Part shown: in pieces, positions 1 to 64,000 of the stretch
Layout of the letters: each line of letters starts with the position of its first letter
Numbering within the stretch: position 1 is the first letter of the stretch
From: Tomitella fengzijianii
GTDB lineage: Bacteria > Actinomycetota > Actinomycetes > Mycobacteriales > Mycobacteriaceae
NCBI RefSeq assembly: GCF_007559025.1
Contig: NZ_CP041765.1
Coordinates: 1,236,679-1,300,678, forward strand
Length of the DNA: 64,000 bases
Reading direction: 5' to 3'
Position numbers and translations under genes: made by a program
The notes under the pieces: generated by a model
The model's input: the letters and a program-made list of their open reading frames with translations, nothing else
What the model was told of the DNA's origin: nothing
Database searches by the model: none

Positions 1-834
1 GACGTGCTGGTGCACGGCGAGCCGGAGCGCAACGACATGGTGCAGTACTTCGCCGAGCAACTGGACGGATTCTTCGCCACGCAGAACGGCTGGGTGCAGT
101 CCTACGGCAGCCGATGCGTGCGCCCGCCGATCCTCTACGGCGACGTGCGGCGGCCGAGCCCGATGACGACCGAGTGGATCACCTACGCCCAGTCGCTCAC
201 CGGCAAGCCCGTCAAGGGGATGCTCACCGGCCCGGTGACCATCCTGGCGTGGTCGTTCGTGCGCGACGACCAGCCGCTGGCGGAGACCGCCGACCAGGTG
301 GCGCTGGCGATCCGCGACGAGACGGTGGATCTGCAGGCCGCCGGCATCCGGATCATCCAGGTGGACGAGCCGGCCCTGCGGGAGCTTCTGCCGCTGCGCG
401 CCGCGGAGCAACAGGCCTACCTGGACTGGGCGGTGGGGGCGTTCCGGCTCGCCACGTCGGGCGTGGCCGACTCCACGCAGATCCACACGCACCTGTGCTA
501 TTCGGAGTTCGGTCAGGTGATCGGCGCCATCGCCGGACTGGACGCGGACGTCACGTCCATCGAGGCGGCCCGCTCGCACATGGAGGTGCTGGGCGACCTC
601 AACGAGGTGGGCTTCGACCTGGGGGTCGGGCCCGGGGTGTACGACATCCACTCGCCACGGGTACCGGGTGTGGACGAGATCGAGGAGCTGCTGAAGGAGG
701 CGCTGGCGGCCGTGCCCGCGGAGCGCCTGTGGGTCAATCCCGACTGCGGGCTCAAGACCCGCGGAACCGAGGAGACGACGGCTTCGCTCCGCAACCTGGT
801 CGAGGCGACGCGACGGGTGCGCGCCCGGCTGTAG
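1..834 (+). CDS. metE: Cobalamin-independent methionine synthase, C-terminal part
   Basis: This is the 3' end of metE; the frame is open from the first base, so the N-terminal half lies outside the window. MetE transfers a methyl group from 5-methyltetrahydropteroyl-polyglutamate to homocysteine. About 277 residues are visible, all from the C-terminal barrel. The zinc and homocysteine site is recognisable: HTHLCYSEF carries the His and Cys ligands, [12 protein letters not shown] carries the Glu, and NPDCGLKTR the second Cys. Nothing in the visible part is damaged. The gene ends in TAG and is followed by a long hairpin shared with the convergent pyc gene. Confidence 0.95.
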
Positions 835-879
835 CGGATGGGGCGCATCCCGCCCCGATCCGAGAGCCCTCTGCACGGG

Positions 880-922
880 CCGAGCACCGGTTCCCCGGGT
901 TTCCGGGAGAACCGGTGCTCGG
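880..922. terminator. Long hairpin between convergent metE and pyc
   Basis: The arm at 880-898 (CCGAGCACCGGTTCCCCGG) pairs with the arm at 903-922 (CCGGGAGAACCGGTGCTCGG) around a 4-base loop. It lies between two gene ends and has no strong T tract on either side, as is common in high-GC actinobacteria. It is the best-paired short-loop copy of a palindrome that recurs at 19.73, 31.9, 41.3 and 43.05 kb, so it may also be a dispersed repeat. Confidence 0.7.
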
Positions 923-938
923 CTCGCAGGGGTCGCCG

Positions 939-3900
939 CTAGTGTGCGTCCGGCTCGATCACCGCCAGCAGGTCGCCGCCCTCGACCTGGGCGATCCCGG
1001 CGACCGCGATGCGGCCCACGGTGCCCGCCACGGGCGCGGTGATCGCGGCCTCCATCTTCATCGCCTCGATGCTCGCGATCGGTTCGCCCGCGGCGACGTG
1101 GTTCCCGACACCGACCGCGAGCGTGACGACCCCCGCGAACGGGGCCGGCACCTGGCCCGGCTGCGCCGGATCGGCCTTCTCCGCCCGGGGCCGCTCGTCG
1201 ACGATCGACTCGTCGCGCACCTCGATCGGCCGCAGCTGCCCGTTGAGCGTGCACATCACCGTGCGCATGCCGCGCTGGTCGGCCTCGGAGATCGACTCGA
1301 GACCGACGATCAGCGTCTTACCCGGCTCGAGCTCGATGCGGTGCTCCACGCCGGGGATGAGCCCGTAGAAGAACTCCGCCGACCCCAGCACCGACGTGTC
1401 GCCGAACTCCCCGCGGTGTGCGGCGAAGTCGCGCGCGGGTGCGGGGAAGAGCAACTCGGACAGACGGTGCCGGCGCAGCCTGCCGGGCGAGGCGAGCATT
1501 GCACGGTCGTCCACGCTCAGCGGCGACTGCGGCTCCGCGGCACGCCTGCCGGTGAGGGCGCTGCCGCGCAGCGGCTCGGGCCAGCCGCCTGCGGGCTCGC
1601 CCAGCTCGCCGCGCAGGAAGCCCGTCACCGAGTCCGGAATGTCGAAGCCCGCCGGATCGGCCGCGAACTGCTCGGCGGTGGCCCCGGCCCCCACCAGGGC
1701 GAGCGCGAGGTCGCCGACGACCTTCGACGACGGGGTGACCTTGATCAGCCGGCCCAACACCCTGTCGGCGCCCGCGTAGGCGTCCTCGATGGTCTCGAAC
1801 CGGTCGGCCAGCCCGAGCGCCGCTGCCTGGCTGCGCAGGTTCGACAGCTGCCCGCCGGGGATCTCGTGGCGGTACACCCGCCCCGTCGGCGCCCCGATCC
1901 CCGTCTCGAACGGCGCGTACAGGCCGCGCAGCGCCTCCCAGTACGGCTCGAGCGCGCACACCGCGGCGAGGTCCAGGCCCGTCTCGTACTCCGTGTGGGC
2001 GGTGGCGGCGACCAGCGCCGACAGCGGCGGCTGGCTGGTGGTGCCCGCCAGCGGCGCCGCCGCGCCGCCGCGCCGTCGACCGCCGACGCCCCCGCCGCCG
2101 CGGCCGCCAGATACGTGGCGAGCTGCCCGCCCGCGGTGTCGTGCGTGTGCACGTGCACCGGCAGCCCGAACTCCCGGACGAGCGCACCCACCAGGGCGGT
2201 GGCCGCGGCCGGGCGCAGCAGCCCCGCCATGTCCTTGACCGCCAGGATGTGCGCGCCCGCCGCGGCCGCCTGCTCGGCGATCCGCAGGTAGTAGTCGAGG
2301 GTGTAGAGGTCCTCGGCCGGGTCGGCCAGGTCGCCGCTGTAGGCGAGGGCGACCTCGGCGACGGCCGTGCCGGTGGCGCGCACCGCGTCGATGGCCGGGC
2401 GCATCTGCTCGACGGAGTTGAGCGCGTCGAAGATGCGGAAGATGTCGACCCCGGTGGCCGCGGCCTCGTCCACGAACCCCTGGCACACGGCGTCGGGGTA
2501 GGGGGTGTAGCCGACGGTGTTGCGGCCGCGCAACAGCATCTGCAGGCAGATGTTGGGCACGGCCTCACGTAGTAGGGCGAGCCGCTCCCACGGGTCCTCC
2601 CGCAGGAACCGCAGCGCCGTGTCGTAGGTGGCGCCGCCCCATGCCTCGATCGACAGCAGCCCGGGCAGCATGGCGGCGGTGTGCCCGGCGGCGGCCACCA
2701 GATCGTAGGTGCGCACCCGCGTGGACAGCAGCGACTGGTGCGCGTCGCGGAAGGTCGTGTCTGTGACGGCGAGGCCGGGCTGTGCGCGCAGTGCGGCGGC
2801 GAACTTCTCGGGCCCGAGCTCGCGCAGTCGCTGCCGCGAGCCGGCGGGCGCCGGGAGACCGGTGCGCGGCAGCTTGGCCTGCGGAGAGACGGCGGTGGGG
2901 CGCGGGCCGTGCGGGGCGTTCACGGTGACGCCGGCGAGGTAGGTGAGCAGGCGGGTGCCGCGGTCTGCGGGGGTGTTGCCGGTGAGCAGCTGCGGGCGAT
3001 GCGCGATGAAGCCGGTGCCGACCGGGCCCGCGGTGAAGTCGGGATCCTCGAGCACCGACTGCAGGAACGGGATGTTCGTGGTCACCCCGCGGATGCGGAA
3101 TTCGGCCAGCGCGCGCCGGGCCCGGGTGAGCGCACTGGCCCGGTCGGCGCCGCGGCAGGTGAGTTTGACCAGCATCGAGTCGAAGTGCGCGCCCACCTCC
3201 GCGCCCACCGAGGTGCCGCCGTCGAGGCGGATTCCCGCCCCGCCGGGAGTGCGGTAGGCGGTGATCTTCCCGGTGTCGGGGCGGAAGTCGTCGGCCGGGT
3301 CCTCGGTGGTGATGCGGCACTGGATCGCCGCGCCCCGGATGGCGATGGTCTGCTGGCGCAGGCCCAGTTCTGCGAGGGTGGCGCCGGTGGCGAGGCGCAT
3401 CTGCGCGCCCACCAGATCGAGGTCGGTGATCTCCTCTGTGACGGTGTGCTCGACCTGGATGCGCGGGTTCATCTCGATGAACACGTGCCGGCCGTCCGCG
3501 TCCACCAGGAACTCGACGGTGCCGGCGCAGGTGTAGCCGACGTGCCGGGCGAAGGCGACCGCGTCCGTGCAGATCCGCCCGCGGAGCGCCGGGTCGAGGC
3601 CGGGGGCGGGCGCCTGCTCGATGACCTTCTGGTGCCGGCGCTGCACCGAGCAGTCGCGTTCATAGAGGTGGATGACCTCGCCGGACGCGTCGCCGAGCAC
3701 CTGCACCTCGATGTGCCGGGGCGCGGTCACGGCCTGCTCGAGGTAGACGGCGCCGTCGCCGAACGCCGACGCCGCCTCGCGTGATGCCGCCTCGATCGCG
3801 GCGGCCAGCACCTCGGGGCGCTCGACCTGCCGCATCCCGCGGCCCCCGCCGCCGGCGACGGCCTTGACGAACAACGGGAACCCGACAGCATCAGCCTGCC

Positions 3901-4336
3901 CGGCGAGGGCGGCGAGGTCGGTGGTCGGTGTGGTGGAGGCGAGCACCGGCAGCCCCGCGGCGCGGGCGGCGGCGATCGCGCGGGTCTTGTCGCCCGCGAG
4001 CCGCAGCACGTCGGCGTCGGGGCCGATGAAGGTGATGCCCGCCGCCGTGCACGCGTCGGCGAGGCCGGGGTTCTCCGAGAGGAACCCGTAGCCCGGGTAC
4101 ACCGCATCCGCCCCGCACTGACGGGCGACCCGCATGATTTCGTCGGTGTCGAGGTAGGCGCGGACCGGATGGCCCGGCTCACCGATCTGGTACGCCTCGT
4201 CCGCTTTGAACCGGTGGGTGCTGCCGCGGTCCTCATACGGATAGACGGCGACGGTGCGGGCGCCGAGCTCCACCGCGGCGCGGAACGCGCGGATGGCGAT
4301 CTCACCGCGGTTGGCGACGAGGATTCTGGAGAACAC
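939..4336 (-). pseudogene. pyc: Pyruvate carboxylase, frameshifted by an 8-bp duplication
   Basis: Pyruvate carboxylase makes oxaloacetate from pyruvate, bicarbonate and ATP using biotin. It starts at GTG 4336 (FSRILVANRGEIAIRAFRA) with AGGAAGG a suitable distance upstream. The first frame covers the biotin carboxylase domain (EMNPRIQVEHTVTEE) and most of the carboxyltransferase domain (TDTTFRDAHQSLLSTRVR; HVHTHDTAGGQLATYL). Just after the sequence for GASAVDGAAA the frame is lost. The rest, from PLAGTTSQPPLSALVAATAH to the biotinyl domain (IEAMKMEAAI), continues in another frame to TAG at 939. Removing one copy of the tandem 8-mer at 2058-2073 restores a 1129-residue protein, the usual family length. 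All other landmarks look intact, so this is a very recent mutation, a reversible slippage site, or a sequence error. Confidence 0.9.
2058..2073. repeat. 8-bp tandem duplication inside pyc
   Basis: CGCCGCGC occurs twice in a row (2058-2065 and 2066-2073, plus strand). Read on the minus strand with one copy removed, the codons become GGC GCG GCG GCG CCG CTG (GAAAPL), which joins the two pyc frames exactly at a conserved stretch. The duplication is therefore the frameshift itself. Confidence 0.85.
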
Positions 4337-4362
4337 TGGTGGTTGCCTTCCTGTACGGGGAA

Positions 4363-4399
4363 GACGCAGAGCGGCACGCCTCGCGTGCCGCTCTGCGTC
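4363..4399 (-). terminator. Perfect 17-bp hairpin between prpC and pyc
   Basis: GACGCAGAGCGGCACGC (4363-4379) pairs perfectly with 4383-4399 around a 3-base loop. It begins about 19 bases past the prpC stop and ends about 26 bases before the pyc GTG on the same strand. It fits a terminator of the prpDBC operon. Because the gap is only 81 bp, it would also form the 5' leader of any transcript reaching pyc. No T tract is visible. Confidence 0.75.
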
Positions 4400-4417
4400 C
4401 GGGGTGCGGGGCCGCGA

Positions 4418-5593
4418 TCAGGCGGGAACGGCCCGCTGCGGTACGCCGTTGTATTCGCTCAGCGGCCTGATCAGCGCGTTCGACTGGCTCTGCTCCATGA
4501 TGTGGGCGGTCCAGCCGGTGATCCGGCTCATCACGAAGATCGGCGTGAACATCGGGATGTCGAACCCCAGCAGGTGGTAGGCAGGCCCGGTGGGGAAGTC
4601 CAGGTTGGGTTTGATGCCGGTGGCGGCCTGCATCTCGGACTCGAGGATGCGGTAGATCTCCAGCCACGCGCCGCCGTCGCGGCGGTCGGCGATCTCGCCG
4701 AGCGCCACGCGCATCGTCGGCACCCGAGAGTCGCCGTCCTTGTACACGCGGTGGCCGAAGCCCATCACCTTCTCGTGGGCGTCGAGCTTCGCACGCAGCC
4801 ACTCTGCCGCCCGCCCGGGCTCGTCGATCTCGATCATGTCGTGCATGACGGCCTCGTTGGCACCGCCGTGCAGCGGCCCCTTGAGCGCGCCGATCGCTGC
4901 GGTGACCGCGCTGTACATGTCCGACATGGTCGAGGTGACCACGCGGGCGGTGAACGTCGAGGCGTTGAAGCTGTGCTCGGCGTAGAGGATCAGCGACGTC
5001 TCGAAGGCGCGCACGACCTCGGGTTCGGGGGCCGCACCGAAGCACATGGTGAGGAAGTTCTCGGCGAATCCCAGCTGCGTGTGCGGGGCGATGGGGTCCT
5101 GGCCCCGGCGCCGGCGCATGTCCGCGGCCACGATCGTCGGCAGCAGCGCCATGATGCGCAGCGCCTTCTCCCGTGCGGCGACGAGGGCGCCGGCCGGGTC
5201 GGCCGGGGCCGAATCCTCGTCAGGGTCTTCGGAACCCAGATAGCTGACCACCGTGCGCACCACGTCCATCGGGTGGCAGGTCTCGGGCAGCTTGGCCAGC
5301 AGCGTCAGCAGCGAGCGGTCGGCGCGGCGCTGCGCGCGCTCGCGCACGCAGAACTGCTGCAGCTGGAGCGGGGTGGGCAGCTCGCCGTTCCAGAGCAGGT
5401 AGGCGACCTCCTCGAAGCTGCACCGCGCGGCGAGGTCCTGCACTGCGTAGCCGCGATAGGTCAGTGAGTTGGTCTCGGGGATCACGGCGGAGATCTCGGT
5501 GGTGTCGGCCACCACGCCCGCCAGACCTTTGCGGATGTCCGGCGCCGACCCCCGGCCGTCGAGCGCGGCGCCGTCGGCTTGCTCCGGCATCAT
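4418..5593 (-). CDS. prpC: 2-methylcitrate synthase / citrate synthase
   Basis: PrpC condenses propionyl-CoA with oxaloacetate to 2-methylcitrate, the first step of the methylcitrate cycle; many actinobacterial forms also accept acetyl-CoA. The 391-residue length matches the short prokaryotic type. Active-site landmarks are AEHSFNASTF, LKGPLHGGANEAVM and KVMGFGHRVYK. The start is ATG 5593 (MMPEQADG; a second ATG follows at once) with GGAAGGAGG just upstream. That ATG overlaps the prpB stop as ATGA, so translation is coupled. It is the last gene of prpDBC and is followed by a perfect 17-bp hairpin. The adjacent pyc supplies its co-substrate oxaloacetate. Confidence 0.93.
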   Translation of the reverse strand: MMPEQADGAALDGRGSAPDIRKGLAGVVADTTEISAVIPETNSLTYRGYAVQDLAARCSFEEVAYLLWNGELPTPLQLQQFCVRERAQRRADRSLLTLLAKLPETCHPMDVVRTVVSYLGSEDPDEDSAPADPAGALVAAREKALRIMALLPTIVAADMRRRRGQDPIAPHTQLGFAENFLTMCFGAAPEPEVVRAFETSLILYAEHSFNASTFTARVVTSTMSDMYSAVTAAIGALKGPLHGGANEAVMHDMIEIDEPGRAAEWLRAKLDAHEKVMGFGHRVYKDGDSRVPTMRVALGEIADRRDGGAWLEIYRILESEMQAATGIKPNLDFPTGPAYHLLGFDIPMFTPIFVMSRITGWTAHIMEQSQSNALIRPLSEYNGVPQRAVPA

Positions 5594-6504
5594 GCGCCTC
5601 CTTCCAGCGTGAAGTTGAACAGCGAGGTGTCGAAGGCGTTGTAGCCCTCGTAGTCGAGCAGCTCGTAGAGCCGGCTGCGGTGCTGCATGCGGTCGAGCAT
5701 CCCGGCCTGGGTGCCCTCGGCGGCGAGCTCGCGCAGCCCCTCCTCGGCGGCGAACATGGCCAGGCGCAGCGTGGTGACCGGGTAGATGACCGCGTTGTAG
5801 CCGATGTCCTGGAGCCGGCGTGCGGGGATGAGCTCGGACTTGCCGAACTCGGTCATGTTCGCCAGCAGCGGCACGTCGACGGCCTTGCGGAAGGCCTCGA
5901 ACTCGGCCTCGTCGGCCAGCGCTTCGGTGAAGATCATGTCGGCGCCCGCGTCCGCGTAGGCCTTGGCCCGGTCGATGGCGGCATCCAGCCCCTCGATGCC
6001 GCGGGCGTCGGTGCGCGCGCAGATCACGAAGTTCTCGTCGCGGCGGGCGCCGACGGCGGCGCCGAGGCGGCGGACCATGTCGGCGGCCGGCACCACGGCC
6101 TTGCCGTCGAGGTGCCCGCACCGTTTGGGGTTGACCTGGTCCTCGAGGTGGCAGCCTGCCACCCCTGCGTCCTCGAGGTGGGTGATGGTGCGCGCCGCGT
6201 TCATCGGCTCGCCGAAGCCGGTGTCGGCGTCGACGAGCGTGGGCAGGGACGTGACGCGGGCGATCTGGCGGCTGCGGTCGGTGACCTCGCTCAGGGTGGT
6301 CAGGCCGATGTCCGGCAGGGCCAGGTCGGCGGAGACGACGGCGCCGGAGACGTAGACGCCCTCGAAGCCGACCTCCTCGATGAGCGTGGCGGTGAGCGGG
6401 TTGAAGGCGCCGGGCAGCCGCACGATGGTGCCCGACGTCAGGCCGGCGCGCAACGCCGTGCGCTTGTCGGCGGCGGGCACGTCGGAAGTGATCAATCCGG
6501 TCAT
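5590..6504 (-). CDS. prpB: 2-methylisocitrate lyase
   Basis: PrpB cleaves 2-methylisocitrate to pyruvate and succinate, the last step of the methylcitrate cycle. The 304-residue protein belongs to the isocitrate lyase/PEP mutase family. It shows the metal and substrate region (VDADTGFGEP), the catalytic loop (NPKRCGHLDGK) and ICARTDARGIEGLDAAIDRA. Start ATG 6504 overlaps the prpD stop as ATGA, and its own stop overlaps the prpC start, so all three genes form one translationally coupled operon. Confidence 0.94.
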   Translation of the reverse strand: MTGLITSDVPAADKRTALRAGLTSGTIVRLPGAFNPLTATLIEEVGFEGVYVSGAVVSADLALPDIGLTTLSEVTDRSRQIARVTSLPTLVDADTGFGEPMNAARTITHLEDAGVAGCHLEDQVNPKRCGHLDGKAVVPAADMVRRLGAAVGARRDENFVICARTDARGIEGLDAAIDRAKAYADAGADMIFTEALADEAEFEAFRKAVDVPLLANMTEFGKSELIPARRLQDIGYNAVIYPVTTLRLAMFAAEEGLRELAAEGTQAGMLDRMQHRSRLYELLDYEGYNAFDTSLFNFTLEGGA

Positions 6505-8024
6505 CAGAACAGTCCTTCCGGGAGGCTGGGGGCGGCGGCGAGCGCGCCGCCTGCGGCGGTGAAGGTGAGCAGGCCCAGTTCGTCGGGGCGCAGCTCGGCG
6601 GCGCGGACGGCGGTGGCCAGGAAGCGGTCCTGCTCGTCCGGGGCGACGACGCCGTCGGCGAGCGACCGGAACTTGGCCACGTACTGGGAACGGCCGAACG
6701 GGCGGGCGCCCTGCGGGTGCGCGTCGGCGACGGCCAGCTCGTCGACGATGACCTCGCCGCAGTCCAGGGTGATCTCGGCGCGCGCGCCGAACGCCCGGGC
6801 CGCCGGGTCGGGGTCGTGATACCGGCGGGTCCATTCGCCGTCCTCGGCGGTGGCGACCTTCCGCCACAGCTCGACGGTGTCGGGGCGCTGTGCCCGCTCG
6901 GGGGAGTAGGAGCGCTCGTGGTGCCACGTTCCGTCCTGCAGGGCGACGGCGAAGATGTACATCACCGAGTGGTCGAGGGTCTCGCGGCTGGCGTGCGGGT
7001 CGAACTTCTGCGGGTCGTTCGCGCCGGTGCCGATCACGGTGTGCGTGTGGTGGCTGGTGTGCAGGGTGACGGTGGCGATCCGAGACAGGTCGCCGATGCG
7101 CCCGCGCAGCCGGAAGGCCAGGTCGATGATGGCCTGCGCCTGGTATTCGGCCGAATGCTCCTTGGTGTAGCTGTCGAGGATGGCGCGCTGCGGGGCGCCG
7201 GGCGCGGGCAGCGGAATCTCGTAGACGGCGTCGGGCCCGCCGAGGAGCCGGGCGATCACCCCGTCCTCGCCCTCCCAGATCGGGGCCGGGGCGCCCTCGC
7301 CGCGCATCGCCCGGTCCACCGCCTCGATGGCGGCCTTGCCCGCGTAGGCGGGGGCGTAGGCCTTCCAGCTGGAGATCGCGCCCTTGCGGGACTGCCGGGT
7401 GGCGGTGGTGGTGTGCAGGGCCTGGCCGATCGCCTGGTAGATCACCTCGGGATCCAGGCGCAGCGCGGCGCCGATGCCGGCGGCGACCGACGGGCCGAGG
7501 TGGGCGACGTGGTCGATCTTGTGCTCGTGCAGGCACATCCCGCGCGCCAGGTCGATCTGGATCTCGTACCCGGTGGCAATACCGCGCACCAGGTCCGCGC
7601 CGGATGCCCCTGCGTGCTGGCAGGCGGCGAGGATCGGCGGGATGTTGTCGCCGGGATGCGAGTACTCGGCCGCCAGGAACGTGTCGTGGAAATCGAGCTC
7701 GCGCACCGCGACACCGTTCGCCCACGCCGCCCACTCCGGCGACACGGCCGAGTCGACGCCCCACGCTGGTGCGCCGCCCGAGGCCGCCGGGTGGGCGAGA
7801 GCCTGAGCGCGTGCCGCTCTGGGCGGACGGCGGGTGAGCGACGCGGCGGCGACGGCGGCGTCGTCGATGATGCGGTTCACGACCATTTCGCGGACCGTCT
7901 CGCAGGCGGGGGGCGCCTGGGCGGCGATCTGCGCGATCTTCCATGCGAGGTGCTCGTCGCGGGGGAAGTCCTCCGCCGAGCGGCGGGTGCGGACGGTGTG
8001 GACGGAAAGACCCGGTGCGGGCAT
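6504..8024 (-). CDS. prpD: 2-methylcitrate dehydratase, MmgE/PrpD family
   Basis: PrpD dehydrates 2-methylcitrate towards 2-methylisocitrate. The 506-residue protein has the MmgE/PrpD features: [25 protein letters not shown] split over residues ~100-125 as the His/Asp-rich active-site segment, [19 protein letters not shown] in the middle, and a C-terminal lid domain. The start is ATG 8024, supported by GGAGG close upstream. It is the first gene of prpD-prpB-prpC and is transcribed away from the prpR-type regulator; the 211-bp gap between them must contain both promoters. Confidence 0.92.
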
Positions 8025-8235
8025 GCGGCCTCCTGTGTGGTGCTGGCGATTCGCACGCTACACAGGCGGAGAAGGCGCTGAGAATACCTTGCTGATGCGT
8101 ATTTCTGTGGCGATCTACCGATGATTCTGCGGATGTTGTGAAGGGCTGTGCGGATACACTTCCATGTGCGATGCGGCGGCCGGCCCGTGCCGACCGCGCG
8201 TGGGAGCGGTGACGGGTGCCGGGAGGTCGATGGCG
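8025..8235. promoter_or_regulatory. Divergent prpD / prpR promoter region
   Basis: This 211-bp gap separates the prpDBC operon from its divergently transcribed regulator. It is AT-richer than its surroundings around 8080-8160. TGCGGAT occurs as a direct repeat near 8133 and 8152. No -10/-35 pair can be assigned with confidence. By analogy with mycobacterial PrpR, the regulator is expected to bind here; that is inference. Confidence 0.45.
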
Positions 8236-9720
8236 ATGCAGAAGATGTTCGTCGGCGCGCGTCTGCGTCGGCTCCGCGAGGAGCGCAGGCTCAGCCAGGC
8301 CGGCCTCGCGCGTGTGCTGGAACTGTCGCCGAGCTACGTCAACCAACTCGAGAACGATCTGCGGCCGCTGACCGTGCCGGTGATGATGCGCCTGAGTTCC
8401 GCGTTCGATCTGGAGCTGGACTTCTTCGCTTCCGACGGTGACGCACGGTTGATCGCAGACCTGGACGAGGTGTTCGCGGACAGTCCCGCCACCGAGCGGC
8501 CCACGGTGCGCCAGGTGGAGGAACTCGTGTCGCGTATGCCGGATGTCGGCCGAACGCTGGTGCGGCTGCACCGGCGGCTGCACGCCGCCACCGAGCAGGC
8601 CGAGCGGCTCTCCGGCCGGGCGGTGGCCCATCCCGACGGGGCATCCGCGCCGGCGTCGGAGCCGGACGGGGCGGGCGACTCCGCTGCGGTGGGCGACGGG
8701 ATCGAAGGACTCGCGACCCCGTACGAGGACGTCCGTGACTTCTTCTACGGGCGTCGGAACCATTTCGCCGAGCTCGACTCCGCGGCGGAGGAGCTCTTCG
8801 AGAGTTGTGGCCTGCGGCCGGGCGGCCTCGACATCCAGCTCGCCCGGCTCCTGCGTGACGAGCACGGGGTGACCGTGCGGCTGCGTACGGACGACCCCCG
8901 GAGCCCCGGCCCCAAGCGCGAATACGATGCGGCCGCGGGCGTGCTGTTCCTCGCCCGTCGCCTGGACGCCGGACAACGCGCGTTCCAGATGGCGACGCAG
9001 ATCGCGCTGCTCACACGGCGCGCGGTGATCGACGCCATCGCCGACGCGAGCGGTCTCGCCCCTCAGTCCGCCGCGCTGGCCCGCGTGGGCCTCGCCAACT
9101 ACTTCGCGGGTGCACTGCTGTTGCCGTACACACGGTTTCTGGATGCGGCGGAGGAGTTGCGCTACGACATCGACCTGCTCTCGGTGAAGTTCGAGGTGGG
9201 GTTCGAGACGGTCTGCCACCGGTTGTCCACGCTGCAACGACCGGGACAGCGCGGGGTGCCCTTCTTCTTCGTGCGCACCGATCGTGCGGGGAACATCTCC
9301 AAGCGGCAGTCGGCGACGGCCTTCCACTTCTCCAGGGTCGGCGGCAGCTGCCCGCTCTGGGTGGTGCACGACGCGTTCGCGTCGCCGGGGAGGGTGCTCA
9401 CCCAGGTGGCGCAGATGCCCGACGGTCGCACGTACCTCTGGATCGCGCGGACCACCCACGAAGACGGCCGCGGCTACCGTGCCCCGGGCCGGACGTTCGC
9501 CGTGGGGCTGGGGTGCGATATCGGTCATGCGGACCGGCTCGTGTACTCCGAAGGCCGGTCGCTCGCGGATCCGGGCGCCATCGTCCCGATCGGTGCCGGC
9601 TGCAAGGTGTGCGACCGCCCGCAGTGCGCACAGCGTGCGTTCCCGCCGCTGGGAAGCCGCCTGCAGATCGACGAGGACGTCAGCAGTCAGCTGCCGTATC
9701 GGCACGCGTACACGGAGTAG
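8236..9720 (+). CDS. prpR: PrpR/RamB-type transcriptional regulator with Fe-S motif
   Basis: This is a regulator of propionate use, 494 residues. Residues ~5-60 are an XRE-type helix-turn-helix (RRLREERRLSQAGLARVLEL and SPSYVNQLENDLRPL). The middle is an ImmA/IrrE-like domain without a HExxH protease motif. The C-terminal domain contains CKVCDRPQC, a C-x2-C-x4-C set like the Fe-S ligands of mycobacterial PrpR. I chose ATG 8236 because GGGAGG (8221-8226) lies 9 bases upstream; ATG 8230 is also possible. It is divergent from prpDBC, the standard arrangement for its target. In the family, acyl-CoA or propionyl-CoA acts as effector; that is knowledge of homologues. Confidence 0.88.
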   Translation: MQKMFVGARLRRLREERRLSQAGLARVLELSPSYVNQLENDLRPLTVPVMMRLSSAFDLELDFFASDGDARLIADLDEVFADSPATERPTVRQVEELVSRMPDVGRTLVRLHRRLHAATEQAERLSGRAVAHPDGASAPASEPDGAGDSAAVGDGIEGLATPYEDVRDFFYGRRNHFAELDSAAEELFESCGLRPGGLDIQLARLLRDEHGVTVRLRTDDPRSPGPKREYDAAAGVLFLARRLDAGQRAFQMATQIALLTRRAVIDAIADASGLAPQSAALARVGLANYFAGALLLPYTRFLDAAEELRYDIDLLSVKFEVGFETVCHRLSTLQRPGQRGVPFFFVRTDRAGNISKRQSATAFHFSRVGGSCPLWVVHDAFASPGRVLTQVAQMPDGRTYLWIARTTHEDGRGYRAPGRTFAVGLGCDIGHADRLVYSEGRSLADPGAIVPIGAGCKVCDRPQCAQRAFPPLGSRLQIDEDVSSQLPYRHAYTE

Positions 9721-9955
9721 GACCGCCCGGGAGTCGATGCGCGCGCCGGCCGGCGCCGGCCCGGGGCCGCTCGGACGGCGGCGGCACCTGCCCGGCCGGG
9801 CAGTTCTCCGCTGCCGCCCGGCCGGTTACCGCCGCGAAGCCTTGTGACCTGGTTCACGCCGAACGCACAGTGGCACTCGACGCCGGAAGCCCGGTGTCGA
9901 CGCACAGCCGACGGACACCGGCCGCAGGGCCGCCGCACGCGACGAGGAGAACACC

Positions 9956-11230
9956 ATGGCAATCGAGCTGAACCAGATCTGGGACTTCCCGATCAAGGAG
10001 TTCCACCCGTTTCCCCGCGCCCTTCTGGGCGTCGGAGCCCACGATATCCTCGGTGTGGAGGCGAAGAACCTCGGCTTCAAGCGTGCGCTGATGATCACGA
10101 CCGGCCTGCGCGGCACCGGGATCATCGAGGAGCTGATCGGGAAGATCAAGCACCAGGGCGTGGACGTGGTCCTGTACGACGGGGTGGAGTCGAACCCCAA
10201 GGACTACAACTCCATGGAAGCCGCGGCGATGTACACGAAGGAGAAGTGCGACAGCATCATCTCCGTCGGTGGCGGCTCCAGCCACGACGCCGCCAAGGGC
10301 GCGCGGGTGGTCATCGCGCACGACGGCCGCAACATCAACGAGTTCGAGGGCTTCTCCAAGTCCACCAACAAGGAGAACCCCCCGCACATCGCCGTGTCCA
10401 CGACGGCCGGCACCGGCTCGGAGACGTCCTGGGCCTACGTCATCACCGACACCTCGGACATGGAGACCCCGCACAAGTGGGTGGGCTTCGACGACGCCAT
10501 CATCCCCACCCTCGCGCTCGACGACCCGCTGCTGTACTACCCGCTGCCGCAGCACTTCACCGCGTACTGCGGCTTCGACGTGCTGGCGCACGGCAGCGAG
10601 CCCTACGTCTCGCGACTCGACTTCCCGCCGTCGCTCGGCAATGCCCTGTACTCGATGGAGCTCGTCGCGAACAACCTGCGCGAGGCCGTGTTCGAGCCGC
10701 ACAATCTCAAGGCCCGCGAGGCCATGATGCACGCCCAGTACATCGCGGCGCAGGCGTTCAACTCGGGCGGGCTCGGCATCATCCACTCGATCTCGCATGC
10801 GATGAGCGCGTTCTTCGACAGCCACCACGGCCTGAACAACGCGATCGCATTGCCGCGCGTGTGGGAGTACAACCTGCCGTCCCGCTACCAGCAATTCGCC
10901 CGGATCGCGGAGACGATGGGCGTGGACACCCGCAACATGACCACCGTTCAGGCGGCCGACGCGGCCGTCGAGGCCGCGGTGCGGCTGTCCGAAGACATCG
11001 GCATCCCCGCGAACTTCTCCTCGGTGCACACCGATACCTACGAGAAGAACCAGATGAACACCAACAAGTACGAGGGGCGCGGCGACAGCATCCCCGGCGA
11101 CCAGGGCACGGTCCGCAAGATCTCCGAACACATCCTGGACGACTGGTGCACCCCGGGCAATCCGCGCGAGGTGACGGTCGAGTCCGCGATCCCGGTGGTC
11201 GACCACTGCATCAACGGCTCGTACTACTGA
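9956..11230 (+). CDS. mno: NDMA-dependent methanol/alcohol dehydrogenase (iron-type ADH)
   Basis: This is a 424-residue group III (iron-type) alcohol dehydrogenase of the nicotinoprotein methanol:NDMA oxidoreductase kind. It oxidises methanol or other primary alcohols with tightly bound NAD(P) and, in mycobacteria, depends on mycofactocin as external electron acceptor. Dinucleotide binding is seen in SVGGGSSHDAAKGARVV. Metal-binding residues lie in GFDVLAHGSEPYV and in HSISHAMSAFFDSHHGLNNA. The start ATG 9956 follows GAGGAGA. The 235-bp upstream gap must hold its promoter. Downstream come the AAA+ and VWA genes. The mft locus 15 kb away supports the assignment; substrate preference cannot be read from sequence. 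Confidence 0.82.
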   Translation: MAIELNQIWDFPIKEFHPFPRALLGVGAHDILGVEAKNLGFKRALMITTGLRGTGIIEELIGKIKHQGVDVVLYDGVESNPKDYNSMEAAAMYTKEKCDSIISVGGGSSHDAAKGARVVIAHDGRNINEFEGFSKSTNKENPPHIAVSTTAGTGSETSWAYVITDTSDMETPHKWVGFDDAIIPTLALDDPLLYYPLPQHFTAYCGFDVLAHGSEPYVSRLDFPPSLGNALYSMELVANNLREAVFEPHNLKAREAMMHAQYIAAQAFNSGGLGIIHSISHAMSAFFDSHHGLNNAIALPRVWEYNLPSRYQQFARIAETMGVDTRNMTTVQAADAAVEAAVRLSEDIGIPANFSSVHTDTYEKNQMNTNKYEGRGDSIPGDQGTVRKISEHILDDWCTPGNPREVTVESAIPVVDHCINGSYY

Positions 11231-11255
11231 TCCGTCAGCCGCCCGTTCCATCGAA

Positions 11256-11292
11256 GGCCGGCGGCGCTCAGCATCGCCGAATGCCGCCGGCC
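11256..11292 (+). terminator. Hairpin between mno and the AAA+ gene
   Basis: GGCCGGCGGC (11256-11265) pairs with GCCGCCGGCC (11283-11292) around a 17-base loop. It lies 26 bases after the mno stop and 25 bases before the next start on the same strand. It could reduce read-through so that mno is expressed well above the downstream ATPase genes. There is no T tract. Confidence 0.5.
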
Positions 11293-11316
11293 CACACTCC
11301 ATCGAGGTGACCGAAG

Positions 11317-12432
11317 ATGACCACTGCCGGCCTCCGGACCGTGCAGCCTGCAGCGCAGGATGCGACCTCCTTCAGCGATCCCGAGCAGTTGCGGACCGCG
11401 CTGCGCGAGACCGACTACATCGCCGACGACGATCTGGCCACCGTCGTCTACCTGGCGACGACGCTGGACCGGCCGCTCCTGTTGGAGGGGCCGGCGGGCG
11501 TGGGCAAGACGGAGCTGGCCAAGTCGCTGGCCGCGGCTTCGGGGCGCCGGCTCGTCCGACTGCAGTGCTATGAGGGTTTGGACGACAACCGGGCGCTCTA
11601 CGAGTGGGACTACGCCAAGCAGCTCCTGCACGTGCAGATGCTGCGCGATCGGATCACCGAGGCCACCGCCCACATCACGGACCTGGACGAGGCGTCCCAA
11701 TACCTGGCGGGCCGGGACTTCGGCCTGTACTCCGAGCCCTTCCTGGCCATGCGGCCGCTGCTGGAGTCCATCATTTCCGAACAGCCGGTGGTGCTGCTCG
11801 TGGACGAGGTGGATCGCACCGAGGAGTCGATGGAGGCCCTGCTGCTGGAGGTGCTGGCGGAGAAGCAGGTGACGATCCCGGAGATCGGCACGTTCGCGGC
11901 GCGCACGGTGCCGTGGGTGGTGCTGACCTCCAACGACACCCGCGAGCTGTCGCCGGCGCTCAAGCGGCGCTGCCTGCACTTCCACCTGGGCTATCCGACG
12001 TCGGCCCGCGAGCGGGAGATCGTCACCGCGCGGGCACCGGAGGTCGAGAACCCGGTGGCGGCGGAGGTGGTGGAGCTGGCGCGCCGCCTGCGCGAGCTTC
12101 CGTTGCGCAAGAGTCCGTCCATCTCGGAGGTCATCGACACCGCGCGGGCGGCGGCGGTGCTCGCGCCGGGCGAGGAGTCGCTGGCGGAGGCCACGCGCCG
12201 GGTCCTGCTGGCGTCGCTGGTGAAGTACGAGTCGGATCGGGCGATGGCCCAGGAGGCCCTGGCCGGGCAGGCGGCGCCGGCCCGGGGACGGTCGCAGGAA
12301 CAGGGCGGAAGCGCTGCAGACCCTTCCGGCGCCGCGGAGCCGGCCGCCGAGAGGGTGACCATAGCCGACCGGCCGGCCAACACGACGGCCGTCGCGTTCC
12401 GCACGCGCGGCACGCGCGGAGAGGGGAAGTGA
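11317..12432 (+). CDS. MoxR-type AAA+ ATPase (MadB-like)
   Basis: This 371-residue AAA+ ATPase is of the MoxR kind. Walker A is EGPAGVGKTELAKS (residues ~57-70), Walker B is VVLLVDEVDRTEE, and sensor 1 is VLTSNDTRELSPALKRR. MoxR ATPases work with VWA proteins to mature or insert cofactors into enzymes; the original MoxR is needed for methanol dehydrogenase and CoxD for CO dehydrogenase. Here the gene sits directly between the alcohol dehydrogenase and a VWA protein, so the likely client is that dehydrogenase (inference). I recall databases naming this pair MadB/MadC in association with mycofactocin-linked dehydrogenases. The start ATG 11317 has GAGGTG upstream. Confidence 0.8.
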   Translation: MTTAGLRTVQPAAQDATSFSDPEQLRTALRETDYIADDDLATVVYLATTLDRPLLLEGPAGVGKTELAKSLAAASGRRLVRLQCYEGLDDNRALYEWDYAKQLLHVQMLRDRITEATAHITDLDEASQYLAGRDFGLYSEPFLAMRPLLESIISEQPVVLLVDEVDRTEESMEALLLEVLAEKQVTIPEIGTFAARTVPWVVLTSNDTRELSPALKRRCLHFHLGYPTSAREREIVTARAPEVENPVAAEVVELARRLRELPLRKSPSISEVIDTARAAAVLAPGEESLAEATRRVLLASLVKYESDRAMAQEALAGQAAPARGRSQEQGGSAADPSGAAEPAAERVTIADRPANTTAVAFRTRGTRGEGK

Positions 12433-12439
12433 ACCGGCC

Positions 12440-13999
12440 ATGACCGAAAGCGCCTTGTCCCAGCGGATTCCCCCGCAGGAGAGTGAAACGGACCGGTTCG
12501 CCGTGGACCGTCCCGTACGGGTCCTGGACGTGGTGTCGGCGGTGTTCGGCGGCCTCCTGCGCCGCGCCGGGGTGGCCGCGTCGCCGGCGGAGGTCATCGG
12601 GATCCGGCGGATCCTGGCGGTGATCGGCGGCGGCGACCTTGCGCGGCTGCGCGCGGCGCTGCGGGCGGGGTGCGTCAAGTACGCGCACGAGAACGCGGGC
12701 TTCGACGTCGCATTCGACGCACTGTTCGCAGCGGGTGCCGCGGGCAGGGGCGGCGATGACTCCATTGCGCAGTGGACGCCGAACTCCGACGGCCTGCCGA
12801 CCGCGCTGGAGATCGAGGAGGACGAGGAGATCGGCCGCTACGCCGGTTACGACGAACGCTTCGCCGAGGTGGGCGACGAGCTGGACCTGCCCGACTCGGA
12901 GGGCGGGTTCAACCCGCACCGGGACGACGACGACGTCTCGCTCACCGGCTCCGATCACGACCTGTCGGTGTCCACAGAGGCGGACCAGGGCCGGCGGGGC
13001 GTCACCTACACCGTGGAGGTGGACCGCGCGTCGACCACCACTGTGGGCGCGCTGGCCGACGGCACCGGCGTGGCCGCGGTGGGGGACCTGCGGTGGGACG
13101 ATCCCGATCAGATCCTCGCGTGGCTGGACTCGTACGACCCGACGCGGGCCTATGGCGCCGACGATGATCCCGGACCGCTCACCGAGGCGCAGCTCCAGCG
13201 CCTGTCGGAAGCGATCGAATCGTTCGTCGACGCGCTGGCGCAGCGGGGCGCGGTGGTCCCCCCGGAGCTGACGGGGGAGGCCGTCGCCGCGGATCCGCAC
13301 GCCGACGTCGAACTGGCGTGCCACGAGATCCTGCGCCGGATGCGCGGCGCGCCCCGTGCCCGGCCCCGGACGAAGGGGCGGGGCGGGCTGGACATGCGCC
13401 GGACCGTGCGCGCGAGCCTGCGCACCGACGGCGTGCCTTTCCGGCTCGTCACCCGCACCCCGGTGCCGGACCGGGTGCGCCTGCTGGTGCTCGCCGACGT
13501 CTCGCTGTCGGTGCGGCCGGTGACGGCGTTCGCCCTGCGGTTCGCGCAGGCCATGCACCGGAGGGCGGCGCGCTGCCACGTCGTCGCCTTCGTGGACCGG
13601 CCCGTCGAGGTGACGGGGGCGCTGCTGCGCGGCGGCGGTGACGACGTGCTCGCCGGGGTGCTGTCCGACGAGCAGATCGATCTGGAGGCGAGCAGCGACT
13701 ACGGGCGGGTGCTCGACGAGATGCTGGAGCTGCACGCGGGGCTGCTGGACAAGCGCACTGCGGTGCTGGTGGTGGGCGACGGGCGCAGCAACGGGCTGCC
13801 GCCGCAGGCGGACCTGCTCGCCGCGCTGCGGCGGCGGGTGCATTCGCTGGCGTGGATCACGCCCGAACCCCGGCGGTACTGGGCGCAGGCCACCTGCGCG
13901 ATGGACGAATACGCGGAGGCGTGCGACCAGGTGGTGGTGGCGCGGGACGCCGAGCAACTGCTGGCGCGCTCGGCCGAGCTGGCGCACGCCCTTTCGTGA
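12440..13999 (+). CDS. VWA-domain protein, CoxE-like (MadC-like)
   Basis: This 519-residue protein starts 7 bases after the AAA+ gene. The N-terminal half (to ~residue 300) is acidic and low in recognisable motifs (EIEEDEEIGRYAGY; HRDDDDVSLTGSDHD). The C-terminal ~200 residues are a CoxE-type von Willebrand A domain with an apparent MIDAS motif (VLADVSLSVRP, DxSxS), preceded by a basic segment (RARPRTKGRGGLDMRR). Such proteins pair with MoxR ATPases as metal-dependent adaptors. The acidic middle may hold a client or a metal ion; that is inference. The order dehydrogenase, ATPase, VWA suggests a maturation operon. Confidence 0.8.
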   Translation: MTESALSQRIPPQESETDRFAVDRPVRVLDVVSAVFGGLLRRAGVAASPAEVIGIRRILAVIGGGDLARLRAALRAGCVKYAHENAGFDVAFDALFAAGAAGRGGDDSIAQWTPNSDGLPTALEIEEDEEIGRYAGYDERFAEVGDELDLPDSEGGFNPHRDDDDVSLTGSDHDLSVSTEADQGRRGVTYTVEVDRASTTTVGALADGTGVAAVGDLRWDDPDQILAWLDSYDPTRAYGADDDPGPLTEAQLQRLSEAIESFVDALAQRGAVVPPELTGEAVAADPHADVELACHEILRRMRGAPRARPRTKGRGGLDMRRTVRASLRTDGVPFRLVTRTPVPDRVRLLVLADVSLSVRPVTAFALRFAQAMHRRAARCHVVAFVDRPVEVTGALLRGGGDDVLAGVLSDEQIDLEASSDYGRVLDEMLELHAGLLDKRTAVLVVGDGRSNGLPPQADLLAALRRRVHSLAWITPEPRRYWAQATCAMDEYAEACDQVVVARDAEQLLARSAELAHALS

Positions 14000-14102
14000 C
14001 CGCGGGGATGTGACGGCGGCGCGTCCTGGCCGATCGGGCAGGCCGCGTCCTGTCCGCGTGAACGATGTGCGGGCGCGGGCGGCGGCATACCCTGGGGACA
14101 CC

Positions 14103-14138
14103 CCGTTGATCGGACCCGCACCGTTGATCGGACCCGCA
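14103..14138. repeat. Perfect 18-bp tandem repeat upstream of the iron-ADH/two-component operon
   Basis: CCGTTGATCGGACCCGCA occurs twice with no gap (14103-14120, 14121-14138). It lies in the only non-coding gap before the ADH-kinase-regulator operon. The 18-bp period is less than two helical turns. It could be a tandem activator site, for example for the response regulator encoded at the end of the operon, or a chance duplication. I did not find another exact copy in the window. Confidence 0.6.
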
Positions 14139-14140
14139 CA

Positions 14141-15394
14141 GTGCACACCGTGAATTCTGATCGTGACACGCCCCGACGTAATCCGGGCAACCCGCGCGCC
14201 CGCACGCCCGTCGTCGGTGGATCCGCACCCGGCGAGGTGATCTCCGCGCGCGTGTTCAAGTTCCATGCGCCGGAGATCGTCTTCGGCGACGGCGCGATGC
14301 CGGAGGCGTCTTTCGCCGCGCTCCGATTCGGCGGCGCCCGCCCCCTGGTGGTCACCGACGCCGGCGTGCTCGCGGCGGGCTGGCCGCAGATGTTGCTGGA
14401 CGGGCTGCGCACGCAGGGCATGGAGCCGGAGCTGTGGAGCGGACTCACCCCCAACCCGAAGGACCACGAGATCGCCGACGGGCACCGCGCCTACGCCGGC
14501 CACGGCTGCGACGTCATCATCGCGCTCGGCGGCGGCTCGGTGATCGACGCGGCCAAGGGCATCGCGATCCTCGCCGCCAACGGGGGACGGATCCTCGATT
14601 ACGTGGGGATCGACCGTGCGCAGTCGCCGATCCCCCCGCTCGTCGTCGTCCCCACCACCTCCGGATCCGGGGCGGACGTGTCGCAGTTCTGCGTGGTCAC
14701 CGATACCGACCGCCGGGCCAAGGTGACGATCATCGGCCGCGCGCTGGTTCCGAACGTGACGGTCGTGGATCCGCGCCTGCTGCCGACCATGCCGGAGCGG
14801 GTGGCCGCGACCACCGGCCTCGACGCGCTCACCCACGGAATCGAGGCGTACGTGTCGGTGGCGCGCACCCCGCTGACCGACAGGCACGCGCTCCAGGCCG
14901 TCGGGCTGGTGTTCGATCACCTGACCGCCACTCTGGAACGGCCGGACGTCATGGCGGACCGGCGCGCCATGGCGCTGGCCAGCCTGGAGGCCGGAATGGC
15001 GTTCAGCAACGCGATCCTGGGTGCGGCGCACGCGGTGAGCCACCAGGTGGGCGGCATGCTCGACGCCACGCACGGCGAGATCAATGGCATCGTGCTGCCC
15101 CACGTCATCCGCTTCAACGCCGAAACCGATCCGCAGCCGTACGAGGATGTCGCCCGGCACCTGGGGCTGACAGTGCGGGGGAACGCCCCGCAGGCGGCGG
15201 CCTGGGCGGTCGCCGAGCACGTGGAGGCGCTCGTGGCGAACGTCGGGATGCCCGCGGGCCTCGCGCAGCTGGGGGTGCGCGACGAGGACCTGCCACGCCT
15301 GGCGCGTGGCGCACTGCAGGACGCCTGCATGACCACCAATCCGCGCGCGGCGGACGAGGCCGCGATGGTGCGGCTGCTCCGGGACTCGCTGTGA
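14141..15394 (+). CDS. ercA: Iron-type alcohol dehydrogenase, ErcA-like regulatory form
   Basis: This is a group III alcohol dehydrogenase of up to 417 residues, clearly distinct from the enzyme at 9956. NAD-binding residues are in IALGGGSVIDAAKGIA; metal ligands are in GLDALTHGIEAYVS and AAHAVSHQVGGMLDATHGE, all apparently present. The stop overlaps the next GTG (GTGA), so it is coupled to a histidine kinase and a response regulator. In Pseudomonas, ErcA is an iron-ADH with a regulatory role beside sensor kinases in ethanol oxidation; by context this one may help sense alcohol or aldehyde (inference). The start is uncertain: GTG 14141 and 14150 precede a poor-looking leader, and GTG 14237 (VISARVFKFHAPEIVFG) would suit the family better. 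None has a good ribosome site. Confidence 0.8.
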   Translation: MHTVNSDRDTPRRNPGNPRARTPVVGGSAPGEVISARVFKFHAPEIVFGDGAMPEASFAALRFGGARPLVVTDAGVLAAGWPQMLLDGLRTQGMEPELWSGLTPNPKDHEIADGHRAYAGHGCDVIIALGGGSVIDAAKGIAILAANGGRILDYVGIDRAQSPIPPLVVVPTTSGSGADVSQFCVVTDTDRRAKVTIIGRALVPNVTVVDPRLLPTMPERVAATTGLDALTHGIEAYVSVARTPLTDRHALQAVGLVFDHLTATLERPDVMADRRAMALASLEAGMAFSNAILGAAHAVSHQVGGMLDATHGEINGIVLPHVIRFNAETDPQPYEDVARHLGLTVRGNAPQAAAWAVAEHVEALVANVGMPAGLAQLGVRDEDLPRLARGALQDACMTTNPRAADEAAMVRLLRDSL

Positions 15395-16833
15395 CCCGGC
15401 GCGGCGGGTCGGATCTCGAGCGGCTCACCGGGGTGCGCTCCGGCAAGTCGACGTTCTACCGCGAATACCGCGGGGCGGCGGAGCGGCTGGAGCGGGTGGT
15501 GCATGCGCTCGACACGATCTCGCGGGCCCTGGTCCGCACGGTGGAAGGACCCGAGGCGCTGGTGCTCGCCGTCGCGGAGGCCGTCCGCCTGCATCTCGAG
15601 GCGCAGTGGGTCCTGTTCGCGCTGGCGGACGGCGAGCTGCCCGAGGCGGAGCCGCGCCACTTGGTCGTGGACGCCCAGGGCCACCCGTACGCCTACGAGG
15701 GGCTGCGCGGCGGGGACCCGCCGCCCGAGGACATGCCGGCGGTGGTGATCAACCGGCTCAACGACATCCTGCGCGGCGAGTTCGACTTCCTCGCGCGCCC
15801 CGTCGTCGATCCGCATCACGCGCACGTGCCCATCGATCTCGGCGGCGGTGTCGTGGGGGCGTTCGCCGCGTGGACGCCGCCACGGCGCCGGCTCGACGCC
15901 ACCGACGAGTCCGTGATGCGCATCTTGGCCGGCCAAACCGCGGTGGCGCTGCAGAACTCGGCGCTCTTCCAGAGCCGCCAGGTGTTGCTCGAGCGGGCCG
16001 AATCGTCGTACGCGGCCGCATCGGCGCAGGCCGACCAACTCGCCGCGCGCAATGCGGAACTCGTCGAGACGCAGTGGAGACTGGGGTTGGCGACGCGCCG
16101 CAAGATCGTCGACGACGAAAGGCACCGCATCGCCCGGGAACTGCACGACAGCGTCACGCAGTGCGTACTCTCCGCGGGGATGCAGATCGAGGTGTGCCGG
16201 AGCGGAATCCCCGATGCCGAGCGCGGCGAACGCCTGGACCTGGCGAAGACGTTGACCAGGTCGGCGGTGGAACAACTGCGGTCCGCCATCTACGCGCTGG
16301 ACCACAAGGGGGAATCGGAGAGGTCGGGCCTGGCGGAGATGCTCCGCCAGCTGTGCACCGTGCACATGCCGTCGGACCTGCGCGTGCAGTTGCGGATGAC
16401 CGGCGCCGCGGCCGATCTGCCGCGGGACGTCGAGCACGCGCTGCTGCGCATCGCGGGGGAGGCCCTCTTCAACGCTTCGATGCACGGCGGCGCGACGCGT
16501 GCGATCGTGCGCGTCGATCAGCGCGCCGACGGCGTGACACTCGCCGTATCCGACGACGGCACGGGCGATCCCGCCGCGCTGCGATTGCGGCTGCGGATCG
16601 CGCAGGCCGGGGACCTGGACGTGCATCACCGGGGACTGGCCAACATGCAGGCCAGGGCACAGGAACTGGGCGGCACCCTGGCGGTGCGGCGCGCGCGGAT
16701 CGGCGGCGTCCGGGTCGCCGTGGCCATCCCGCTGCCAGTGCGGGAAGACGCGGATCCCGGTGCGGCGGAACCGCCGGCGCCCGGGCCGGGGCGGTCGGCG
16801 GATCCGGCACGCGGAGAGCGGGGCCCGGCATGA
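15391..16833 (+). CDS. Sensor histidine kinase, GAF plus HisKA_3 (MadS-like)
   Basis: This is a 480-residue soluble sensor kinase. Residues ~30-200 look like a GAF-type sensory domain with no membrane segments. A coiled linker follows, then the NarL-type dimerisation box DDERHRIARELHDSVTQCVL with the phosphorylated His in RELHDS. The ATPase domain has an N-box region (RIAGEALFNASMHGGATRA) and a G-box (VSDDGTGD). GTG 15391 overlaps the ADH stop (GTGA), and its own TGA overlaps the regulator ATG (ATGA), so the three proteins are made together. A cytoplasmic kinase coupled to an alcohol dehydrogenase suggests sensing of an internal metabolite or redox state. The resemblance to the MadS family name is from memory. 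Confidence 0.85.
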   Translation: MTRRGGSDLERLTGVRSGKSTFYREYRGAAERLERVVHALDTISRALVRTVEGPEALVLAVAEAVRLHLEAQWVLFALADGELPEAEPRHLVVDAQGHPYAYEGLRGGDPPPEDMPAVVINRLNDILRGEFDFLARPVVDPHHAHVPIDLGGGVVGAFAAWTPPRRRLDATDESVMRILAGQTAVALQNSALFQSRQVLLERAESSYAAASAQADQLAARNAELVETQWRLGLATRRKIVDDERHRIARELHDSVTQCVLSAGMQIEVCRSGIPDAERGERLDLAKTLTRSAVEQLRSAIYALDHKGESERSGLAEMLRQLCTVHMPSDLRVQLRMTGAAADLPRDVEHALLRIAGEALFNASMHGGATRAIVRVDQRADGVTLAVSDDGTGDPAALRLRLRIAQAGDLDVHHRGLANMQARAQELGGTLAVRRARIGGVRVAVAIPLPVREDADPGAAEPPAPGPGRSADPARGERGPA

Positions 16834-17462
16834 CACGGCTGGTGCTGATCGACGACCACGCGATTCTTCGGCAGGGCATGCGCTCGATCCTGGAGCGCGA
16901 GCCGGACATCGAGGTGGTCGGCCAGGCGGCCGACGGGGCGGAGGCGCGCGCGGTGGTGGCCTCCACCTCTCCGGACGTCGCGATCGTCGACCTCAAGCTC
17001 TCCGCGGGCTCCGAGCTCGAGGGACTGGGTCTGTGCGCGGCGCTGACGGCCGAGCATCCGGACGTGGGCCTGCTCGTCCTCACCACGTTCCTCGATGAGG
17101 AGCTCGTGGTGGAGGCGATGCACGCGGGCGCGCGCGGCTACGTGGTCAAGGACGTGGACACTACGGAACTGGTCCGCGCGATCCGCGCCGTCGCCGCGGG
17201 CGAGAGCGCCTTCGACGCGCGCAGCGCCGCCGCCGTGGTGCGGTCGATGAGCGGCCGGACCGCACCCCGCGAGTCGTTGACGTCGCGCGAGATGGACGTG
17301 CTGCGACTGCTGGCCACGGGCCTGTCCAACGGCGCCATCGGTGAGCGCCTGTACATCTCGGCGACCACCGCCAAGTTCCACGTCAGCAACATCATGCGGA
17401 AGCTGCAGGTGGCCACCCGCGCCGAGGCCGTCTACGCGGCCAGCAAGCGCGGCATCATCTGA
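16830..17462 (+). CDS. LuxR/NarL-family response regulator (MadR-like)
   Basis: This 210-residue regulator has a receiver domain (acidic pocket LVLIDDHAILRQG; phospho-Asp in VAIVDLKLSAG; switch Thr and Lys in LVLTTFLDE and GYVVKDVDTTEL) and a C-terminal LuxR helix-turn-helix (ESLTSREMDVLRLLATGLSN; GERLYISATTAKFHVSNIM). The start ATG 16830 overlaps the kinase stop. It is the output of the kinase at 15391. Likely targets are this operon, the dehydrogenase at 9956 and perhaps the mft genes; that is inference. It is convergent with mftM, 18 bases apart with no terminator. Confidence 0.88.
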   Translation: MTRLVLIDDHAILRQGMRSILEREPDIEVVGQAADGAEARAVVASTSPDVAIVDLKLSAGSELEGLGLCAALTAEHPDVGLLVLTTFLDEELVVEAMHAGARGYVVKDVDTTELVRAIRAVAAGESAFDARSAAAVVRSMSGRTAPRESLTSREMDVLRLLATGLSNGAIGERLYISATTAKFHVSNIMRKLQVATRAEAVYAASKRGII

Positions 17463-17480
17463 CAGGCCGCCCGCCCCCGG

Positions 17481-18575
17481 TCAGTGGTCGAGGACGAGCC
17501 AGCCGCCGTGGTGGTCGCCGACCGTATAGCCCATCCCCAGGCGGGTGCCCAGGGTGTGCAGGTCCCGGGCGTCGAACGTCTGGACATGGCCGAAGCAGGT
17601 CTGCGCCTGTCCCTCGTACGGCACCGCGACGATGACGCGCCGCCGGGCGAGGCGCACCGCTTCCTGCACCACCGCGAAGGCCTTGCGCGGCGGCAGGTGC
17701 TCGAGGAGGTGCAGGACGGTCACCGTGTCGGCGGCGCGGTCGGGCAGGGGCACGGAGGCCGCGTCGCAGGTGAGGGTGCGCAGCGGCCGCTGCATCGCCG
17801 ACGCGGCGTCATCGAGCAGCCGCATCGTGCCGGCACTGAGGTCGGTGGCCGTCACCGACAGTGGGGCTGTGCGGCGATCGCGGGCCAGGCGCAGCGGGAA
17901 GAATCCGAAGCAGGAGCCGAGGTCGAGCACCTCGGTGCCGCTTATCAGCTGCTCGGCACGCCGGTGGACCGGCGCGAATGCGGCCGAACCACGCTCCAGG
18001 GCGGCGACGGAGTTCCGATAGAACGGAATCCACGGCGACGCGGCGACGTGATGCGCCGGGTGCCCGGGGACGTGCCCCGGCGCCGAGTGCACGAGGCCGA
18101 TCAGCGTCGCCTCGAACTCCGCAGGGCCCGCGAGCATCCCGGTGGCGTCGAGCTCGGCGGCGATGAGACCGGCGGCGTCGTCGGAGATCGTCTCCGCGTC
18201 GAATCGGTGGAGCACGGTCAGCGTGCGGCCGGTGCGGAAGGCGCGGAAGTGCCGGGTATCGACGACGCCGGTGCCGCGCGGGCGCTCGGCGAGGAGCGTG
18301 CGCGCCGTCGCGGAGTCCACGTGGCACACGCGCACTCCGTCGCGTTCCCAATGCCCGTGGTCGCCCTGCCGGTGGCCACCCTGCTCGCCGACCCAGCGGC
18401 CCTGGATCCGGTGCGCGTCGTCGTGCCTGTGTCCCAGGCGCTGGTCGCGCTTTGCGGGCCTGCCGGACCCGGGCGCATGGAGCCGCCGGTCGGGCCTGGT
18501 GACGGGCGACGGGGTGACGGAGGATCGGGCGGCGTGGGACGGGTGGACCGGTGCGGTGTGCAGGTCGAGGGTCAT
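17481..18575 (-). CDS. mftM: SAM-dependent methyltransferase, probable mycofactocin methyltransferase
   Basis: This is a 364-residue class I methyltransferase. The SAM motif I is EVLDLGSCFGFFPLRLA, followed by TATDLSAGTMRLL and the post-I/IV region DTVTVLHLLEHLPPRKAF; the last stretch is QTFDARDLHTLGTRLGMGY. MftM methylates a glucose of the mycofactocin oligoglucoside. I assign it because the domain layout fits and because in Mycolicibacterium smegmatis, as I recall, mftM lies beside the methanol dehydrogenase and two-component genes and away from the mft core, exactly as here. The start ATG 18575 has GGAGAA upstream. A generic methyltransferase is the alternative. Confidence 0.7.
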   Translation of the reverse strand: MTLDLHTAPVHPSHAARSSVTPSPVTRPDRRLHAPGSGRPAKRDQRLGHRHDDAHRIQGRWVGEQGGHRQGDHGHWERDGVRVCHVDSATARTLLAERPRGTGVVDTRHFRAFRTGRTLTVLHRFDAETISDDAAGLIAAELDATGMLAGPAEFEATLIGLVHSAPGHVPGHPAHHVAASPWIPFYRNSVAALERGSAAFAPVHRRAEQLISGTEVLDLGSCFGFFPLRLARDRRTAPLSVTATDLSAGTMRLLDDAASAMQRPLRTLTCDAASVPLPDRAADTVTVLHLLEHLPPRKAFAVVQEAVRLARRRVIVAVPYEGQAQTCFGHVQTFDARDLHTLGTRLGMGYTVGDHHGGWLVLDH

Positions 18576-18823
18576 CGAGTTCTCCGGACGCTGTGGCGGC
18601 GCTGCCGGTCACGCTGCCGACGTGTGCGCTTGGTCACATTGACGTTAGGTTCTGGAAGGCCCCGGCGGTCCCTCCGGTGAGGCGCTGTCGTGTGGTCGAC
18701 CGGCGGGTTCCCGGCCTGTCCGGTCGGGCAGGGGCGGCCCGCGCACGAGGGCCGGCGCCGGCATTGCGGCGCCCGCCGGCGAGGCCCGCGATCGACGGCG
18801 GGGAACAGGTGGGCTACGGTGAA
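18576..18823. other. Gap upstream of the SAM riboswitch
   Basis: About 250 bases hold no gene that I can support. The region must contain the mftM promoter (minus) and the promoter of the riboswitch transcript (plus). No motif stands out; GC is high throughout. Confidence 0.5.
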
Positions 18824-18925
18824 CCCGCCAGCTATCAAGAGCGGTCGAGAAACCTGGTTCGATGACGCCGCAGCAACCCCCCGGAAGTCCGGGTGCGGGT
18901 GCTCCCGCCAGGAGCGATGGACGGG
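18824..18925 (+). promoter_or_regulatory. SAM riboswitch (SAM-I/SAM-IV class)
   Basis: The core AGCTATCAAGAGCGGTCGAG followed by GATGACGCCGCAGCAACC matches the S-box consensus. Paired elements are visible. P1 is CCCGCCA (18824-18830) with TGGaCGGG (18918-18925). P2 is GCGG at 18841 with CCGC at ~18868. P3 is CCCGGA/TCCGGG near 18880-18892. P4 is GCTCC/GGAGC at 18901-18914. It precedes a leader peptide and an OsmC-like gene. The 3' strand of P1 ends 7 bases before the leader ATG, so SAM binding could hide the leader's initiation region or act on transcription. A high-GC actinobacterial setting makes SAM-IV plausible; class assignment needs a covariance model. Confidence 0.8.
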
Positions 18926-18932
18926 TGATCAC

Positions 18933-19040
18933 ATGCGCGGCAACGCAACCGCCGTATTCGTTTTCCTGCATTCCCGGCGCTGCATCGATCTGTGCCGGGT
19001 GAGCACCGAGGGCTGTCGAATGCCCCGCGGCCGGGCCTGA
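18933..19040 (+). CDS. Cysteine-rich leader peptide after the SAM riboswitch
   Basis: This 35-residue frame starts at ATG 18933, 7 bases after riboswitch helix P1, and ends TGA at 19040. Its core is SRRCIDLCRVSTEGC, close to the actinobacterial leader peptides of the RRxxDLCRV...C type that sit before sulfur-metabolism genes and act as cysteine-responsive attenuators. Three Cys codons lie within 15 codons. About 150 bases separate it from the OsmC gene. The peptide is probably not a stable product; ribosome movement through the Cys codons would set expression downstream. A proper Shine-Dalgarno is lacking. Confidence 0.65.
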   Translation: MRGNATAVFVFLHSRRCIDLCRVSTEGCRMPRGRA

Positions 19041-19192
19041 CCGGCCGAATTCCCCGCGCCCCCGATCGCAGGCGGCGCACTGCGCTTGCGCGCATCTTCT
19101 TCTTCCCTGCATGACGCTCTGCACGGCGCGTGGCGTCGCGGGCCGCCGTAGGCCCGCGCGCCTGCCGCCGCGCATTCGACGAAAGGACCATC

Positions 19193-19690
19193 ATGACCAT
19201 CACCACGGGCGCCACCACCACCGCTACCACGGACACCGCCGACCAGCACCGGCTGCGCAGCGAGGTGCGCGCGGCCCACGTCCCGGGCACTGCCACGCAG
19301 GTCCGGATCACGGCGCGCGACCACGCCTTCACCATCGACGAGCCGGCCGGACTGGGTGGCGACGACAAGGGTGCCAACCCGGTGGAACACCTGCTGGCGG
19401 CGCTGGGCAGCTGCCAGGCGATCACCTTCCAGGTGTGGGCGCAGAAGCTCGGCGTCGCCCTCGACTCTGTCGACATCGAGCTGGGCGGCGACATCGACCT
19501 GCGCGGATTCTTCGGCCTCGACGAGTCCGTGCGTCCGGGGTTCCAGGGCATCGACGTGCGGGTGAGCATTTCCGGGCCGGAATCGCGCGAGCGCTACGAG
19601 CAGCTCATCGCGACGGTCGAGAAGCACTGCCCGGTTCTCGACAACCTGGCACACGGCGTGCCGGTGACGACCTCCGCGCGCATCGCCTGA
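19193..19690 (+). CDS. OsmC family protein
   Basis: This is a 165-residue OsmC/Ohr-superfamily protein. The two redox cysteines are in LAALGSCQAITFQVW and VEKHCPVLDNLAHGVP, the normal places. OsmC-like proteins reduce organic peroxides or handle thiol-linked substrates. The start ATG 19193 follows GAAAGGA. The long 5' leader carries a SAM riboswitch and a Cys-rich peptide, so the gene is expected to respond to sulfur amino-acid supply rather than (or as well as) peroxide. It stands alone, and a palindromic terminator follows. Confidence 0.85.
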   Translation: MTITTGATTTATTDTADQHRLRSEVRAAHVPGTATQVRITARDHAFTIDEPAGLGGDDKGANPVEHLLAALGSCQAITFQVWAQKLGVALDSVDIELGGDIDLRGFFGLDESVRPGFQGIDVRVSISGPESRERYEQLIATVEKHCPVLDNLAHGVPVTTSARIA

Positions 19691-19730
19691 GCGGCTCAGC
19701 GACGGCCGATCGGAGCGCCCACTGCACGGT

Positions 19731-19773
19731 CCGAGCGCCGGTTCCCCTGTTGTCCGGGAGGATCGGCGCTCGG
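19731..19773. terminator. Palindrome between convergent osmC-like and esterase genes
   Basis: CCGAGCGCCGGTTCCCC at 19731 faces GGGAGGATCGGCGCTCGG ending 19773. The flank TGCACGGTCCGAGC and the arms closely copy the metE/pyc element at 871-922, including the CCGGTTCCC core. It separates two convergent genes, so it would serve both strands. Confidence 0.65.
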
Positions 19774-19789
19774 ATCGGGGTAGGGGTGC

Positions 19790-20605
19790 TCAGCATCGCC
19801 CGGCCGCCTCGTTCTCCAGCCGGGTCCGGTAGTACAGGGTGCCGTCGATGCCGCCGGCGACCGGGCGCGGCCGGGGAGACTTAGCCCCACGCCCGTCGCC
19901 CGACGACGCGCCGCGCAACCGCCGTCCCACCCACGGCACCAGGTGCTCGCGCGCCCAGCGGGCCTCGCTGCGCACCGTCGCGCGCGGCACAGGACCGGCA
20001 GGCGGCGGGGCCCAGCCGCCGGAGCCGGGCATTCCGAACAGGTCGGCGGCGGCCTGCGCCAGGCGCGCGTGTCCCAGCGGCGTGAGGTGCAGGTGATCGT
20101 CGCCCCAGGCGCGCGGATCCTCGAACACGGTGCCGGTGGTGTCGGTGATGGGGTGCACGCCGTGGTGGGCGGCCAGGTCGCGGTAGACGTCGTTGAGTCG
20201 CACCCGGTTGCGCTCGAGCAGCCGCGAGACCGGGGTGATGCGACGCAGGTCGGGGATGGGCACGAAGACCATCGGCGTGCCGCTGCGGTGGAACGGTTCG
20301 ACCAGGGCGACCAGGTCGGAATGCAGCGTGTCGAAGTCGGGCCGCGGGCGGAGCAGGTCGTTCATGCCCGCGGTGACGGTGACGTAGTCGGGCGCGAGCG
20401 CCGCCGCGGCGTCGCGCTGCGCCTGCACGATCTGCCGGATCCTGTAGCCGCGCACCGCGAGGTTGGCGTACTCGATGCCGCCGTGGTGCGTGGCCAGGCG
20501 CGCGGCCAGCCGGTCGGTCCAGCCGCGCGGCGTGCCGTCGGGCCAGGGCGTGTCGCCGACCCCCTCGCTGAGGCTGTCTCCGATCGCGACGTAGCGCAGC
20601 GGCAT
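19790..20605 (-). CDS. SGNH/GDSL-type hydrolase
   Basis: This is a 271-residue SGNH hydrolase. Block I is YVAIGDSLSEGVGD with the nucleophile Ser near residue 10, block III contains TAGMNDLLRP, and block V is GDDHLHLTPLGHARLA with the Asp/His of the triad. There is no signal peptide, so it is probably cytoplasmic or surface-associated by other means. The last ~60 residues are basic and Gly-rich and not part of the fold. Ester substrates cannot be predicted. The start ATG 20605 is chosen because the fold begins immediately (MPLRYVAIGDS). Confidence 0.85.
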   Translation of the reverse strand: MPLRYVAIGDSLSEGVGDTPWPDGTPRGWTDRLAARLATHHGGIEYANLAVRGYRIRQIVQAQRDAAAALAPDYVTVTAGMNDLLRPRPDFDTLHSDLVALVEPFHRSGTPMVFVPIPDLRRITPVSRLLERNRVRLNDVYRDLAAHHGVHPITDTTGTVFEDPRAWGDDHLHLTPLGHARLAQAAADLFGMPGSGGWAPPPAGPVPRATVRSEARWAREHLVPWVGRRLRGASSGDGRGAKSPRPRPVAGGIDGTLYYRTRLENEAAGRC

Positions 20606-20722
20606 GGTGCGGCTCCTGGTGTTCGCGGTGTGGCGGGTGCGGGGGTGTCCGGCGCAGGGAGGCAGTTCTGAAGCTACACGGATCGTCTCGCGACGCGGAC
20701 CGTGTGCGGCGCGGTCGCCGAC

Positions 20723-20757
20723 GAAGCCCGCGCCCCGCAAACGGGGGCGCGGGCTTC
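20723..20757 (-). terminator. Strong hairpin after the DUF2339 gene
   Basis: GAAGCCCGCGCCCC (20723-20736) pairs with GGGGCGCGGGCTTC (20744-20757) with a 7-base loop. It lies about 22 bases beyond the stop of the minus-strand DUF2339 gene. Confidence 0.75.
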
Positions 20758-20778
20758 GGGGAAGACCGGTGCCGCGGT

Positions 20779-22686
20779 TCAGCGGCCGGATCCGGCGGGC
20801 GCGTGCGGGTGGACTCCGTGGCCGCTCCCGTCGGCGCCGAGGCTCTGCGCGTAGGCGACGCCGAGCGCCAGCAGGACGAGCCCGGCGGCGACGAAGGCGA
20901 CGACCCGGAAGAGCCCGTCGAGCGCGGACAGGTCGAACAGGAACAGCTTGCCCACGGCGGCGACGCTGACGGCGAGCCCCGCGGTGAGCGTGATCGCGCG
21001 GGGCCCGTCGTGCAGCCTGCGCGCCCGGAGCAGAGCGGCCGCGGCCGCGGCGAACCAGACCAGCGTGGCGGCGGTGTGGCCGGCGCGGAAGCCGCTCTCG
21101 GTGCCCCCGGTGATCAGCTGGGCGGTGCCCAGGCAGACCTGGGTGAGCAGGCCCAGGCACAGCACCCCGCCGACGGTCCAGCAGTATTCGGCGCGCAGCC
21201 GGGGCCGCGCGGCCCACGCCGCGGCGAGGACCCCGACCACAGCGATGGCGACAGCGGCGGCGACGAGCATCCCCACCCGCCGCGGGGTGTCGAGCGCATC
21301 CGGGGACCAGAGCTGTTCGACGGCGCCGGCCGCCGCCATGGCGCAGAGCCCGATGCCGGCGAGCGCGGTGGCGATGACCAGCAGGACCCGCTGCTGCGAG
21401 CCTGCGTGGCGCACCGCGACCGCCGCCACCAGCGCAATGCCCAGCAGTGCCGCCGCGTCCACGTCGTCGGTGGCGGCGTAGGCGACGGTGACCGGGGCGA
21501 TGAGGGCGGCCGCCGACAGCCACACGCTGCGCGCGCCGAGCGGTACCGGCGTGCGGTGCGCGGTGCCGATCACCACGCCGACCAGCAGCAGCGCGCAGAC
21601 TGCCGCCACTGCGGCGGACGACGGGCGGTCGAGCACGCCCGGCAGTGCCATGACGGGCAGGGCGGCCGCCGCGGAGCCGAGTGCGATGAGGACGGGGCGG
21701 GAGCTCGACGGAAGCAGGATCAGGGCGGAGGCGAGGGCCAGGGTCAGGTTGGCGGCGACGGCGGCGCCGAAGAACCAGTCGGCGGGATCGCCGGAGACTC
21801 CGGCGGCCAGCAGCGGCAGGGTCGCGCCGGCTGTGTTGACGAGGAACACCGCGGTCCAGTCGCGGCCCCGCCCCGGCCACAGGACCGCCGCCGCGTAGGC
21901 GAGCGTGAAGCCGACCAGCACCTCGTCGGAACCATCGGTGATCACGGGGGCGAACACCAGCACTGGCACCGAGACCATCAGGCACAGCGCCTGACTGTCC
22001 CAGCGGTGCGCCAGAACGAGGCCGGCGCCGGCGATCGCGCCTCCGGAGAGCACGCCGGCCACCGGCGGCAGCCAGTGGTAGATCGTCGAGCAGGCGAGGA
22101 CGTCGAACAGTGCGGTGGCCACGCCGGTTGCCACCAGGGCGGCCGCTCCGGACCGCTTCGGGGTGTGCCGGCCGATGCGGGCTCCCGCGGCGAACAGGGC
22201 GACGGCGAGGGCCGCGCCGCCCGCGACCCGCACCTCCGGCCGCAGCAGGCCGGCCTGTGCCGCGAGCACCAGCAGCAATACGACGCCGATGAGGGTGATC
22301 GCGACGCCGAACGTCGCCAGCACCCGGCCCACCAGCCCGCGTTCCGCGGCGGACGACAGGCGTTCCGCAACGCTCTTGCGCGCGGCGGCCGGGGGCCGTG
22401 GAGGCGCCGACTGCGGGTAGGGCGGCTGTGGCCACGGGGCCTGCGGGAAGTGCGCCTGGGAGCTAGGCGCCTGGGAGCTAGGCGGCTGCGGGTAGGGCGG
22501 CTGAGGGTACGGGGCCGCGGGCGCTCGCGGGGTGGCGTATTGGACCTGCGGCCGGGCGGGCTCCGCGAGATCGGTGCGGACGAAGGCCGTGAAGTCGGCC
22601 GAGACTTCCGAGACGCGGCGCGACAGCTCGCGGAGCTGCGCGTCGATGCGTTCGGCGGTGACGGCCGAGCCGGGATAGTGGTTCAT
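20779..22686 (-). CDS. DUF2339-type polytopic membrane protein
   Basis: This is a 635-residue protein. Residues 1-50 form a helical cytoplasmic start (AERIDAQLRELSRRVSEVSA). Residues ~55-105 are a Pro/Gln/Tyr-rich tract with repeats such as PYPQPPYPQPP and SSQAP. The rest is about 16-20 hydrophobic segments rich in Ala, Val and Leu, as in DUF2339 proteins. The function of the family is not established. The start ATG 22686 is preferred because AAGG lies 9 bases upstream; an in-frame ATG at 22722 has no site. A strong hairpin follows. Confidence 0.75.
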   Translation of the reverse strand: MNHYPGSAVTAERIDAQLRELSRRVSEVSADFTAFVRTDLAEPARPQVQYATPRAPAAPYPQPPYPQPPSSQAPSSQAHFPQAPWPQPPYPQSAPPRPPAAARKSVAERLSSAAERGLVGRVLATFGVAITLIGVVLLLVLAAQAGLLRPEVRVAGGAALAVALFAAGARIGRHTPKRSGAAALVATGVATALFDVLACSTIYHWLPPVAGVLSGGAIAGAGLVLAHRWDSQALCLMVSVPVLVFAPVITDGSDEVLVGFTLAYAAAVLWPGRGRDWTAVFLVNTAGATLPLLAAGVSGDPADWFFGAAVAANLTLALASALILLPSSSRPVLIALGSAAAALPVMALPGVLDRPSSAAVAAVCALLLVGVVIGTAHRTPVPLGARSVWLSAAALIAPVTVAYAATDDVDAAALLGIALVAAVAVRHAGSQQRVLLVIATALAGIGLCAMAAAGAVEQLWSPDALDTPRRVGMLVAAAVAIAVVGVLAAAWAARPRLRAEYCWTVGGVLCLGLLTQVCLGTAQLITGGTESGFRAGHTAATLVWFAAAAAALLRARRLHDGPRAITLTAGLAVSVAAVGKLFLFDLSALDGLFRVVAFVAAGLVLLALGVAYAQSLGADGSGHGVHPHAPAGSGR

Positions 22687-22793
22687 GCGTCTCAGCCTTG
22701 CCGTGCTTGGCGCGGCGCACATGCGCAGAACTACTCAGAAGGCCTGGTCATCTACCTCTGGTGATCTGCCCCCTGCCGGACCGGTGCGCACTG

Positions 22794-23456
22794 TTATCGG
22801 GTCTCGCCGTCGATCCCGTGCTCGATGGCATACCGCGCGAGTTCCACGCGGTTGCCCAGCTGGAGTTTGCGCAGGGCGGCGCCCACATGGTTCTCGACTG
22901 TGCGCGTGCTGATCTCCAGCCGTGTGGCGATCTGCCGGGACGACAGCCCCTTCGCCACGTACCGGAGCACCTCGGTCTCGCGCGGCGTGAGAACGGGGGC
23001 ATCGGCCCGGGGTGCGCGGGCGATCCGCCGGTACTCGCCGAGCACCAGGCCGGCCAGGCCGGGCGTGAACACGGCCTGCCCGTCGCCGGTGGCGACGACC
23101 GCGGCCACCAGCTCGGACCGCTGCGCGCTCTTGACCAGGTACCCGGTGGCGCCGGCCTTGATCGCGTCGAGCACGTCCTCGCGCTCGTCGGAGGCGGACA
23201 GCACCAGCACGCGGGCACCGGGATGCGCCTGGAGGACCTGTGCCGTCGCGTCGGCGCCGGAGCCGTCGGGCATCTGCATGTCCATCAGGACCACATCGGG
23301 CCGGACCGCCGCGGCACGTGCCGCGGCGGCGGCGACGCCGTCGGCAGTGGCCGCCACGTCGAATCCCTCCTCGGCGAGGTCGCGGGCGACACCCTCGCGC
23401 CACATGGGGTGGTCGTCCACCACCATCACACGCAGTGCCGGCGTGGCCTCGGTCAC
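22794..23456 (-). CDS. LuxR/NarL-family response regulator (MacR-like)
   Basis: This 220-residue protein has a receiver domain (MVVDDHPMWREG; phospho-Asp in VVLMDMQMPDGSG; Lys in GYLVKSAQRSEL) and a LuxR DNA-binding domain (LTPRETEVLRYVAKGLSS; ISTRTVENHVGAALRK). GTG 23456 overlaps the stop of the kinase gene (GTGA), so the two are translationally coupled. The pair resembles actinobacterial MacS/MacR systems. Targets are unknown; direct repeats ahead of the kinase gene could be an autoregulatory site. Confidence 0.88.
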   Translation of the reverse strand: MTEATPALRVMVVDDHPMWREGVARDLAEEGFDVAATADGVAAAAARAAAVRPDVVLMDMQMPDGSGADATAQVLQAHPGARVLVLSASDEREDVLDAIKAGATGYLVKSAQRSELVAAVVATGDGQAVFTPGLAGLVLGEYRRIARAPRADAPVLTPRETEVLRYVAKGLSSRQIATRLEISTRTVENHVGAALRKLQLGNRVELARYAIEHGIDGETR

Positions 23457-24715
23457 CGGGAGTCCGCCTTTCTTGCAGTGTCCGTCTCGACTACGACTGC
23501 CGGGACGGTCAGCTCCCATTCTGTCCCGGAGCCGGGGGCGGATTCCAGACGGGCGCGCCCGCCCAGGCGCTCCACTCGGCCGATGATGGACCGGGAGACG
23601 CCCATCCGGCCCTCGGCGGCGGCCTCCTGCAACCGGCCCGGCGGTATGCCCGCACCGTCGTCGCGGACGCTGACCACCACCTCGTCGCCCAGGTCCTCGA
23701 GCAGGATGTACGTGTGCGCGCCGGCGCCGGCGTGCCGGGCGACGTTGTCGAGGACGTTGGCGACGGCGGCGAGCACCTCGTCGGCGACGGCGGCGGGCAG
23801 GACCACCGGGTCGGCCGGAGTGCTCACGTGGATGCGATCGGAAGCTCTCGCCCGCAGCTCCGGACCCAGATCGCGGCCCGAGCGCGCGTCCTGCGGGCGA
23901 GGGGCGGGCGGCTCCTCGGCGATCAGGCGCCGGAGGCTGCGTTCCTGCCCGGCGGCGAGCGTCGCCAGTTCCTCCGTGGGGCCCCCGATCTCCCGTCCAC
24001 GCCGGGCGATCAGCGCCAGGGCCTGCAGTACGCCGTCGTGCACCTCGCGCGCCAGACGGTCGCGCTCGGCGGACCGCGCGGCCAGACCGACCGCCGCCGT
24101 CAACCGCTCGTGCGTCACGCGCGCCCGCGTCGCGGCCATGCCCACGGCCACCGCCGCCGCGGCGAGGAGGATCATCGTGGCGTTGCGTCCCATGTTGAGG
24201 ACGATCTCGCCCTTGACGAAGTAGTTCGCCGCGCCGATGACCACGGCGCCCGCGAATCCCGCGCGCGCCCCGCCGACCAGGGCCGCCGACAGCACCGCGC
24301 TCGCCATCCACAGGGTGGTCGGCCAGGTCTGGTTGTGCGCGATCCAGTCCTTGTCGGCGACCAACGAGGTGGACAGCATCATCGCGGCCGACACGGCCAG
24401 TTCGCCGGACACCCACCATCCACGCCGCGCGAAGCCGTGCAGGTAGCCGGCCATCGACGCGGCGTTCGCCGCGGTCAGCGCAGCGAACAGTACCCAGGTG
24501 ATCCCGGGGTGCAGCAGATCCCCGTCCACTGCCACGAGGAAGCCGAGCGCGTAAAGGAAGCCGATGGCGCGGAACACCTGGGCGGCACGCCACAGCGGGC
24601 CTGCGGCATCGTCGTCGGTGAGCCCGCGGCGCAGCGAGTTCAGTACCGCGGTGGCCGATGCGTGATCGTCGGGCGCCCGTGCGCCCGCCGCGCGGGTGCG
24701 GACGGTTCTCGTCAT
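23453..24715 (-). CDS. MacS-type sensor histidine kinase
   Basis: This is a 420-residue membrane kinase. Residues ~40-190 contain about six hydrophobic segments forming the sensor. The HisKA_3 box is ERDRLAREVHDGVLQALALI with the phosphorylated His in REVHDG. The ATPase region has ANVLDNVARHAGAGAH (N-box) and VSVRDDGAGIPPGRL (G-box). ATG 24715 (MTRTVRTRAAG) and ATG 24736 are both in frame; each is preceded by the same duplicated sequence and neither has a ribosome site, so leaderless translation is possible. It is coupled to the response regulator and divergent from the DinB-like gene. Confidence 0.85.
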   Translation of the reverse strand: MTRTVRTRAAGARAPDDHASATAVLNSLRRGLTDDDAAGPLWRAAQVFRAIGFLYALGFLVAVDGDLLHPGITWVLFAALTAANAASMAGYLHGFARRGWWVSGELAVSAAMMLSTSLVADKDWIAHNQTWPTTLWMASAVLSAALVGGARAGFAGAVVIGAANYFVKGEIVLNMGRNATMILLAAAAVAVGMAATRARVTHERLTAAVGLAARSAERDRLAREVHDGVLQALALIARRGREIGGPTEELATLAAGQERSLRRLIAEEPPAPRPQDARSGRDLGPELRARASDRIHVSTPADPVVLPAAVADEVLAAVANVLDNVARHAGAGAHTYILLEDLGDEVVVSVRDDGAGIPPGRLQEAAAEGRMGVSRSIIGRVERLGGRARLESAPGSGTEWELTVPAVVVETDTARKADSR

Positions 24716-24746
24716 CCGTCGATCATGGCCCACCATCCGTCGATCA
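24713..24746. repeat. Direct repeat at the start of the MacS-type kinase gene
   Basis: CATCCGTCGATCA occurs at 24713-24725 and 24734-24746, exactly 21 bp apart (two helical turns). The first copy includes the kinase ATG at 24715 on the minus strand. It lies in the gap to the divergent DinB-like gene and could be a binding site for the cognate response regulator; that is inference. Confidence 0.5.
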
Positions 24747-24794
24747 CGGACAAAGAGGACCGAAACCGTCCTGTTGACCTGTCACGGTGGGGGC

Positions 24795-25358
24795 ATGAAC
24801 ACATCCACCTGGAACGAACAACTGCGCTTCCAGATCACGATGCACTGGGAAGAGCAGGTGCGGCCGCGGCTCGCGGGGCTGACCGACGCCGAGTACTTCT
24901 GGCGGCCGGCCCCCGGCTGCTGGACGGTGCACCCGCGGGGCGAGGGCACCGCCGCCATCGAAGGGGGCTCCGGAGACTTCACCATCGACTTCGAGTTCCC
25001 GGAGCCGTCGCCCCCGCCGATGACGACGATCGCCTGGCGGCTCGGTCACGTCATCGTCGGCGTCCTGGCCATGCGCAATGCGGGTCACTTCGGCCGGGCT
25101 CCGGTGGACTACACGACGTTCGACTACGCCGGCACCGCGCGGGACGCGCTGCATCAACTGGACACGGAGTACGCCGCCTGGCTCGCGGGCGTCGAGGGGC
25201 TCGGCGAGGACGGGCTTTCGGCGCCGAGCGGCCCCGCGGAAGGCCCGTGGGCGGAGTACCCGATGTCGACGCTGGTGCTCCACATCCACCGCGAGCTCAT
25301 CCACCACCTCGCCGAGGTCGCGCTGCTACGCGACCTCTACGCCCATACGCAGTGCTGA
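24795..25358 (+). CDS. DinB/YfiT-like protein
   Basis: This 187-residue protein has the four-helix DinB/mycothiol-transferase shape: MHWEEQVRPRLAGLTDAEYF near the start, WRLGHVIVGVLAMRNAGHFG in the middle with a metal-ligand His in GHVIVG, and LVLHIHRELIHHLAEVALLR at the end with further His ligands. Relatives are divalent-metal-dependent thiol transferases. Actinobacteria use mycothiol, so a detoxification role is possible, but the substrate is unknown. The start ATG 24795 is preceded by GGTGGGGG. Confidence 0.75.
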   Translation: MNTSTWNEQLRFQITMHWEEQVRPRLAGLTDAEYFWRPAPGCWTVHPRGEGTAAIEGGSGDFTIDFEFPEPSPPPMTTIAWRLGHVIVGVLAMRNAGHFGRAPVDYTTFDYAGTARDALHQLDTEYAAWLAGVEGLGEDGLSAPSGPAEGPWAEYPMSTLVLHIHRELIHHLAEVALLRDLYAHTQC

Positions 25359-25422
25359 TGAGCGCGGCTGCGGCCGGCGGGCAGGTGGACGGGACGGCCT
25401 GAGGGCAGACGGGATCGGGGAG

Positions 25423-26142
25423 TCATCGCGTCGTGTATGCGCTACCGATCCGCCTGGGCGTGACGTCGGCCGCGATGTCCGTGACCGCGGTGCCGCGCGC
25501 CACCGGCAGCGAGCCGAGGCCCTGCTCGAGCACCGTCATCCCCTCGTCGAGCAGGGCGTGCAGCCGGGCGCCGGACCCCGAGCCGTGCGAGCCGACCAGG
25601 TCGCCCCCGGCCCCGTCCAGCCACTTCTCGTACGCGGACAGGGCGACGCCGAGCAGCGTCCACGCCACGGACTGCGGGACGTGATCGTCGGCGCGCATGC
25701 CGGTCCGCCGCGCCACGTACTCGGCGATCGCGTGCCGCCAATCCGTGTACATCAGCATCGAGTACGCCTGCAACGGCTGCTCGCCCAGGATCAGCGCCAT
25801 TCTGCGCCGGTGGGTGACGGCCTCCTCGTCGGGGAACGTGTTGAACCTGATGAGCACGCGCCGCAAGCCCTCGGCGGGCGTGATGTCGTCCGGGAGTCCG
25901 TCGAGGCCCGCCCGCATACGCTCGAGGTGGCCCTCGAAATCCCCCCAGGGCACGGCGTTCTTCGACGGGAAGTACCGGAAGAAGGTGCGACGGGCGATGC
26001 CGGCCGTCTCGGCGATCTCATCGACGCTCGTCTTCTCGAAGCCCTGTTCGGTGAACAGCTTGATCCCCACTGCGCCGATGCGGTCGGCACTGGTGGAGGG
26101 GCGCCGACCTGCCCGACCGGCGGGTTTCGTGATCTTCGGCAT
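25423..26142 (-). CDS. mftR: TetR-family regulator of the mycofactocin locus
   Basis: This is a 239-residue TetR regulator, divergent from mftA. The N-terminal DNA-binding domain contains LFTEQGFEKTSVDEIAETAG and IARRTFFRYFPSKNAV. The rest is a helical ligand pocket (LILGEQPLQAYSMLMYTDWRHAIAEYVA). In mycobacteria, MftR represses the mft genes and releases DNA when it binds long-chain acyl-CoA. The start ATG 26142 is set by GGAGGAG at good spacing. The 102-bp gap to mftA holds AT-rich palindromic sites. The C-terminal tail is longer than the domain needs (VTPRRIGSAYTTR). Confidence 0.9.
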   Translation of the reverse strand: MPKITKPAGRAGRRPSTSADRIGAVGIKLFTEQGFEKTSVDEIAETAGIARRTFFRYFPSKNAVPWGDFEGHLERMRAGLDGLPDDITPAEGLRRVLIRFNTFPDEEAVTHRRRMALILGEQPLQAYSMLMYTDWRHAIAEYVARRTGMRADDHVPQSVAWTLLGVALSAYEKWLDGAGGDLVGSHGSGSGARLHALLDEGMTVLEQGLGSLPVARGTAVTDIAADVTPRRIGSAYTTR

Positions 26143-26244
26143 CGGATCTCCTCCTAGTGATGCAATTATGCACCCGATGCCATTACAGTGATGTATCAGG
26201 TCACAGTCCTCATCTGGCCGTGGCCACCGTCGAAGGAGGTTCGC
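26143..26244. promoter_or_regulatory. mftR / mftA divergent promoter and probable MftR operator
   Basis: This is the only gap between mftR and mftA. It is unusually AT-rich for the genome. TGCAATTATGCA (26161-26172) has inverted TGCA ends, and TGATGTATCA (26189-26198) is a near-perfect palindrome; CATTACAGTGATG lies between them. A strong AAGGAGG (26233-26239) serves mftA. These palindromes are the best candidates for MftR binding (inference). Confidence 0.6.
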
Positions 26245-26349
26245 ATGTCCGACCGCAAAGCAGTCCAGGCCGATGCCGTGGACACCGTCGTGGCCGAGGA
26301 GTCGCTGATCGAGGAGGTCTCGATCGACGGCATGTGCGGGGTCTACTGA
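26245..26349 (+). CDS. mftA: Mycofactocin precursor peptide
   Basis: This is the 34-residue precursor of mycofactocin. It ends in SIDGMCGVY, the family signature; the last two residues, Val and Tyr, are what MftC decarboxylates and crosslinks to make the redox cofactor core. The acidic N-terminal part (VVAEESLIEEV) is the leader bound by MftB. AAGGAGG lies 5 bases before the ATG. Its TGA overlaps the mftB ATG by one base. At 34 codons it is easily missed by gene finders. Confidence 0.96.
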   Translation: MSDRKAVQADAVDTVVAEESLIEEVSIDGMCGVY

Positions 26350-26645
26350 TGACTGCCGCCGCCCCCGGGTTCGAGAACGAGCCCGGGTGGCGGCTGCACC
26401 CCCAGGTGGCGCTGCGCCCCGAGCCGTTCGGTGCGCTGCTTTACCACTTCGGCACCAGGAAGCTTTCGTTCCTGAAGAACCGGACCATCGTGGGGATCGT
26501 GCAGTCGTTGCCCGAGCACCCGTCCATCGCCGCCGCCATCGACGCGGCCGGTGTCGATGAGAATTCGCGGCACCTGTACGTGCACGCACTGACGACGCTC
26601 GTGTCGTCGGACATGCTCGTGTGTTCCAACCAGTCGGCCGCCTGA
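26349..26645 (+). CDS. mftB: Mycofactocin peptide chaperone (RRE protein)
   Basis: This 98-residue protein is of the PqqD-like RiPP recognition type. It carries the MftA leader to the radical SAM enzyme MftC. Characteristic stretches are GWRLHPQVALRPEPFGALLY, GTRKLSFLKNRTIVGIVQSL and the C-terminal helix ENSRHLYVHALTTLVSSDML. It starts within the mftA stop (TGATG), which links its dosage to the precursor, and is followed 17 bases later by mftC. Confidence 0.93.
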   Translation: MTAAAPGFENEPGWRLHPQVALRPEPFGALLYHFGTRKLSFLKNRTIVGIVQSLPEHPSIAAAIDAAGVDENSRHLYVHALTTLVSSDMLVCSNQSAA

Positions 26646-26662
26646 GCAGTAACGGAGGACCC

Positions 26663-27925
26663 ATGACCGCCACACTTTCGCAGCCGGCGCCCGTCGGCCG
26701 CCTGGTCGACCAATTCGAGTCCGGCCTCGACGCCCCCATCTGCCTGACCTGGGAACTCACCTACGCATGCAATCTGTCGTGCGTGCACTGCCTGTCGTCG
26801 TCGGGTCGGCGCAATCCCGACGAGCTCAGCACCGAGCAGTGCAAAGCGATCATCGATGAGCTGCAGCGCATGCAGGTGTTCTACGTGAACATCGGCGGGG
26901 GCGAGCCGACCGTGCGCCCCGACTTCTGGGAGCTCGTCGATTACGCCACCGACCACCAGGTGGGCGTCAAGTTCTCGACGAACGGCCTCAAGATCGACCG
27001 CGCGGTGGCCGAGCGGCTGGCCGCTTCCGACTACGTCGACGTGCAGATCTCGCTCGACGGCGCCACCGCCGAGGTCAACGACGCGGTGCGCGGCAAGGGC
27101 TCGTTCGACATGGCCACCAAGGCCCTGCAGAACCTGGCCGACGCCGGATTCAAGGACGCCAAGATCTCGGTGGTCGTCACCCGCCACAACATCTCGCAGC
27201 TCGACGAATTCAAGGCGCTCGCGGACCGTTTCGGCGCCACCCTGCGCATCACCCGGCTGCGCCCGTCGGGCCGCGCCGTGGACGTGTGGGACGAGCTGCA
27301 CCCCTTGCCCGAGCAGCAGCGCGAGCTCTACGACTGGCTCGTCGCCCACGGCGAAGGCGTTCTCACGGGCGACTCGTTCTTCCACCTGTCCGCCTACGGG
27401 GACGGCACCGGCGCGGGGGGCAACGGCGGCGGGCTGCCGGGGCTCAACCTGTGCGGGGCCGGCCGCGTCGTGTGCCTGATCGACCCGGTCGGCGACGTCT
27501 ACGCCTGCCCGTTCGCCATCCACGATGAGTTCCTGGCGGGCAACGTGCTGCGCGACGGCGGATTCGAGTCGGTGTGGAAGTCGGCGGAGCTGTTCCGCGA
27601 GCTGCGCGAGCCGCAGTCCGCGGGGGCGTGCGCCAGCTGCAACTTCTACGACTCGTGCCGCGGCGGCTGCATGGCCGCGAAGTTCTTCACCGGACTGCCG
27701 CTCGACGGCCCCGACCCGGAATGCGTGAAGGGCTACGGCGAGGCGTTGCTGGCCGACCGCGGCATCGACATGGCGCTGCCGAAGCCCAGCGTCGATCAAT
27801 CGCACCGCGGCCGCAAGCGCGGCGGCGGGCCGGGCACGCCCATTCCGCTCAACCTCATCACGCGGCCCCCGTCGCGCGCATGCGACGAGAACCCGCTGGC
27901 GGACCTGCCCGAGCAGATGCGCTGA
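26663..27925 (+). CDS. mftC: Mycofactocin radical SAM maturase
   Basis: MftC oxidatively decarboxylates the C-terminal Tyr of MftA and joins it to the neighbouring Val. The protein has 420 residues. The radical SAM cluster motif CxxxCxxC is in TYACNLSCVHCLSSSG (residues ~36-45). The GGE motif is VNIGGGEPTVRP. The SPASM region holds auxiliary-cluster cysteines in GRVVCLIDPVGDVYACPF and CASCNFYDSCRGGCMAAKFF. The start ATG 26663 has GGAGGA upstream. The C-terminal tail (KRGGGPGTPIPLNLITRP) is typical. It is third in mftA-B-C-D. Confidence 0.96.
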   Translation: MTATLSQPAPVGRLVDQFESGLDAPICLTWELTYACNLSCVHCLSSSGRRNPDELSTEQCKAIIDELQRMQVFYVNIGGGEPTVRPDFWELVDYATDHQVGVKFSTNGLKIDRAVAERLAASDYVDVQISLDGATAEVNDAVRGKGSFDMATKALQNLADAGFKDAKISVVVTRHNISQLDEFKALADRFGATLRITRLRPSGRAVDVWDELHPLPEQQRELYDWLVAHGEGVLTGDSFFHLSAYGDGTGAGGNGGGLPGLNLCGAGRVVCLIDPVGDVYACPFAIHDEFLAGNVLRDGGFESVWKSAELFRELREPQSAGACASCNFYDSCRGGCMAAKFFTGLPLDGPDPECVKGYGEALLADRGIDMALPKPSVDQSHRGRKRGGGPGTPIPLNLITRPPSRACDENPLADLPEQMR

Positions 27926-27979
27926 GCGGGCACCGACCACACCTGGATCATCGAGATCATCGGAAAGAAGTAGCAGCAC

Positions 27980-29152
27980 ATGGTAAATCCCTGGTTCGAG
28001 ACCGTCGCCGAGGCGCAGCGCCGTGCGAAGAAGCACCTGCCGCGGCCGGTCTACATGGCGCTGGTCGCCGGCTCCGAGAAGGGGTTGACGACGAGCGACA
28101 ACATGAACGCGTTCAGCGAGCTCGGTTTTGCGCCGCACGTCGCGGGCCTGAAGGACGAGCGCGAGCTGGCAACCGAGGTGATGGGCCAGCCGCTGTCGAT
28201 GCCGGTGATGATCTCGCCCACCGGCGTGCAGGCCGTGCACCCCGACGGTGAGGTGGCCGTCGCACGCGCCGCCGCCAACAGGGGAGTGGCGATGGGGTTG
28301 AGCTCCTTCGCGAGCAAGTCCATCGAAGAGGTCGCGGACGCGAACCCGCAGACGTTCTTCCAGATGTACTGGGTGGGCGACCGCGACACGCTCGTCGAGC
28401 GCATGGAACGCGCCCGGGCCGCCGGCGCCAAGGGCCTGATCATGACGCTCGACTGGTCGTTCTCCATGGGCCGTGACTGGGGCAGCCCCGAGATCCCGGA
28501 GAAGATGGACTTCACCGCGATGCGCAAGAACGCCCTGCAGGGCGCGTTGCATCCGAAGTGGTTGCTGCAGTACGCCAAGTCCGGCTCCATCCCGGATCTC
28601 ACCACGCCGAACCTGAAGAAGCCCGGCCAGCCTGCGCCCACGTTCTTCGGCGCCTACGGCGAGTGGATGGGTACGCCGCTGCCCACGTGGGAAGACGTGG
28701 CCTGGCTGCGCGAGCAGTGGGGCGAGAACTTCATGCTCAAGGGCGTCATGCGCGTCGATGACGCCAAGCGCGCCGTCGACGCGGGCGTCACCGCGATCTC
28801 CGTGTCCAACCACGGCGGCAACAACCTCGACGGCACGCCCGGGCCGATCCGCGCGCTGGGCCCCATCGCCGACGCGGTGGGCGACCAGGTCGAGGTCGTC
28901 ATGGACGGCGGCGTGCGCCGCGGCGGCGACGTCGTCAAGGCGCTCGCGCTTGGCGCGAAGGCCGTGATGATCGGCCGCGCCTACCTGTGGGGCCTCGCAG
29001 CCAACGGGCAGGCCGGCGTGGAGAACGTGCTGGACATCATGCGTAGCGGCATCGACTCGGCCGTGCTGGGACTCGGCCACAAGTCGGTGCATGATCTCAG
29101 CCGCGAGGACCTCATCATCGCCGAGGACTTCGTGCGCAAGCTGGGTGTCTGA
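27980..29152 (+). CDS. mftD: Mycofactocin biosynthesis FMN oxidase/dehydrogenase
   Basis: This is a 390-residue FMN-dependent enzyme of the alpha-hydroxy-acid dehydrogenase (LldD) fold. MftD oxidatively deaminates the AHDP intermediate to premycofactocin, the redox-active form. FMN-site stretches are PVMISPTGVQAVHPDGEVAV, KGVMRVDDAKRAVDAGVTAI and SNHGGNNLDGTPGPIRAL with the catalytic His in SNHGG. DGGVRRGGDVVKALALGAKA binds the FMN phosphate. It lies 54 bases after mftC and belongs to the same operon. An ordinary lactate dehydrogenase is ruled out by context and the family-specific N-terminus (MVNPWFETVAEAQRRAKKHL). Confidence 0.93.
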   Translation: MVNPWFETVAEAQRRAKKHLPRPVYMALVAGSEKGLTTSDNMNAFSELGFAPHVAGLKDERELATEVMGQPLSMPVMISPTGVQAVHPDGEVAVARAAANRGVAMGLSSFASKSIEEVADANPQTFFQMYWVGDRDTLVERMERARAAGAKGLIMTLDWSFSMGRDWGSPEIPEKMDFTAMRKNALQGALHPKWLLQYAKSGSIPDLTTPNLKKPGQPAPTFFGAYGEWMGTPLPTWEDVAWLREQWGENFMLKGVMRVDDAKRAVDAGVTAISVSNHGGNNLDGTPGPIRALGPIADAVGDQVEVVMDGGVRRGGDVVKALALGAKAVMIGRAYLWGLAANGQAGVENVLDIMRSGIDSAVLGLGHKSVHDLSREDLIIAEDFVRKLGV

Positions 29153-29181
29153 GCGGAGTCGGATGTCTGAGTAGCGCGACC

Positions 29182-31236
29182 ATGCACGACGACGAACCCG
29201 CGCGGCCGGCATCGGCCGCGCGGGTTCGGCTTGCAGCACGGGGACCTCTGGCGGGGCGGCTACCGCCGTCCGCGGCGCTGTTGGGGCCGCACGTCACGAA
29301 CCTGGGCGAAGGCCGCGCGCTCTCACCCGCGCATGCTGCCTATTACGCCGAGCGTGCGGCCGGTGGTGCGGGAATCGTCGTGACGGAGACGGCGTCGGTG
29401 CATCCGTCGGATTGGCCGTACGAGCGCGCGCCGCTCGCCGCGGAGTGCGCTGACGGCTGGGCGCGGATCGCCGGTGCCTGCCGTCCCCACGGCACCCTTG
29501 TGCTCGCGGGTCTCGGGCACCGCGGGATGCAGGGCAGCAGCGCGTACGGGGACCGGCGCGCGCTCTGGGGGCCGTCGGCGGTGGCGGATCCGGCCGGCCG
29601 GGAGATGCCCGTGGTCATGGAGCGCGGCGAGATCGGCGCAGTCGTCGCCGGATTCGCGGATTCCGCGCGGCTCGCCACCGGGGCCGGATGCGACGGCGTG
29701 GAGGTCGACGCCGGGCCGACATCGCTGCTGCGGCAGTTCCTTTCCAACCTCACAAACCACCGGACCGACGCCTACGGGGAGGACCGCGCCGCACTGCTGC
29801 TCGAGGTGCTCGGCGCGGTGCGCGAGGCCGTCGGGGATGCCGTGGTGGCGCTGCGGCTCAGCTGCGACGAGGCCGTGGCCTGGGGCGGCATCACGCCCGG
29901 CGGGGCGGCCGACGTGGTGCGCCGCGCCGCGGACATCGCGGACCTGATCACCGTGGTGCGCGGCGGCCTCTACACCGTCGACGCGTACCGGCCGGTGGCG
30001 TTGCCGCCGTGGGCGCAGGAGCACGCGAGGTTCGATACTGCGCCCGGGTTCAACGCGGGACTGTGCCGTGCGATGCGCTCGGCCGCCGGCGGCCGAGCGG
30101 TCGTCGCGTTGCAGGGTTCTGTGACGGACCCGGCTGCGGCGCAGGGCTTCCTGGCGGACGGCACGGCGGACGTCGTCGAGATGACCCGCGCCCTCATCGC
30201 CGATCCGCAGTTGGTGACCAGTGCGCGGGCGGGCGCGCCGCACCGGCCGTGCCTGCTGTGCAACCAGGCGTGCATGGTGGACGATCCGCGCAACCCGCTG
30301 GTCGACTGCGTCGTGCGGCCTCGCCCCGCCGACGACGGAGGTGCCGTCGGCCTGGGAGAGCCGCGGGTCGTGCCGCGGCGCGCGCTCATCGTGGGGGCGG
30401 GGCCGGCCGGGCTCACCGCGGCGCGGGAGTTCGCTTCGCACGGAGCTGAAGTGACCGTCGTCGAGCGCGCTCCCCGGCCGGGCGGGACGTTGCGGGTGGC
30501 GGCGGCAGCCCGCCCCCGGCTGGCACTGTTCGCGGACTGGCTCGAGGCCGAGTGCGCCCGACTCGGTGTCGCGATCGAGTGCGGCGTCGACGACGGGGCG
30601 GAGCGTGCCGCGGCTGCGGCCGCGTCGGGAGTGCACGTCGTACGGGCCAGCGGTTCCGCCCCCCGGCCCGCCGGGTTCCCGTGGGGGTGGTGGACCGATG
30701 CGGGCGTGCTGCTCCGCAGAGCCGTGGCGCCGGACGGTCCCGTACTGGTGTGGGATCCGATCGGCGGGCCGATGGGGATCGCCGTCACGGAATGGCTGGC
30801 CGGGCGGGGCGTCGACGTCGGCATCGTCACGCCGGATCCGGTGGTGGGCGCGGACCTCGCACGCGCGGGCGACCTGGTCGGCGTCAATGTGCGGCTTCAG
30901 CGTGCGGGGGTGATGCGGCATGTGTATTCGCACATCCGGTCACAGGAGAGCGGCGCCGCCGTGGTGGAGAACCGGCACACGGGCGAGCGTGCGGAGGTGG
31001 AATGCGGCCTGGTCGTCGACTGCTCCCCGGGGCTGCCGGGGACGGTCCTCGGTGGTGAGGCCGATGGGTATGCGTGGATCGGTGACTGCGTGGCGCCGCG
31101 GACGGTGCTCGAGGCGGTGCGCGACGGGGAGGAGGCTGCGAAGACGGTGATTGCGCGACGCCGGGAGGGCGGAGGGGGACGCGGTCAGGACCGCGACGGG
31201 GGCCGTCACAGCCCCGTCGGCAACCCGCCGTCGTAG
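29182..31236 (+). CDS. Mycofactocin-associated FadH/OYE oxidoreductase 1
   Basis: This is a 684-residue fusion of an old-yellow-enzyme FMN barrel (residues ~1-370), a cysteine cluster for an iron-sulfur centre (CLLCNQACMVDDPRNPLVDC) and a C-terminal FAD/NAD(P) domain (ALIVGAGPAGLTAAREFASHG), the architecture of 2,4-dienoyl-CoA reductase. Two such proteins are regular members of mft loci; the other is at 33227. The natural substrate is not known; a link between NADH, mycofactocin and enoate or quinone substrates is possible. The start ATG 29182 lies 30 bases after mftD. The end overlaps the convergent transglutaminase-like gene by 31 bases. Confidence 0.82.
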   Translation: MHDDEPARPASAARVRLAARGPLAGRLPPSAALLGPHVTNLGEGRALSPAHAAYYAERAAGGAGIVVTETASVHPSDWPYERAPLAAECADGWARIAGACRPHGTLVLAGLGHRGMQGSSAYGDRRALWGPSAVADPAGREMPVVMERGEIGAVVAGFADSARLATGAGCDGVEVDAGPTSLLRQFLSNLTNHRTDAYGEDRAALLLEVLGAVREAVGDAVVALRLSCDEAVAWGGITPGGAADVVRRAADIADLITVVRGGLYTVDAYRPVALPPWAQEHARFDTAPGFNAGLCRAMRSAAGGRAVVALQGSVTDPAAAQGFLADGTADVVEMTRALIADPQLVTSARAGAPHRPCLLCNQACMVDDPRNPLVDCVVRPRPADDGGAVGLGEPRVVPRRALIVGAGPAGLTAAREFASHGAEVTVVERAPRPGGTLRVAAAARPRLALFADWLEAECARLGVAIECGVDDGAERAAAAAASGVHVVRASGSAPRPAGFPWGWWTDAGVLLRRAVAPDGPVLVWDPIGGPMGIAVTEWLAGRGVDVGIVTPDPVVGADLARAGDLVGVNVRLQRAGVMRHVYSHIRSQESGAAVVENRHTGERAEVECGLVVDCSPGLPGTVLGGEADGYAWIGDCVAPRTVLEAVRDGEEAAKTVIARRREGGGGRGQDRDGGRHSPVGNPPS

Positions 31237-31832
31237 AGGTCGAGCACATTGCTCGCGCCCCGGAGCGTGTCGACGACGCACCGGGCCGGCGTCGCGTATA
31301 GCTCCAGGTAGTCGACCTCGCCGCGGGCCGGATCGACGGCCCACGCCAGGCGCTCGGTGCCCAGCGAGAGCTGCGCGTCGATGCCGCCGGTGTTGCCGCG
31401 CGGGTCCTGCCGGTGCCAGGCGCCGTCCAGGTGCACGGCCACGAGGCCGTGCAGTACGTGCCCGTCGCCGTGCTCGAGCCGTTGGTAGCACAAGCCGGCG
31501 GGGATGCCCTCGCACCGCAGCAGCGCGGCCAGCAGATGCGCCTTCGCGTAGCAGAGCCCCACCCGCTCGGCGAGCACCTCGGCCGCCGTGAGCGTCACGC
31601 GCGGATCTCGGGCGTCGTACGAATGCGCCACCGCGTCGCGCACCCATTCGAAGGCCGTTCGGGCATAGGCCGTGGCGTCGTCGGTGTCGGTGGCGGTCGC
31701 GGTGTGGCCGGCCCGCGCCCGCAGGTCGCGCGCCAGCGCCAGAATGTTCGGATTCGCCGTGTCGACATAATCGTCGCGGCCGAGGAACGCCGCTGGCGAG
31801 GCGGAAGGGAAGCGCAGTGCGGTGCTCGTCAT
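31206..31832 (-). CDS. Transglutaminase-like (papain-fold) protein
   Basis: This is a 208-residue protein of the transglutaminase core family. The catalytic Cys is in AERVGLCYAKAHLLAALL, the His in LHGLVAVHLDGAWHRQ and the Asp in HRQDPRGN. There is no signal peptide. Members are thiol peptidases or acyltransferases. It is inserted, on the opposite strand, in the middle of the mft locus and overlaps the end of the OYE gene by 31 bp. Whether it has any role in mycofactocin or is a bystander is open. The start ATG 31832 is the first that fits; its ribosome site is weak. Confidence 0.75.
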   Translation of the reverse strand: MTSTALRFPSASPAAFLGRDDYVDTANPNILALARDLRARAGHTATATDTDDATAYARTAFEWVRDAVAHSYDARDPRVTLTAAEVLAERVGLCYAKAHLLAALLRCEGIPAGLCYQRLEHGDGHVLHGLVAVHLDGAWHRQDPRGNTGGIDAQLSLGTERLAWAVDPARGEVDYLELYATPARCVVDTLRGASNVLDLYDGGLPTGL

Positions 31833-31881
31833 GCCGTCATCATCCCGTGTCCCGGGATCATTCCCCTCGGGGGCTTCTCGC

Positions 31882-31951
31882 AGTCCGAGCGCCTCGTGCA
31901 CACGCCGCGCGCGCGTTCACCAGGGATCGATGTGCACGAGGTGCTCGGACT
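31882..31951. repeat. 20-bp inverted repeat after the rpf gene
   Basis: AGTCCGAGCGCCTCGTGCAC (31882-31901) is the inverse of 31932-31951 with one mismatch; 30 bases separate the arms. It lies 20 bases beyond the stop of the minus-strand rpf-like gene, so it may end that transcript. The arms carry the CCGAGCGCC/GGTGCTCGG core shared with the other palindromes in this window. Confidence 0.7.
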
Positions 31952-31970
31952 GGTGGTCTGGCTCGGCGGC

Positions 31971-32474
31971 TCAGGGGAACGGCAGCGTGATCGAGCCCGG
32001 GGGGATCATCGCGGATGCCGAAGCGAACGGGTCGAACGAACCTGGAGGCGGCCCCAGCGACCCCGGCGGCAGCGCAATCGAGCCTGGGAGCAGGTCCACC
32101 GACCCCGGCGGCAGGAACCCCTCGGCGGCCAGTGCGGGACTGATGCCGGGGCGCAGATGCTGTCCGCACGTCGGCCATGCGCCGATACCCTGACCCGCGA
32201 GCACGCGCTCCGCCACCCTCACCTGATCCGCGCGGGTGGCGTGGGCCGGGTTCCCGACGCCGCCGTACGCCTGCCAGGTGGGCATGCTGAACTGCAGCCC
32301 GCCGTAGAAGCCGTTGCCGGTGTCGATGTGCCAGTTTCCGCTGGATTCGCACTGGGCGACGCCGGTCCAGTCGTAGGCGTGGGCGGTGCCGGCGCCGAGG
32401 GCCAGCGCGATGCCGAGCGCGGCGGTCGTCGCGATTGTCGCGCCGAGGGTGCGGATCGTTGCGGGGGCGGCCAC
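31971..32474 (-). CDS. Secreted resuscitation-promoting factor-like transglycosylase
   Basis: This 167-residue precursor has a signal peptide ([22 protein letters not shown], shown to 22 as two hydrophobic blocks at residues ~9-30) and a mature Rpf domain: [39 protein letters not shown] and [18 protein letters not shown]. The catalytic Glu is in CESSGNW. Rpf domains cleave peptidoglycan and wake dormant cells. The C-terminal ~55 residues are a Pro/Gly/Ser tract of PPGS-type repeats, probably a wall spacer. GTG 32474 is chosen because AAGGAGAT lies 6 bases upstream; an ATG further up lacks this. It is a guest between the two halves of the mft locus. Confidence 0.88.
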
Positions 32475-32741
32475 GGGGATCTCCTTCGCGGTCGTTCTCC
32501 GCAGCAACTGTAGAGGCATGGGACGCCGGATGGTTCGTTTCGGCGTTTCTCGCCGTGCGACCGAGGCGCGCGACCGGCATCACGCCGGACTTTTGGCCTC
32601 TACCACGGAGTCTGGACGCCAGTCGTGGATTCACGATGTTTCCCGCCTGTCGGGAGGAGTGCGGCACCATTCATGTATCGCGAAATGATGTGCGTCACAT
32701 GCGCATCCGTCGTCTGTGACACATCATCGGAAGGAAGCCCC
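32475..32741. promoter_or_regulatory. Divergent rpf / NTF2-like promoter region
   Basis: This 267-bp gap serves two divergent genes. It contains a short hairpin TCCCGcctgtCGGGA (32641-32655) and a perfect palindrome ATGTGcgtCACAT (32688-32700), which resembles a shortened CRP-type site and lies about 40 bases before the NTF2-like ATG. GGAAGGAAG precedes that ATG. No promoter boxes can be assigned with certainty. Confidence 0.45.
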
Positions 32742-33167
32742 ATGGGAGCCCTGGAGACCGCACAGAACTTCTTCCACGCCTGCGAATCCGCAAAGGGGTG
32801 GGATGAATGCCGCAGATTCGCCGAAACCGATGCGCAGTTCCACAGCCCCGCCGGCAGCTACACCGGCCTGACGACGCTGGAGGCGTACTGCGACCAGGTC
32901 GCCGGCGCGTTCGCCACCACATTCCGCGGTTCGACGTATGCGCTCGTCGCCTCCGCTTACGACGCGGACAGTGGTATCGCCTTGCTGCAGGGGATGTCCT
33001 ACGCCCAGCACACCGGCGACGGCGGGCCGGTGGCGCCGACGCGCAAAATGGCGGAGATCCCGTTCGTCTACTCGATCCGGATCAATTCGGAGAACAAGAT
33101 CACCCGATTGGAGAAGCTGTACGACGAGTCGGCTTCGCGCGAACTGCTCGGCTGGCCTGCACTGTAG
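32742..33167 (+). CDS. SnoaL/NTF2-like protein
   Basis: This is a 141-residue alpha+beta barrel protein of the NTF2/ketosteroid isomerase-like superfamily: ALETAQNFFHACESAKGWDE at the start, FHSPAGSYTGLTTLEAYCDQ for the pocket, and FVYSIRINSENKITRLEKLY as the final strands. The fold occurs in isomerases, cyclases and ligand-binding proteins, so function is open. The start ATG 32742 follows GGAAGGAAG. It is one of three guests in the mft locus and is read in the same direction as the OYE2-mftE-mftF unit, which begins 60 bases after its stop. Confidence 0.75.
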   Translation: MGALETAQNFFHACESAKGWDECRRFAETDAQFHSPAGSYTGLTTLEAYCDQVAGAFATTFRGSTYALVASAYDADSGIALLQGMSYAQHTGDGGPVAPTRKMAEIPFVYSIRINSENKITRLEKLYDESASRELLGWPAL

Positions 33168-33196
33168 GCGGCCCCGCGGACCAGGGTTGACCCTCG

Positions 33197-33234
33197 TTGC
33201 GCACCCGCCCGACTACCGTCGGACGGGTGCGCAA
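33197..33234. promoter_or_regulatory. 17-bp inverted repeat over the start of OYE oxidoreductase 2
   Basis: TTGCGCACCCGCCCGAC (33197-33213) is the inverse of GTCGGACGGGTGCGCAA (33218-33234) with one mismatch and a 4-base loop. The likely GTG start (33227) of the OYE gene lies inside the right arm. It could be a repressor operator or an RNA hairpin that masks the start codon. No other copy was found. Confidence 0.65.
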
Positions 33235-35365
33235 CGACGAAACCCCGGCCACCCCGCTGCTGTCGTCCCCGCTGCGGCTGGGAGCCGACGGCCGCTCAGC
33301 GGTGCTGCGCAACCGCGTCGTGTTCTGCGCGCACCTGACCAACCTCGCGGTGGACGGGTTGCCGAACGCCGACCACGCCGCCTACTACGAGGCGCGGGCG
33401 CGCGGCGGTGCGGGACTGATCATCACCGAGGAGCACACCGTGCACGCCTCGGACCGCCCCTACGAGAAGCTCATCCGCGGCTACGACCCGGGCGCGATCG
33501 ACGGCTACCGGGCGATCACGGACCGCGTCCACGCGCACGGCGCCGTCGTCCTCTCCCAGCTCAACCACAACGGCGCGCAGGGCAGCTCGCTGTACACCCG
33601 CCGCGCGCTTTCCGCGCCGAGTGCCGTATGGGACCCGATGTTCCGCGAGGTGCCCCGCCCGCTGGACCACGCCGGGATCGCGGACATCGTGCGCGGCTTC
33701 GCCGACACCGCCCGGCACTGCCGCCTCGGCGGGTTCGACGGGGTGGAACTGCAATGCTCGCAGGCCTCCCTGATCCGGCAGTTCCTCGCGTCCGGCACCA
33801 ATCTCCGGGACGACGAGTACGGCGGCACGCTCGCCCGGCGGGCGCGGTTCCTGCTCGAGGTGATCGCCGCCGTGCGCGACGCGTTGGGCCCCGGGAAGAT
33901 CCTGGGCGTCCGGCTGGCGGGGGAGGAGCGGGTAGACGGCGGGATCACGCTCGACGAGGCAGTGGCGGTGGCGCGGCGCGTGGAGGCGACCGGCGACGTC
34001 GACTACATCAACACCTCGATCGGGCTGGCGACGAGCACGCTGCACCTGATCGAAGCGTCGATGGCGACACCGGCCGGTTACGCGCTGCACATCCCGTCGG
34101 CCCTGCGTGCCGCCGTCGACCTGCCCGTGGTGGGCGTCGGCCGGTTCTCCAGGCCCGGCGAGGCGGAGGCCGCCCTGCGCGACGGAGCGTGCGACCTGGT
34201 GGGCGTGGTGCGCGGCCAGATCGCCGACCCGGACTTCACGGTTGAGGCGGTGGCGGCACTGACCGGCGGCACGGCCGGCGGACCGCGCGTGTGCTCGGCG
34301 TGCAATCAGGAGTGCATCGGGCGGGTCGGGTTCAACCGCCCCATCCGCTGCCTCCAGAACCCGCATGCGGGCCGGGAGAACGCGACGCACACGCTCGTCG
34401 GCCTGTCCGCCCCGGCACGACGTCTGCGCGTCATCGTGGTGGGCGGCGGCCCGGCGGGGATGCAGGCCGCGGCAGTGGCGGCCGAACGCGGCCACGAGGT
34501 GACCCTGTTCGAGAGTCGCCCACGGCTCGGCGGGCAGATCGTGCTCGCCGCCGCTGCGCCGTACCGGGAGGGACTTGCGGAGATCACGCGGGACCTCGCG
34601 CGGCGGTGCGCCGCGGCCGGGGTACGCATCGAGTGCGGCGTCGCCGTCCGGGCGGGGACGGTCAGCGCGGGCGCGACACCCGACGCGGTCGTCGTCGCCA
34701 CCGGCGCGCTGCCCGACGCGCCGGAGTGGGCGCGCGGACTGCCGGTCGGAGCGTATGCGGATGTGCGCGAGGTGCTTGCGGCGCCGGATCGGGCGTGGCA
34801 CGGCACCGACGCCGCCGGCAGCCGGGTCCTCGTCGTCGACGGCCTGGGTTTCCACCCCGCCACCTCGGTGGCCGAGTTTCTCGCGGCGCGCGGCTGCGCG
34901 GTGACCGTGTGCACCGACGGCATGGTCGTGGGGCAGGATCTGGGTGTGACTCTGGACCGTGAGGGCTGGCTTGCCCGTGCGCATCGGGCCGGCATCCGGC
35001 AGCGCGCCGACACCGTCATCGCCGCGGCGCGGCGGCACGGCGCGGGCGTGCGCGTCACCCTCGTGCACCACCCGACCGGGGCGGCAACCGAAGACGACTG
35101 GGACCGGGTGGTGTTCGCGGGGCAGCAGCGCAGCGACGACACGCTGTGGCGCGCGCTGACAGGCGGCGCGCAGGGCGACGGTCGGCCGGAGACCGTCGGC
35201 GCGGCCGGTTCGGCTGCCGGGTTCCGCGTGTACCGGATCGGCGACGCGCTGGCCCCGCGCCGCGCGGACGCCGCGATCCGCGAGGGCGAGCGCGTGGGGG
35301 CGATGCTGGGGTCGGGTGCTGCACCGGGATCGACTTCCGCACCGGGATCGGGGGCCGCGCTGTGA
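33227..35365 (+). CDS. Mycofactocin-associated FadH/OYE oxidoreductase 2
   Basis: This ~712-residue flavoprotein is related to the one at 29182 but clearly distinct. The FMN barrel covers residues ~10-360 (GAGLIITEEHTVHASDRPYE; HNGAQGSSLYTRRALSAPSA; ELQCSQASLIRQFLASGTNL). The iron-sulfur cysteines are in CSACNQECIGRVGFNRPIRC. The FAD/NAD(P) domain starts at VIVVGGGPAGMQAAAVAAERG. I chose GTG 33227 (RNDETPATPLLSSPLRLG); a TTG at 33197 would put the whole inverted repeat inside the gene. Neither has a ribosome site, so leaderless translation is possible. The stop overlaps the mftE GTG, tying it to mftE-mftF. Confidence 0.85.
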   Translation: MRNDETPATPLLSSPLRLGADGRSAVLRNRVVFCAHLTNLAVDGLPNADHAAYYEARARGGAGLIITEEHTVHASDRPYEKLIRGYDPGAIDGYRAITDRVHAHGAVVLSQLNHNGAQGSSLYTRRALSAPSAVWDPMFREVPRPLDHAGIADIVRGFADTARHCRLGGFDGVELQCSQASLIRQFLASGTNLRDDEYGGTLARRARFLLEVIAAVRDALGPGKILGVRLAGEERVDGGITLDEAVAVARRVEATGDVDYINTSIGLATSTLHLIEASMATPAGYALHIPSALRAAVDLPVVGVGRFSRPGEAEAALRDGACDLVGVVRGQIADPDFTVEAVAALTGGTAGGPRVCSACNQECIGRVGFNRPIRCLQNPHAGRENATHTLVGLSAPARRLRVIVVGGGPAGMQAAAVAAERGHEVTLFESRPRLGGQIVLAAAAPYREGLAEITRDLARRCAAAGVRIECGVAVRAGTVSAGATPDAVVVATGALPDAPEWARGLPVGAYADVREVLAAPDRAWHGTDAAGSRVLVVDGLGFHPATSVAEFLAARGCAVTVCTDGMVVGQDLGVTLDREGWLARAHRAGIRQRADTVIAAARRHGAGVRVTLVHHPTGAATEDDWDRVVFAGQQRSDDTLWRALTGGAQGDGRPETVGAAGSAAGFRVYRIGDALAPRRADAAIREGERVGAMLGSGAAPGSTSAPGSGAAL

Positions 35366-36036
35366 ACCTGGCGGAATCCGCATGGCCCGAGGCCGCGGCG
35401 GACCTGCTGGTGGTGCCGGTCGGGTCCATGGAACAGCACGGCCCGCACCTGCCGCTCGACACCGACACCCGCATCGCCACCGCCGTCGCCGCGTCGCTGG
35501 GGCGGGTGGTCGCGCCCGCCATCGCCTACGGCGCCAGCGGCGAGCACGAACAGTTCCCCGGCACGGTGTCGATCGGCTCCGAGGCCCTGCGGCTGCTCCT
35601 CGTCGAATACGGGCGTTCGGCCTGCCGGTGGGCGCCGCGGATCGTCTTCGTCAACGGGCACGGCGGCAACGCCTCTGCGCTGGCGTCCGCGGTGAAGCTG
35701 CTGCGCTACGAGGGCCGCGACGCCGCATGGTGGACGCCGGTGATCCAGGACGGCGACGCCCACGCGGGCCGTACCGAGACGGCGATGATGCTGCACCTGG
35801 CGCCGGGATCGGTCCGGATGGGTGCGGCGGCCCCCGGGAACACGGCACCTGCCGGTGACCTGTGGCAGGCGATACGCGAGGGCGGCGTCGCCGCGGTGAG
35901 CGGGTCCGGCGTGCTCGGCGACCCCACGGCCGCGACCGCGGAGGAGGGGCGGCGGACCGTCGAAACCCTGTGCGCGGAGCTGCAGGCGGCGGTCGACGGG
36001 TGGAGCCCGGACGGGCACGGGAGGATCGCGGCGTGA
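35362..36036 (+). CDS. mftE: Mycofactocin peptidase, creatininase family
   Basis: MftE cuts the modified MftA to release the AHDP core (from the crosslinked Val-Tyr). The 224-residue protein is of the creatininase fold. Metal ligands are in VGSMEQHGPHLPLDTDTRIA (Glu, His, Asp), VNGHGGNASAL (His) and DAHAGRTETAMML (His, Glu). GTG 35362 overlaps the OYE2 stop (GTGA), and its own stop overlaps mftF. This unit is split from mftA-D by about 6 kb, with three unrelated genes in between. Confidence 0.93.
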   Translation: MNLAESAWPEAAADLLVVPVGSMEQHGPHLPLDTDTRIATAVAASLGRVVAPAIAYGASGEHEQFPGTVSIGSEALRLLLVEYGRSACRWAPRIVFVNGHGGNASALASAVKLLRYEGRDAAWWTPVIQDGDAHAGRTETAMMLHLAPGSVRMGAAAPGNTAPAGDLWQAIREGGVAAVSGSGVLGDPTAATAEEGRRTVETLCAELQAAVDGWSPDGHGRIAA

Positions 36037-37490
36037 GTGACGGACTCCCCATCGGTTTCCGCGTCCGCGTCGGTGCGTCGGTGCGCGTCCTCGACGGTGG
36101 CACGGCGCTGATCGGCGGCGCGCCCACCCGGCTGCTCCGGCTCAAGCCCCGTGCCGCCGAGCTGCTCGCGTCGGGGGAGCTGACGGTGGTCGACGCGGTG
36201 ACCGGCGCGCTGGCCCGCCGGCTGCTCGACGCCGGCATCGCCCACCCTGCCCTGTCGCCCGCCGACATCGGCCTGAGCGCGGAGCCGCTGCACGAGGTGA
36301 CGGTCGTGATCCCGGTGCACGACAACCAGCCGGGGATCGACCGGCTGCTGCGCGCACTCGTCGGCGTGCCGGTGATCGTCGTCGACGACGGCTCGCCGGC
36401 GCCGGTCCACGCTCCCGGCGCGCGGATCATCCGCCACGATGCGCCGCGCGGCCCGGCCGCCGCGCGCAACGCGGGGCTGGCCGCCTGCGATACCGCGCTC
36501 GTCGCGTTCCTCGACTCGGACACCGTCCCCCGGCCGGGCTGGCTGGACGCGCTGTCGGCGCACTTCACCGACCCGTCCGTCGCGCTCGCCGCGCCGCGCA
36601 TCACGGCGCTCGACGCCGCGGACGAGCCGGAGAATGCGTGGCCCGGTGCAGGCCTCACCCGTTACGAGGAGATCCGGTCGTCTTTGGACCTGGGCGCGGC
36701 GCCGGGCCCGGTGGTGCCCGGCACCCCGGTGTCATACGTGCCGAGCGCTGCGATGGTGGTGCGGCGGACGGCGATCACCGGCATCGCGACGGAAGTCTCC
36801 GCGGGCGGGGGTTTCGACGAGCGCATGCACGTGGCCGAGGACGTGGACCTGTGCTGGCGCCTGCACGAGGCGGGATGGCGGTTGCGCTACGACCCCGACG
36901 CGGAGGTGACGCACGAACACCGCACGCGGCTGCGCGGGTGGCTGGGGCGCAAGGCGTACTACGGGCTGGGGGCGGCGCCGCTCGCCGAGCGCCATCCGGG
37001 GGAGGTGGCGCCGCTGATCCTCGCCCCGTGGTCCGCGGTCGCGGGGGCCGCGGTGTTCACCGGTACGCGCGCCGGAGCGGGCGTCGCCGCCGTCGTCTCC
37101 GCCGGCGCGGGGGTGCGGATCGCGCGCACCCTGTCCGGGCTGCGGCATCCCGGGGGCACCGCGGCCCGACTGCTGGCTCTCGGTCTCGTGTCCGCGCTGT
37201 GGCAGCTGGCGCTGGGGGTGTGCCGGCACTACTGGCCGTTGGCGGTGATCGCCGCCGTGGTGTCGCCGCGCGCGCGGCGGGTCGTCGTGGCCACGGCCGT
37301 CGCCGAGGGGCTGGTCGATTGGTGCGAGCGTGACTTGCGGGGCGGGAACGGGCGGTGGCGGCGGCCGCGGCTCGACCCGCTGCGGTACGTGGTGTGCAAG
37401 CGGCTCGACGACGCGGGCTACGGGGCCGGCCTGTGGCTGGGCGCGATCCGTGCGCGCAGCGTCGCGGCGCTGCTCCCGCGGCGAGGGTGA
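36033..37490 (+). CDS. mftF: Mycofactocin glycosyltransferase
   Basis: MftF adds beta-1,4-glucose units to premycofactocin. The 485-residue protein starts with a PqqD-like region (residues ~10-75: GGAPTRLLRLKPRAAELLAS), then a family 2 glycosyltransferase domain: VTVVIPVHDNQPGIDRLLRA, VIVVDDGSPAP, the metal motif FLDSDTVPRPGWLD and FDERMHVAEDVDLCWRLHEA. The C-terminal third has hydrophobic segments, so it is probably membrane-bound. GTG 36033 overlaps the mftE stop. In mycobacteria mftG usually follows; here a GAF regulator follows instead. Confidence 0.92.
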   Translation: MSDGLPIGFRVRVGASVRVLDGGTALIGGAPTRLLRLKPRAAELLASGELTVVDAVTGALARRLLDAGIAHPALSPADIGLSAEPLHEVTVVIPVHDNQPGIDRLLRALVGVPVIVVDDGSPAPVHAPGARIIRHDAPRGPAAARNAGLAACDTALVAFLDSDTVPRPGWLDALSAHFTDPSVALAAPRITALDAADEPENAWPGAGLTRYEEIRSSLDLGAAPGPVVPGTPVSYVPSAAMVVRRTAITGIATEVSAGGGFDERMHVAEDVDLCWRLHEAGWRLRYDPDAEVTHEHRTRLRGWLGRKAYYGLGAAPLAERHPGEVAPLILAPWSAVAGAAVFTGTRAGAGVAAVVSAGAGVRIARTLSGLRHPGGTAARLLALGLVSALWQLALGVCRHYWPLAVIAAVVSPRARRVVVATAVAEGLVDWCERDLRGGNGRWRRPRLDPLRYVVCKRLDDAGYGAGLWLGAIRARSVAALLPRRG

Positions 37491-37514
37491 AGGCCTGCCA
37501 CGATTGCTCTCGTC

Positions 37515-37546
37515 CCTGTGACCACGATTACAGTGGTGGCCACAGG
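37515..37546. promoter_or_regulatory. Inverted repeat upstream of the GAF-domain regulator
   Basis: CCTGTGACCAC (37515-37525) faces GTGGTggCCACAGG (37533-37546), an inverted repeat with a 2-base bulge. It lies just before the AGGAAGGAGG site (37544-37553) of the GAF regulator gene and could be an autoregulatory operator. It would sit near the transcript start. Confidence 0.5.
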
Positions 37547-37559
37547 AAGGAGGGCGACG

Positions 37560-39011
37560 GTGGCGGCGGATACGGAATCCGGCAATGACGCGGCACCCGG
37601 AGTCGGCGGGCGCGCGGGGGGATGGGTCGCGCTGCGCCCGGGGGAGGACGCCGCGGCGGTGGCCCGGCGGCTCGGCGAGGCCCATGAGCGGTTCGTCACC
37701 CGCCGGACAGGGGTCGCAGGCGGCGATGCGGCGGACGCGGACGGCGACGCGCAGTCCGACGGCGACGTCCGCGCAGTGGTCCTGGAGTCGTGGGAACGGA
37801 GCAGGCGCAGCGGGGTCGACCCGGAGGCCACCGGCGCTAGCCTGGCGCTGACCGGGGCGGACCTGCGCGAATATCGGTCCGCCCACCCGCTGTCCACGAT
37901 GCTTCCGGTGGTGCGTCGGCTACTCGTCGAGGATGCTGTCGATTCCGGCCTGCTCGTCGCGATCAGCGACTCGCTGGGGCGCCTGCTGTGGGTGGAAGGC
38001 GACGCGTCGATGCGTGATCGTGCCGCGGACATGGCCTTCGCCGAGGGTGCCGACTGGAGCGAGGCGACCATCGGCACCAACGCCCCCGGCACCTCGCTGG
38101 CGTTGGATCACTGCGTCCAGCTGTTCGGCGCCGAGCACTTCGCGCGCCCCGCCCGGCGGTGGAGTTGCGCCGCCGCGCCGGTGCACGACCCGGCCACCGG
38201 GGCGATCCTGGGCTCCATCGACATCACCGGAGGCATGCGGGTGGCCGCCCCCGAGGTCCTGACACTGGTGCGGGCGACGGTGGCGGCGGCGGAAGCCGAA
38301 CTGCGCCTGCATGCGGTGGCGGGCGGCGGCGCGGAGCAGCCCGGTGCGCCGTCGGTAGACGGCGGGCTGGCGACGTTCCCCGGAGCGGACGCGCCGGCCG
38401 CGCGCCGGTTGCGGGTGCTCGGCCGCGACCGGCCCACGCTGCGCCACGCCGGCGGCGAGCTTCGACTCAGCCCCCGGCACGCCGAGATCCTGGTGTTGCT
38501 CACCGAATACCCCGACGGGATGGGTGCAGAGCAGCTCGCCGTGCAACTCGACGAGCGGTCCCTGGACTCGGTGACGGTGCGCGCCGAGATGTCACGGCTC
38601 CGCCGGGTGCTGGGCGTGGACACCGTCGCCTCGCGTCCGTACCGGCTGACCGGCGAGGTGCTGACAGACGTGATGGCGGTCCGCGGCGCGTTGGGCAGGG
38701 GGGACGTGGCCGGTGCGTTGCGCCTCTACCGCGGCCCGGTGCTGCCGGATTCGCTGGCTCCCGGGGTGTCGGACGTGCGGGATTCCGTCGACGCGCGCAT
38801 GCGTGAGGCGGTGCTCCGCAGCGGAGACCCGTCGCTGGTGCAGCGGTGGGCCACGACGTCGAGCGGCCGGGACGATCAGGCCGTCTGGCAGTCCCTCGTC
38901 GCCGCATTCCCCGTCGGCTCTCCTGCTTTCGTGCAGGCCAAGGCGCATGCGGACCTGCTGGAGCGCCGATTCGGCCGCGCTGCAACCCGGTTGCAACGTC
39001 CGCGCGCCTAG
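37560..39011 (+). CDS. GAF-domain transcriptional regulator with winged-helix C-terminus
   Basis: This is a 483-residue regulator upstream of an aldehyde dehydrogenase. Residues ~90-265 carry an AcoR-like GAF sensor (AISDSLGRLLWVEGDASMRD; ADWSEATIGTNAPGTSLALD; GAILGSIDITGGMRVAAPEV). There is no sigma-54 ATPase domain. Residues ~300-380 form a winged-helix/OmpR-like DNA-binding domain (LRLSPRHAEILVLLTEYPDG; SVTVRAEMSRLRRVLGVDTV). GTG 37560 is chosen because AGGAAGGAGG ends 6 bases before it; an in-frame GTG at 37518 lacks a site. Likely targets are the adjacent aldehyde dehydrogenase and itself; palindromes lie upstream of both. Confidence 0.82.
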   Translation: MAADTESGNDAAPGVGGRAGGWVALRPGEDAAAVARRLGEAHERFVTRRTGVAGGDAADADGDAQSDGDVRAVVLESWERSRRSGVDPEATGASLALTGADLREYRSAHPLSTMLPVVRRLLVEDAVDSGLLVAISDSLGRLLWVEGDASMRDRAADMAFAEGADWSEATIGTNAPGTSLALDHCVQLFGAEHFARPARRWSCAAAPVHDPATGAILGSIDITGGMRVAAPEVLTLVRATVAAAEAELRLHAVAGGGAEQPGAPSVDGGLATFPGADAPAARRLRVLGRDRPTLRHAGGELRLSPRHAEILVLLTEYPDGMGAEQLAVQLDERSLDSVTVRAEMSRLRRVLGVDTVASRPYRLTGEVLTDVMAVRGALGRGDVAGALRLYRGPVLPDSLAPGVSDVRDSVDARMREAVLRSGDPSLVQRWATTSSGRDDQAVWQSLVAAFPVGSPAFVQAKAHADLLERRFGRAATRLQRPRA

Positions 39012-39020
39012 TGTCGTGAA

Positions 39021-39045
39021 TCACACCCGGTCGGCCGGGTGGTGA
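39021..39045. promoter_or_regulatory. Inverted repeat upstream of the aldehyde dehydrogenase gene
   Basis: TCACACCCGG (39021-39030) faces CCGGGTGGTGA (39035-39045), an imperfect palindrome about 23 bases before the ATG. It lies directly after the GAF regulator's stop and is a candidate operator or early terminator. It shares GTGGT/ACCAC-type sequence with the repeat ahead of the regulator gene. Confidence 0.45.
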
Positions 39046-39067
39046 ACACGAACCAAAGGAGTGCGCG

Positions 39068-40591
39068 ATGACCGTGTATGCCCGCCCCGGTGCACCGGAT
39101 GCTGTGATGTCCTTCCAGTCCCGCTACGACAACTGGATCGGCGGCACCTGGACCGCCCCGGTGGGCGGCGAGTACTTCGAGAACACCACGCCGGTCACCG
39201 GTCAGGCATTCTGCGAGGTCGCACGGTCCGGCGCCGCCGACGTGGATCTGGCGCTGGACGCCGCCCACGCCGCCGCCCCCGCCTGGGGCAAGTCCACCGC
39301 CGCCGAGCGGGCGCGGGTGCTCAACAGCATCGCCGACCGCATGGAGGCGAACCTCGAGTCGATCGCCGTCGCCGAGTCGTGGGACAACGGCAAGCCGATC
39401 CGCGAGACGCTCAACGCGGACATCCCGCTCGCCATCGATCACTTCCGGTACTTCGCCGGCGCGATCCGCGCGCAGGAGGGCTCGCTCTCGCAGATCGACG
39501 AGGACACCGTGGCGTACCACTTCCACGAGCCGCTGGGCGTGGTCGGCCAGATCATCCCGTGGAACTTCCCGATCCTCATGGCCACCTGGAAGCTGGCGCC
39601 CGCGCTCGCGGCCGGCAACGCCATCGTGATGAAGCCGGCCGAGCAGACCCCGGCGTCGATCATGCACCTGATCTCCATCATCGGCGACCTGCTGCCGGAC
39701 GGCGTCCTCAACATCGTCAACGGCTTCGGCACCGAGACGGGCAAGCCGCTGGCGTCCAGCAATCGCATCGCCAAGGTGGCGTTCACGGGCGAGACCACCA
39801 CGGGCCGGCTGATCATGCAGTACGCCAGCCAGAACCTCATCCCGGTCACGCTCGAGCTGGGCGGCAAGAGCCCCAACATCTTCTTCGACGACGTCCTGGC
39901 CAAGGCTGACGCGTACCAGGACAAGGCGCTCGAGGGGTTCACGATGTTCGCCCTCAACCAGGGCGAGGTGTGCACCTGCCCGTCGCGGTCGCTCATCCAG
40001 AACACCATCTACGACGAGTTCCTGGAGCTCGCGGCCATCCGGACCAAGGCGGTGCGTCAGGGCGACCCGCTCGACACCGAGACGATGATCGGTGCGCAGG
40101 CCTCGAACGACCAGTTCGAGAAGATCCTGTCCTACATCGACATCGGCAAGGCCGAGGGCGCCAAGGTGATCACCGGCGGCGAGCGGTCCGACCTGGGCGG
40201 CGACCTGTCCGGCGGCTACTACATCCAGCCGACCGTGTTCGCGGGCTCCAACGACATGCGGATCTTCCAGGAGGAGATCTTCGGCCCCGTCGTCTCGGTC
40301 ACCTCGTTCACCGACTACGACGACGCCATCCGCATCGCCAACGACACCCTCTACGGGCTGGGCGCCGGCGTCTGGTCGCGCAACGGCTCCACCGCCTACC
40401 GTGCGGGCCGCGACATCCAGGCGGGGCGCGTGTGGACCAACACCTACCACCAGTACCCGGCGCACGCGGCGTTCGGCGGGTACAAGCAGTCGGGCTTCGG
40501 CCGGGAGAACCACCGCATGATGCTCGACCACTACCAGCAGACGAAGAACCTGCTCGTCTCCTACGCGGAAGGTGCGCAGGGCTTCTTCTGA
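39068..40591 (+). CDS. Aldehyde dehydrogenase (NAD-dependent, ThcA-like)
   Basis: This is a 507-residue aldehyde dehydrogenase. It shows the NAD site [19 protein letters not shown], the catalytic Glu in [16 protein letters not shown] and the nucleophile Cys in [16 protein letters not shown]. The C-terminus ([20 protein letters not shown]-type, shown without its first residues) is that of the acetaldehyde/ThcA-like group. It would oxidise the aldehyde made by the mycofactocin-linked alcohol dehydrogenases to the acid. The start ATG 39068 follows AAAGGAG. It lies between its probable regulator and a DUF779 gene that regularly accompanies this dehydrogenase group, and a perfect hairpin follows. 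Confidence 0.9.
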
Positions 40592-40598
40592 CCGTCTT

Positions 40599-40636
40599 CC
40601 CCGGCCGCCGCATCCCCCCTCCTGCGGCGGCCGGGG
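40599..40636 (+). terminator. Perfect 14-bp hairpin after the aldehyde dehydrogenase
   Basis: CCCCGGCCGCCGCA (40599-40612) pairs perfectly with TGCGGCGGCCGGGG (40623-40636) around a 10-base loop, 7 bases past the stop. It would end or attenuate the aldehyde dehydrogenase transcript before the DUF779 gene. Confidence 0.75.
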
Positions 40637-40729
40637 ACTCCGACACCGGTGCGGGGGACATGTGCTGAGGCCGTCCCCCGCACCGGAACCAGACCGACCT
40701 GGAATGCACCCGGATCCGAGGACCAGCCG

Positions 40730-41254
40730 ATGATCGCACCTCCGCGCGTGGCCGCCACGGTCGCCGCCCGAGACCTGCTGTGCAGCCTGCGCCGCCGGCA
40801 CGGTCCGCTCATGCTCCACCAGTCCGGCGGCTGCTGCGACGGGTCCTCGCCGATGTGCTACGGCGCCGGGGAGTTCCTGGTGGGCGACCGCGACGTCCTC
40901 CTTGGGGAGCTCGACCTGGCGGCGGAGCCCGGTGTGGTTCCGGCCGCGCGCCCCATCGGCGAGAACGCCGTGGCCGTGTGGATCTCCGGGCCGCAGTTCG
41001 CGGCGTGGCAGCACACCCAGCTGATCCTCGACGTGGTCGCCGGGCGCGGCGGAGGCTTCAGCCTGGAGGCGCCCGAGGGCGTCCGGTTCCTCACCCGCTC
41101 GCGCCCGTTCACGCAGGCGGAGCTGCGGGCGTTGACCGACGCGCCGCCGCTGACCGGGGCCCAGGTGGAGGCGGGGGACGTCCCGCCGGCGCCTGGGCTC
41201 CCCGTGGTGGTGGAGGACGCCGCCGACGCTGGGTCAGCCTGCGGGTTCCGCTAG
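40730..41254 (+). CDS. DUF779 protein next to aldehyde dehydrogenase
   Basis: This is a 174-residue DUF779 protein. The conserved cysteine motif is HQSGGCCDGSSPMCY (residues ~31-45), followed by HTQLILDVVAGRGGGFSLEA and a core ending LTRSRPF. The family commonly lies next to NAD aldehyde dehydrogenases of the acetaldehyde type, and its function is not established. The three closely spaced Cys suggest metal binding or a thiol role. The C-terminal ~45 residues (TDAPPLTGAQVEAGDVPPAP) go beyond the usual domain. The start ATG 40730 follows GAGGA. Confidence 0.82.
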   Translation: MIAPPRVAATVAARDLLCSLRRRHGPLMLHQSGGCCDGSSPMCYGAGEFLVGDRDVLLGELDLAAEPGVVPAARPIGENAVAVWISGPQFAAWQHTQLILDVVAGRGGGFSLEAPEGVRFLTRSRPFTQAELRALTDAPPLTGAQVEAGDVPPAPGLPVVVEDAADAGSACGFR

Positions 41255-41293
41255 CGCGCGTTCCTGTGCTGGCCCGGCCGAGCGCCTCCTGCA

Positions 41294-41344
41294 CAGCCCG
41301 AGCGCCTGATCGCGCCATCCCGGCGGGAAACGGTGCTCGGACTG
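41294..41344. repeat. Palindromic element between DUF779 and phospholipase genes
   Basis: CAGCCCGAGCGCC (41294-41306) faces GGTGCTCGGACTG (41332-41344) as an imperfect inverted repeat. Just upstream, CCGAGCGCCTCCTGCAC occurs as a partial extra copy. The core is the same as at 880, 19731 and 31882. It lies after a gene end in a tandem arrangement. Confidence 0.6.
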
Positions 41345-41459
41345 TCCGGTATTCCATGAATTGACGGAACCCGGCGCGGCGGGAGCGGGGGACGCGGATA
41401 CTGCGTGCATCACGCGATCCGCTGTCGATCAGGCGAACCGCCCGATCAAGGAGCCGCCC

Positions 41460-43010
41460 ATGCCTCAGGGCCCGTTCGCAGGAATGTCCCGCCGCGAGTT
41501 CCTCGCCAAGGTGACCGCGGCGGGCGGGATGGCGGTGCTGACATCATGGGCCGGCCCCGTCATCGAGCGCGCCTACGCCGCGGACCCGGCCGGGACGGGG
41601 TCGCTGGACGACATCGAGCACATCGTGCTGCTGATGAACGAGAACCGCTCGTTCGACCACTATTTCGGCACCCTGTCGGGAGTGCGCGGATTCGGCGATC
41701 CGTCCCCGGCGTGGAACCAGTACGGATTCCAGCCGGGCGTGGGGCCCACCCCCGACGGCTACGTCAACCCGTTCCGCCTGGACACCAACCGGGGCCCGGC
41801 GCTCGACGGCGAGTGCATCAACGATCCCACCCACAGCTGGGGTGCGCAGCACCGCGCCTGGAACGGCGGTGCCATGGACCGGTGGATCCCCGAGCACATC
41901 GCCGCGGAGGGGCCCGCCAACGGCCCGGCCACCATGGGCTACTACACCCGCGCGGACCTTCCGGTGCACTACGACCTGGCCGACGCCTTCACCATCTGCG
42001 ACAACTACTACTGCTCGGTGATGGGCCCCACCGACCCCAACCGGCTGTACTGGATGAGCGGCACCATCGACCCCGACGGGACGCACGGCGGGCCGCTGGT
42101 GAAGACGCCGTACCTCATCCCCCAGAACACCTACAGCTGGCGCACCATGCCGGAGAATCTCGAGGAGGCCGGGGTCTCCTGGAAGATCTACAACAACAGG
42201 GATCTGGGTCCGGTGTCGGCCGTGGTGCTCGACGGCATGATGGGGTGTTTCCGCCAGGCCGCGGATCCCGCGTCGGTGCTCGCCCGCAAGGGCAAGGATC
42301 CGACCTATCCGGACGGGTTCCGCGACGACGTGGAGAACGACCGCCTTCCCGCGGTGTCGTGGCTGATCCCGCGCCTGCTCGACTGCGAGCACCCCGCGCT
42401 GCCCCCGGCGCTGGGCGCCACCGGACTGCTGATGGCCCTCGACATCCTCACCGCCAACCCCGCGGTGTGGGAGAAGACGGCGCTCATCGTCAGTTACGAC
42501 GAGAACGGCGGCTTCTTCGACCACGTCGCCCCACCCACCCCGCCGCCCGGCACCCCCGGGGAGTACCTCACGGTGCCTCTTGGCGGGGTGGACGATGCCG
42601 ACGGCATCGCGGGGCCGATCGGGCTCGGGTTCCGCGTGCCGGGGCTGGTGATCTCGCCGTACAGTCGCGGAGGCCTGGTCTCCTCCGAGGTGTTCGACCA
42701 CACCTCGCAGTTGCGGCTCATCGAGCGCCGGTTCGGGGTGGACGTGCCCAACCTGACGCCGTGGCGCCGGTCCACCTGCGGCGACATGACCTCGGCGTTC
42801 AACTTCGCGGGCAGGCCCGATCCCACGGTGCCGCAGATGTTCGACGGCTACAGCCGGGTGGGGCCCGCAGTGCTGCAGTGCGGCGGCAGCATGGGGCTCG
42901 GGTTCGTCAACATGGGCGCCTCGTACCCGGTGCCGCCGAACAGCATGCCGGTGCAGGAGCCGGGCGCGCGGGGCAGGCCGTCGGGTATGTCGCGGCCCGC
43001 ACCCGCCTGA
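41460..43010 (+). CDS. Tat-exported phospholipase C family protein
   Basis: This is a 516-residue alkaline-phosphatase-superfamily phosphoesterase of the bacterial phospholipase C type. The N-terminus has a twin-arginine signal (MSRREFLAKVTAAGGMAVLT) followed by a cleavable region ending AYAADPA. The mature part has the metal-binding start IEHIVLLMNENRSFDHYFGT, then NYYCSVMGPTDPNRLYWMSG and SYDENGGFFDHVAPPTPPPG with further ligands. It is exported folded and would hydrolyse phospholipids or other phosphate esters outside the membrane. The start ATG 41460 follows AAGGAG. It stands alone between palindromic repeats. Confidence 0.88.
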   Translation: MPQGPFAGMSRREFLAKVTAAGGMAVLTSWAGPVIERAYAADPAGTGSLDDIEHIVLLMNENRSFDHYFGTLSGVRGFGDPSPAWNQYGFQPGVGPTPDGYVNPFRLDTNRGPALDGECINDPTHSWGAQHRAWNGGAMDRWIPEHIAAEGPANGPATMGYYTRADLPVHYDLADAFTICDNYYCSVMGPTDPNRLYWMSGTIDPDGTHGGPLVKTPYLIPQNTYSWRTMPENLEEAGVSWKIYNNRDLGPVSAVVLDGMMGCFRQAADPASVLARKGKDPTYPDGFRDDVENDRLPAVSWLIPRLLDCEHPALPPALGATGLLMALDILTANPAVWEKTALIVSYDENGGFFDHVAPPTPPPGTPGEYLTVPLGGVDDADGIAGPIGLGFRVPGLVISPYSRGGLVSSEVFDHTSQLRLIERRFGVDVPNLTPWRRSTCGDMTSAFNFAGRPDPTVPQMFDGYSRVGPAVLQCGGSMGLGFVNMGASYPVPPNSMPVQEPGARGRPSGMSRPAPA

Positions 43011-43041
43011 TCCCGCACCCGGATGACCTGCGCCCGCGCAT

Positions 43042-43112
43042 CGATCCGCGCACCCCTTGTGCATTCCGCGCGCGTGATCGCGCGGTCCCCGCGGGAAACG
43101 GTGCCCGGATCG
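43042..43112. repeat. Degenerate palindromic element after the phospholipase gene
   Basis: CGATCCGCGCACC (43042-43054) faces GGTGCCCGGATCG (43100-43112) with one mismatch. The segment GCGGGAAACGGTGC matches the 3' arm of the element at 41.3 kb (GCGGGAAACGGTGC), so the two share more than chance. It separates convergent genes. Confidence 0.55.
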
Positions 43113-43126
43113 GTGGCAGGCCCGAC

Positions 43127-43642
43127 TCAGGCGAGGAACACCGCCAGGTCCGTGCGCATGGTGGCGGGGTCCGCATCGGGCGTCGGCTCGGTCACGTACA
43201 CCTCGAAGAACCGCGTGGTGGGCGTGTGGCCGGCCGACGCGACATCGCCCATGAACCGTCCCCACGCGTCGCCCAGGCCGTCGTACGAGCCCAGGTGGCT
43301 GGTGGCCGCCACGCGGCCGGCGGGGATCGACGACGCGACCACGGTGTGCCCGTCGCCCAGGTCCAGCGACTCCGTGAGCGGCGCGGTGACGGGGACGCCG
43401 ACCGCCATGTCGACGGTGTCGGTGGGCACGCGCGTGTGCATCGCCAGCGCCGGGCCGGCCGGTGCCGTGCCCGCGGAGGCGAGTGCGGGGAACAGTTCCG
43501 AGAAGACCGCGTCCATCAGCTCGGGCATGCGGGCCATCGGATAGTCGCGGACCTCCACGACGGCCAGCGGCACGTCGGGGCCGTCGAAGATCACGACGCC
43601 GTCGTAGGCGTCGGCGGGGAAGTACGGATGCGATGCGGTCAT
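43127..43642 (-). CDS. GyrI-like small-molecule-binding protein
   Basis: This 171-residue protein resembles the GyrI-like/AraC effector-binding fold: VPLAVVEVRDYPMARMPELM, MAVGVPVTAPLTESLDLGDG, ASSIPAGRVAATSHLGSYDG and RFFEVYVTEPTPDADPATMR, with the typical Gly-x-Tyr-x-x-Leu pocket after HLGSY. Such proteins bind hydrophobic or cationic ligands. The start ATG 43642 follows GGAAGGAA. An AraC regulator lies upstream on the same strand and may control it. Confidence 0.75.
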   Translation of the reverse strand: MTASHPYFPADAYDGVVIFDGPDVPLAVVEVRDYPMARMPELMDAVFSELFPALASAGTAPAGPALAMHTRVPTDTVDMAVGVPVTAPLTESLDLGDGHTVVASSIPAGRVAATSHLGSYDGLGDAWGRFMGDVASAGHTPTTRFFEVYVTEPTPDADPATMRTDLAVFLA

Positions 43643-43788
43643 GGCCGGTTCCTTCCTGGGGCGGGGTGCGTGCGGGTATGGAGACCGGGCGGTTCCGCGG
43701 GAATCATCGCGGTCCTTCGGCGAGCCGGTGGTTTTTCGGTGCCTCAGCCGCGAAGGTCCACCGGAGAACCACCAACTCGGCGGCGTGG

Positions 43789-44802
43789 CTACCGGTATTC
43801 GCCGGGCGTCTTCCCCGTCCACCGCTTGAACGCGCGGCGGAATGCGCTGGGCTCGGAGAACCCCAGGCGCGCGGAGATGACGTCGACGGACTCGCCTGAT
43901 TCCAGCCCGGCCATCGCGTACTCCTGGAGCACCGATTCGCGAAGCCTGCCCAGGGAAGTGCCCTCCGCGCGCAGCATCCGGCGGAGTTGGGGTTCGCTCA
44001 CCGCCAGCGCCGCGGCCACGTCCGAGGCCGTGGGCTGAGTGCCGCGGATGCCGAGCTCGACGATCCGCCGGGCGCGGGCGGTCAGGCCGCTGTCGTAGTC
44101 GCGCCGCGCCAGCAGGGTGCCCGGCGACGCGCGCAGGAACTCGCGCAGCGAGTCCTCGTCCTGGACGACGGGACTCGCCAGATCCGCGGCGGCGAACTCG
44201 AGCGCGGGATCGCGGCCGCCGAAGGTGACGGGAATGCCGAACATGTGGTGGTAGGCCACCACGTCGACCGGCTCGGGGGCGGAGTAGGGGAGCTCGACTC
44301 TCAGCGGCTCCAGGCGCCGGCCGGTGAGCCACGCGGCGAACCGGTGCACCAGCAGCAGCCCGAAGTCGGCGACGACGGCGGCGTCCTCCCGCGCGTCCGC
44401 GCGCGCCGCCGGAAGCACCGAGGTGTCGAACCAGAAGCGCACTCCCGCGTCGTGGAAGTCGATGCGCACCGGCGCCGAGGAGGGCAGCGCGGGGAGGAAC
44501 CCCGCGAGCCGGTGCAGCGTGGAATCGAGGTCGGGGCAGTGGATGATCGCATGGGACAGCAGCGCGAACGTGCCGCGCGGCACCGGCCCCAGTCCCAGCC
44601 CCATGAGCTCGTCGTCGGTGATCTCGGAGGCGCCGAGCATGAAAAGCGCGACCTGGTCGACGGTGAGCCGGGTGTCGGGATTGTCGAGCTCGTGCACGGT
44701 GATTCCCGCGGGCGCCAGGGCGGGGCCCAGGTCGGTGCCACGGCGGGCGGACGCGTGCAGCGCGCGCCGCACGAATCCCACCGGGACCATCCGCACGGCC
44801 AT
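43789..44802 (-). CDS. AraC-family transcriptional regulator
   Basis: This is a 337-residue regulator with an N-terminal arabinose-binding-type ligand domain (residues ~1-220; [20 protein letters not shown] and [20 protein letters not shown] are characteristic of the OruR/ArgR-like AraC subgroup). The C-terminal double helix-turn-helix contains [20 protein letters not shown] and [23 protein letters not shown] 44802 is chosen because GGAGGAGG precedes it; a GTG at 44826 is also in frame. It is divergent from the acyl-CoA dehydrogenase gene 147 bases away, a likely target. Confidence 0.85.
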
Positions 44803-44949
44803 GCCGGCCTCCTCCGTTTCGGTCACGAACGCTGATCGTTCGGGTCCTTACCGCCCGCCGGGCCCGAGCATACGGTGAGGTGGAACGCACCCGGACCGGC
44901 ACATGCGAGGGTCCGGCCGGCACGCATGTCCGCACAGGAGGGCCACCGT

Positions 44950-46092
44950 ATGGAGCGCACACTTTTCGACGACGACCACAAGCTGTTCCGGGAGTCCTAC
45001 CGCGGGTTCCTCGCCGAGCACGTCGCGCCGTTCCACGACCAGTGGGAGGACGACAACATGGTCGACCGGGAAGTGTGGGTGGAGGCCGGCAAGCTCGGTT
45101 TCCTCGGTATGGCGGTCGACGAGAAGTACGGCGGCGGCGGGGTGCAGGACTTCCGCTACAACACCGTGGTCACCGAGGAATCGGTGCGCGGCGGGTACAG
45201 CGGCCTCGGCTTCATGTTGCACAACGACGTCATCCAGCCGTACCTGACCAATCTGTGCAGCGACGAGCAGAAGGAGCGCTGGCTGCCGCGGTTCTGCACC
45301 GGCGAGCTGATCACCGCGGTCGCCATGACGGAGCCGGGCACGGGCTCGGACCTGCAGGGCATCAAGACCAACGCCAAGCGCGACGGGGACGATTGGATTC
45401 TCAACGGGGCCAAGACGTTCATCACCAACGGCATCCACTCCGACCTGGTCATCGTGGTGGCGCAGACGGATCCGTCCAAGGGTGCGCAAGGCTTCTCGCT
45501 CTTCGGCGTGGAGCGCGGAATGCCCGGTTTCGAGCGTGGCCGCAACCTCGACAAGATCGGGCTCAAGGCGCAGGACACCGCGGAGCTCAGCTTCAACGAC
45601 GTGCGGGTGCCCTCGGCCAACCTCATCGGCGAGGAGGGCATGGGGTTCATGTACCTCATGCAGAACCTGCCGCAGGAGCGCCTGTCCATCGCCGTGGTCG
45701 CGGCCGCCGCGATGGAGCAGGTGCTCCAGGAGACCATCGAGTACTGCCGCGACCGCAAGGCCTTCGGCCGGTCCATCGGCTCGTTCCAGAACTCCCGGTT
45801 CGTCATGGCCGAGCTGGCCACCGAGACCAAGATCGCCCGGGTGTTCGTCGACCAGTGCATCGAGGCACTGAACCGCGGCGAGCTCACCATCGAGGAGGCC
45901 GCGATGGCCAAGTGGTGGACCACCGAGAAGCAGGTGGCGCTGATCGACCGCTGCCTGCAGATGCACGGCGGCTACGGATACATGCGCGAATACCCGGTGG
46001 CCAAGGCGTTCATGGACTCCCGCGTGCAGACCATCTACGGCGGCACCACCGAGATCATGAAGGAGATCATCGGCCGCGGGTTGGGGATGTGA
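44950..46092 (+). CDS. Acyl-CoA dehydrogenase
   Basis: This is a 380-residue FAD acyl-CoA dehydrogenase. FAD/substrate motifs are [20 protein letters not shown] and [20 protein letters not shown]; the C-terminal helix pair contains [20 protein letters not shown], and the catalytic Glu position of the family is within [19 protein letters not shown]. The start ATG 44950 follows GGAGGG. It is coupled through GTGA to a class III CoA-transferase, so the two probably activate and oxidise the same acid. Chain length cannot be told from sequence. Confidence 0.92.
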
Positions 46093-47234
46093 CCTTGCCT
46101 CAGGATTCGTCACCGCCTCAGGATTCGTCACCGACTCGGGATTCGCAGTCCGGCGGGCCGCTGACCGGCCTGCGCGTGCTGGAGCTCGGCGGCATCGGAC
46201 CGGGCCCGCACGCGGCGATGATGCTGGGGGACCTGGGCGCGGACGTGGTGCGCGTGCGCCGCCCCGGCGGCCTGGTGCTGCCCCCGGAGGACCGCGATGT
46301 GCTGCTGCGCGGGCGCCGCCTCGTCGACCTCGACATCAAGACGCAGCGCGACGAGCTGTTGGACCTGGTAGAGCGCGCCGACGTGCTCATCGAGGGGTTC
46401 CGGCCGGGCGTGTGCGAGCGGCTGGGTATCGGCCCCGACGACTGCGCGCAGCGCAATCCCCGCCTGATCTACGCGCGGATGACCGGGTGGGGCCAGGACG
46501 GGCCGATGGCACAGCGCGCCGGGCACGACATCAACTATCTTTCGATGACGGGCATGCTTTCCACCATCGGTCGGCGCGGCCAGCCGCCCGTGCCGCCCCT
46601 GAACCTGGCCGCCGACTTCGGCGGTGGGTCGATGTTCCTGGTGACCGGCGTGCTGGCCGCCCTGTTCGAGCGGCAGAGCTCGGGCCGCGGGCAGGTGGTG
46701 GACGCCGCCATGGTGGACGGGGTCAGCGCACTGGGCGCGATGCCGTGGTCGTTCCGCGCGTCGGGGATGTGGCAGGACGATCGCGAGTCCAACCTGCTCG
46801 ACGGCGGTGCGCCGTTCTACCGCGTCTACGAGTGCGCCGACGGCGGATGCATGGCGGTGGGGGCGATCGAACCGCAGTTCTACGCGCTGCTGCTCGAGGG
46901 GCTCGAGCTGTCCGCGGACGACCTGCCGATGCAGATCGACCAGTCGCGGTGGCCGGAGCTGCGCGCGTTGTTCGCGGAGCGGTTCGCCACGCGGACGCGC
47001 GACGAGTGGACCAAGGTGTTCGCCGACGTCGACGCGTGCGTGACCCCGGTGCTGAGCATGGCCGAGGCGCCGGACTCCGAACACCTCGCGGCGCGGGGGA
47101 CGCTCGTGCGCAGCGGGCCGGACGGCGCGCCGCAACCGGCGCCGGCGCCGCGTTTCTCGCGGACGCCCGCGGCGGTCGCGGGCGTGCGGCCGCAGGGCTC
47201 GACGCCGCTGGAACAGATCGGGTGGGACGCCTAG
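46089..47234 (+). CDS. Class III CoA-transferase / alpha-methylacyl-CoA racemase family
   Basis: This 381-residue protein is of the CaiB/BaiF-AMACR family: [20 protein letters not shown] at the start, the catalytic Asp in [14 protein letters not shown], and [20 protein letters not shown]. The H-x-D-INY layout with [18 protein letters not shown] fits an alpha-methylacyl-CoA racemase, which epimerises 2-methyl-branched acyl-CoA so that an acyl-CoA dehydrogenase can act. GTG 46089 overlaps the dehydrogenase stop; TTG 46095 is an alternative. The first ~22 residues are encoded by an 18-bp tandem repeat and are not part of the domain. Confidence 0.85.
46097..46132. repeat. 18-bp tandem repeat at the 5' end of the CoA-transferase gene
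   Basis: GCCTCAGGATTCGTCACC occurs twice in a row (46097-46114, 46115-46132), with a degenerate third copy after it. It encodes the repeat PQDSSP and keeps the frame, so copy-number change would only lengthen the N-terminus. Confidence 0.75.
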
Positions 47235-47274
47235 CTTGACCGCCCACACTTCGGCCGGAGTCCGGGCCGTGGGG

Positions 47275-48474
<1,200 letters not shown>

Positions 48475-48557
48475 GGCCCCCACACTAGCCGCGCGCGGTG
48501 GCCGGAAACGGCGTCCCGTTTCCGGGGCGGCACCGGACGCCCCGCCGCCCAGAGTGG

Positions 48558-48571
48558 TAGAACACGTTATA
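48558..48571. promoter_or_regulatory. KstR-type operator upstream of fadA
   Basis: TAGAACACGTTATA fits the 14-bp KstR consensus TnnAACnnGTTnnA at every fixed position. It lies 22 bases before the fadA start, in the divergent gap with dapC. KstR represses sterol-catabolism genes in mycolic-acid actinobacteria. The match is exact but short, so other TetR-type regulators are possible. Confidence 0.6.
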
Positions 48572-48593
48572 GAAACGTAAAGGAAAGGAACGA

Positions 48594-49814
<1,221 letters not shown>

Positions 49815-49854
49815 TCGTCACCGGCGGGAAATCCTGAAAGGGCAACACGGAAAC

Positions 49855-51990
49855 ATGACTGACAACATCATCGCCTGGGACAAGGACGCCGACGGCATCG
49901 TCGTGCTCACCATCGACGACCCCCACCAGGGCGCGAACACGATGAACGAGCGGTACCTGACGTCGATGAAGACCATCGTCGACCGCCTGTACGAGGAGAA
50001 GGACGCGATCACCGGCGTCGTGCTCGCGTCGGGCAAGAAGACCTTCTTCGCCGGCGGCGACCTCAACAACCTGCTCGCCGTCCGCAAGGACCAGGCCGCG
50101 GAGATCTTCGAGCACAGCCTGGCCGCCAAGGCGGATCTGCGTCGGCTGGAGACGCTCGGAAAGCCCGTCGTCACCGCGATCAACGGCGCGGCGCTCGGTG
50201 GTGGCCTCGAGATCGCGCTGGCCACCCACCACCGCATCGCCGCGGACGTCAAGGGCGTCAAGATCGGCCTGCCGGAGGTCACGCTGGGCCTGCTGCCCGG
50301 CGGCGGCGGCGTCGTGCGCACCGTCCGGCTCCTGGGGCTGCAGAACGCTCTGATGGGGGTCCTGCTGCAGGGCCAGCAGCGCGGACCGGCCGCAGCCAAG
50401 GAAGTCGGCTTGATCGACGAGGTCGTCGACTCGGTCGACGCGCTCGTCCCTGCCGCCAAGGAATGGATCAAGGCCAACCCCGAGGGCGGCGTGCAGCCGT
50501 GGGACGTCAAGGGGTACAGGATCCCGGGCGGCACCCCCGCGACCCCGGCCTTCGCCGCGAACCTGCCCGCGTTCCCCGCGAACCTGCGCAAGCAGCTCAA
50601 GGGCGCGCCCATGCCCGCGCCGCGTGCCATCATGTCCGCGGCCGTCGAGGGCTCCCAGGTGGACATCGACAACGCGCTGCTCATCGAGGCGCGGTACTTC
50701 ACCGAGCTGGTCACCGGCCAGGTGGCGAAGAACATGATCCAGGCGTTCTTCTTCGACCTGCAGTCGATCAACTCGGGCGCCTCGCGTCCGGACGGCGTCG
50801 AGAAGACCCCGATCACCAAGATCGGCGTGCTGGGCGCCGGAATGATGGGCGCGGGCATCGCCTACGTCTCCGCCAAGGCCGGCTTCGAGGTGGTGCTCAA
50901 GGACGTCGAGCAGGCCGCCGCTGAGCGCGGCAAGGGCTACTCGGTCAAGCTCGAGGAGAAGGCGCTGAAGCGCGGCAAGACCACCGAGGAGAAGTCGAAG
51001 GCGCTGCTGGACCGCATCCATCCGACCGCCGACGCCGCGGACCTGAAGGGCGTGGACTTCGTCGTCGAGGCAGTCTTCGAATCGGAGGAGCTCAAGCACA
51101 AGGTCTTCCAGGAGATCGAGGACGTCGTCACGGAGGACGCGCTTCTGGGCTCGAACACCTCGACGTTGCCGATCACCGGACTGGCGAAGGGCGTCAAGCG
51201 CCAGGAGGACTTCATCGGCATCCACTTCTTCTCGCCGGTGGACAAGATGCCGCTGGTGGAGATCATCCGCGGGGAGAAGACTTCGGACCGGGCCCTGGCG
51301 CGCGTGTTCGACTACGTGCAGGCGATCCGCAAGACGCCGATCGTGGTGCACGACTCGCGCGGATTCTTCACCTCCCGCGTCATCGGCACCTTCATCAACG
51401 AGGCGATCGCGATGGTCGCCGAAGGCGTCGCACCCGCCACGGTGGAGCAGGCAGGCCAGCAGGCCGGTTTCCCGGCGGCCCCGCTGCAGCTCTCGGACGA
51501 GCTCAACCTGACGCTGATGCAGAAGATCCGCAAGGAGACCGCCGACGCCGCGGCAGCAGAGGGACGGACGCTGCCGGCGGACCCGGCCGGCGACGTCATC
51601 AACGCGCTGGTCGACGCGGGCCGCACCGGCAAGCTCGGCGGCGCCGGGTTCTACGACTACGCCGATGGCAAGCGTGCGGGGTTGTGGCCCGGCCTGGCCG
51701 GCGTGGTCGGTGACGCCGCGTCGGACGCGCCGCTGCAGGACCTCATCGAGCGGATGCTGTTCATCGAGGCGATCGAGACGCAGAAGTGCTTCGATGAGGG
51801 CGTCATCGACACCACCGCCGACGCCAACATCGGCTCGATCATGGGCATCGGCTACCCGGCGTGGACGGGCGGCGTCGCCCAGTACATCGTGGGCTACGAG
51901 GGAGGCAAGGCAGGCTTCGTCAAGCGTGCCAAGGAGCTCGCCGCCACGTACGGCGAGCGCTTCACCCCGCCGGCCAGCCTGGAGGGCTGA
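49855..51990 (+). CDS. fadB: Fatty-acid oxidation complex alpha subunit
   Basis: This is a 711-residue fusion of enoyl-CoA hydratase (residues ~1-190; SGKKTFFAGGDLNNLLA and NGAALGGGLEIALATHHRIA form the oxyanion hole, and KIGLPEVTLGLLPGGGG carries the catalytic Glu) with 3-hydroxyacyl-CoA dehydrogenase (NAD site KIGVLGAGMMGAGIAYVSAK near residue 320; IGIHFFSPVDKMPLVEII with the catalytic His). It carries out hydration and oxidation in beta-oxidation and works with FadA. The start ATG 49855 follows GAAAGGG. A hairpin at 52017-52056 ends the operon. Confidence 0.95.
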   Translation: MTDNIIAWDKDADGIVVLTIDDPHQGANTMNERYLTSMKTIVDRLYEEKDAITGVVLASGKKTFFAGGDLNNLLAVRKDQAAEIFEHSLAAKADLRRLETLGKPVVTAINGAALGGGLEIALATHHRIAADVKGVKIGLPEVTLGLLPGGGGVVRTVRLLGLQNALMGVLLQGQQRGPAAAKEVGLIDEVVDSVDALVPAAKEWIKANPEGGVQPWDVKGYRIPGGTPATPAFAANLPAFPANLRKQLKGAPMPAPRAIMSAAVEGSQVDIDNALLIEARYFTELVTGQVAKNMIQAFFFDLQSINSGASRPDGVEKTPITKIGVLGAGMMGAGIAYVSAKAGFEVVLKDVEQAAAERGKGYSVKLEEKALKRGKTTEEKSKALLDRIHPTADAADLKGVDFVVEAVFESEELKHKVFQEIEDVVTEDALLGSNTSTLPITGLAKGVKRQEDFIGIHFFSPVDKMPLVEIIRGEKTSDRALARVFDYVQAIRKTPIVVHDSRGFFTSRVIGTFINEAIAMVAEGVAPATVEQAGQQAGFPAAPLQLSDELNLTLMQKIRKETADAAAAEGRTLPADPAGDVINALVDAGRTGKLGGAGFYDYADGKRAGLWPGLAGVVGDAASDAPLQDLIERMLFIEAIETQKCFDEGVIDTTADANIGSIMGIGYPAWTGGVAQYIVGYEGGKAGFVKRAKELAATYGERFTPPASLEG

Positions 51991-52016
51991 GCAGGAACGG
52001 GCTGATCCTCCGCGGC

Positions 52017-52056
52017 CACGGGGCCCGACGCGTCCACGGATGCGCCGGGCCCCGTG
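52017..52056 (+). terminator. Hairpin after fadA-fadB
   Basis: CACGGGGCCCG (52017-52027) pairs perfectly with CGGGCCCCGTG (52046-52056), 27 bases after the fadB stop. The loop can extend the stem (ACGC/GCGC). It separates fadB from the oxygenase gene. Confidence 0.75.
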
Positions 52057-52138
52057 CCGTGTCCCTGTGCGTCCGGCGCGTGCGCGTCACCGGCGGGGCC
52101 GCGCAGTACAGTGGCGATTCGCATCAGAGAGGACTGCA

Positions 52139-53152
52139 ATGGCCGCCGAGACGGAACTGCCCACCATCGACCTGGCCGCGCTCGATGCCGGCGACCCGGC
52201 GGAGCTGCGCGCGCTGCGCACTGCCACGCACGGCCTCGGATTCTTCTACCTCACCGGCCACGGCGTGGACGCGGACGCCGCCGACGCGCTGATCGCCGCG
52301 GCACGGGAGTTCTTCATGCTTCCGGAGCAGCGCAAGCGCGCGATCGAAAACGTGCGCTCGCCGCACTTCCGCGGCTACACCGTGCTGGGCGGCGAGCGCA
52401 CGCAGGGGCGGGTGGACTGGCGCGAGCAGTTGGACATCGGCGCCGAGCGCTCGGCGGCAGCGCCGGACCCGCAGCGGCCCTGGCGGGTGCTCGACGGGCC
52501 CAACCAGTGGCCAGCGGAGGTGCCCCGGCTGCGCGGCGCCGCACTCGAGTGGATGGACCGGGCCGGGGCCGCGGGCATGCGCCTGCTGCGGGCCTGGGCG
52601 GTGTCGCTCGGCGCGTCGGCCGACCACTTCGACAGGGCGTTCGCAGATCCGGATCCGCTGCTGAAAATCGTGCGGTACCCCGGGCACGACGGCACAGTGA
52701 GCGGGCAGGGCGTGGGCGGGCACAAGGACGTGGGCGCGCTGACGCTGCTGTACCCGGAGCCGGGGACGTCCGGCCTGCAGGTGGAGGCGGACGGACGCTG
52801 GATCGATGCGCCGCCCCGGCGGGGGAGCTTCATCGTGAACATCGGCGAGTTGCTGGAGGTGGCCACCGACGGGTATCTGAAGGCCACCAACCACAAGGTG
52901 CTGCCGCCGCCGGACGGCAGCGACCGGATCTCGCTGCCGTTCTTCCTCAACCCCGGGTTCGACCAGAAGCTGCCGCCCGTGGAACTTGTTCCCGCCCTCG
53001 CCTCCCAGGCGCGCGGGGTGGGACAGGATTCGCACGGCGGGCGGCTGCATGCGGTCTACGGGCTCAACGCGCTCAAGTCGCGGCTGCGGGCGCACCCCGA
53101 CGTCGCCCGTCGTTTCCACCAGGATCTGCTGGAGCTGCCGGACCTGCGGTGA
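52139..53152 (+). CDS. 2-oxoglutarate/Fe(II) oxygenase, isopenicillin-N-synthase family
   Basis: This is a 337-residue oxygenase of the IPNS-like family. The N-terminal DIOX_N part has LPTIDLAALDAGDPAELRAL and LGFFYLTGHGVDADAADALI. Iron ligands are His and Asp in VGGHKDVGALTLLY and His in YLKATNHKVLPPPDGSDRIS; the Arg and Ser in RIS bind 2-oxoglutarate. It probably hydroxylates or desaturates a small molecule; the substrate is unknown. The start ATG 52139 follows GAGAGGA. The last 80 bases overlap the convergent membrane-protein gene. Confidence 0.85.
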   Translation: MAAETELPTIDLAALDAGDPAELRALRTATHGLGFFYLTGHGVDADAADALIAAAREFFMLPEQRKRAIENVRSPHFRGYTVLGGERTQGRVDWREQLDIGAERSAAAPDPQRPWRVLDGPNQWPAEVPRLRGAALEWMDRAGAAGMRLLRAWAVSLGASADHFDRAFADPDPLLKIVRYPGHDGTVSGQGVGGHKDVGALTLLYPEPGTSGLQVEADGRWIDAPPRRGSFIVNIGELLEVATDGYLKATNHKVLPPPDGSDRISLPFFLNPGFDQKLPPVELVPALASQARGVGQDSHGGRLHAVYGLNALKSRLRAHPDVARRFHQDLLELPDLR

Positions 53153-54023
53153 GCCGGCCGGCCGGGGCGGTGGGGCCGTCGTCGGCGGGCGGCACTGCGC
53201 TGTGGGCTGCGGCGGCCAGAAGTGCCGGATCGTCGAGGTGCAGGCTCACCGAATCGACGTGCCGCGCGCCCCGGCCACGCGCTGTCCAGGCCGGCAGAAC
53301 GGCCGTGACCGGCGCGTGAAGGTCGATGTCGAGGCAGGTCCCGTCCTGGTTCGGCAGGATCAGGCGGCGCCCGCGGACGGCCGGAGAGGTGGGGGACCAC
53401 CGGCGCCGTCGCACCACCGCCGCGATGTCCGCGAGGTCGAGTGCGGCGACGGTGCGTCCCGAGCGCCGCAGCACCAGGGCGCCGCCGAGCAGATAATTCG
53501 GACGGGTCCGCCCCAGTGCCACGACGCCGCCCAGCATCAGCAGCGACCACAGTGACAGCGCCGCGACGGCGATGCGCAGCCACAGCCACGGCAGCAGCAG
53601 GTCGAGCACCGCGACCTCGACGATGGTCGCCACCGCGAAAGCGGCGGGAAGCGCGACGGTGCCGCGGCCCGCGTGCAGGGGGACCGCCCCCGGCGGCAGG
53701 TCGCAGCGGCGCCGCGCCCACAGCCACAGCGCGCGGTAGGAGCGCAGTTCCGCCCGTACCGCGGGGGCGAACGGCGACTGTGCGGCCACTCGCCGCACCG
53801 CTGACGGAAGGCTGTCGCCGCGGCGATGGTGCGCGCGGACGGCGACGGCCAGCGCGACGGCGGAGATGCAGAGCAGCGGCACCTCGGCGGCGAGGAAGAG
53901 GCGGACCGCCTGGCCGCCGGTGATCGCACCGGTCGCCAGCAGGGCCGCGTCGGCCGCCACCACGGCGGCCGTGACCACGGGCGCCCACCGGTGGAGCAGC
54001 CTGGCGGCGTCGGCGCCGTTCAC
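53073..54023 (-). CDS. Membrane protein of unknown function
   Basis: This is a 316-residue protein I do not recognise. Residues ~10-65 contain two hydrophobic segments (APVVTAAVVAADAALLATGA; RLFLAAEVPLLCISAVALAV) and residues ~135-175 two more. The C-terminal ~140 residues are soluble and look like a PH-like or membrane-associated domain (LDLADIAAVVRRRRWSPTSP; GRRLILPNQDGTCLDIDL). GTG 54023 overlaps the MerR stop (GTGA), so both are made together and the regulator probably controls it. The 3' end overlaps the oxygenase gene by 80 bp on the other strand. Confidence 0.65.
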   Translation of the reverse strand: MNGADAARLLHRWAPVVTAAVVAADAALLATGAITGGQAVRLFLAAEVPLLCISAVALAVAVRAHHRRGDSLPSAVRRVAAQSPFAPAVRAELRSYRALWLWARRRCDLPPGAVPLHAGRGTVALPAAFAVATIVEVAVLDLLLPWLWLRIAVAALSLWSLLMLGGVVALGRTRPNYLLGGALVLRRSGRTVAALDLADIAAVVRRRRWSPTSPAVRGRRLILPNQDGTCLDIDLHAPVTAVLPAWTARGRGARHVDSVSLHLDDPALLAAAAHSAVPPADDGPTAPAGRLTAGPAAPADPGGNDGRRRGAPAAAT

Positions 54024-54856
54024 GGCGCGCTCCCGCCGTGCGGTGCAGAGGTGCGGATCCGCCGGTGCAGGCGCGCGACGACCTCCCGCTGCGCAGGATC
54101 GTTCACCACGTCGCCGAGCAGCGCAGGATCCTGCGGGGCATCGCCCGCCGTACCCGCGGCGGCGGGGCCGTCGCCCCCGCCGCCCTCGTACCAGTGCGCC
54201 ATCAGGCCCGCCAACGCCTCGGTGATCGCGGCGATCTCCTCGCGCACGGCCTCGGGGTCCCGGTGCTCCAATTCCGCCCAGCGGCCGAGAAGATCCAGGT
54301 AGCGGGTTCGCCGGTCCGGGTCCGCCAGCAACCCCGTGAATCCGTCGAGCAGCCCGTCGGGGGCCTTGCCGGACAGGGTCAGCGCCTCGACCATGTCCTG
54401 TTCGATCTGCAGAGCGGCACGGGCGGCGGGCGTGGTGGACTCCGCGACGAGCACGTCGCGGAACAGCCCGGCGAGGCGCGCCGGTAGCGGGGAGAGTGGG
54501 CGACAGTGGTGCGCGTCGTCGAGCATCGCGGCCAAGCGGGTGCGGCGGCGGGCCAGCACCGCACGCTGCTCGTCGATGCCCGCGATGAGAGCGGTGAGGT
54601 CGGCCTCGACCGGCCGTGCCATGGGAGGCCCGGCCGTGCCGCCGCCCGCCCCGTCGAGCATTCCGGCGACGGACTCCAGCGGCACGCCGCTCTCGGCGAG
54701 CCACCGGATGCGCATCAGCCGGATCGCGTCCGGCATGGCGTACTCCCGGTACCCGTTGGAACGCCGCGGCGGCTCGTCGAGCAGACCCAGCCGGTGGTAG
54801 TAGCGCACGGTCCGCGTGGTCGTTCCGGCGAGCTCGGCGACCTGTCCGATTCTCAT
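54020..54856 (-). CDS. MerR-family transcriptional regulator
   Basis: This is a 278-residue MerR regulator. The N-terminal winged helix is MRIGQVAELAGTTTRTVRYY, then HRLGLLDEPPRRSNGYREYA. The dimerisation helix follows (DLTALIAGIDEQRAVLARRR), and the C-terminal ~150 residues form a helical ligand domain with no metal-binding cysteines. ATG 54856 is chosen because the fold starts there; ATG 54874 would add six residues. It is coupled with the downstream membrane protein and is probably a drug- or metabolite-responsive regulator. Confidence 0.82.
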   Translation of the reverse strand: MRIGQVAELAGTTTRTVRYYHRLGLLDEPPRRSNGYREYAMPDAIRLMRIRWLAESGVPLESVAGMLDGAGGGTAGPPMARPVEADLTALIAGIDEQRAVLARRRTRLAAMLDDAHHCRPLSPLPARLAGLFRDVLVAESTTPAARAALQIEQDMVEALTLSGKAPDGLLDGFTGLLADPDRRTRYLDLLGRWAELEHRDPEAVREEIAAITEALAGLMAHWYEGGGGDGPAAAGTAGDAPQDPALLGDVVNDPAQREVVARLHRRIRTSAPHGGSAP

Positions 54857-54917
54857 GGCACCAGTCTCGACCATGACGCCGCGTCAAGCTCAAGCCGCGA
54901 CCGCGCCGCGCATCACC

Positions 54918-55574
54918 TCATTCGAGGAGCTTCATCACCGCATACACCGCCCCGACCACGCCGGCCACGACGAGGATCGCCGACACGATGCGCGACGCAG
55001 TGGGCAGGATGTTCTCGACCCTGACGATCAGTCGGTGTCCGGCTTCCTGCGAACACAATGCCAGCGCGCCCATCAGCGCTGCGACGGGGAGCAACGCGAT
55101 GATCACGAAGACGACGGAAAGACCCAGCCGGGTGGCCGTGTCGTGTTTCGCCATCACGGCTATCGCCCCGTAGAAGGGCGCGGAGGTGAGCGACTGCGCG
55201 CCCCAGGTGATCACGCCCAGGACGAACGCCAACGCCGGGTGCACCTTCCGATGCACGGGAAGCGAGAGCGGGGGCTTGATGAATCCGCGGGCCGCCACCG
55301 CGATCACCGCCAGGGCGATGAGCAGGCCGATGATCGAGATCACCGTGCCGGACAGTGCATCGAGGGCCCTGTGGATGATGTCGAGGATCACGGTGAACGA
55401 GAACGCCAGCGTGAGCGCCAGACCGCAGATCCCGCCCACCATGAAGGCGACCGCGGTGCGGATGTAGGACCACCGGGAGGCGCTGGAGATCCACACGTAG
55501 GACACGGCGAGCAGCGCCAGCACGTTGACCGCGTCCACCGCGGCCAGCGGGATGATCGATACGAGCGACTTCAT
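54918..55574 (-). CDS. Multi-pass membrane protein, GAP/LysE-like
   Basis: This is a 218-residue protein with about six membrane segments (SLVSIIPLAAVDAVNVLALL; AVAFMVGGICGLALTLAFSF; ISIIGLLIALAVIAVAARGF; VVFVIIALLPVAALMGALAL and a last one before the end). The layout resembles the GAP/LysE-like small transporter group in mycolic-acid bacteria, but I see no diagnostic motif. The start ATG 55574 gives a clean first membrane helix. It is divergent from the acyltransferase at 55829. Confidence 0.6.
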   Translation of the reverse strand: MKSLVSIIPLAAVDAVNVLALLAVSYVWISSASRWSYIRTAVAFMVGGICGLALTLAFSFTVILDIIHRALDALSGTVISIIGLLIALAVIAVAARGFIKPPLSLPVHRKVHPALAFVLGVITWGAQSLTSAPFYGAIAVMAKHDTATRLGLSVVFVIIALLPVAALMGALALCSQEAGHRLIVRVENILPTASRIVSAILVVAGVVGAVYAVMKLLE

Positions 55575-55751
55575 GCGTGGATGGTCCGCCTGTGGAGTCT
55601 GGATGGTCGTGGTCACGGACGTCCCCGCGGGGCGGGTCCGGCAACCCATCCTTGCAGTGCCGCCGGTCGGACGTGCACCGACCCGCCCGAACGCGGCCGG
55701 TTCCCGGTCGCCGCCTCCGGGGGGCGCCGTGTCCAGGTGGTTCAGGCGGGC

Positions 55752-55765
55752 ATGACGCAGGTCAT
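55752..55765. promoter_or_regulatory. Palindrome upstream of the acyltransferase gene
   Basis: ATGACGCAGGTCAT has perfect 5-base inverted ends and lies 64 bases before the acyltransferase ATG. Wider symmetry (GGCGGGC upstream, CCGCCCGC downstream, 55745-55780) surrounds it. It is a candidate operator in the 254-bp divergent gap; nothing else is recognised there. Confidence 0.4.
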
Positions 55766-55828
55766 AACCGGTCCGCCCGCATGGCCGGGATACTGACCGT
55801 TGGGTAGCGTTGGGCGGTCGACAAACGG

Positions 55829-57172
55829 ATGAGGAGGAAGGTGCGCCCCACTTCTACCCGCGCTGCCGACCGCGGTGACACCGAGCAGGTTGTGGGCCGA
55901 CGCACGCGCATCCACGGTGTGGACCTCATCAGGGTGTCGCTGTTCACGCTGGTGCTGATGGTGCACGCGACCGGATCGATCAACTGGGACCCGGACCATG
56001 TGCGCGGCATGCAGTTCTTCACCATGATGGTGCACATCGCACGGTACGGATTCGTGTTCGTCACCGGCTTCGTCCTGTTCCTGGCCTACTACCGCAGCCC
56101 CATCACGGCGTCGACCTTCTGGCGACGGCGGTACGGTTTCGTCGCTGCGCCGTACCTGGCCTGGTCGGTCATCTACGTCATCACCGGTTACGCCTTCGTG
56201 CGCGAGCCGTGGCCGGACGCCGCCGGCGTGACCGGCGACATCGGCACCGCCCTCCTCCAGGGCAACGCGCAGTATCAGATGTACTTCCTGCTCATCTCGA
56301 TGCAGATCTACCTGTTGTTCCCCCTGGTGCGGATGCTGCTGCGCCGCACCGAGGGGCATCACGGCAAGGTGATGGCAGGAGCAGTGGCGATTCAGGCGGG
56401 CATGTTCACGCTGTTCAGCTTCTACCATCCGGATCTCGACTGGTACGGGCACATGTGGAAGACGCTGCCCACGTACGCGCTGTTCCTGGTGGGAGGGGCG
56501 CTGGCGGCCGTGCACTACGAGCGGTTCGCCCCATGGGTGCGCCGCAACCGGCACTGGCTGATGCCGTTGTCGCTCGCCGGCGCCGCCTTCACCGTCGTCA
56601 TGTTCTTCGTGACCACGGGCGACGGACACATCCCCGGGCTCGCCTACGCGGCGTGGAGCGTGCAGAACCTGCCGTGGTACCTGGGGGCGGTGGCTCTGTT
56701 CTTCATCGTCGGGCAGGCCTGGGACGACCGCCGCGGTGACGGGACGGGATGGGGTGCCCGGCTCGTCGACTACGGGGCCGTCCGGGCCTTCGGGATCTTC
56801 GCGGTGCACCCGCTGGTGATCGACCTGATCCACCAGTCCGGCTTCGTGGACTGGCTCTACGCCACCTACCCGGACACCACCCTGCAGCGCAGCATTCTCC
56901 TGGTGCTCGTGACCCTGGTGGCGAGTCTGTGCCTGGTGGAGCTCATCCTGTACACGCCGCTTGCACGCGTGCTCGTCGCGCACGACAGGATCCGTCCCCG
57001 GCGAAAGCCGCGCGCCGGCGGGGAGTCGACGATCCCCCCGGCATCGAAGGCCGATGCTTGCGCCGAACCGGCTCCCGCCGTGCCTGCTGAACCGGCCCCC
57101 TCTGCCACGGCGCCCGAAGCGGGCGCCCCGGCGCACGGATCCCCGGAGCACGCGGGCGCGGCGGCCCGGTAG
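55829..57172 (+). CDS. Acyltransferase family 3 membrane protein
   Basis: This is a 447-residue polytopic acyltransferase-3 protein. About ten membrane segments span residues ~30-390. The start RIHGVDLIRVSLFTLVLMVH carries the conserved His of the family (MVHATGS). Such enzymes O-acylate cell-surface sugars or lipids. The C-terminal ~60 residues are a cytoplasmic Ala/Pro/Glu-rich tail. ATG 55829 has no ribosome site before it, while AGGAGG lies just after; GTG 55841 may be the real start, 3 bases past that site. It is convergent with plsB with 16 bases between. Confidence 0.85.
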   Translation: MRRKVRPTSTRAADRGDTEQVVGRRTRIHGVDLIRVSLFTLVLMVHATGSINWDPDHVRGMQFFTMMVHIARYGFVFVTGFVLFLAYYRSPITASTFWRRRYGFVAAPYLAWSVIYVITGYAFVREPWPDAAGVTGDIGTALLQGNAQYQMYFLLISMQIYLLFPLVRMLLRRTEGHHGKVMAGAVAIQAGMFTLFSFYHPDLDWYGHMWKTLPTYALFLVGGALAAVHYERFAPWVRRNRHWLMPLSLAGAAFTVVMFFVTTGDGHIPGLAYAAWSVQNLPWYLGAVALFFIVGQAWDDRRGDGTGWGARLVDYGAVRAFGIFAVHPLVIDLIHQSGFVDWLYATYPDTTLQRSILLVLVTLVASLCLVELILYTPLARVLVAHDRIRPRRKPRAGGESTIPPASKADACAEPAPAVPAEPAPSATAPEAGAPAHGSPEHAGAAAR

Positions 57173-57188
57173 GCTGCCGGCGCCCGGG

Positions 57189-59516
57189 TCACACGGCGCG
57201 CGACGAGTCCGTGTCGAACAGTTGCGCGTGCGCCCGTACGCGGACCTTCGCGATCGCGTCGATGATCGATTCGAGGTGTGCGCGCGCGGCGCGCCGCCTG
57301 GCCACCTTCGCGTCCACGTCGTCGCCGGTGTCGAGCAGCCCCGCATCGGCGAGGAAGGTGTATCCGCCCTCGAGCATGGCCTTGCCCACGGAGGATTCGC
57401 CGACGATGAGCTGACGCTCGAGCGCCGTCCGCCCGTAACGCAGGGATTTGGCTATGATCTCCTGCTTGTCGGTGGCCTCGTCGGGGGCCAGTCCCGCGAC
57501 GACGGTGGAGACGATCCATCGGGCCTCGATGAACGGCAGCAGAGTGCTGTGTGCGACGAGGGGACGGAACCCGTCCAGCAGGGCATCCACCTCCTGTGCA
57601 CCCGGCTGCGCGAGCGTGGTGCGCCAGTCCGCGTCGTAATCGGAGAGCACACCGTCGACGGCCCGCCGGAATTCGTCCGCGGAGCCCAGGAAGAAGGTGG
57701 CGTGGAGCATCGCGTGCAGCGTGTCGGCCGTCCGGTCGAAGGCCTCCACGCGCGTCTCTGCGGGCTGGTCCGCGGCGACGGCCACACACACCTCCGCGAC
57801 CGCCTTCTCGATGAAGTAGTGCACGATCGTGTTGCGGTAGTAGCCGGCCACCAGGTCCTGGCCCCTGCCCAGGCCGATCAGTTCCACGGACGCCCCGGTG
57901 GAGCGGCGGAGGACTCCGGTGCCCAGCGCGTTCTGGAAGAGCGTTTCGCCCGCGGCGTGGTCGCCGTCGCTGAGGATGTCCTCCAGTCGGACGCCGCGCG
58001 CCTTGAGCCAGCGCACGATCTCGCGCGTCGCCTGATCGAGCTCGGCGCGGGTGAGGGCGCGTGGCTGCGTGCCCAGCAGGACCAGGCACAGCAGCGAAGC
58101 CATCGTCACGGGCACGCAGGCATTCGCACGGCGTGCGACGTCCGTCGACACCTGTCGGAGCAGCTCCGGGGTGGGCTCCGGCGCCACTCCGCCCAGCACC
58201 ACGGGTTCGGCGAAGTCCAGGTAGATGTCGCCCATCGGGGCCTTCAGCCTGCGCAGATAGTCGAAGAACCAGCCGAGGCTTTCCGACTCCTTGGGCTTGC
58301 CGGCCTCCTCGCGCGCGTACTCGGCCGTCTCGCCGATGAGGTCGTAGTTGATGGACACGGGGATGAGGTGCAGGTCCTCGGTGCCGGTGGCGTGCGCGGC
58401 GTCGATCGCATACTTGAGCAGGCCGAAGCGAGGCTTGCCGATGATGCCGCTGCGCGACCGCGTGCCCTCGAACGACCAGCTCAGCGGGAACCGCTTGGCC
58501 ATCAGGAAGCCGAGGTACTGCCGCAGCGCCAGCTTGTACACAGGGTTGTCGTTGAACTTGCGCCGGATGAAGATGGTGCCGGACCTGCGGCCGGCGTACC
58601 CGACCCCGGCGAAGGCCATGTTGATGCCGCCGATGGAGTGCGGGGCCGGGAAGTCGTTGTCGTACATCACGGACATCAGTGCGATGGCGTCGATGTGCGA
58701 CTTGTGCGTCCACAGCAGCGCGGACGGGTGGTCCCGCATCATCGCGCGTGCGCGTTCGACGTTCGCCGGGTCGGTGACCACCCTGCGGTAGCCGAGCGAG
58801 GTGATCCAGCGCGTGAGCGTGCCCATCCAGTCGATGAAGAACGTGCTGGGCGTGGCCACGAGCTCCTGCAGGTACGTGCGGGTCTCGGCGCGGATGTCAT
58901 CGGCGGGGCGGCCGAGGGTGCGGGCGGCCTCCGCGACGGCGGCGCGGTACCCGCCCCGCGCTTCGATGCCGGGGATGACGAACCTCGGCACCTTGTACCG
59001 GCGTCCGCGCAGGCCGCGTTCCTCCATGTCGAGCGTGAGATCCGCGTGCCGGGCGATGAATGCGTCGAACGACTCGGGGCCGTCGCCGTCCCCCTCCGCC
59101 TCGTAGCGCGAGCGCAGGTCGGCGATCGTCGCCCCCACGCCCAGCAGCACGAGGTGCCGCGCGGGATCGTCGCGGCGCAGCCTGCGCGCGATCTGATTGC
59201 GCGGCCGCGCCGGATCGCCCAGCACCAGGTCCCGGAAGCGCGGGGTGGAATCCTGGGTACCGCGCGCCGGGACCCACGCCCGGCGCACCGGGACCACGGA
59301 GGTGTCCTCGTCGGACGAGGCGACGGCGGCGGCGAGCTCGGTCGTGTCGGGCGCCTCGGTGCCGCTGAACGCGACCTGCGCGAAGCGGGCACGGGCACGG
59401 CCTTCGGGGTGGTGGCTCCGTACCCACTCGGCCAGCGAAGCCATATCGCGGACGTCCTCGGCGTCGCACAGGAACAGCGTGGCGGTGTCTTCCATCGATC
59501 CGGCCTTGTCAGTCAT
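57189..59516 (-). CDS. plsB: Glycerol-3-phosphate 1-O-acyltransferase
   Basis: This 775-residue PlsB-type acyltransferase makes 1-acylglycerol-3-phosphate at the membrane. Catalytic block I is LLWTHKSHIDAIALM (H-x4-D), block II is TIFIRRKFNDN, block III is SWSFEGTRSRSGI and block IV is LHLIPVSINYDLIGE. The C-terminal ~330 residues are a helical domain. The start ATG 59516 overlaps the plsC stop by 8 bases. The order WS/DGAT, plsC, plsB on one strand resembles the mycobacterial Rv2484c-Rv2483c-Rv2482c set (PlsB2). Confidence 0.92.
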   Translation of the reverse strand: MTDKAGSMEDTATLFLCDAEDVRDMASLAEWVRSHHPEGRARARFAQVAFSGTEAPDTTELAAAVASSDEDTSVVPVRRAWVPARGTQDSTPRFRDLVLGDPARPRNQIARRLRRDDPARHLVLLGVGATIADLRSRYEAEGDGDGPESFDAFIARHADLTLDMEERGLRGRRYKVPRFVIPGIEARGGYRAAVAEAARTLGRPADDIRAETRTYLQELVATPSTFFIDWMGTLTRWITSLGYRRVVTDPANVERARAMMRDHPSALLWTHKSHIDAIALMSVMYDNDFPAPHSIGGINMAFAGVGYAGRRSGTIFIRRKFNDNPVYKLALRQYLGFLMAKRFPLSWSFEGTRSRSGIIGKPRFGLLKYAIDAAHATGTEDLHLIPVSINYDLIGETAEYAREEAGKPKESESLGWFFDYLRRLKAPMGDIYLDFAEPVVLGGVAPEPTPELLRQVSTDVARRANACVPVTMASLLCLVLLGTQPRALTRAELDQATREIVRWLKARGVRLEDILSDGDHAAGETLFQNALGTGVLRRSTGASVELIGLGRGQDLVAGYYRNTIVHYFIEKAVAEVCVAVAADQPAETRVEAFDRTADTLHAMLHATFFLGSADEFRRAVDGVLSDYDADWRTTLAQPGAQEVDALLDGFRPLVAHSTLLPFIEARWIVSTVVAGLAPDEATDKQEIIAKSLRYGRTALERQLIVGESSVGKAMLEGGYTFLADAGLLDTGDDVDAKVARRRAARAHLESIIDAIAKVRVRAHAQLFDTDSSRAV

Positions 59517-60954
59517 CGTCGCTCGGCCAATCCGCGAGGGTATCGAGGTACATCTGCCGCACCTCGGCGATGCGGTCGTCGAGTTCTTCGAGCTTCCAGT
59601 CCGCGGTGGGCACAGGGGGGAGCACCGCGACATCGACCTTGCCGGGGTTGATCGTGACCGCGTCGCGTGACCCGAGCATCTCCGCATTGCGGATGATGAT
59701 CGGCACCACGGGGATGCCGGCGTGCATGGCGATGCGGAACGCGCCCTTCTTGAACGGTCCGACCTCGCGGGTGTCCAGCCGCGTGCCCTCCGGCGCGATG
59801 AGCACCGACAGGCCCTTGTCCGCCATCTCCTCGATGGGCTTGAGCGCCTCGACGGCGGACTTGGTGTTGTCGCGCTCGACGAAGGCGATATCGGCGAAGC
59901 GGCCGAACGCGCCGATCATCGGGTCGTCCTTCAGCTCGGCCTTCGCGACCGAGGTGAAGTCCCTCCCGATGAGGGACACGGCGATGAACGGGTCGAAGCC
60001 GTTGCGGTGATTGAACAGGAACACCGCAGGTCGCGACGCGGTGAGGTTGTCGCGGCCGAGGACGTTCATCTCCACGCCGTTGATGCGGAGCATGAGCGAG
60101 GACCAGTTCTCGGTGATGAAGTTGATCGCGCTGCGGCGGTTGCGCTCCAGCAGGCCCTTGGCGGCTCCCAGCCCGGCGATCGGCAGGAACGTGCTGAAGC
60201 CGATCAGCGTGCGTATCGACGACCCCGCGCCGCGGCTGGAGAACCGGGTGACCGGCCAGCCGCGCTTGCCGGCGACCTTGGCCATCGTCTCGCCCGGGTT
60301 GGTCGGGCGCGGCTTGCCGACGAGGTACATCAGCGCCACGTCCTCGTCGCCGTCGGCGTAGAAGTAGCTCCGGTCCAGGTCCACGCCGTGGTCCGCGGCG
60401 AACTGCTGCGCGGCGTATGCCTTCGTGTCGCCCCAGATGACCGGTTTCGCCACGTGGCCGGTGAGGATCCCGTCCTCGTCCTCGAACCGGTTGCAGACGA
60501 CGTGGTCGATTCCGAGGGCGTCGGCCACCGGCTGCACCTGGAACGTGGTGGCGGAGGACGTGAGGACGACGGTGTGCCCCCGTTCCTGGTGCGCGCGGAC
60601 GATTTCGCGCATCTCAGGGTAGATGCGGCCGGCGACCTTCTTCTTGTACAGGCGCAGCGCCATCTCGTCGAGATCCTCGACGGCGCGGCCCGCCCAGGTG
60701 TGGGCGCCGAGGTCGAGGAGTTCGGCGAACGTGTCGGGGTTGAGCCCGCCGCCGCCGACCATCACACCGAGCGTGCGCAGCACGTCGACGGGGCCGTACT
60801 CGCCGGCCTTCATCCGCTCCTCTGTGAGATACCGGGCGGTGTACCCCGCGACAAGAGTGCCGTCGAGGTCGAAGAATGCGCCCACTGCGGGCCCCTCGGG
60901 TCCGCCGGCGATCTCCGCCACGGTGCCGGGAAGTCTGAGGTTGTCGGCAGCCAT
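59509..60954 (-). CDS. plsC: HAD phosphatase / lysophosphatidate acyltransferase fusion
   Basis: This is a 481-residue two-domain protein. Residues ~25-235 are a HAD-IB hydrolase (nucleophile motif AFFDLDGTLVAGYT; TVVLTSSATTFQ; SYFYADGDEDVALMYLVGKP). Residues ~290-470 are a PlsC acyltransferase (LFNHRNGFDPFIAV for H-x4-D; VERDNTKSA; IAPEGTRLDTREVGPFKKGA). The fused form is typical for mycobacteria (Rv2483c). It would acylate lysophosphatidate and perhaps dephosphorylate a lipid phosphate. The start follows the WS/DGAT stop with no gap, and its end overlaps plsB, so the three are one unit. Confidence 0.92.
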   Translation of the reverse strand: MAADNLRLPGTVAEIAGGPEGPAVGAFFDLDGTLVAGYTARYLTEERMKAGEYGPVDVLRTLGVMVGGGGLNPDTFAELLDLGAHTWAGRAVEDLDEMALRLYKKKVAGRIYPEMREIVRAHQERGHTVVLTSSATTFQVQPVADALGIDHVVCNRFEDEDGILTGHVAKPVIWGDTKAYAAQQFAADHGVDLDRSYFYADGDEDVALMYLVGKPRPTNPGETMAKVAGKRGWPVTRFSSRGAGSSIRTLIGFSTFLPIAGLGAAKGLLERNRRSAINFITENWSSLMLRINGVEMNVLGRDNLTASRPAVFLFNHRNGFDPFIAVSLIGRDFTSVAKAELKDDPMIGAFGRFADIAFVERDNTKSAVEALKPIEEMADKGLSVLIAPEGTRLDTREVGPFKKGAFRIAMHAGIPVVPIIIRNAEMLGSRDAVTINPGKVDVAVLPPVPTADWKLEELDDRIAEVRQMYLDTLADWPSDDD

Positions 60955-62538
60955 CTACTTGTCCCCGTCCTTCGCCGCCGGCGCCTTGCGCGCGGCGGGC
61001 TTGCGTGCTGTGGTCCTGCTCGTGGCCGGTTTCGATGACGATGCCGGCGTCGATGAGGGTGCCGGCGTCGACGACGATGCCGGTGCCGCCGCGGGCATCC
61101 GGGACGCCTTGGTGCCCGTGGAGGAGATCGCGGCCGTACCGCGCCCGCCCCCGAGGACCTCGTCGAACCCTGCTGCCAGCGCCTGCTCGAGCGCCTCGGA
61201 GTCGCTGAACGCCGCGGTGTCGTAGTTGACGCCGACGAAGCACCGGCCGGCGAACGAGACCATCGTGGCCATCATCGCGACGCCCGGCAGCGGCCCGATG
61301 GGCACGCTGCGGGTGATGCGGCACCCTGCGATGTAGCGCTCCGTCACCTTGCCGGGGACGTTGCTGGCCTGCACGTCGATGCCGAGGCTCCCGGTGCCGG
61401 TGCCGGCGAGCAGCTGCTGCGGCAGCCAGGACAGGACGGGCGCGAGGATCGCGGTGGGATCGATGGACGACCCGGAACGGGCGTGCAGGACGCTCTTGCG
61501 GATCGCGAGCATGCGCTTGGCGACGTCCGGCTCTGCCACCGGAAGCGCCATCGTGATGGCCGACCACTGGTTGCCCGCCGTGGAATCGCCGCCCGCTCGG
61601 GCATTGACCGGCATGGCGAGGTTGAGCGAGTCGACGGGCACGCCGAGTCGCTCATGGTAGATGCGCATGGCCCCCGCGATGCCTGCCAGGTAGGCGTCGT
61701 TGACCGAGCAGCCGTGCGACTTGGCGGCCGCGCGGATGTCGGCCAACGGGAAGTCGAGCGTGCTGAATCGGTGGTCGAGGCCGCGGCGGCGCAACAGAGG
61801 GGAAGGCTCGGCGGCGGCCGAATCGGCGAGCTTGCGCAGGTCGTCGATGGTGCGGGCGGCGGATCCCACCGCGCTGCGCGGATCGGTGACGGCGCTGCCC
61901 GCGCGGCGTGCGATGCCGGCCGCGCGTGAGAGCGAGCCCAGGACGAGGCGCTGCGGAAGCCCGCGCACCGCCGACTGCGTCAGCTCGAGCGGTGTGACGT
62001 CCTGCGGCACGGGGACCGGGGGCATCGGCTCGGGGGACGGGTCGCGGCTTTCCTGGTGGATCATCTGGTCCAGCAGCATGCCGCCGACGCCGTCGGTCAC
62101 GGTGTGGCTGAGCTTCCAGAGCAGCGCGGCCTTGGCGTCGGGCTCGTCGAGGCCCTCGACCAGCGTGGCCTCCCAGAGGGGGCGGCCCGGGTCGAGCGGA
62201 GTGGAGTGCAGGACCTCGGCCAGATCGAGCAGTTCGCGCAGTGAGCCGGAGCCGGGCAGCACCACGCGGCGCAGGTGGTACCCCAGCGAGAAGTCCGGGT
62301 CGACCACCCAGCGTGCCGGTGCCAACGGCAGCAGCGGGGCCACCACCCGTTGCCGTAGCCGTGGCACCACCCTGGACGCGCGGTCGATCTGCTCACGCAG
62401 CGCCTCGAAGTCGGGAACCGCGTCGAGCGTTTCGATGAACATCAGCGACGTCCGCGAGTGGGCGTCCATGTCCGCCCGGAACATCATGTAGTCGAATGCG
62501 CTGAGTCTGTCGTCGAACTGCACTGTCGTATCGCCCAT
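60955..62538 (-). CDS. WS/DGAT-type acyltransferase
   Basis: This 527-residue protein has the wax ester synthase/diacylglycerol acyltransferase fold. The active-site motif normally written HHxxxDG reads SHTVTDG here (in LLWKLSHTVTDGVGG), so the first His is Ser while the catalytic second His and the Asp remain. The second domain has NLAMPVNARAGGDS and GNQWSAITMALPVA and ends at YDTAAFSDSEALEQAL. A ~50-residue Ala/Ser/Pro/Lys-rich tail follows and is basic at the end. The start ATG 62538 follows GGAGGG. Together with plsB/plsC it fits triacylglycerol synthesis; the mycobacterial neighbour is Rv2484c. Confidence 0.87.
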   Translation of the reverse strand: MGDTTVQFDDRLSAFDYMMFRADMDAHSRTSLMFIETLDAVPDFEALREQIDRASRVVPRLRQRVVAPLLPLAPARWVVDPDFSLGYHLRRVVLPGSGSLRELLDLAEVLHSTPLDPGRPLWEATLVEGLDEPDAKAALLWKLSHTVTDGVGGMLLDQMIHQESRDPSPEPMPPVPVPQDVTPLELTQSAVRGLPQRLVLGSLSRAAGIARRAGSAVTDPRSAVGSAARTIDDLRKLADSAAAEPSPLLRRRGLDHRFSTLDFPLADIRAAAKSHGCSVNDAYLAGIAGAMRIYHERLGVPVDSLNLAMPVNARAGGDSTAGNQWSAITMALPVAEPDVAKRMLAIRKSVLHARSGSSIDPTAILAPVLSWLPQQLLAGTGTGSLGIDVQASNVPGKVTERYIAGCRITRSVPIGPLPGVAMMATMVSFAGRCFVGVNYDTAAFSDSEALEQALAAGFDEVLGGGRGTAAISSTGTKASRMPAAAPASSSTPAPSSTPASSSKPATSRTTARKPAARKAPAAKDGDK

Positions 62539-62600
62539 CGGCGCGCACCCTCCCAGGAGTCGCCACGGTCTCCGCGTGGCGCGAGTCGTCATTCGGCTCA

Positions 62601-62634
62601 GGTGGCGTGCAGCGCCCATTTCGCCCACGCCACC
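62601..62634 (-). promoter_or_regulatory. Hairpin in the gap upstream of the WS/DGAT gene
   Basis: GGTGGCGTG (62601-62609) pairs with CACGCCACC (62626-62634), 9 bp with a 16-base loop. It lies in the 191-bp gap between the LipQ-like gene and the WS/DGAT gene on the minus strand, about 95 bases past the former's stop. It may be a terminator or part of the 5' leader. Confidence 0.4.
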
Positions 62635-62729
62635 CAGCGGCCGTGGCCTGTCGCACAGCGGGCCCCGGCATGTGACAAGCATTGCAGGTCGGCGGTGAAC
62701 TTGCGCGGCGAATACTGGTGATCGGGAGG

Positions 62730-63983
62730 TCAGACGCGGGAGGCCGCGGCCCACTCCAGGAATCTTTCGACCCCGCGCCCGGCCCGGCGGGTGCGGATCG
62801 AGTTCAAGTGGTCGTAGGCGTGCTGTGCCCCGGGGAGTTCCGCGAAGGCGACGACGCCGTCGGAGACGTTGCGCAGGTGGCGGACGAAGTGCCGCGACTC
62901 CTCGATCTCCACGCCGGTGTCGTCCGTCCCGTGCAGAACGAAGAACGGCGGCGCGGAGGCGTCCGCTTGCAGCAGCGGCGACGCCAGAGCGAAGTCGGCG
63001 GCGTCGTCGACGGGGTCCTTCTTGAGGATCATCGGCGCCAGGAAACGGTCCCGGCGCTTGGTGGCGTGCGCGGTGCCCGACTGCGCGGTGAAGTCGTAGA
63101 TGCCGTACTGGGACACCGCCGCCTGGATCGAGGTGTCGGCCCCGTCGGGCAGGTGCGGCTGCAGCCGCGGGTCGTTGGACGTGAGCGCGGCGAGCGAGGC
63201 CAGGTGCCCGCCCGCCGAACCGCCCGTGATCGCGATGAACGACGGGTCTGCGCCGTACTCAGAGGCATGCGCACGGACCCACGCGATGGCGCGCTTGACG
63301 TCGAGGATCTGCGCGGGGAACGGGTCCTTGGGGCACAGGCGGTAGTTGACGCTGACGCACACCCAGCCGCGTGCGGCCATCCGGTGCAGCAGGGGCAGCG
63401 CTTCGTACCGCTTGTCGCTCCCCATCCACATCCCGCCGTGCACGTGCACCAGGACGGGCGCCGGACCGCTTCCGCCGCCCGGGCGTGTCCCGCTGCGCGA
63501 CCGGTAGACGTCGAGCCGGCACAGCTTCTCGGCCCGCGCATGCGCCGCGGCGTCCGCGCCGTCCACGCCGTCCGGGTCGAGGTAGGAGATCTCGCGGAGC
63601 ACCTCGACGTCGCCGCTCCGCAGCGGCACGGGGGACAGGCGCGCGGCGAGGCTCTCCCGTCCGGCTGAGGGCGGCCGCCCGCGGCCGATCGCGTCGTCCA
63701 GCGCCGCATCCACCGCGGTCCCCGTGGCCATGGCCCGGCGGATGAGTTCGGCCTGACCCGCGATGGTCAGTGCGGACACGGCGGCGGCCGCCGCGCCGCG
63801 CCCCTTCGCCACGCCGACGGCGGCATCCGCCGCGGAGGCGCCGAGCAGGTACGGCGACAACTCGTTGACCGGGCCGCCCACCATCATCGAGCCTGCGCCG
63901 AGCCAGTAGTTCGACGGCGGTGCGACGGAGTTGGCGGTGACCGCGGCGCCGGCCCAGAGCCGCGGCGGGACACCGCCCGCCAT
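62730..63983 (-). CDS. lipQ: Alpha/beta hydrolase, LipQ-like carboxylesterase
   Basis: This is a 417-residue (or longer) hormone-sensitive-lipase-like esterase. The oxyanion motif is VLVHVHGGMWMGSDKR, the nucleophile elbow is AITGGSAGGHLASLAAL, the Asp is in VLHGTDDTGVEIEE and the His in LPGAQHAYDHL. The N-terminal ~110 residues are hydrophobic and Ala-rich and could contact the membrane. Mtb LipQ (Rv2485c) has the same neighbours. The frame stays open upstream of ATG 63983 to the window edge, so the true start may lie outside. Confidence 0.82.
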   Translation of the reverse strand: MAGGVPPRLWAGAAVTANSVAPPSNYWLGAGSMMVGGPVNELSPYLLGASAADAAVGVAKGRGAAAAAVSALTIAGQAELIRRAMATGTAVDAALDDAIGRGRPPSAGRESLAARLSPVPLRSGDVEVLREISYLDPDGVDGADAAAHARAEKLCRLDVYRSRSGTRPGGGSGPAPVLVHVHGGMWMGSDKRYEALPLLHRMAARGWVCVSVNYRLCPKDPFPAQILDVKRAIAWVRAHASEYGADPSFIAITGGSAGGHLASLAALTSNDPRLQPHLPDGADTSIQAAVSQYGIYDFTAQSGTAHATKRRDRFLAPMILKKDPVDDAADFALASPLLQADASAPPFFVLHGTDDTGVEIEESRHFVRHLRNVSDGVVAFAELPGAQHAYDHLNSIRTRRAGRGVERFLEWAAASRV

Positions 63984-64000
63984 GCGGCGCAGCGCGCGCA

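Follow-up and report, generated by a model that had tools for sequence, protein, structure and literature searches.

Tomitella fengzijianii is a soil bacterium. The window, by which we mean the whole 64 kb stretch of its DNA that was analysed, holds a riboswitch, a short reading frame with cysteine codons and a gene for an OsmC-family protein, in this order and on the same strand. The features of the locus are:

18815..18820, plus strand: candidate -10-like hexamer TACGGT, 8 nt 5' of the aptamer, picked out by eye
18829..18923, plus strand: SAM-I (S-box) riboswitch aptamer, RF00162, 50.1 bits over the full model (1-108)
18916..18923, plus strand: 3' strand of helix P1, GATGGACG, whose GATGG pairs with CTATC at 18832-18836 in the cmscan alignment
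18924..18930, plus strand: GGTGATC, a Shine-Dalgarno-like sequence for the leader ORF, immediately next to P1 (sequence and SD scan)
18933..19040, plus strand: leader ORF of 35 codons, MRGNATAVFVFLHSRRCIDLCRVSTEGCRMPRGRA and a stop codon (translation, and same-position orthologs in relatives)
18981..18998, plus strand: codons of the core motif CIDLCR, with Cys codons 17 (18981) and 21 (18993) (translation and motif survey)
19029..19046, plus strand: inverted repeat GGCCGG..CCGGCC across the stop codon of the leader
19041..19180, plus strand: leader-to-gene spacer with C in excess of G, a bias found family-wide
19075..19094, plus strand: weak terminator-like hairpin followed by TCTTCTTCTT (terminator scan)
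19181..19188, plus strand: Shine-Dalgarno-like GAAAGGAC of the OsmC gene (sequence and start-site script)
19193..19690, plus strand: gene for an OsmC-family protein of 165 aa with Cys 74 and Cys 146 (PF02566, 85.3 bits)

Divergent from these and upstream of the riboswitch, an ORF on the minus strand (17481-18575) encodes a putative class I methyltransferase-like protein, as judged by eye.

A clear S-box-type riboswitch had been claimed in the preliminary description of this DNA, and the Rfam covariance check agrees. The match to RF00162 lies above the gathering score of 44.4 bits, is the sole Rfam match above cut-off within the window and the only RF00162 match genome-wide, and RF00162 stays the best of its clan for this aptamer when the threshold is made lax. 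The aptamer would be expected to bind SAM and to alter expression. By eye, a TAnnnT hexamer is seen 8-9 nt 5' of the aptamer in all five OsmC-type loci (TACGGT, TAGGCT, TATGGT, TAGGGT and TACTGT), and a generic sigma-70 scan found no promoter at the window locus.

The 35-codon frame described downstream of the riboswitch is also present (ATG at 18933, stop at 19038-19040) and has orthologs at the same position, but the gap between aptamer and ORF measures 9 nt and not the 7 bases given earlier. The GGTGATC in this gap is presumably complementary to the 3' end of 16S rRNA. As in the Mbox of Mycobacterium tuberculosis, a conserved uORF has its Shine-Dalgarno sequence where the aptamer ends. The overlap of P1 with the initiation region of the peptide, singled out in the preliminary description, is partly borne out: in the window GGTGATC follows directly on the end of P1 at 18923, and in Rhodococcus-type loci GGAGG begins within the P1 3' strand.

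Two outer pairs of the window P1 are non-standard in the cmscan alignment. Across unique leader-type aptamers the inner five pairs (CCATC/GATGG, in the OsmC type CTATC/GATGG) are formed in 56 of 56, and the outer three are weak and mostly unpaired. The aptamer end continues to GATGGAGG in 51 of 75 leader-type loci, with the first two GGAGG bases inside P1, and 19 of the 75 have GGAAGG there; the five OsmC-type loci carry a GGTGA- or AGTGA-type sequence directly behind P1. Since GGAGG is only partly in P1, or the Shine-Dalgarno lies just behind it, masking by P1 would be partial or steric. Covariation in P1 was considered as proof of such masking and rejected: the inner five pairs are near-invariant and so offer no covariation in its support, and the outer pairs fail to hold. 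An SD scan gave SD/P1 overlap in 75 of 76 loci, but it admits looped and overlong duplexes, which is why we preferred the direct comparison of P1-end sequences. The leader starts 4-9 nt past the aptamer in 72 of 76 loci if the start is taken as the first in-frame ATG or GTG at least 3 nt from the aptamer; several loci have alternative starts, and the starts of the Dietzia-group (g4) peptides are uncertain, with GTG within or just past P1.

The window leader has three single Cys codons (17, 21 and 28, the last at 19014-19016), none contiguous with another, and through these it may respond to cysteine. It scores 22.5 bits against the NCBIfam family NF042934, 'putative leader peptide', below the cut-off of 27. 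Among its four OsmC-type orthologs, that of Tomitella cavernea lies above the cut-off with 28.3 bits, and the others reach 22.1, 25.3 and 26.6. Two Rhodococcus-type leaders, one of Rhodococcoides type and one from Blastococcus also belong to the family by score (27.9-36.8). The longest stem at the leader stop is 5-8 bp across the five OsmC-type loci; over 64 loci the mean is 4.8, compared with 4.4 in shuffled sequences.

The protein behind the leader is well above the gathering score of PF02566 (85.3 vs 27.5 bits), and its two cysteines are a mark of the OsmC family. The order aptamer, peptide, OsmC occurs in three of the five Tomitella genomes searched, own genome included, and in two Dietzia-group genomes (G037 and G073), so that the proposed search of relatives for the same order was positive in two other Tomitella and two Dietzia-group genomes. 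All five OsmC-type loci share the peptide end, G(C/R)RM..GR or GRMLIGR, and have an inverted repeat spanning the stop codon; the two Dietzia-group peptides contain HIDLCRV and GRMLIGR and a single Cys each. For these five sequences alone pN/pS is 0.70, a weak signal from only 8 pairs. As to the two remaining Tomitella genomes, G003 has neither an OsmC homologue nor a SAM-I match. G001 has a more distant OsmC homologue (L005, 51% identity) and no SAM-I match; a poly-Cys ORF, MSEYSTAQPQQRCCRGGVGQFGRDCCRRHCCR, precedes this gene without a SAM box and has no NCBIfam family match. In two other g4 genomes a SAM-I box lies directly 5' of a gene for a luciferase-like oxygenase (LLM; L111 and L112).

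Most of the 27 OsmC-homologue loci checked by script have no convincing Cys leader, the script requiring two Cys and hence missing the g4 leaders. Two g6 homologues (L332 and L333) have ORFs with RRR(T/V)IDFGLVCTS(S/G)C about 200 nt upstream; these match NF042936 only weakly and are possibly a divergent relative of the leader motif. A g22 homologue (L318) has an upstream ORF with CSRCCC.

How common is the arrangement? In 301 genomes of the family, SAM-I was found at 146 places in 86 genomes. A short ORF of HxDLCR type follows 76 of these places, in 51 of the 86 genomes and in 8 genera; counting only places above the gathering score, it follows 75 of 131. Many of the 146 places are near-identical, and the 76 leaders include 55 distinct peptides. 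Of the occurrences of the strict motif on both strands of 399,858 nt, 72 lie downstream of an aptamer at no more than 130 nt from it, and 3 lie elsewhere. The leader-type places score 43.9-58.0 bits, a low-scoring subtype of RF00162, and none of the 30 best-scoring SAM-I loci of the class, among the matches listed, has a DLCR leader. The other 70 of the 146 places lack a DLCR leader. These include all places of the genus g22, with 14 SAM-I genomes and a single near-variant (L113). Other Cys mini-ORFs stand at the leader position in 8 of the 70, compared with 37 of 2920 control windows, among them MNICTCTHA and MISSAVRSTRWGRRHIDQCKVTAQSCRG. At L027, L030, L105, L037 and L047 we observed MSICTCTHA, MNICTCTHA and MNTVTTRRPHVLRLHLEWCR.CCCACTRR at this position, ahead of permease genes.

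In the leader frame pN/pS is 0.30 for the SBP group, 0.29 for the permease group and 0.37 for all, and in the shifted frames of the same sets (SBP, permease, pooled) it is 1.2-3.2; the pairs are not independent, and pairs more than 35% different were skipped. As judged from these ratios, the leader reading frame is under frame-specific purifying selection.

A degenerate-pattern scan of the genomes of 84,980 species gave 87 stretches, of which 80 were listed as loci and 37 passed to Rfam. Of the 32 actinomycete loci among these 37, 26 have an RF00162 match next to the leader (for loci from beyond the family the count is 23 of 29); none of the 5 non-actinomycete loci has one. The out-of-family genera tested were Pseudonocardia, Blastococcus, Geodermatophilus, Kineococcus, Plantactinospora, Segeticoccus and Streptomyces. 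Two Streptomyces loci (L165 and L208) have DLCR leaders with the same start geometry and no RF00162 match above gathering; possibly they carry a diverged SAM aptamer.

The genes downstream of the SAM box were classed by a simple script, Pfam-checked on six representatives. Starts and classes were automatic, some starts are clearly wrong, and several leader genes classed as 'other' are SBPs by eye. With these limits, the leader is present or absent as follows: 32 and 4 for SBP_bac_5-type genes, 32 and 13 for BPD_transp_1-type permeases, 5 and 0 for OsmC genes, 0 and 18 for one type of LLM gene, 0 and 10 for genes of FAD-NAD(P)-binding proteins, and 7 and 25 for the remaining classes. The split between classes is imperfect, as one LLM locus (L073) has a Cys mini-ORF. 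By these counts OsmC is a rarer target of the leader (5, compared with 32 SBP, 32 permease and 7 unclassed genes). In several leaderless loci the start codon of the structural gene itself takes this place behind the aptamer, again in the arrangement GATGGAGG..ATG. This suggests that the aptamer acts on whichever start follows it, with SAM as the repressor; LLM and FAD-protein genes without a leader, several of them starting at the aptamer end, are what would be expected in that case.

A second pairing involves another aptamer class. SAM-IV (RF00634) is found in 96 of 101 family genomes. None of 30 SAM-IV loci has a DLCR leader (29 are informative, L290 being cut near a contig end and excluded from the later counts). 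A Shine-Dalgarno sequence and a Cys mini-ORF follow SAM-IV ahead of metY, an O-acetylhomoserine sulfhydrylase gene by sequence (by eye), in 15 of 18 fetched loci and in 16 of 19 with own genome; the same pattern, written after the sequences were known, finds a Cys mini-ORF in 0 of 11 SAM-IV loci with other genes. The fetched loci carry numbers in the range L278-L305, and five metY genes labelled 'other' by a DNA regex (L288, L296, L298, L299 and L303) were reassigned from protein reads. A looser script finds ORFs with at least two Cys, overlapping the gene in another frame, in 5 of the 11 non-metY loci. The mini-ORFs encode 5-6 residues (MCCCLE, MCSCHE, MCCCRT, MCSCRE, MCCCRR, MSRCR, MCRDC and MCCCRQ), and 5 of the 16 counted are MSRCR with a single Cys. 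In the own genome (L334, C1:973740-973854, minus strand) SAM-IV stands ahead of metY and is followed by MCCRS and a stop codon. The one RF00162 and the one RF00634 of this genome, the two models searched, thus both lead into a mini-ORF with Cys codons. The pairing of SAM-IV with metY itself has been annotated in M. avium (PMC3774663).

Three other ORFs of the own genome lie above the NF042934 cut-off, with no RF00162 or RF00634 match nearby. By eye, we take the genes behind them to encode a membrane protein, an amino-acid permease and a TauE/SafE-like protein, and a weaker match to the leader family precedes what is presumably a sulfite-reductase-like protein. Among own-genome loci in or near the leader-peptide family (L152-L157), some show by eye a -10-like box just before the start, as if leaderless.

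What might lie between the leader and the gene? In the window, the 152 nt from leader end to OsmC start contain 64 C and 47 G. C exceeds G in the spacers of 63 of 64 unique loci (distance 60-250 nt, mean difference 0.127), compared with 47 of 90 generic upstream regions of named loci (0.020); the composition sets held 71 loci in which leader and gene are 40-250 nt apart, or 66 after removal of duplicates. Such C-rich, G-poor spacers suggest, by their composition, a fit to Rho loading. The leader-to-gene interval shows no enrichment of intrinsic terminators (6 of 64 loci vs 4.5 shuffled); at the window locus, a terminator scan of 1.2 kb gave 2 overlapping sites where 0.4 were expected. Translational attenuation, in which the leader would pair with the downstream ribosome-binding site, was tried and rejected: over the first 44 loci of a list freed of entries alike in peptide start and gene class, median opening energies of the gene start were 8.7 with the leader free, 8.35 with a stalled ribosome, 8.0 with a ribosome at the stop codon and 9.1 with shuffled leaders (mean z 0.11), which is no signal. 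Leader folding energy was uninformative (z -1.1 and 0.2). The window sequence GTCGAATGC (19015-19023) is an exact nine-base complement of GCATTCGAC (19172-19180), just 5' of the OsmC Shine-Dalgarno; as this match is absent from the four aligned relatives, we give it no weight.

The preliminary description had proposed that two sulfur sensors stand one after the other in the leader and that OsmC has a role in sulfur metabolism. Conservation of the locus and recurrence of the pair at other loci support both proposals at the level of sequence, and for OsmC there is in addition the poly-Cys ORF ahead of its homologue in G001. The AND/OR logic suggested there is plausible. The form of it that we prefer, and consider reasonably probable, is a two-input sulfur gate, in which the gene would be expressed only if SAM and Cys-tRNA are low at the same time. 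Transcription would start just 5' of the SAM-I aptamer. If SAM is bound, P1 will be closed, the 30S subunit will be hindered at the adjoining Shine-Dalgarno and the leader ORF will stay untranslated. If SAM is low, the leader ORF will be translated, and its Cys codons, in their HxDLCR...C context, would report Cys-tRNA: with plentiful cysteine the ribosome would pass the leader fast, with scarce cysteine it would stall. Only a stalled ribosome would permit expression of the downstream gene, OsmC here and ABC-transporter genes elsewhere. The output step would most likely be Rho-dependent termination in the C-rich spacer. One mRNA would then probably check two sulfur signals before a sulfur-related protein is made. 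It counts against the gate model that it holds no explanation of how a stalled ribosome would stop Rho. Also against it are the 70 SAM-I places that lack a DLCR leader, 13 of 45 permease genes among them. Simple codon counting is also weak in the OsmC type, because its Cys codons are few: three, spaced, in the window and one per Dietzia-group peptide.

This last point leads to a rival explanation. If the leader is an arrest peptide, the HxDLCR...C nascent chain will stall the ribosome in response to cysteine or another sulfur metabolite, and SAM-I will gate its synthesis. Conservation reaches beyond the Cys codons: in 4 of 76 leaders DLC is changed, to DLR in three and to DLS in one (with Tyr for His), and the remainder of the motif is kept; the Dietzia-group peptides retain HIDLCRV and GRMLIGR with one Cys; and pN/pS over the core is about 0.3. 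On the other hand, Cys makes up 9.2% of leader residues, 72 of the 76 leaders have 2-4 of them, and the SAM-IV counterparts, at 5-6 residues, are too short for such an arrest motif. We consider this explanation rather unlikely. An equally tentative extension is that Cys-sensing mini-ORFs were coupled to SAM aptamers more than once in actinomycetes, to SAM-I and independently to SAM-IV. The products would be two-ligand gates, with translation of an aminoacyl-tRNA sensor depending on the riboswitch, and the HxDLCR sensor would perhaps be a conserved arrest peptide whose nascent chain registers sulfur status inside the ribosome tunnel. Alternatively, cysteine may play no part, and the riboswitch would control a uORF whose translation, set by SAM, determines Rho termination. 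The C-rich spacers agree with this, as do published riboswitch-uORF pairs of M. tuberculosis, one with Rho (PMC12810186) and one whose authors argue against Rho for ppe2 (PMC11260477). But it is improbable in view of the Cys enrichment and of a motif common to known leader-peptide families, of the Cys mini-ORFs after SAM-IV, and of the poly-Cys ORF that precedes the G001 OsmC homologue without a SAM box.

The two controls could also be independent and merely adjoin, the riboswitch acting on the gene or on transcription alone and the leader acting alone. Leaders without a SAM box do occur elsewhere in the own genome, and SAM boxes occur without a leader. Yet the leader start lies 4-9 nt past the aptamer in 72 of 76 loci, a Shine-Dalgarno sequence marks the aptamer end, and the arrangement is seen in 8 genera, all of which makes independence very improbable; neither folding nor terminator tests revealed another expression platform on the way from aptamer to gene. 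Least credible of all is that the frame is there by chance. In favour of this, the window peptide is short and scores under the NF042934 cut-off, and pN/pS of the OsmC type alone is weak; the motif placement (72 vs 3), the frame-specific conservation in larger sets and the orthologs in Tomitella and the Dietzia group contradict it.

It is customary to regard riboswitches and leader-peptide attenuators as distinct devices. With an almost constant distance between the two, across many genera of actinomycetes and for two classes of aptamer, the riboswitch here probably gates the attenuator. If so, the two-input gate would be a compact natural gate for total sulfur status, with SAM as the end product and cysteine as the entry product. 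On this view OsmC and uncharacterised transporter operons may be members of a regulon, and it becomes testable how riboswitch-controlled uORFs relay their signal to the gene in bacteria that have few intrinsic terminators.

We know other examples of each part. Candidate Cys leader peptides of Actinobacteria were described by Seliverstov et al. 2005 (PMC1262725). Like the window leader, they are short ORFs with Cys codons and no clear terminators, and Rho was suggested; they differ in having Cys runs near the stop codon and in standing ahead of cys operons and cbs, and the parts of that text on which we draw mention no riboswitch. The polycysteine leaderless sORFs of mycobacteria (Canestrari et al. 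2020) are cysteine-responsive attenuators (PMC9031893, PMC9094748, PMC13236596). They resemble our leader as short Cys ORFs ahead of sulfur genes, and NCBIfam leader families match, mostly weakly. Their Cys codons are contiguous, whereas those of the window leader are spaced, and they start at the mRNA 5' end. The window leader would not, since a SAM riboswitch, a Shine-Dalgarno sequence and the -10-like box all lie upstream of it. The uORFC-8-2 motif ahead of cysS in Rhodobacterales is a Cys-codon uORF proposed to be an attenuator; unlike the window leader, it has tandem Cys codons and an intrinsic terminator, and no riboswitch is mentioned in the portion of the source used here (PMC8632094).

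A riboswitch linked to a translated uORF is likewise known, in the Mbox and B12 systems of M. tuberculosis (PMC12810186, PMC11260477). In the Mbox, Shine-Dalgarno sequences at the aptamer end, a translational platform and Rho-dependent termination are combined (PMC12810186); in the case of the B12-ppe2 uORF, termination-reinitiation is preferred to Rho by the authors (PMC11260477). Ligand and targets differ from those of the window leader, and amino-acid sensing is not stated for these uORFs in the material drawn on. Compared with typical SAM-I members of RF00162, the window type is low-scoring, its P1 3' strand is GATGGAGG-like, and a leader ORF follows immediately. A search of the open-licence literature gave no earlier report of a SAM riboswitch in series with a Cys leader. 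Both parts are of known kinds, a riboswitch-controlled uORF and a Cys leader attenuator, and their joining in series, which appears unreported, would be a new variant.
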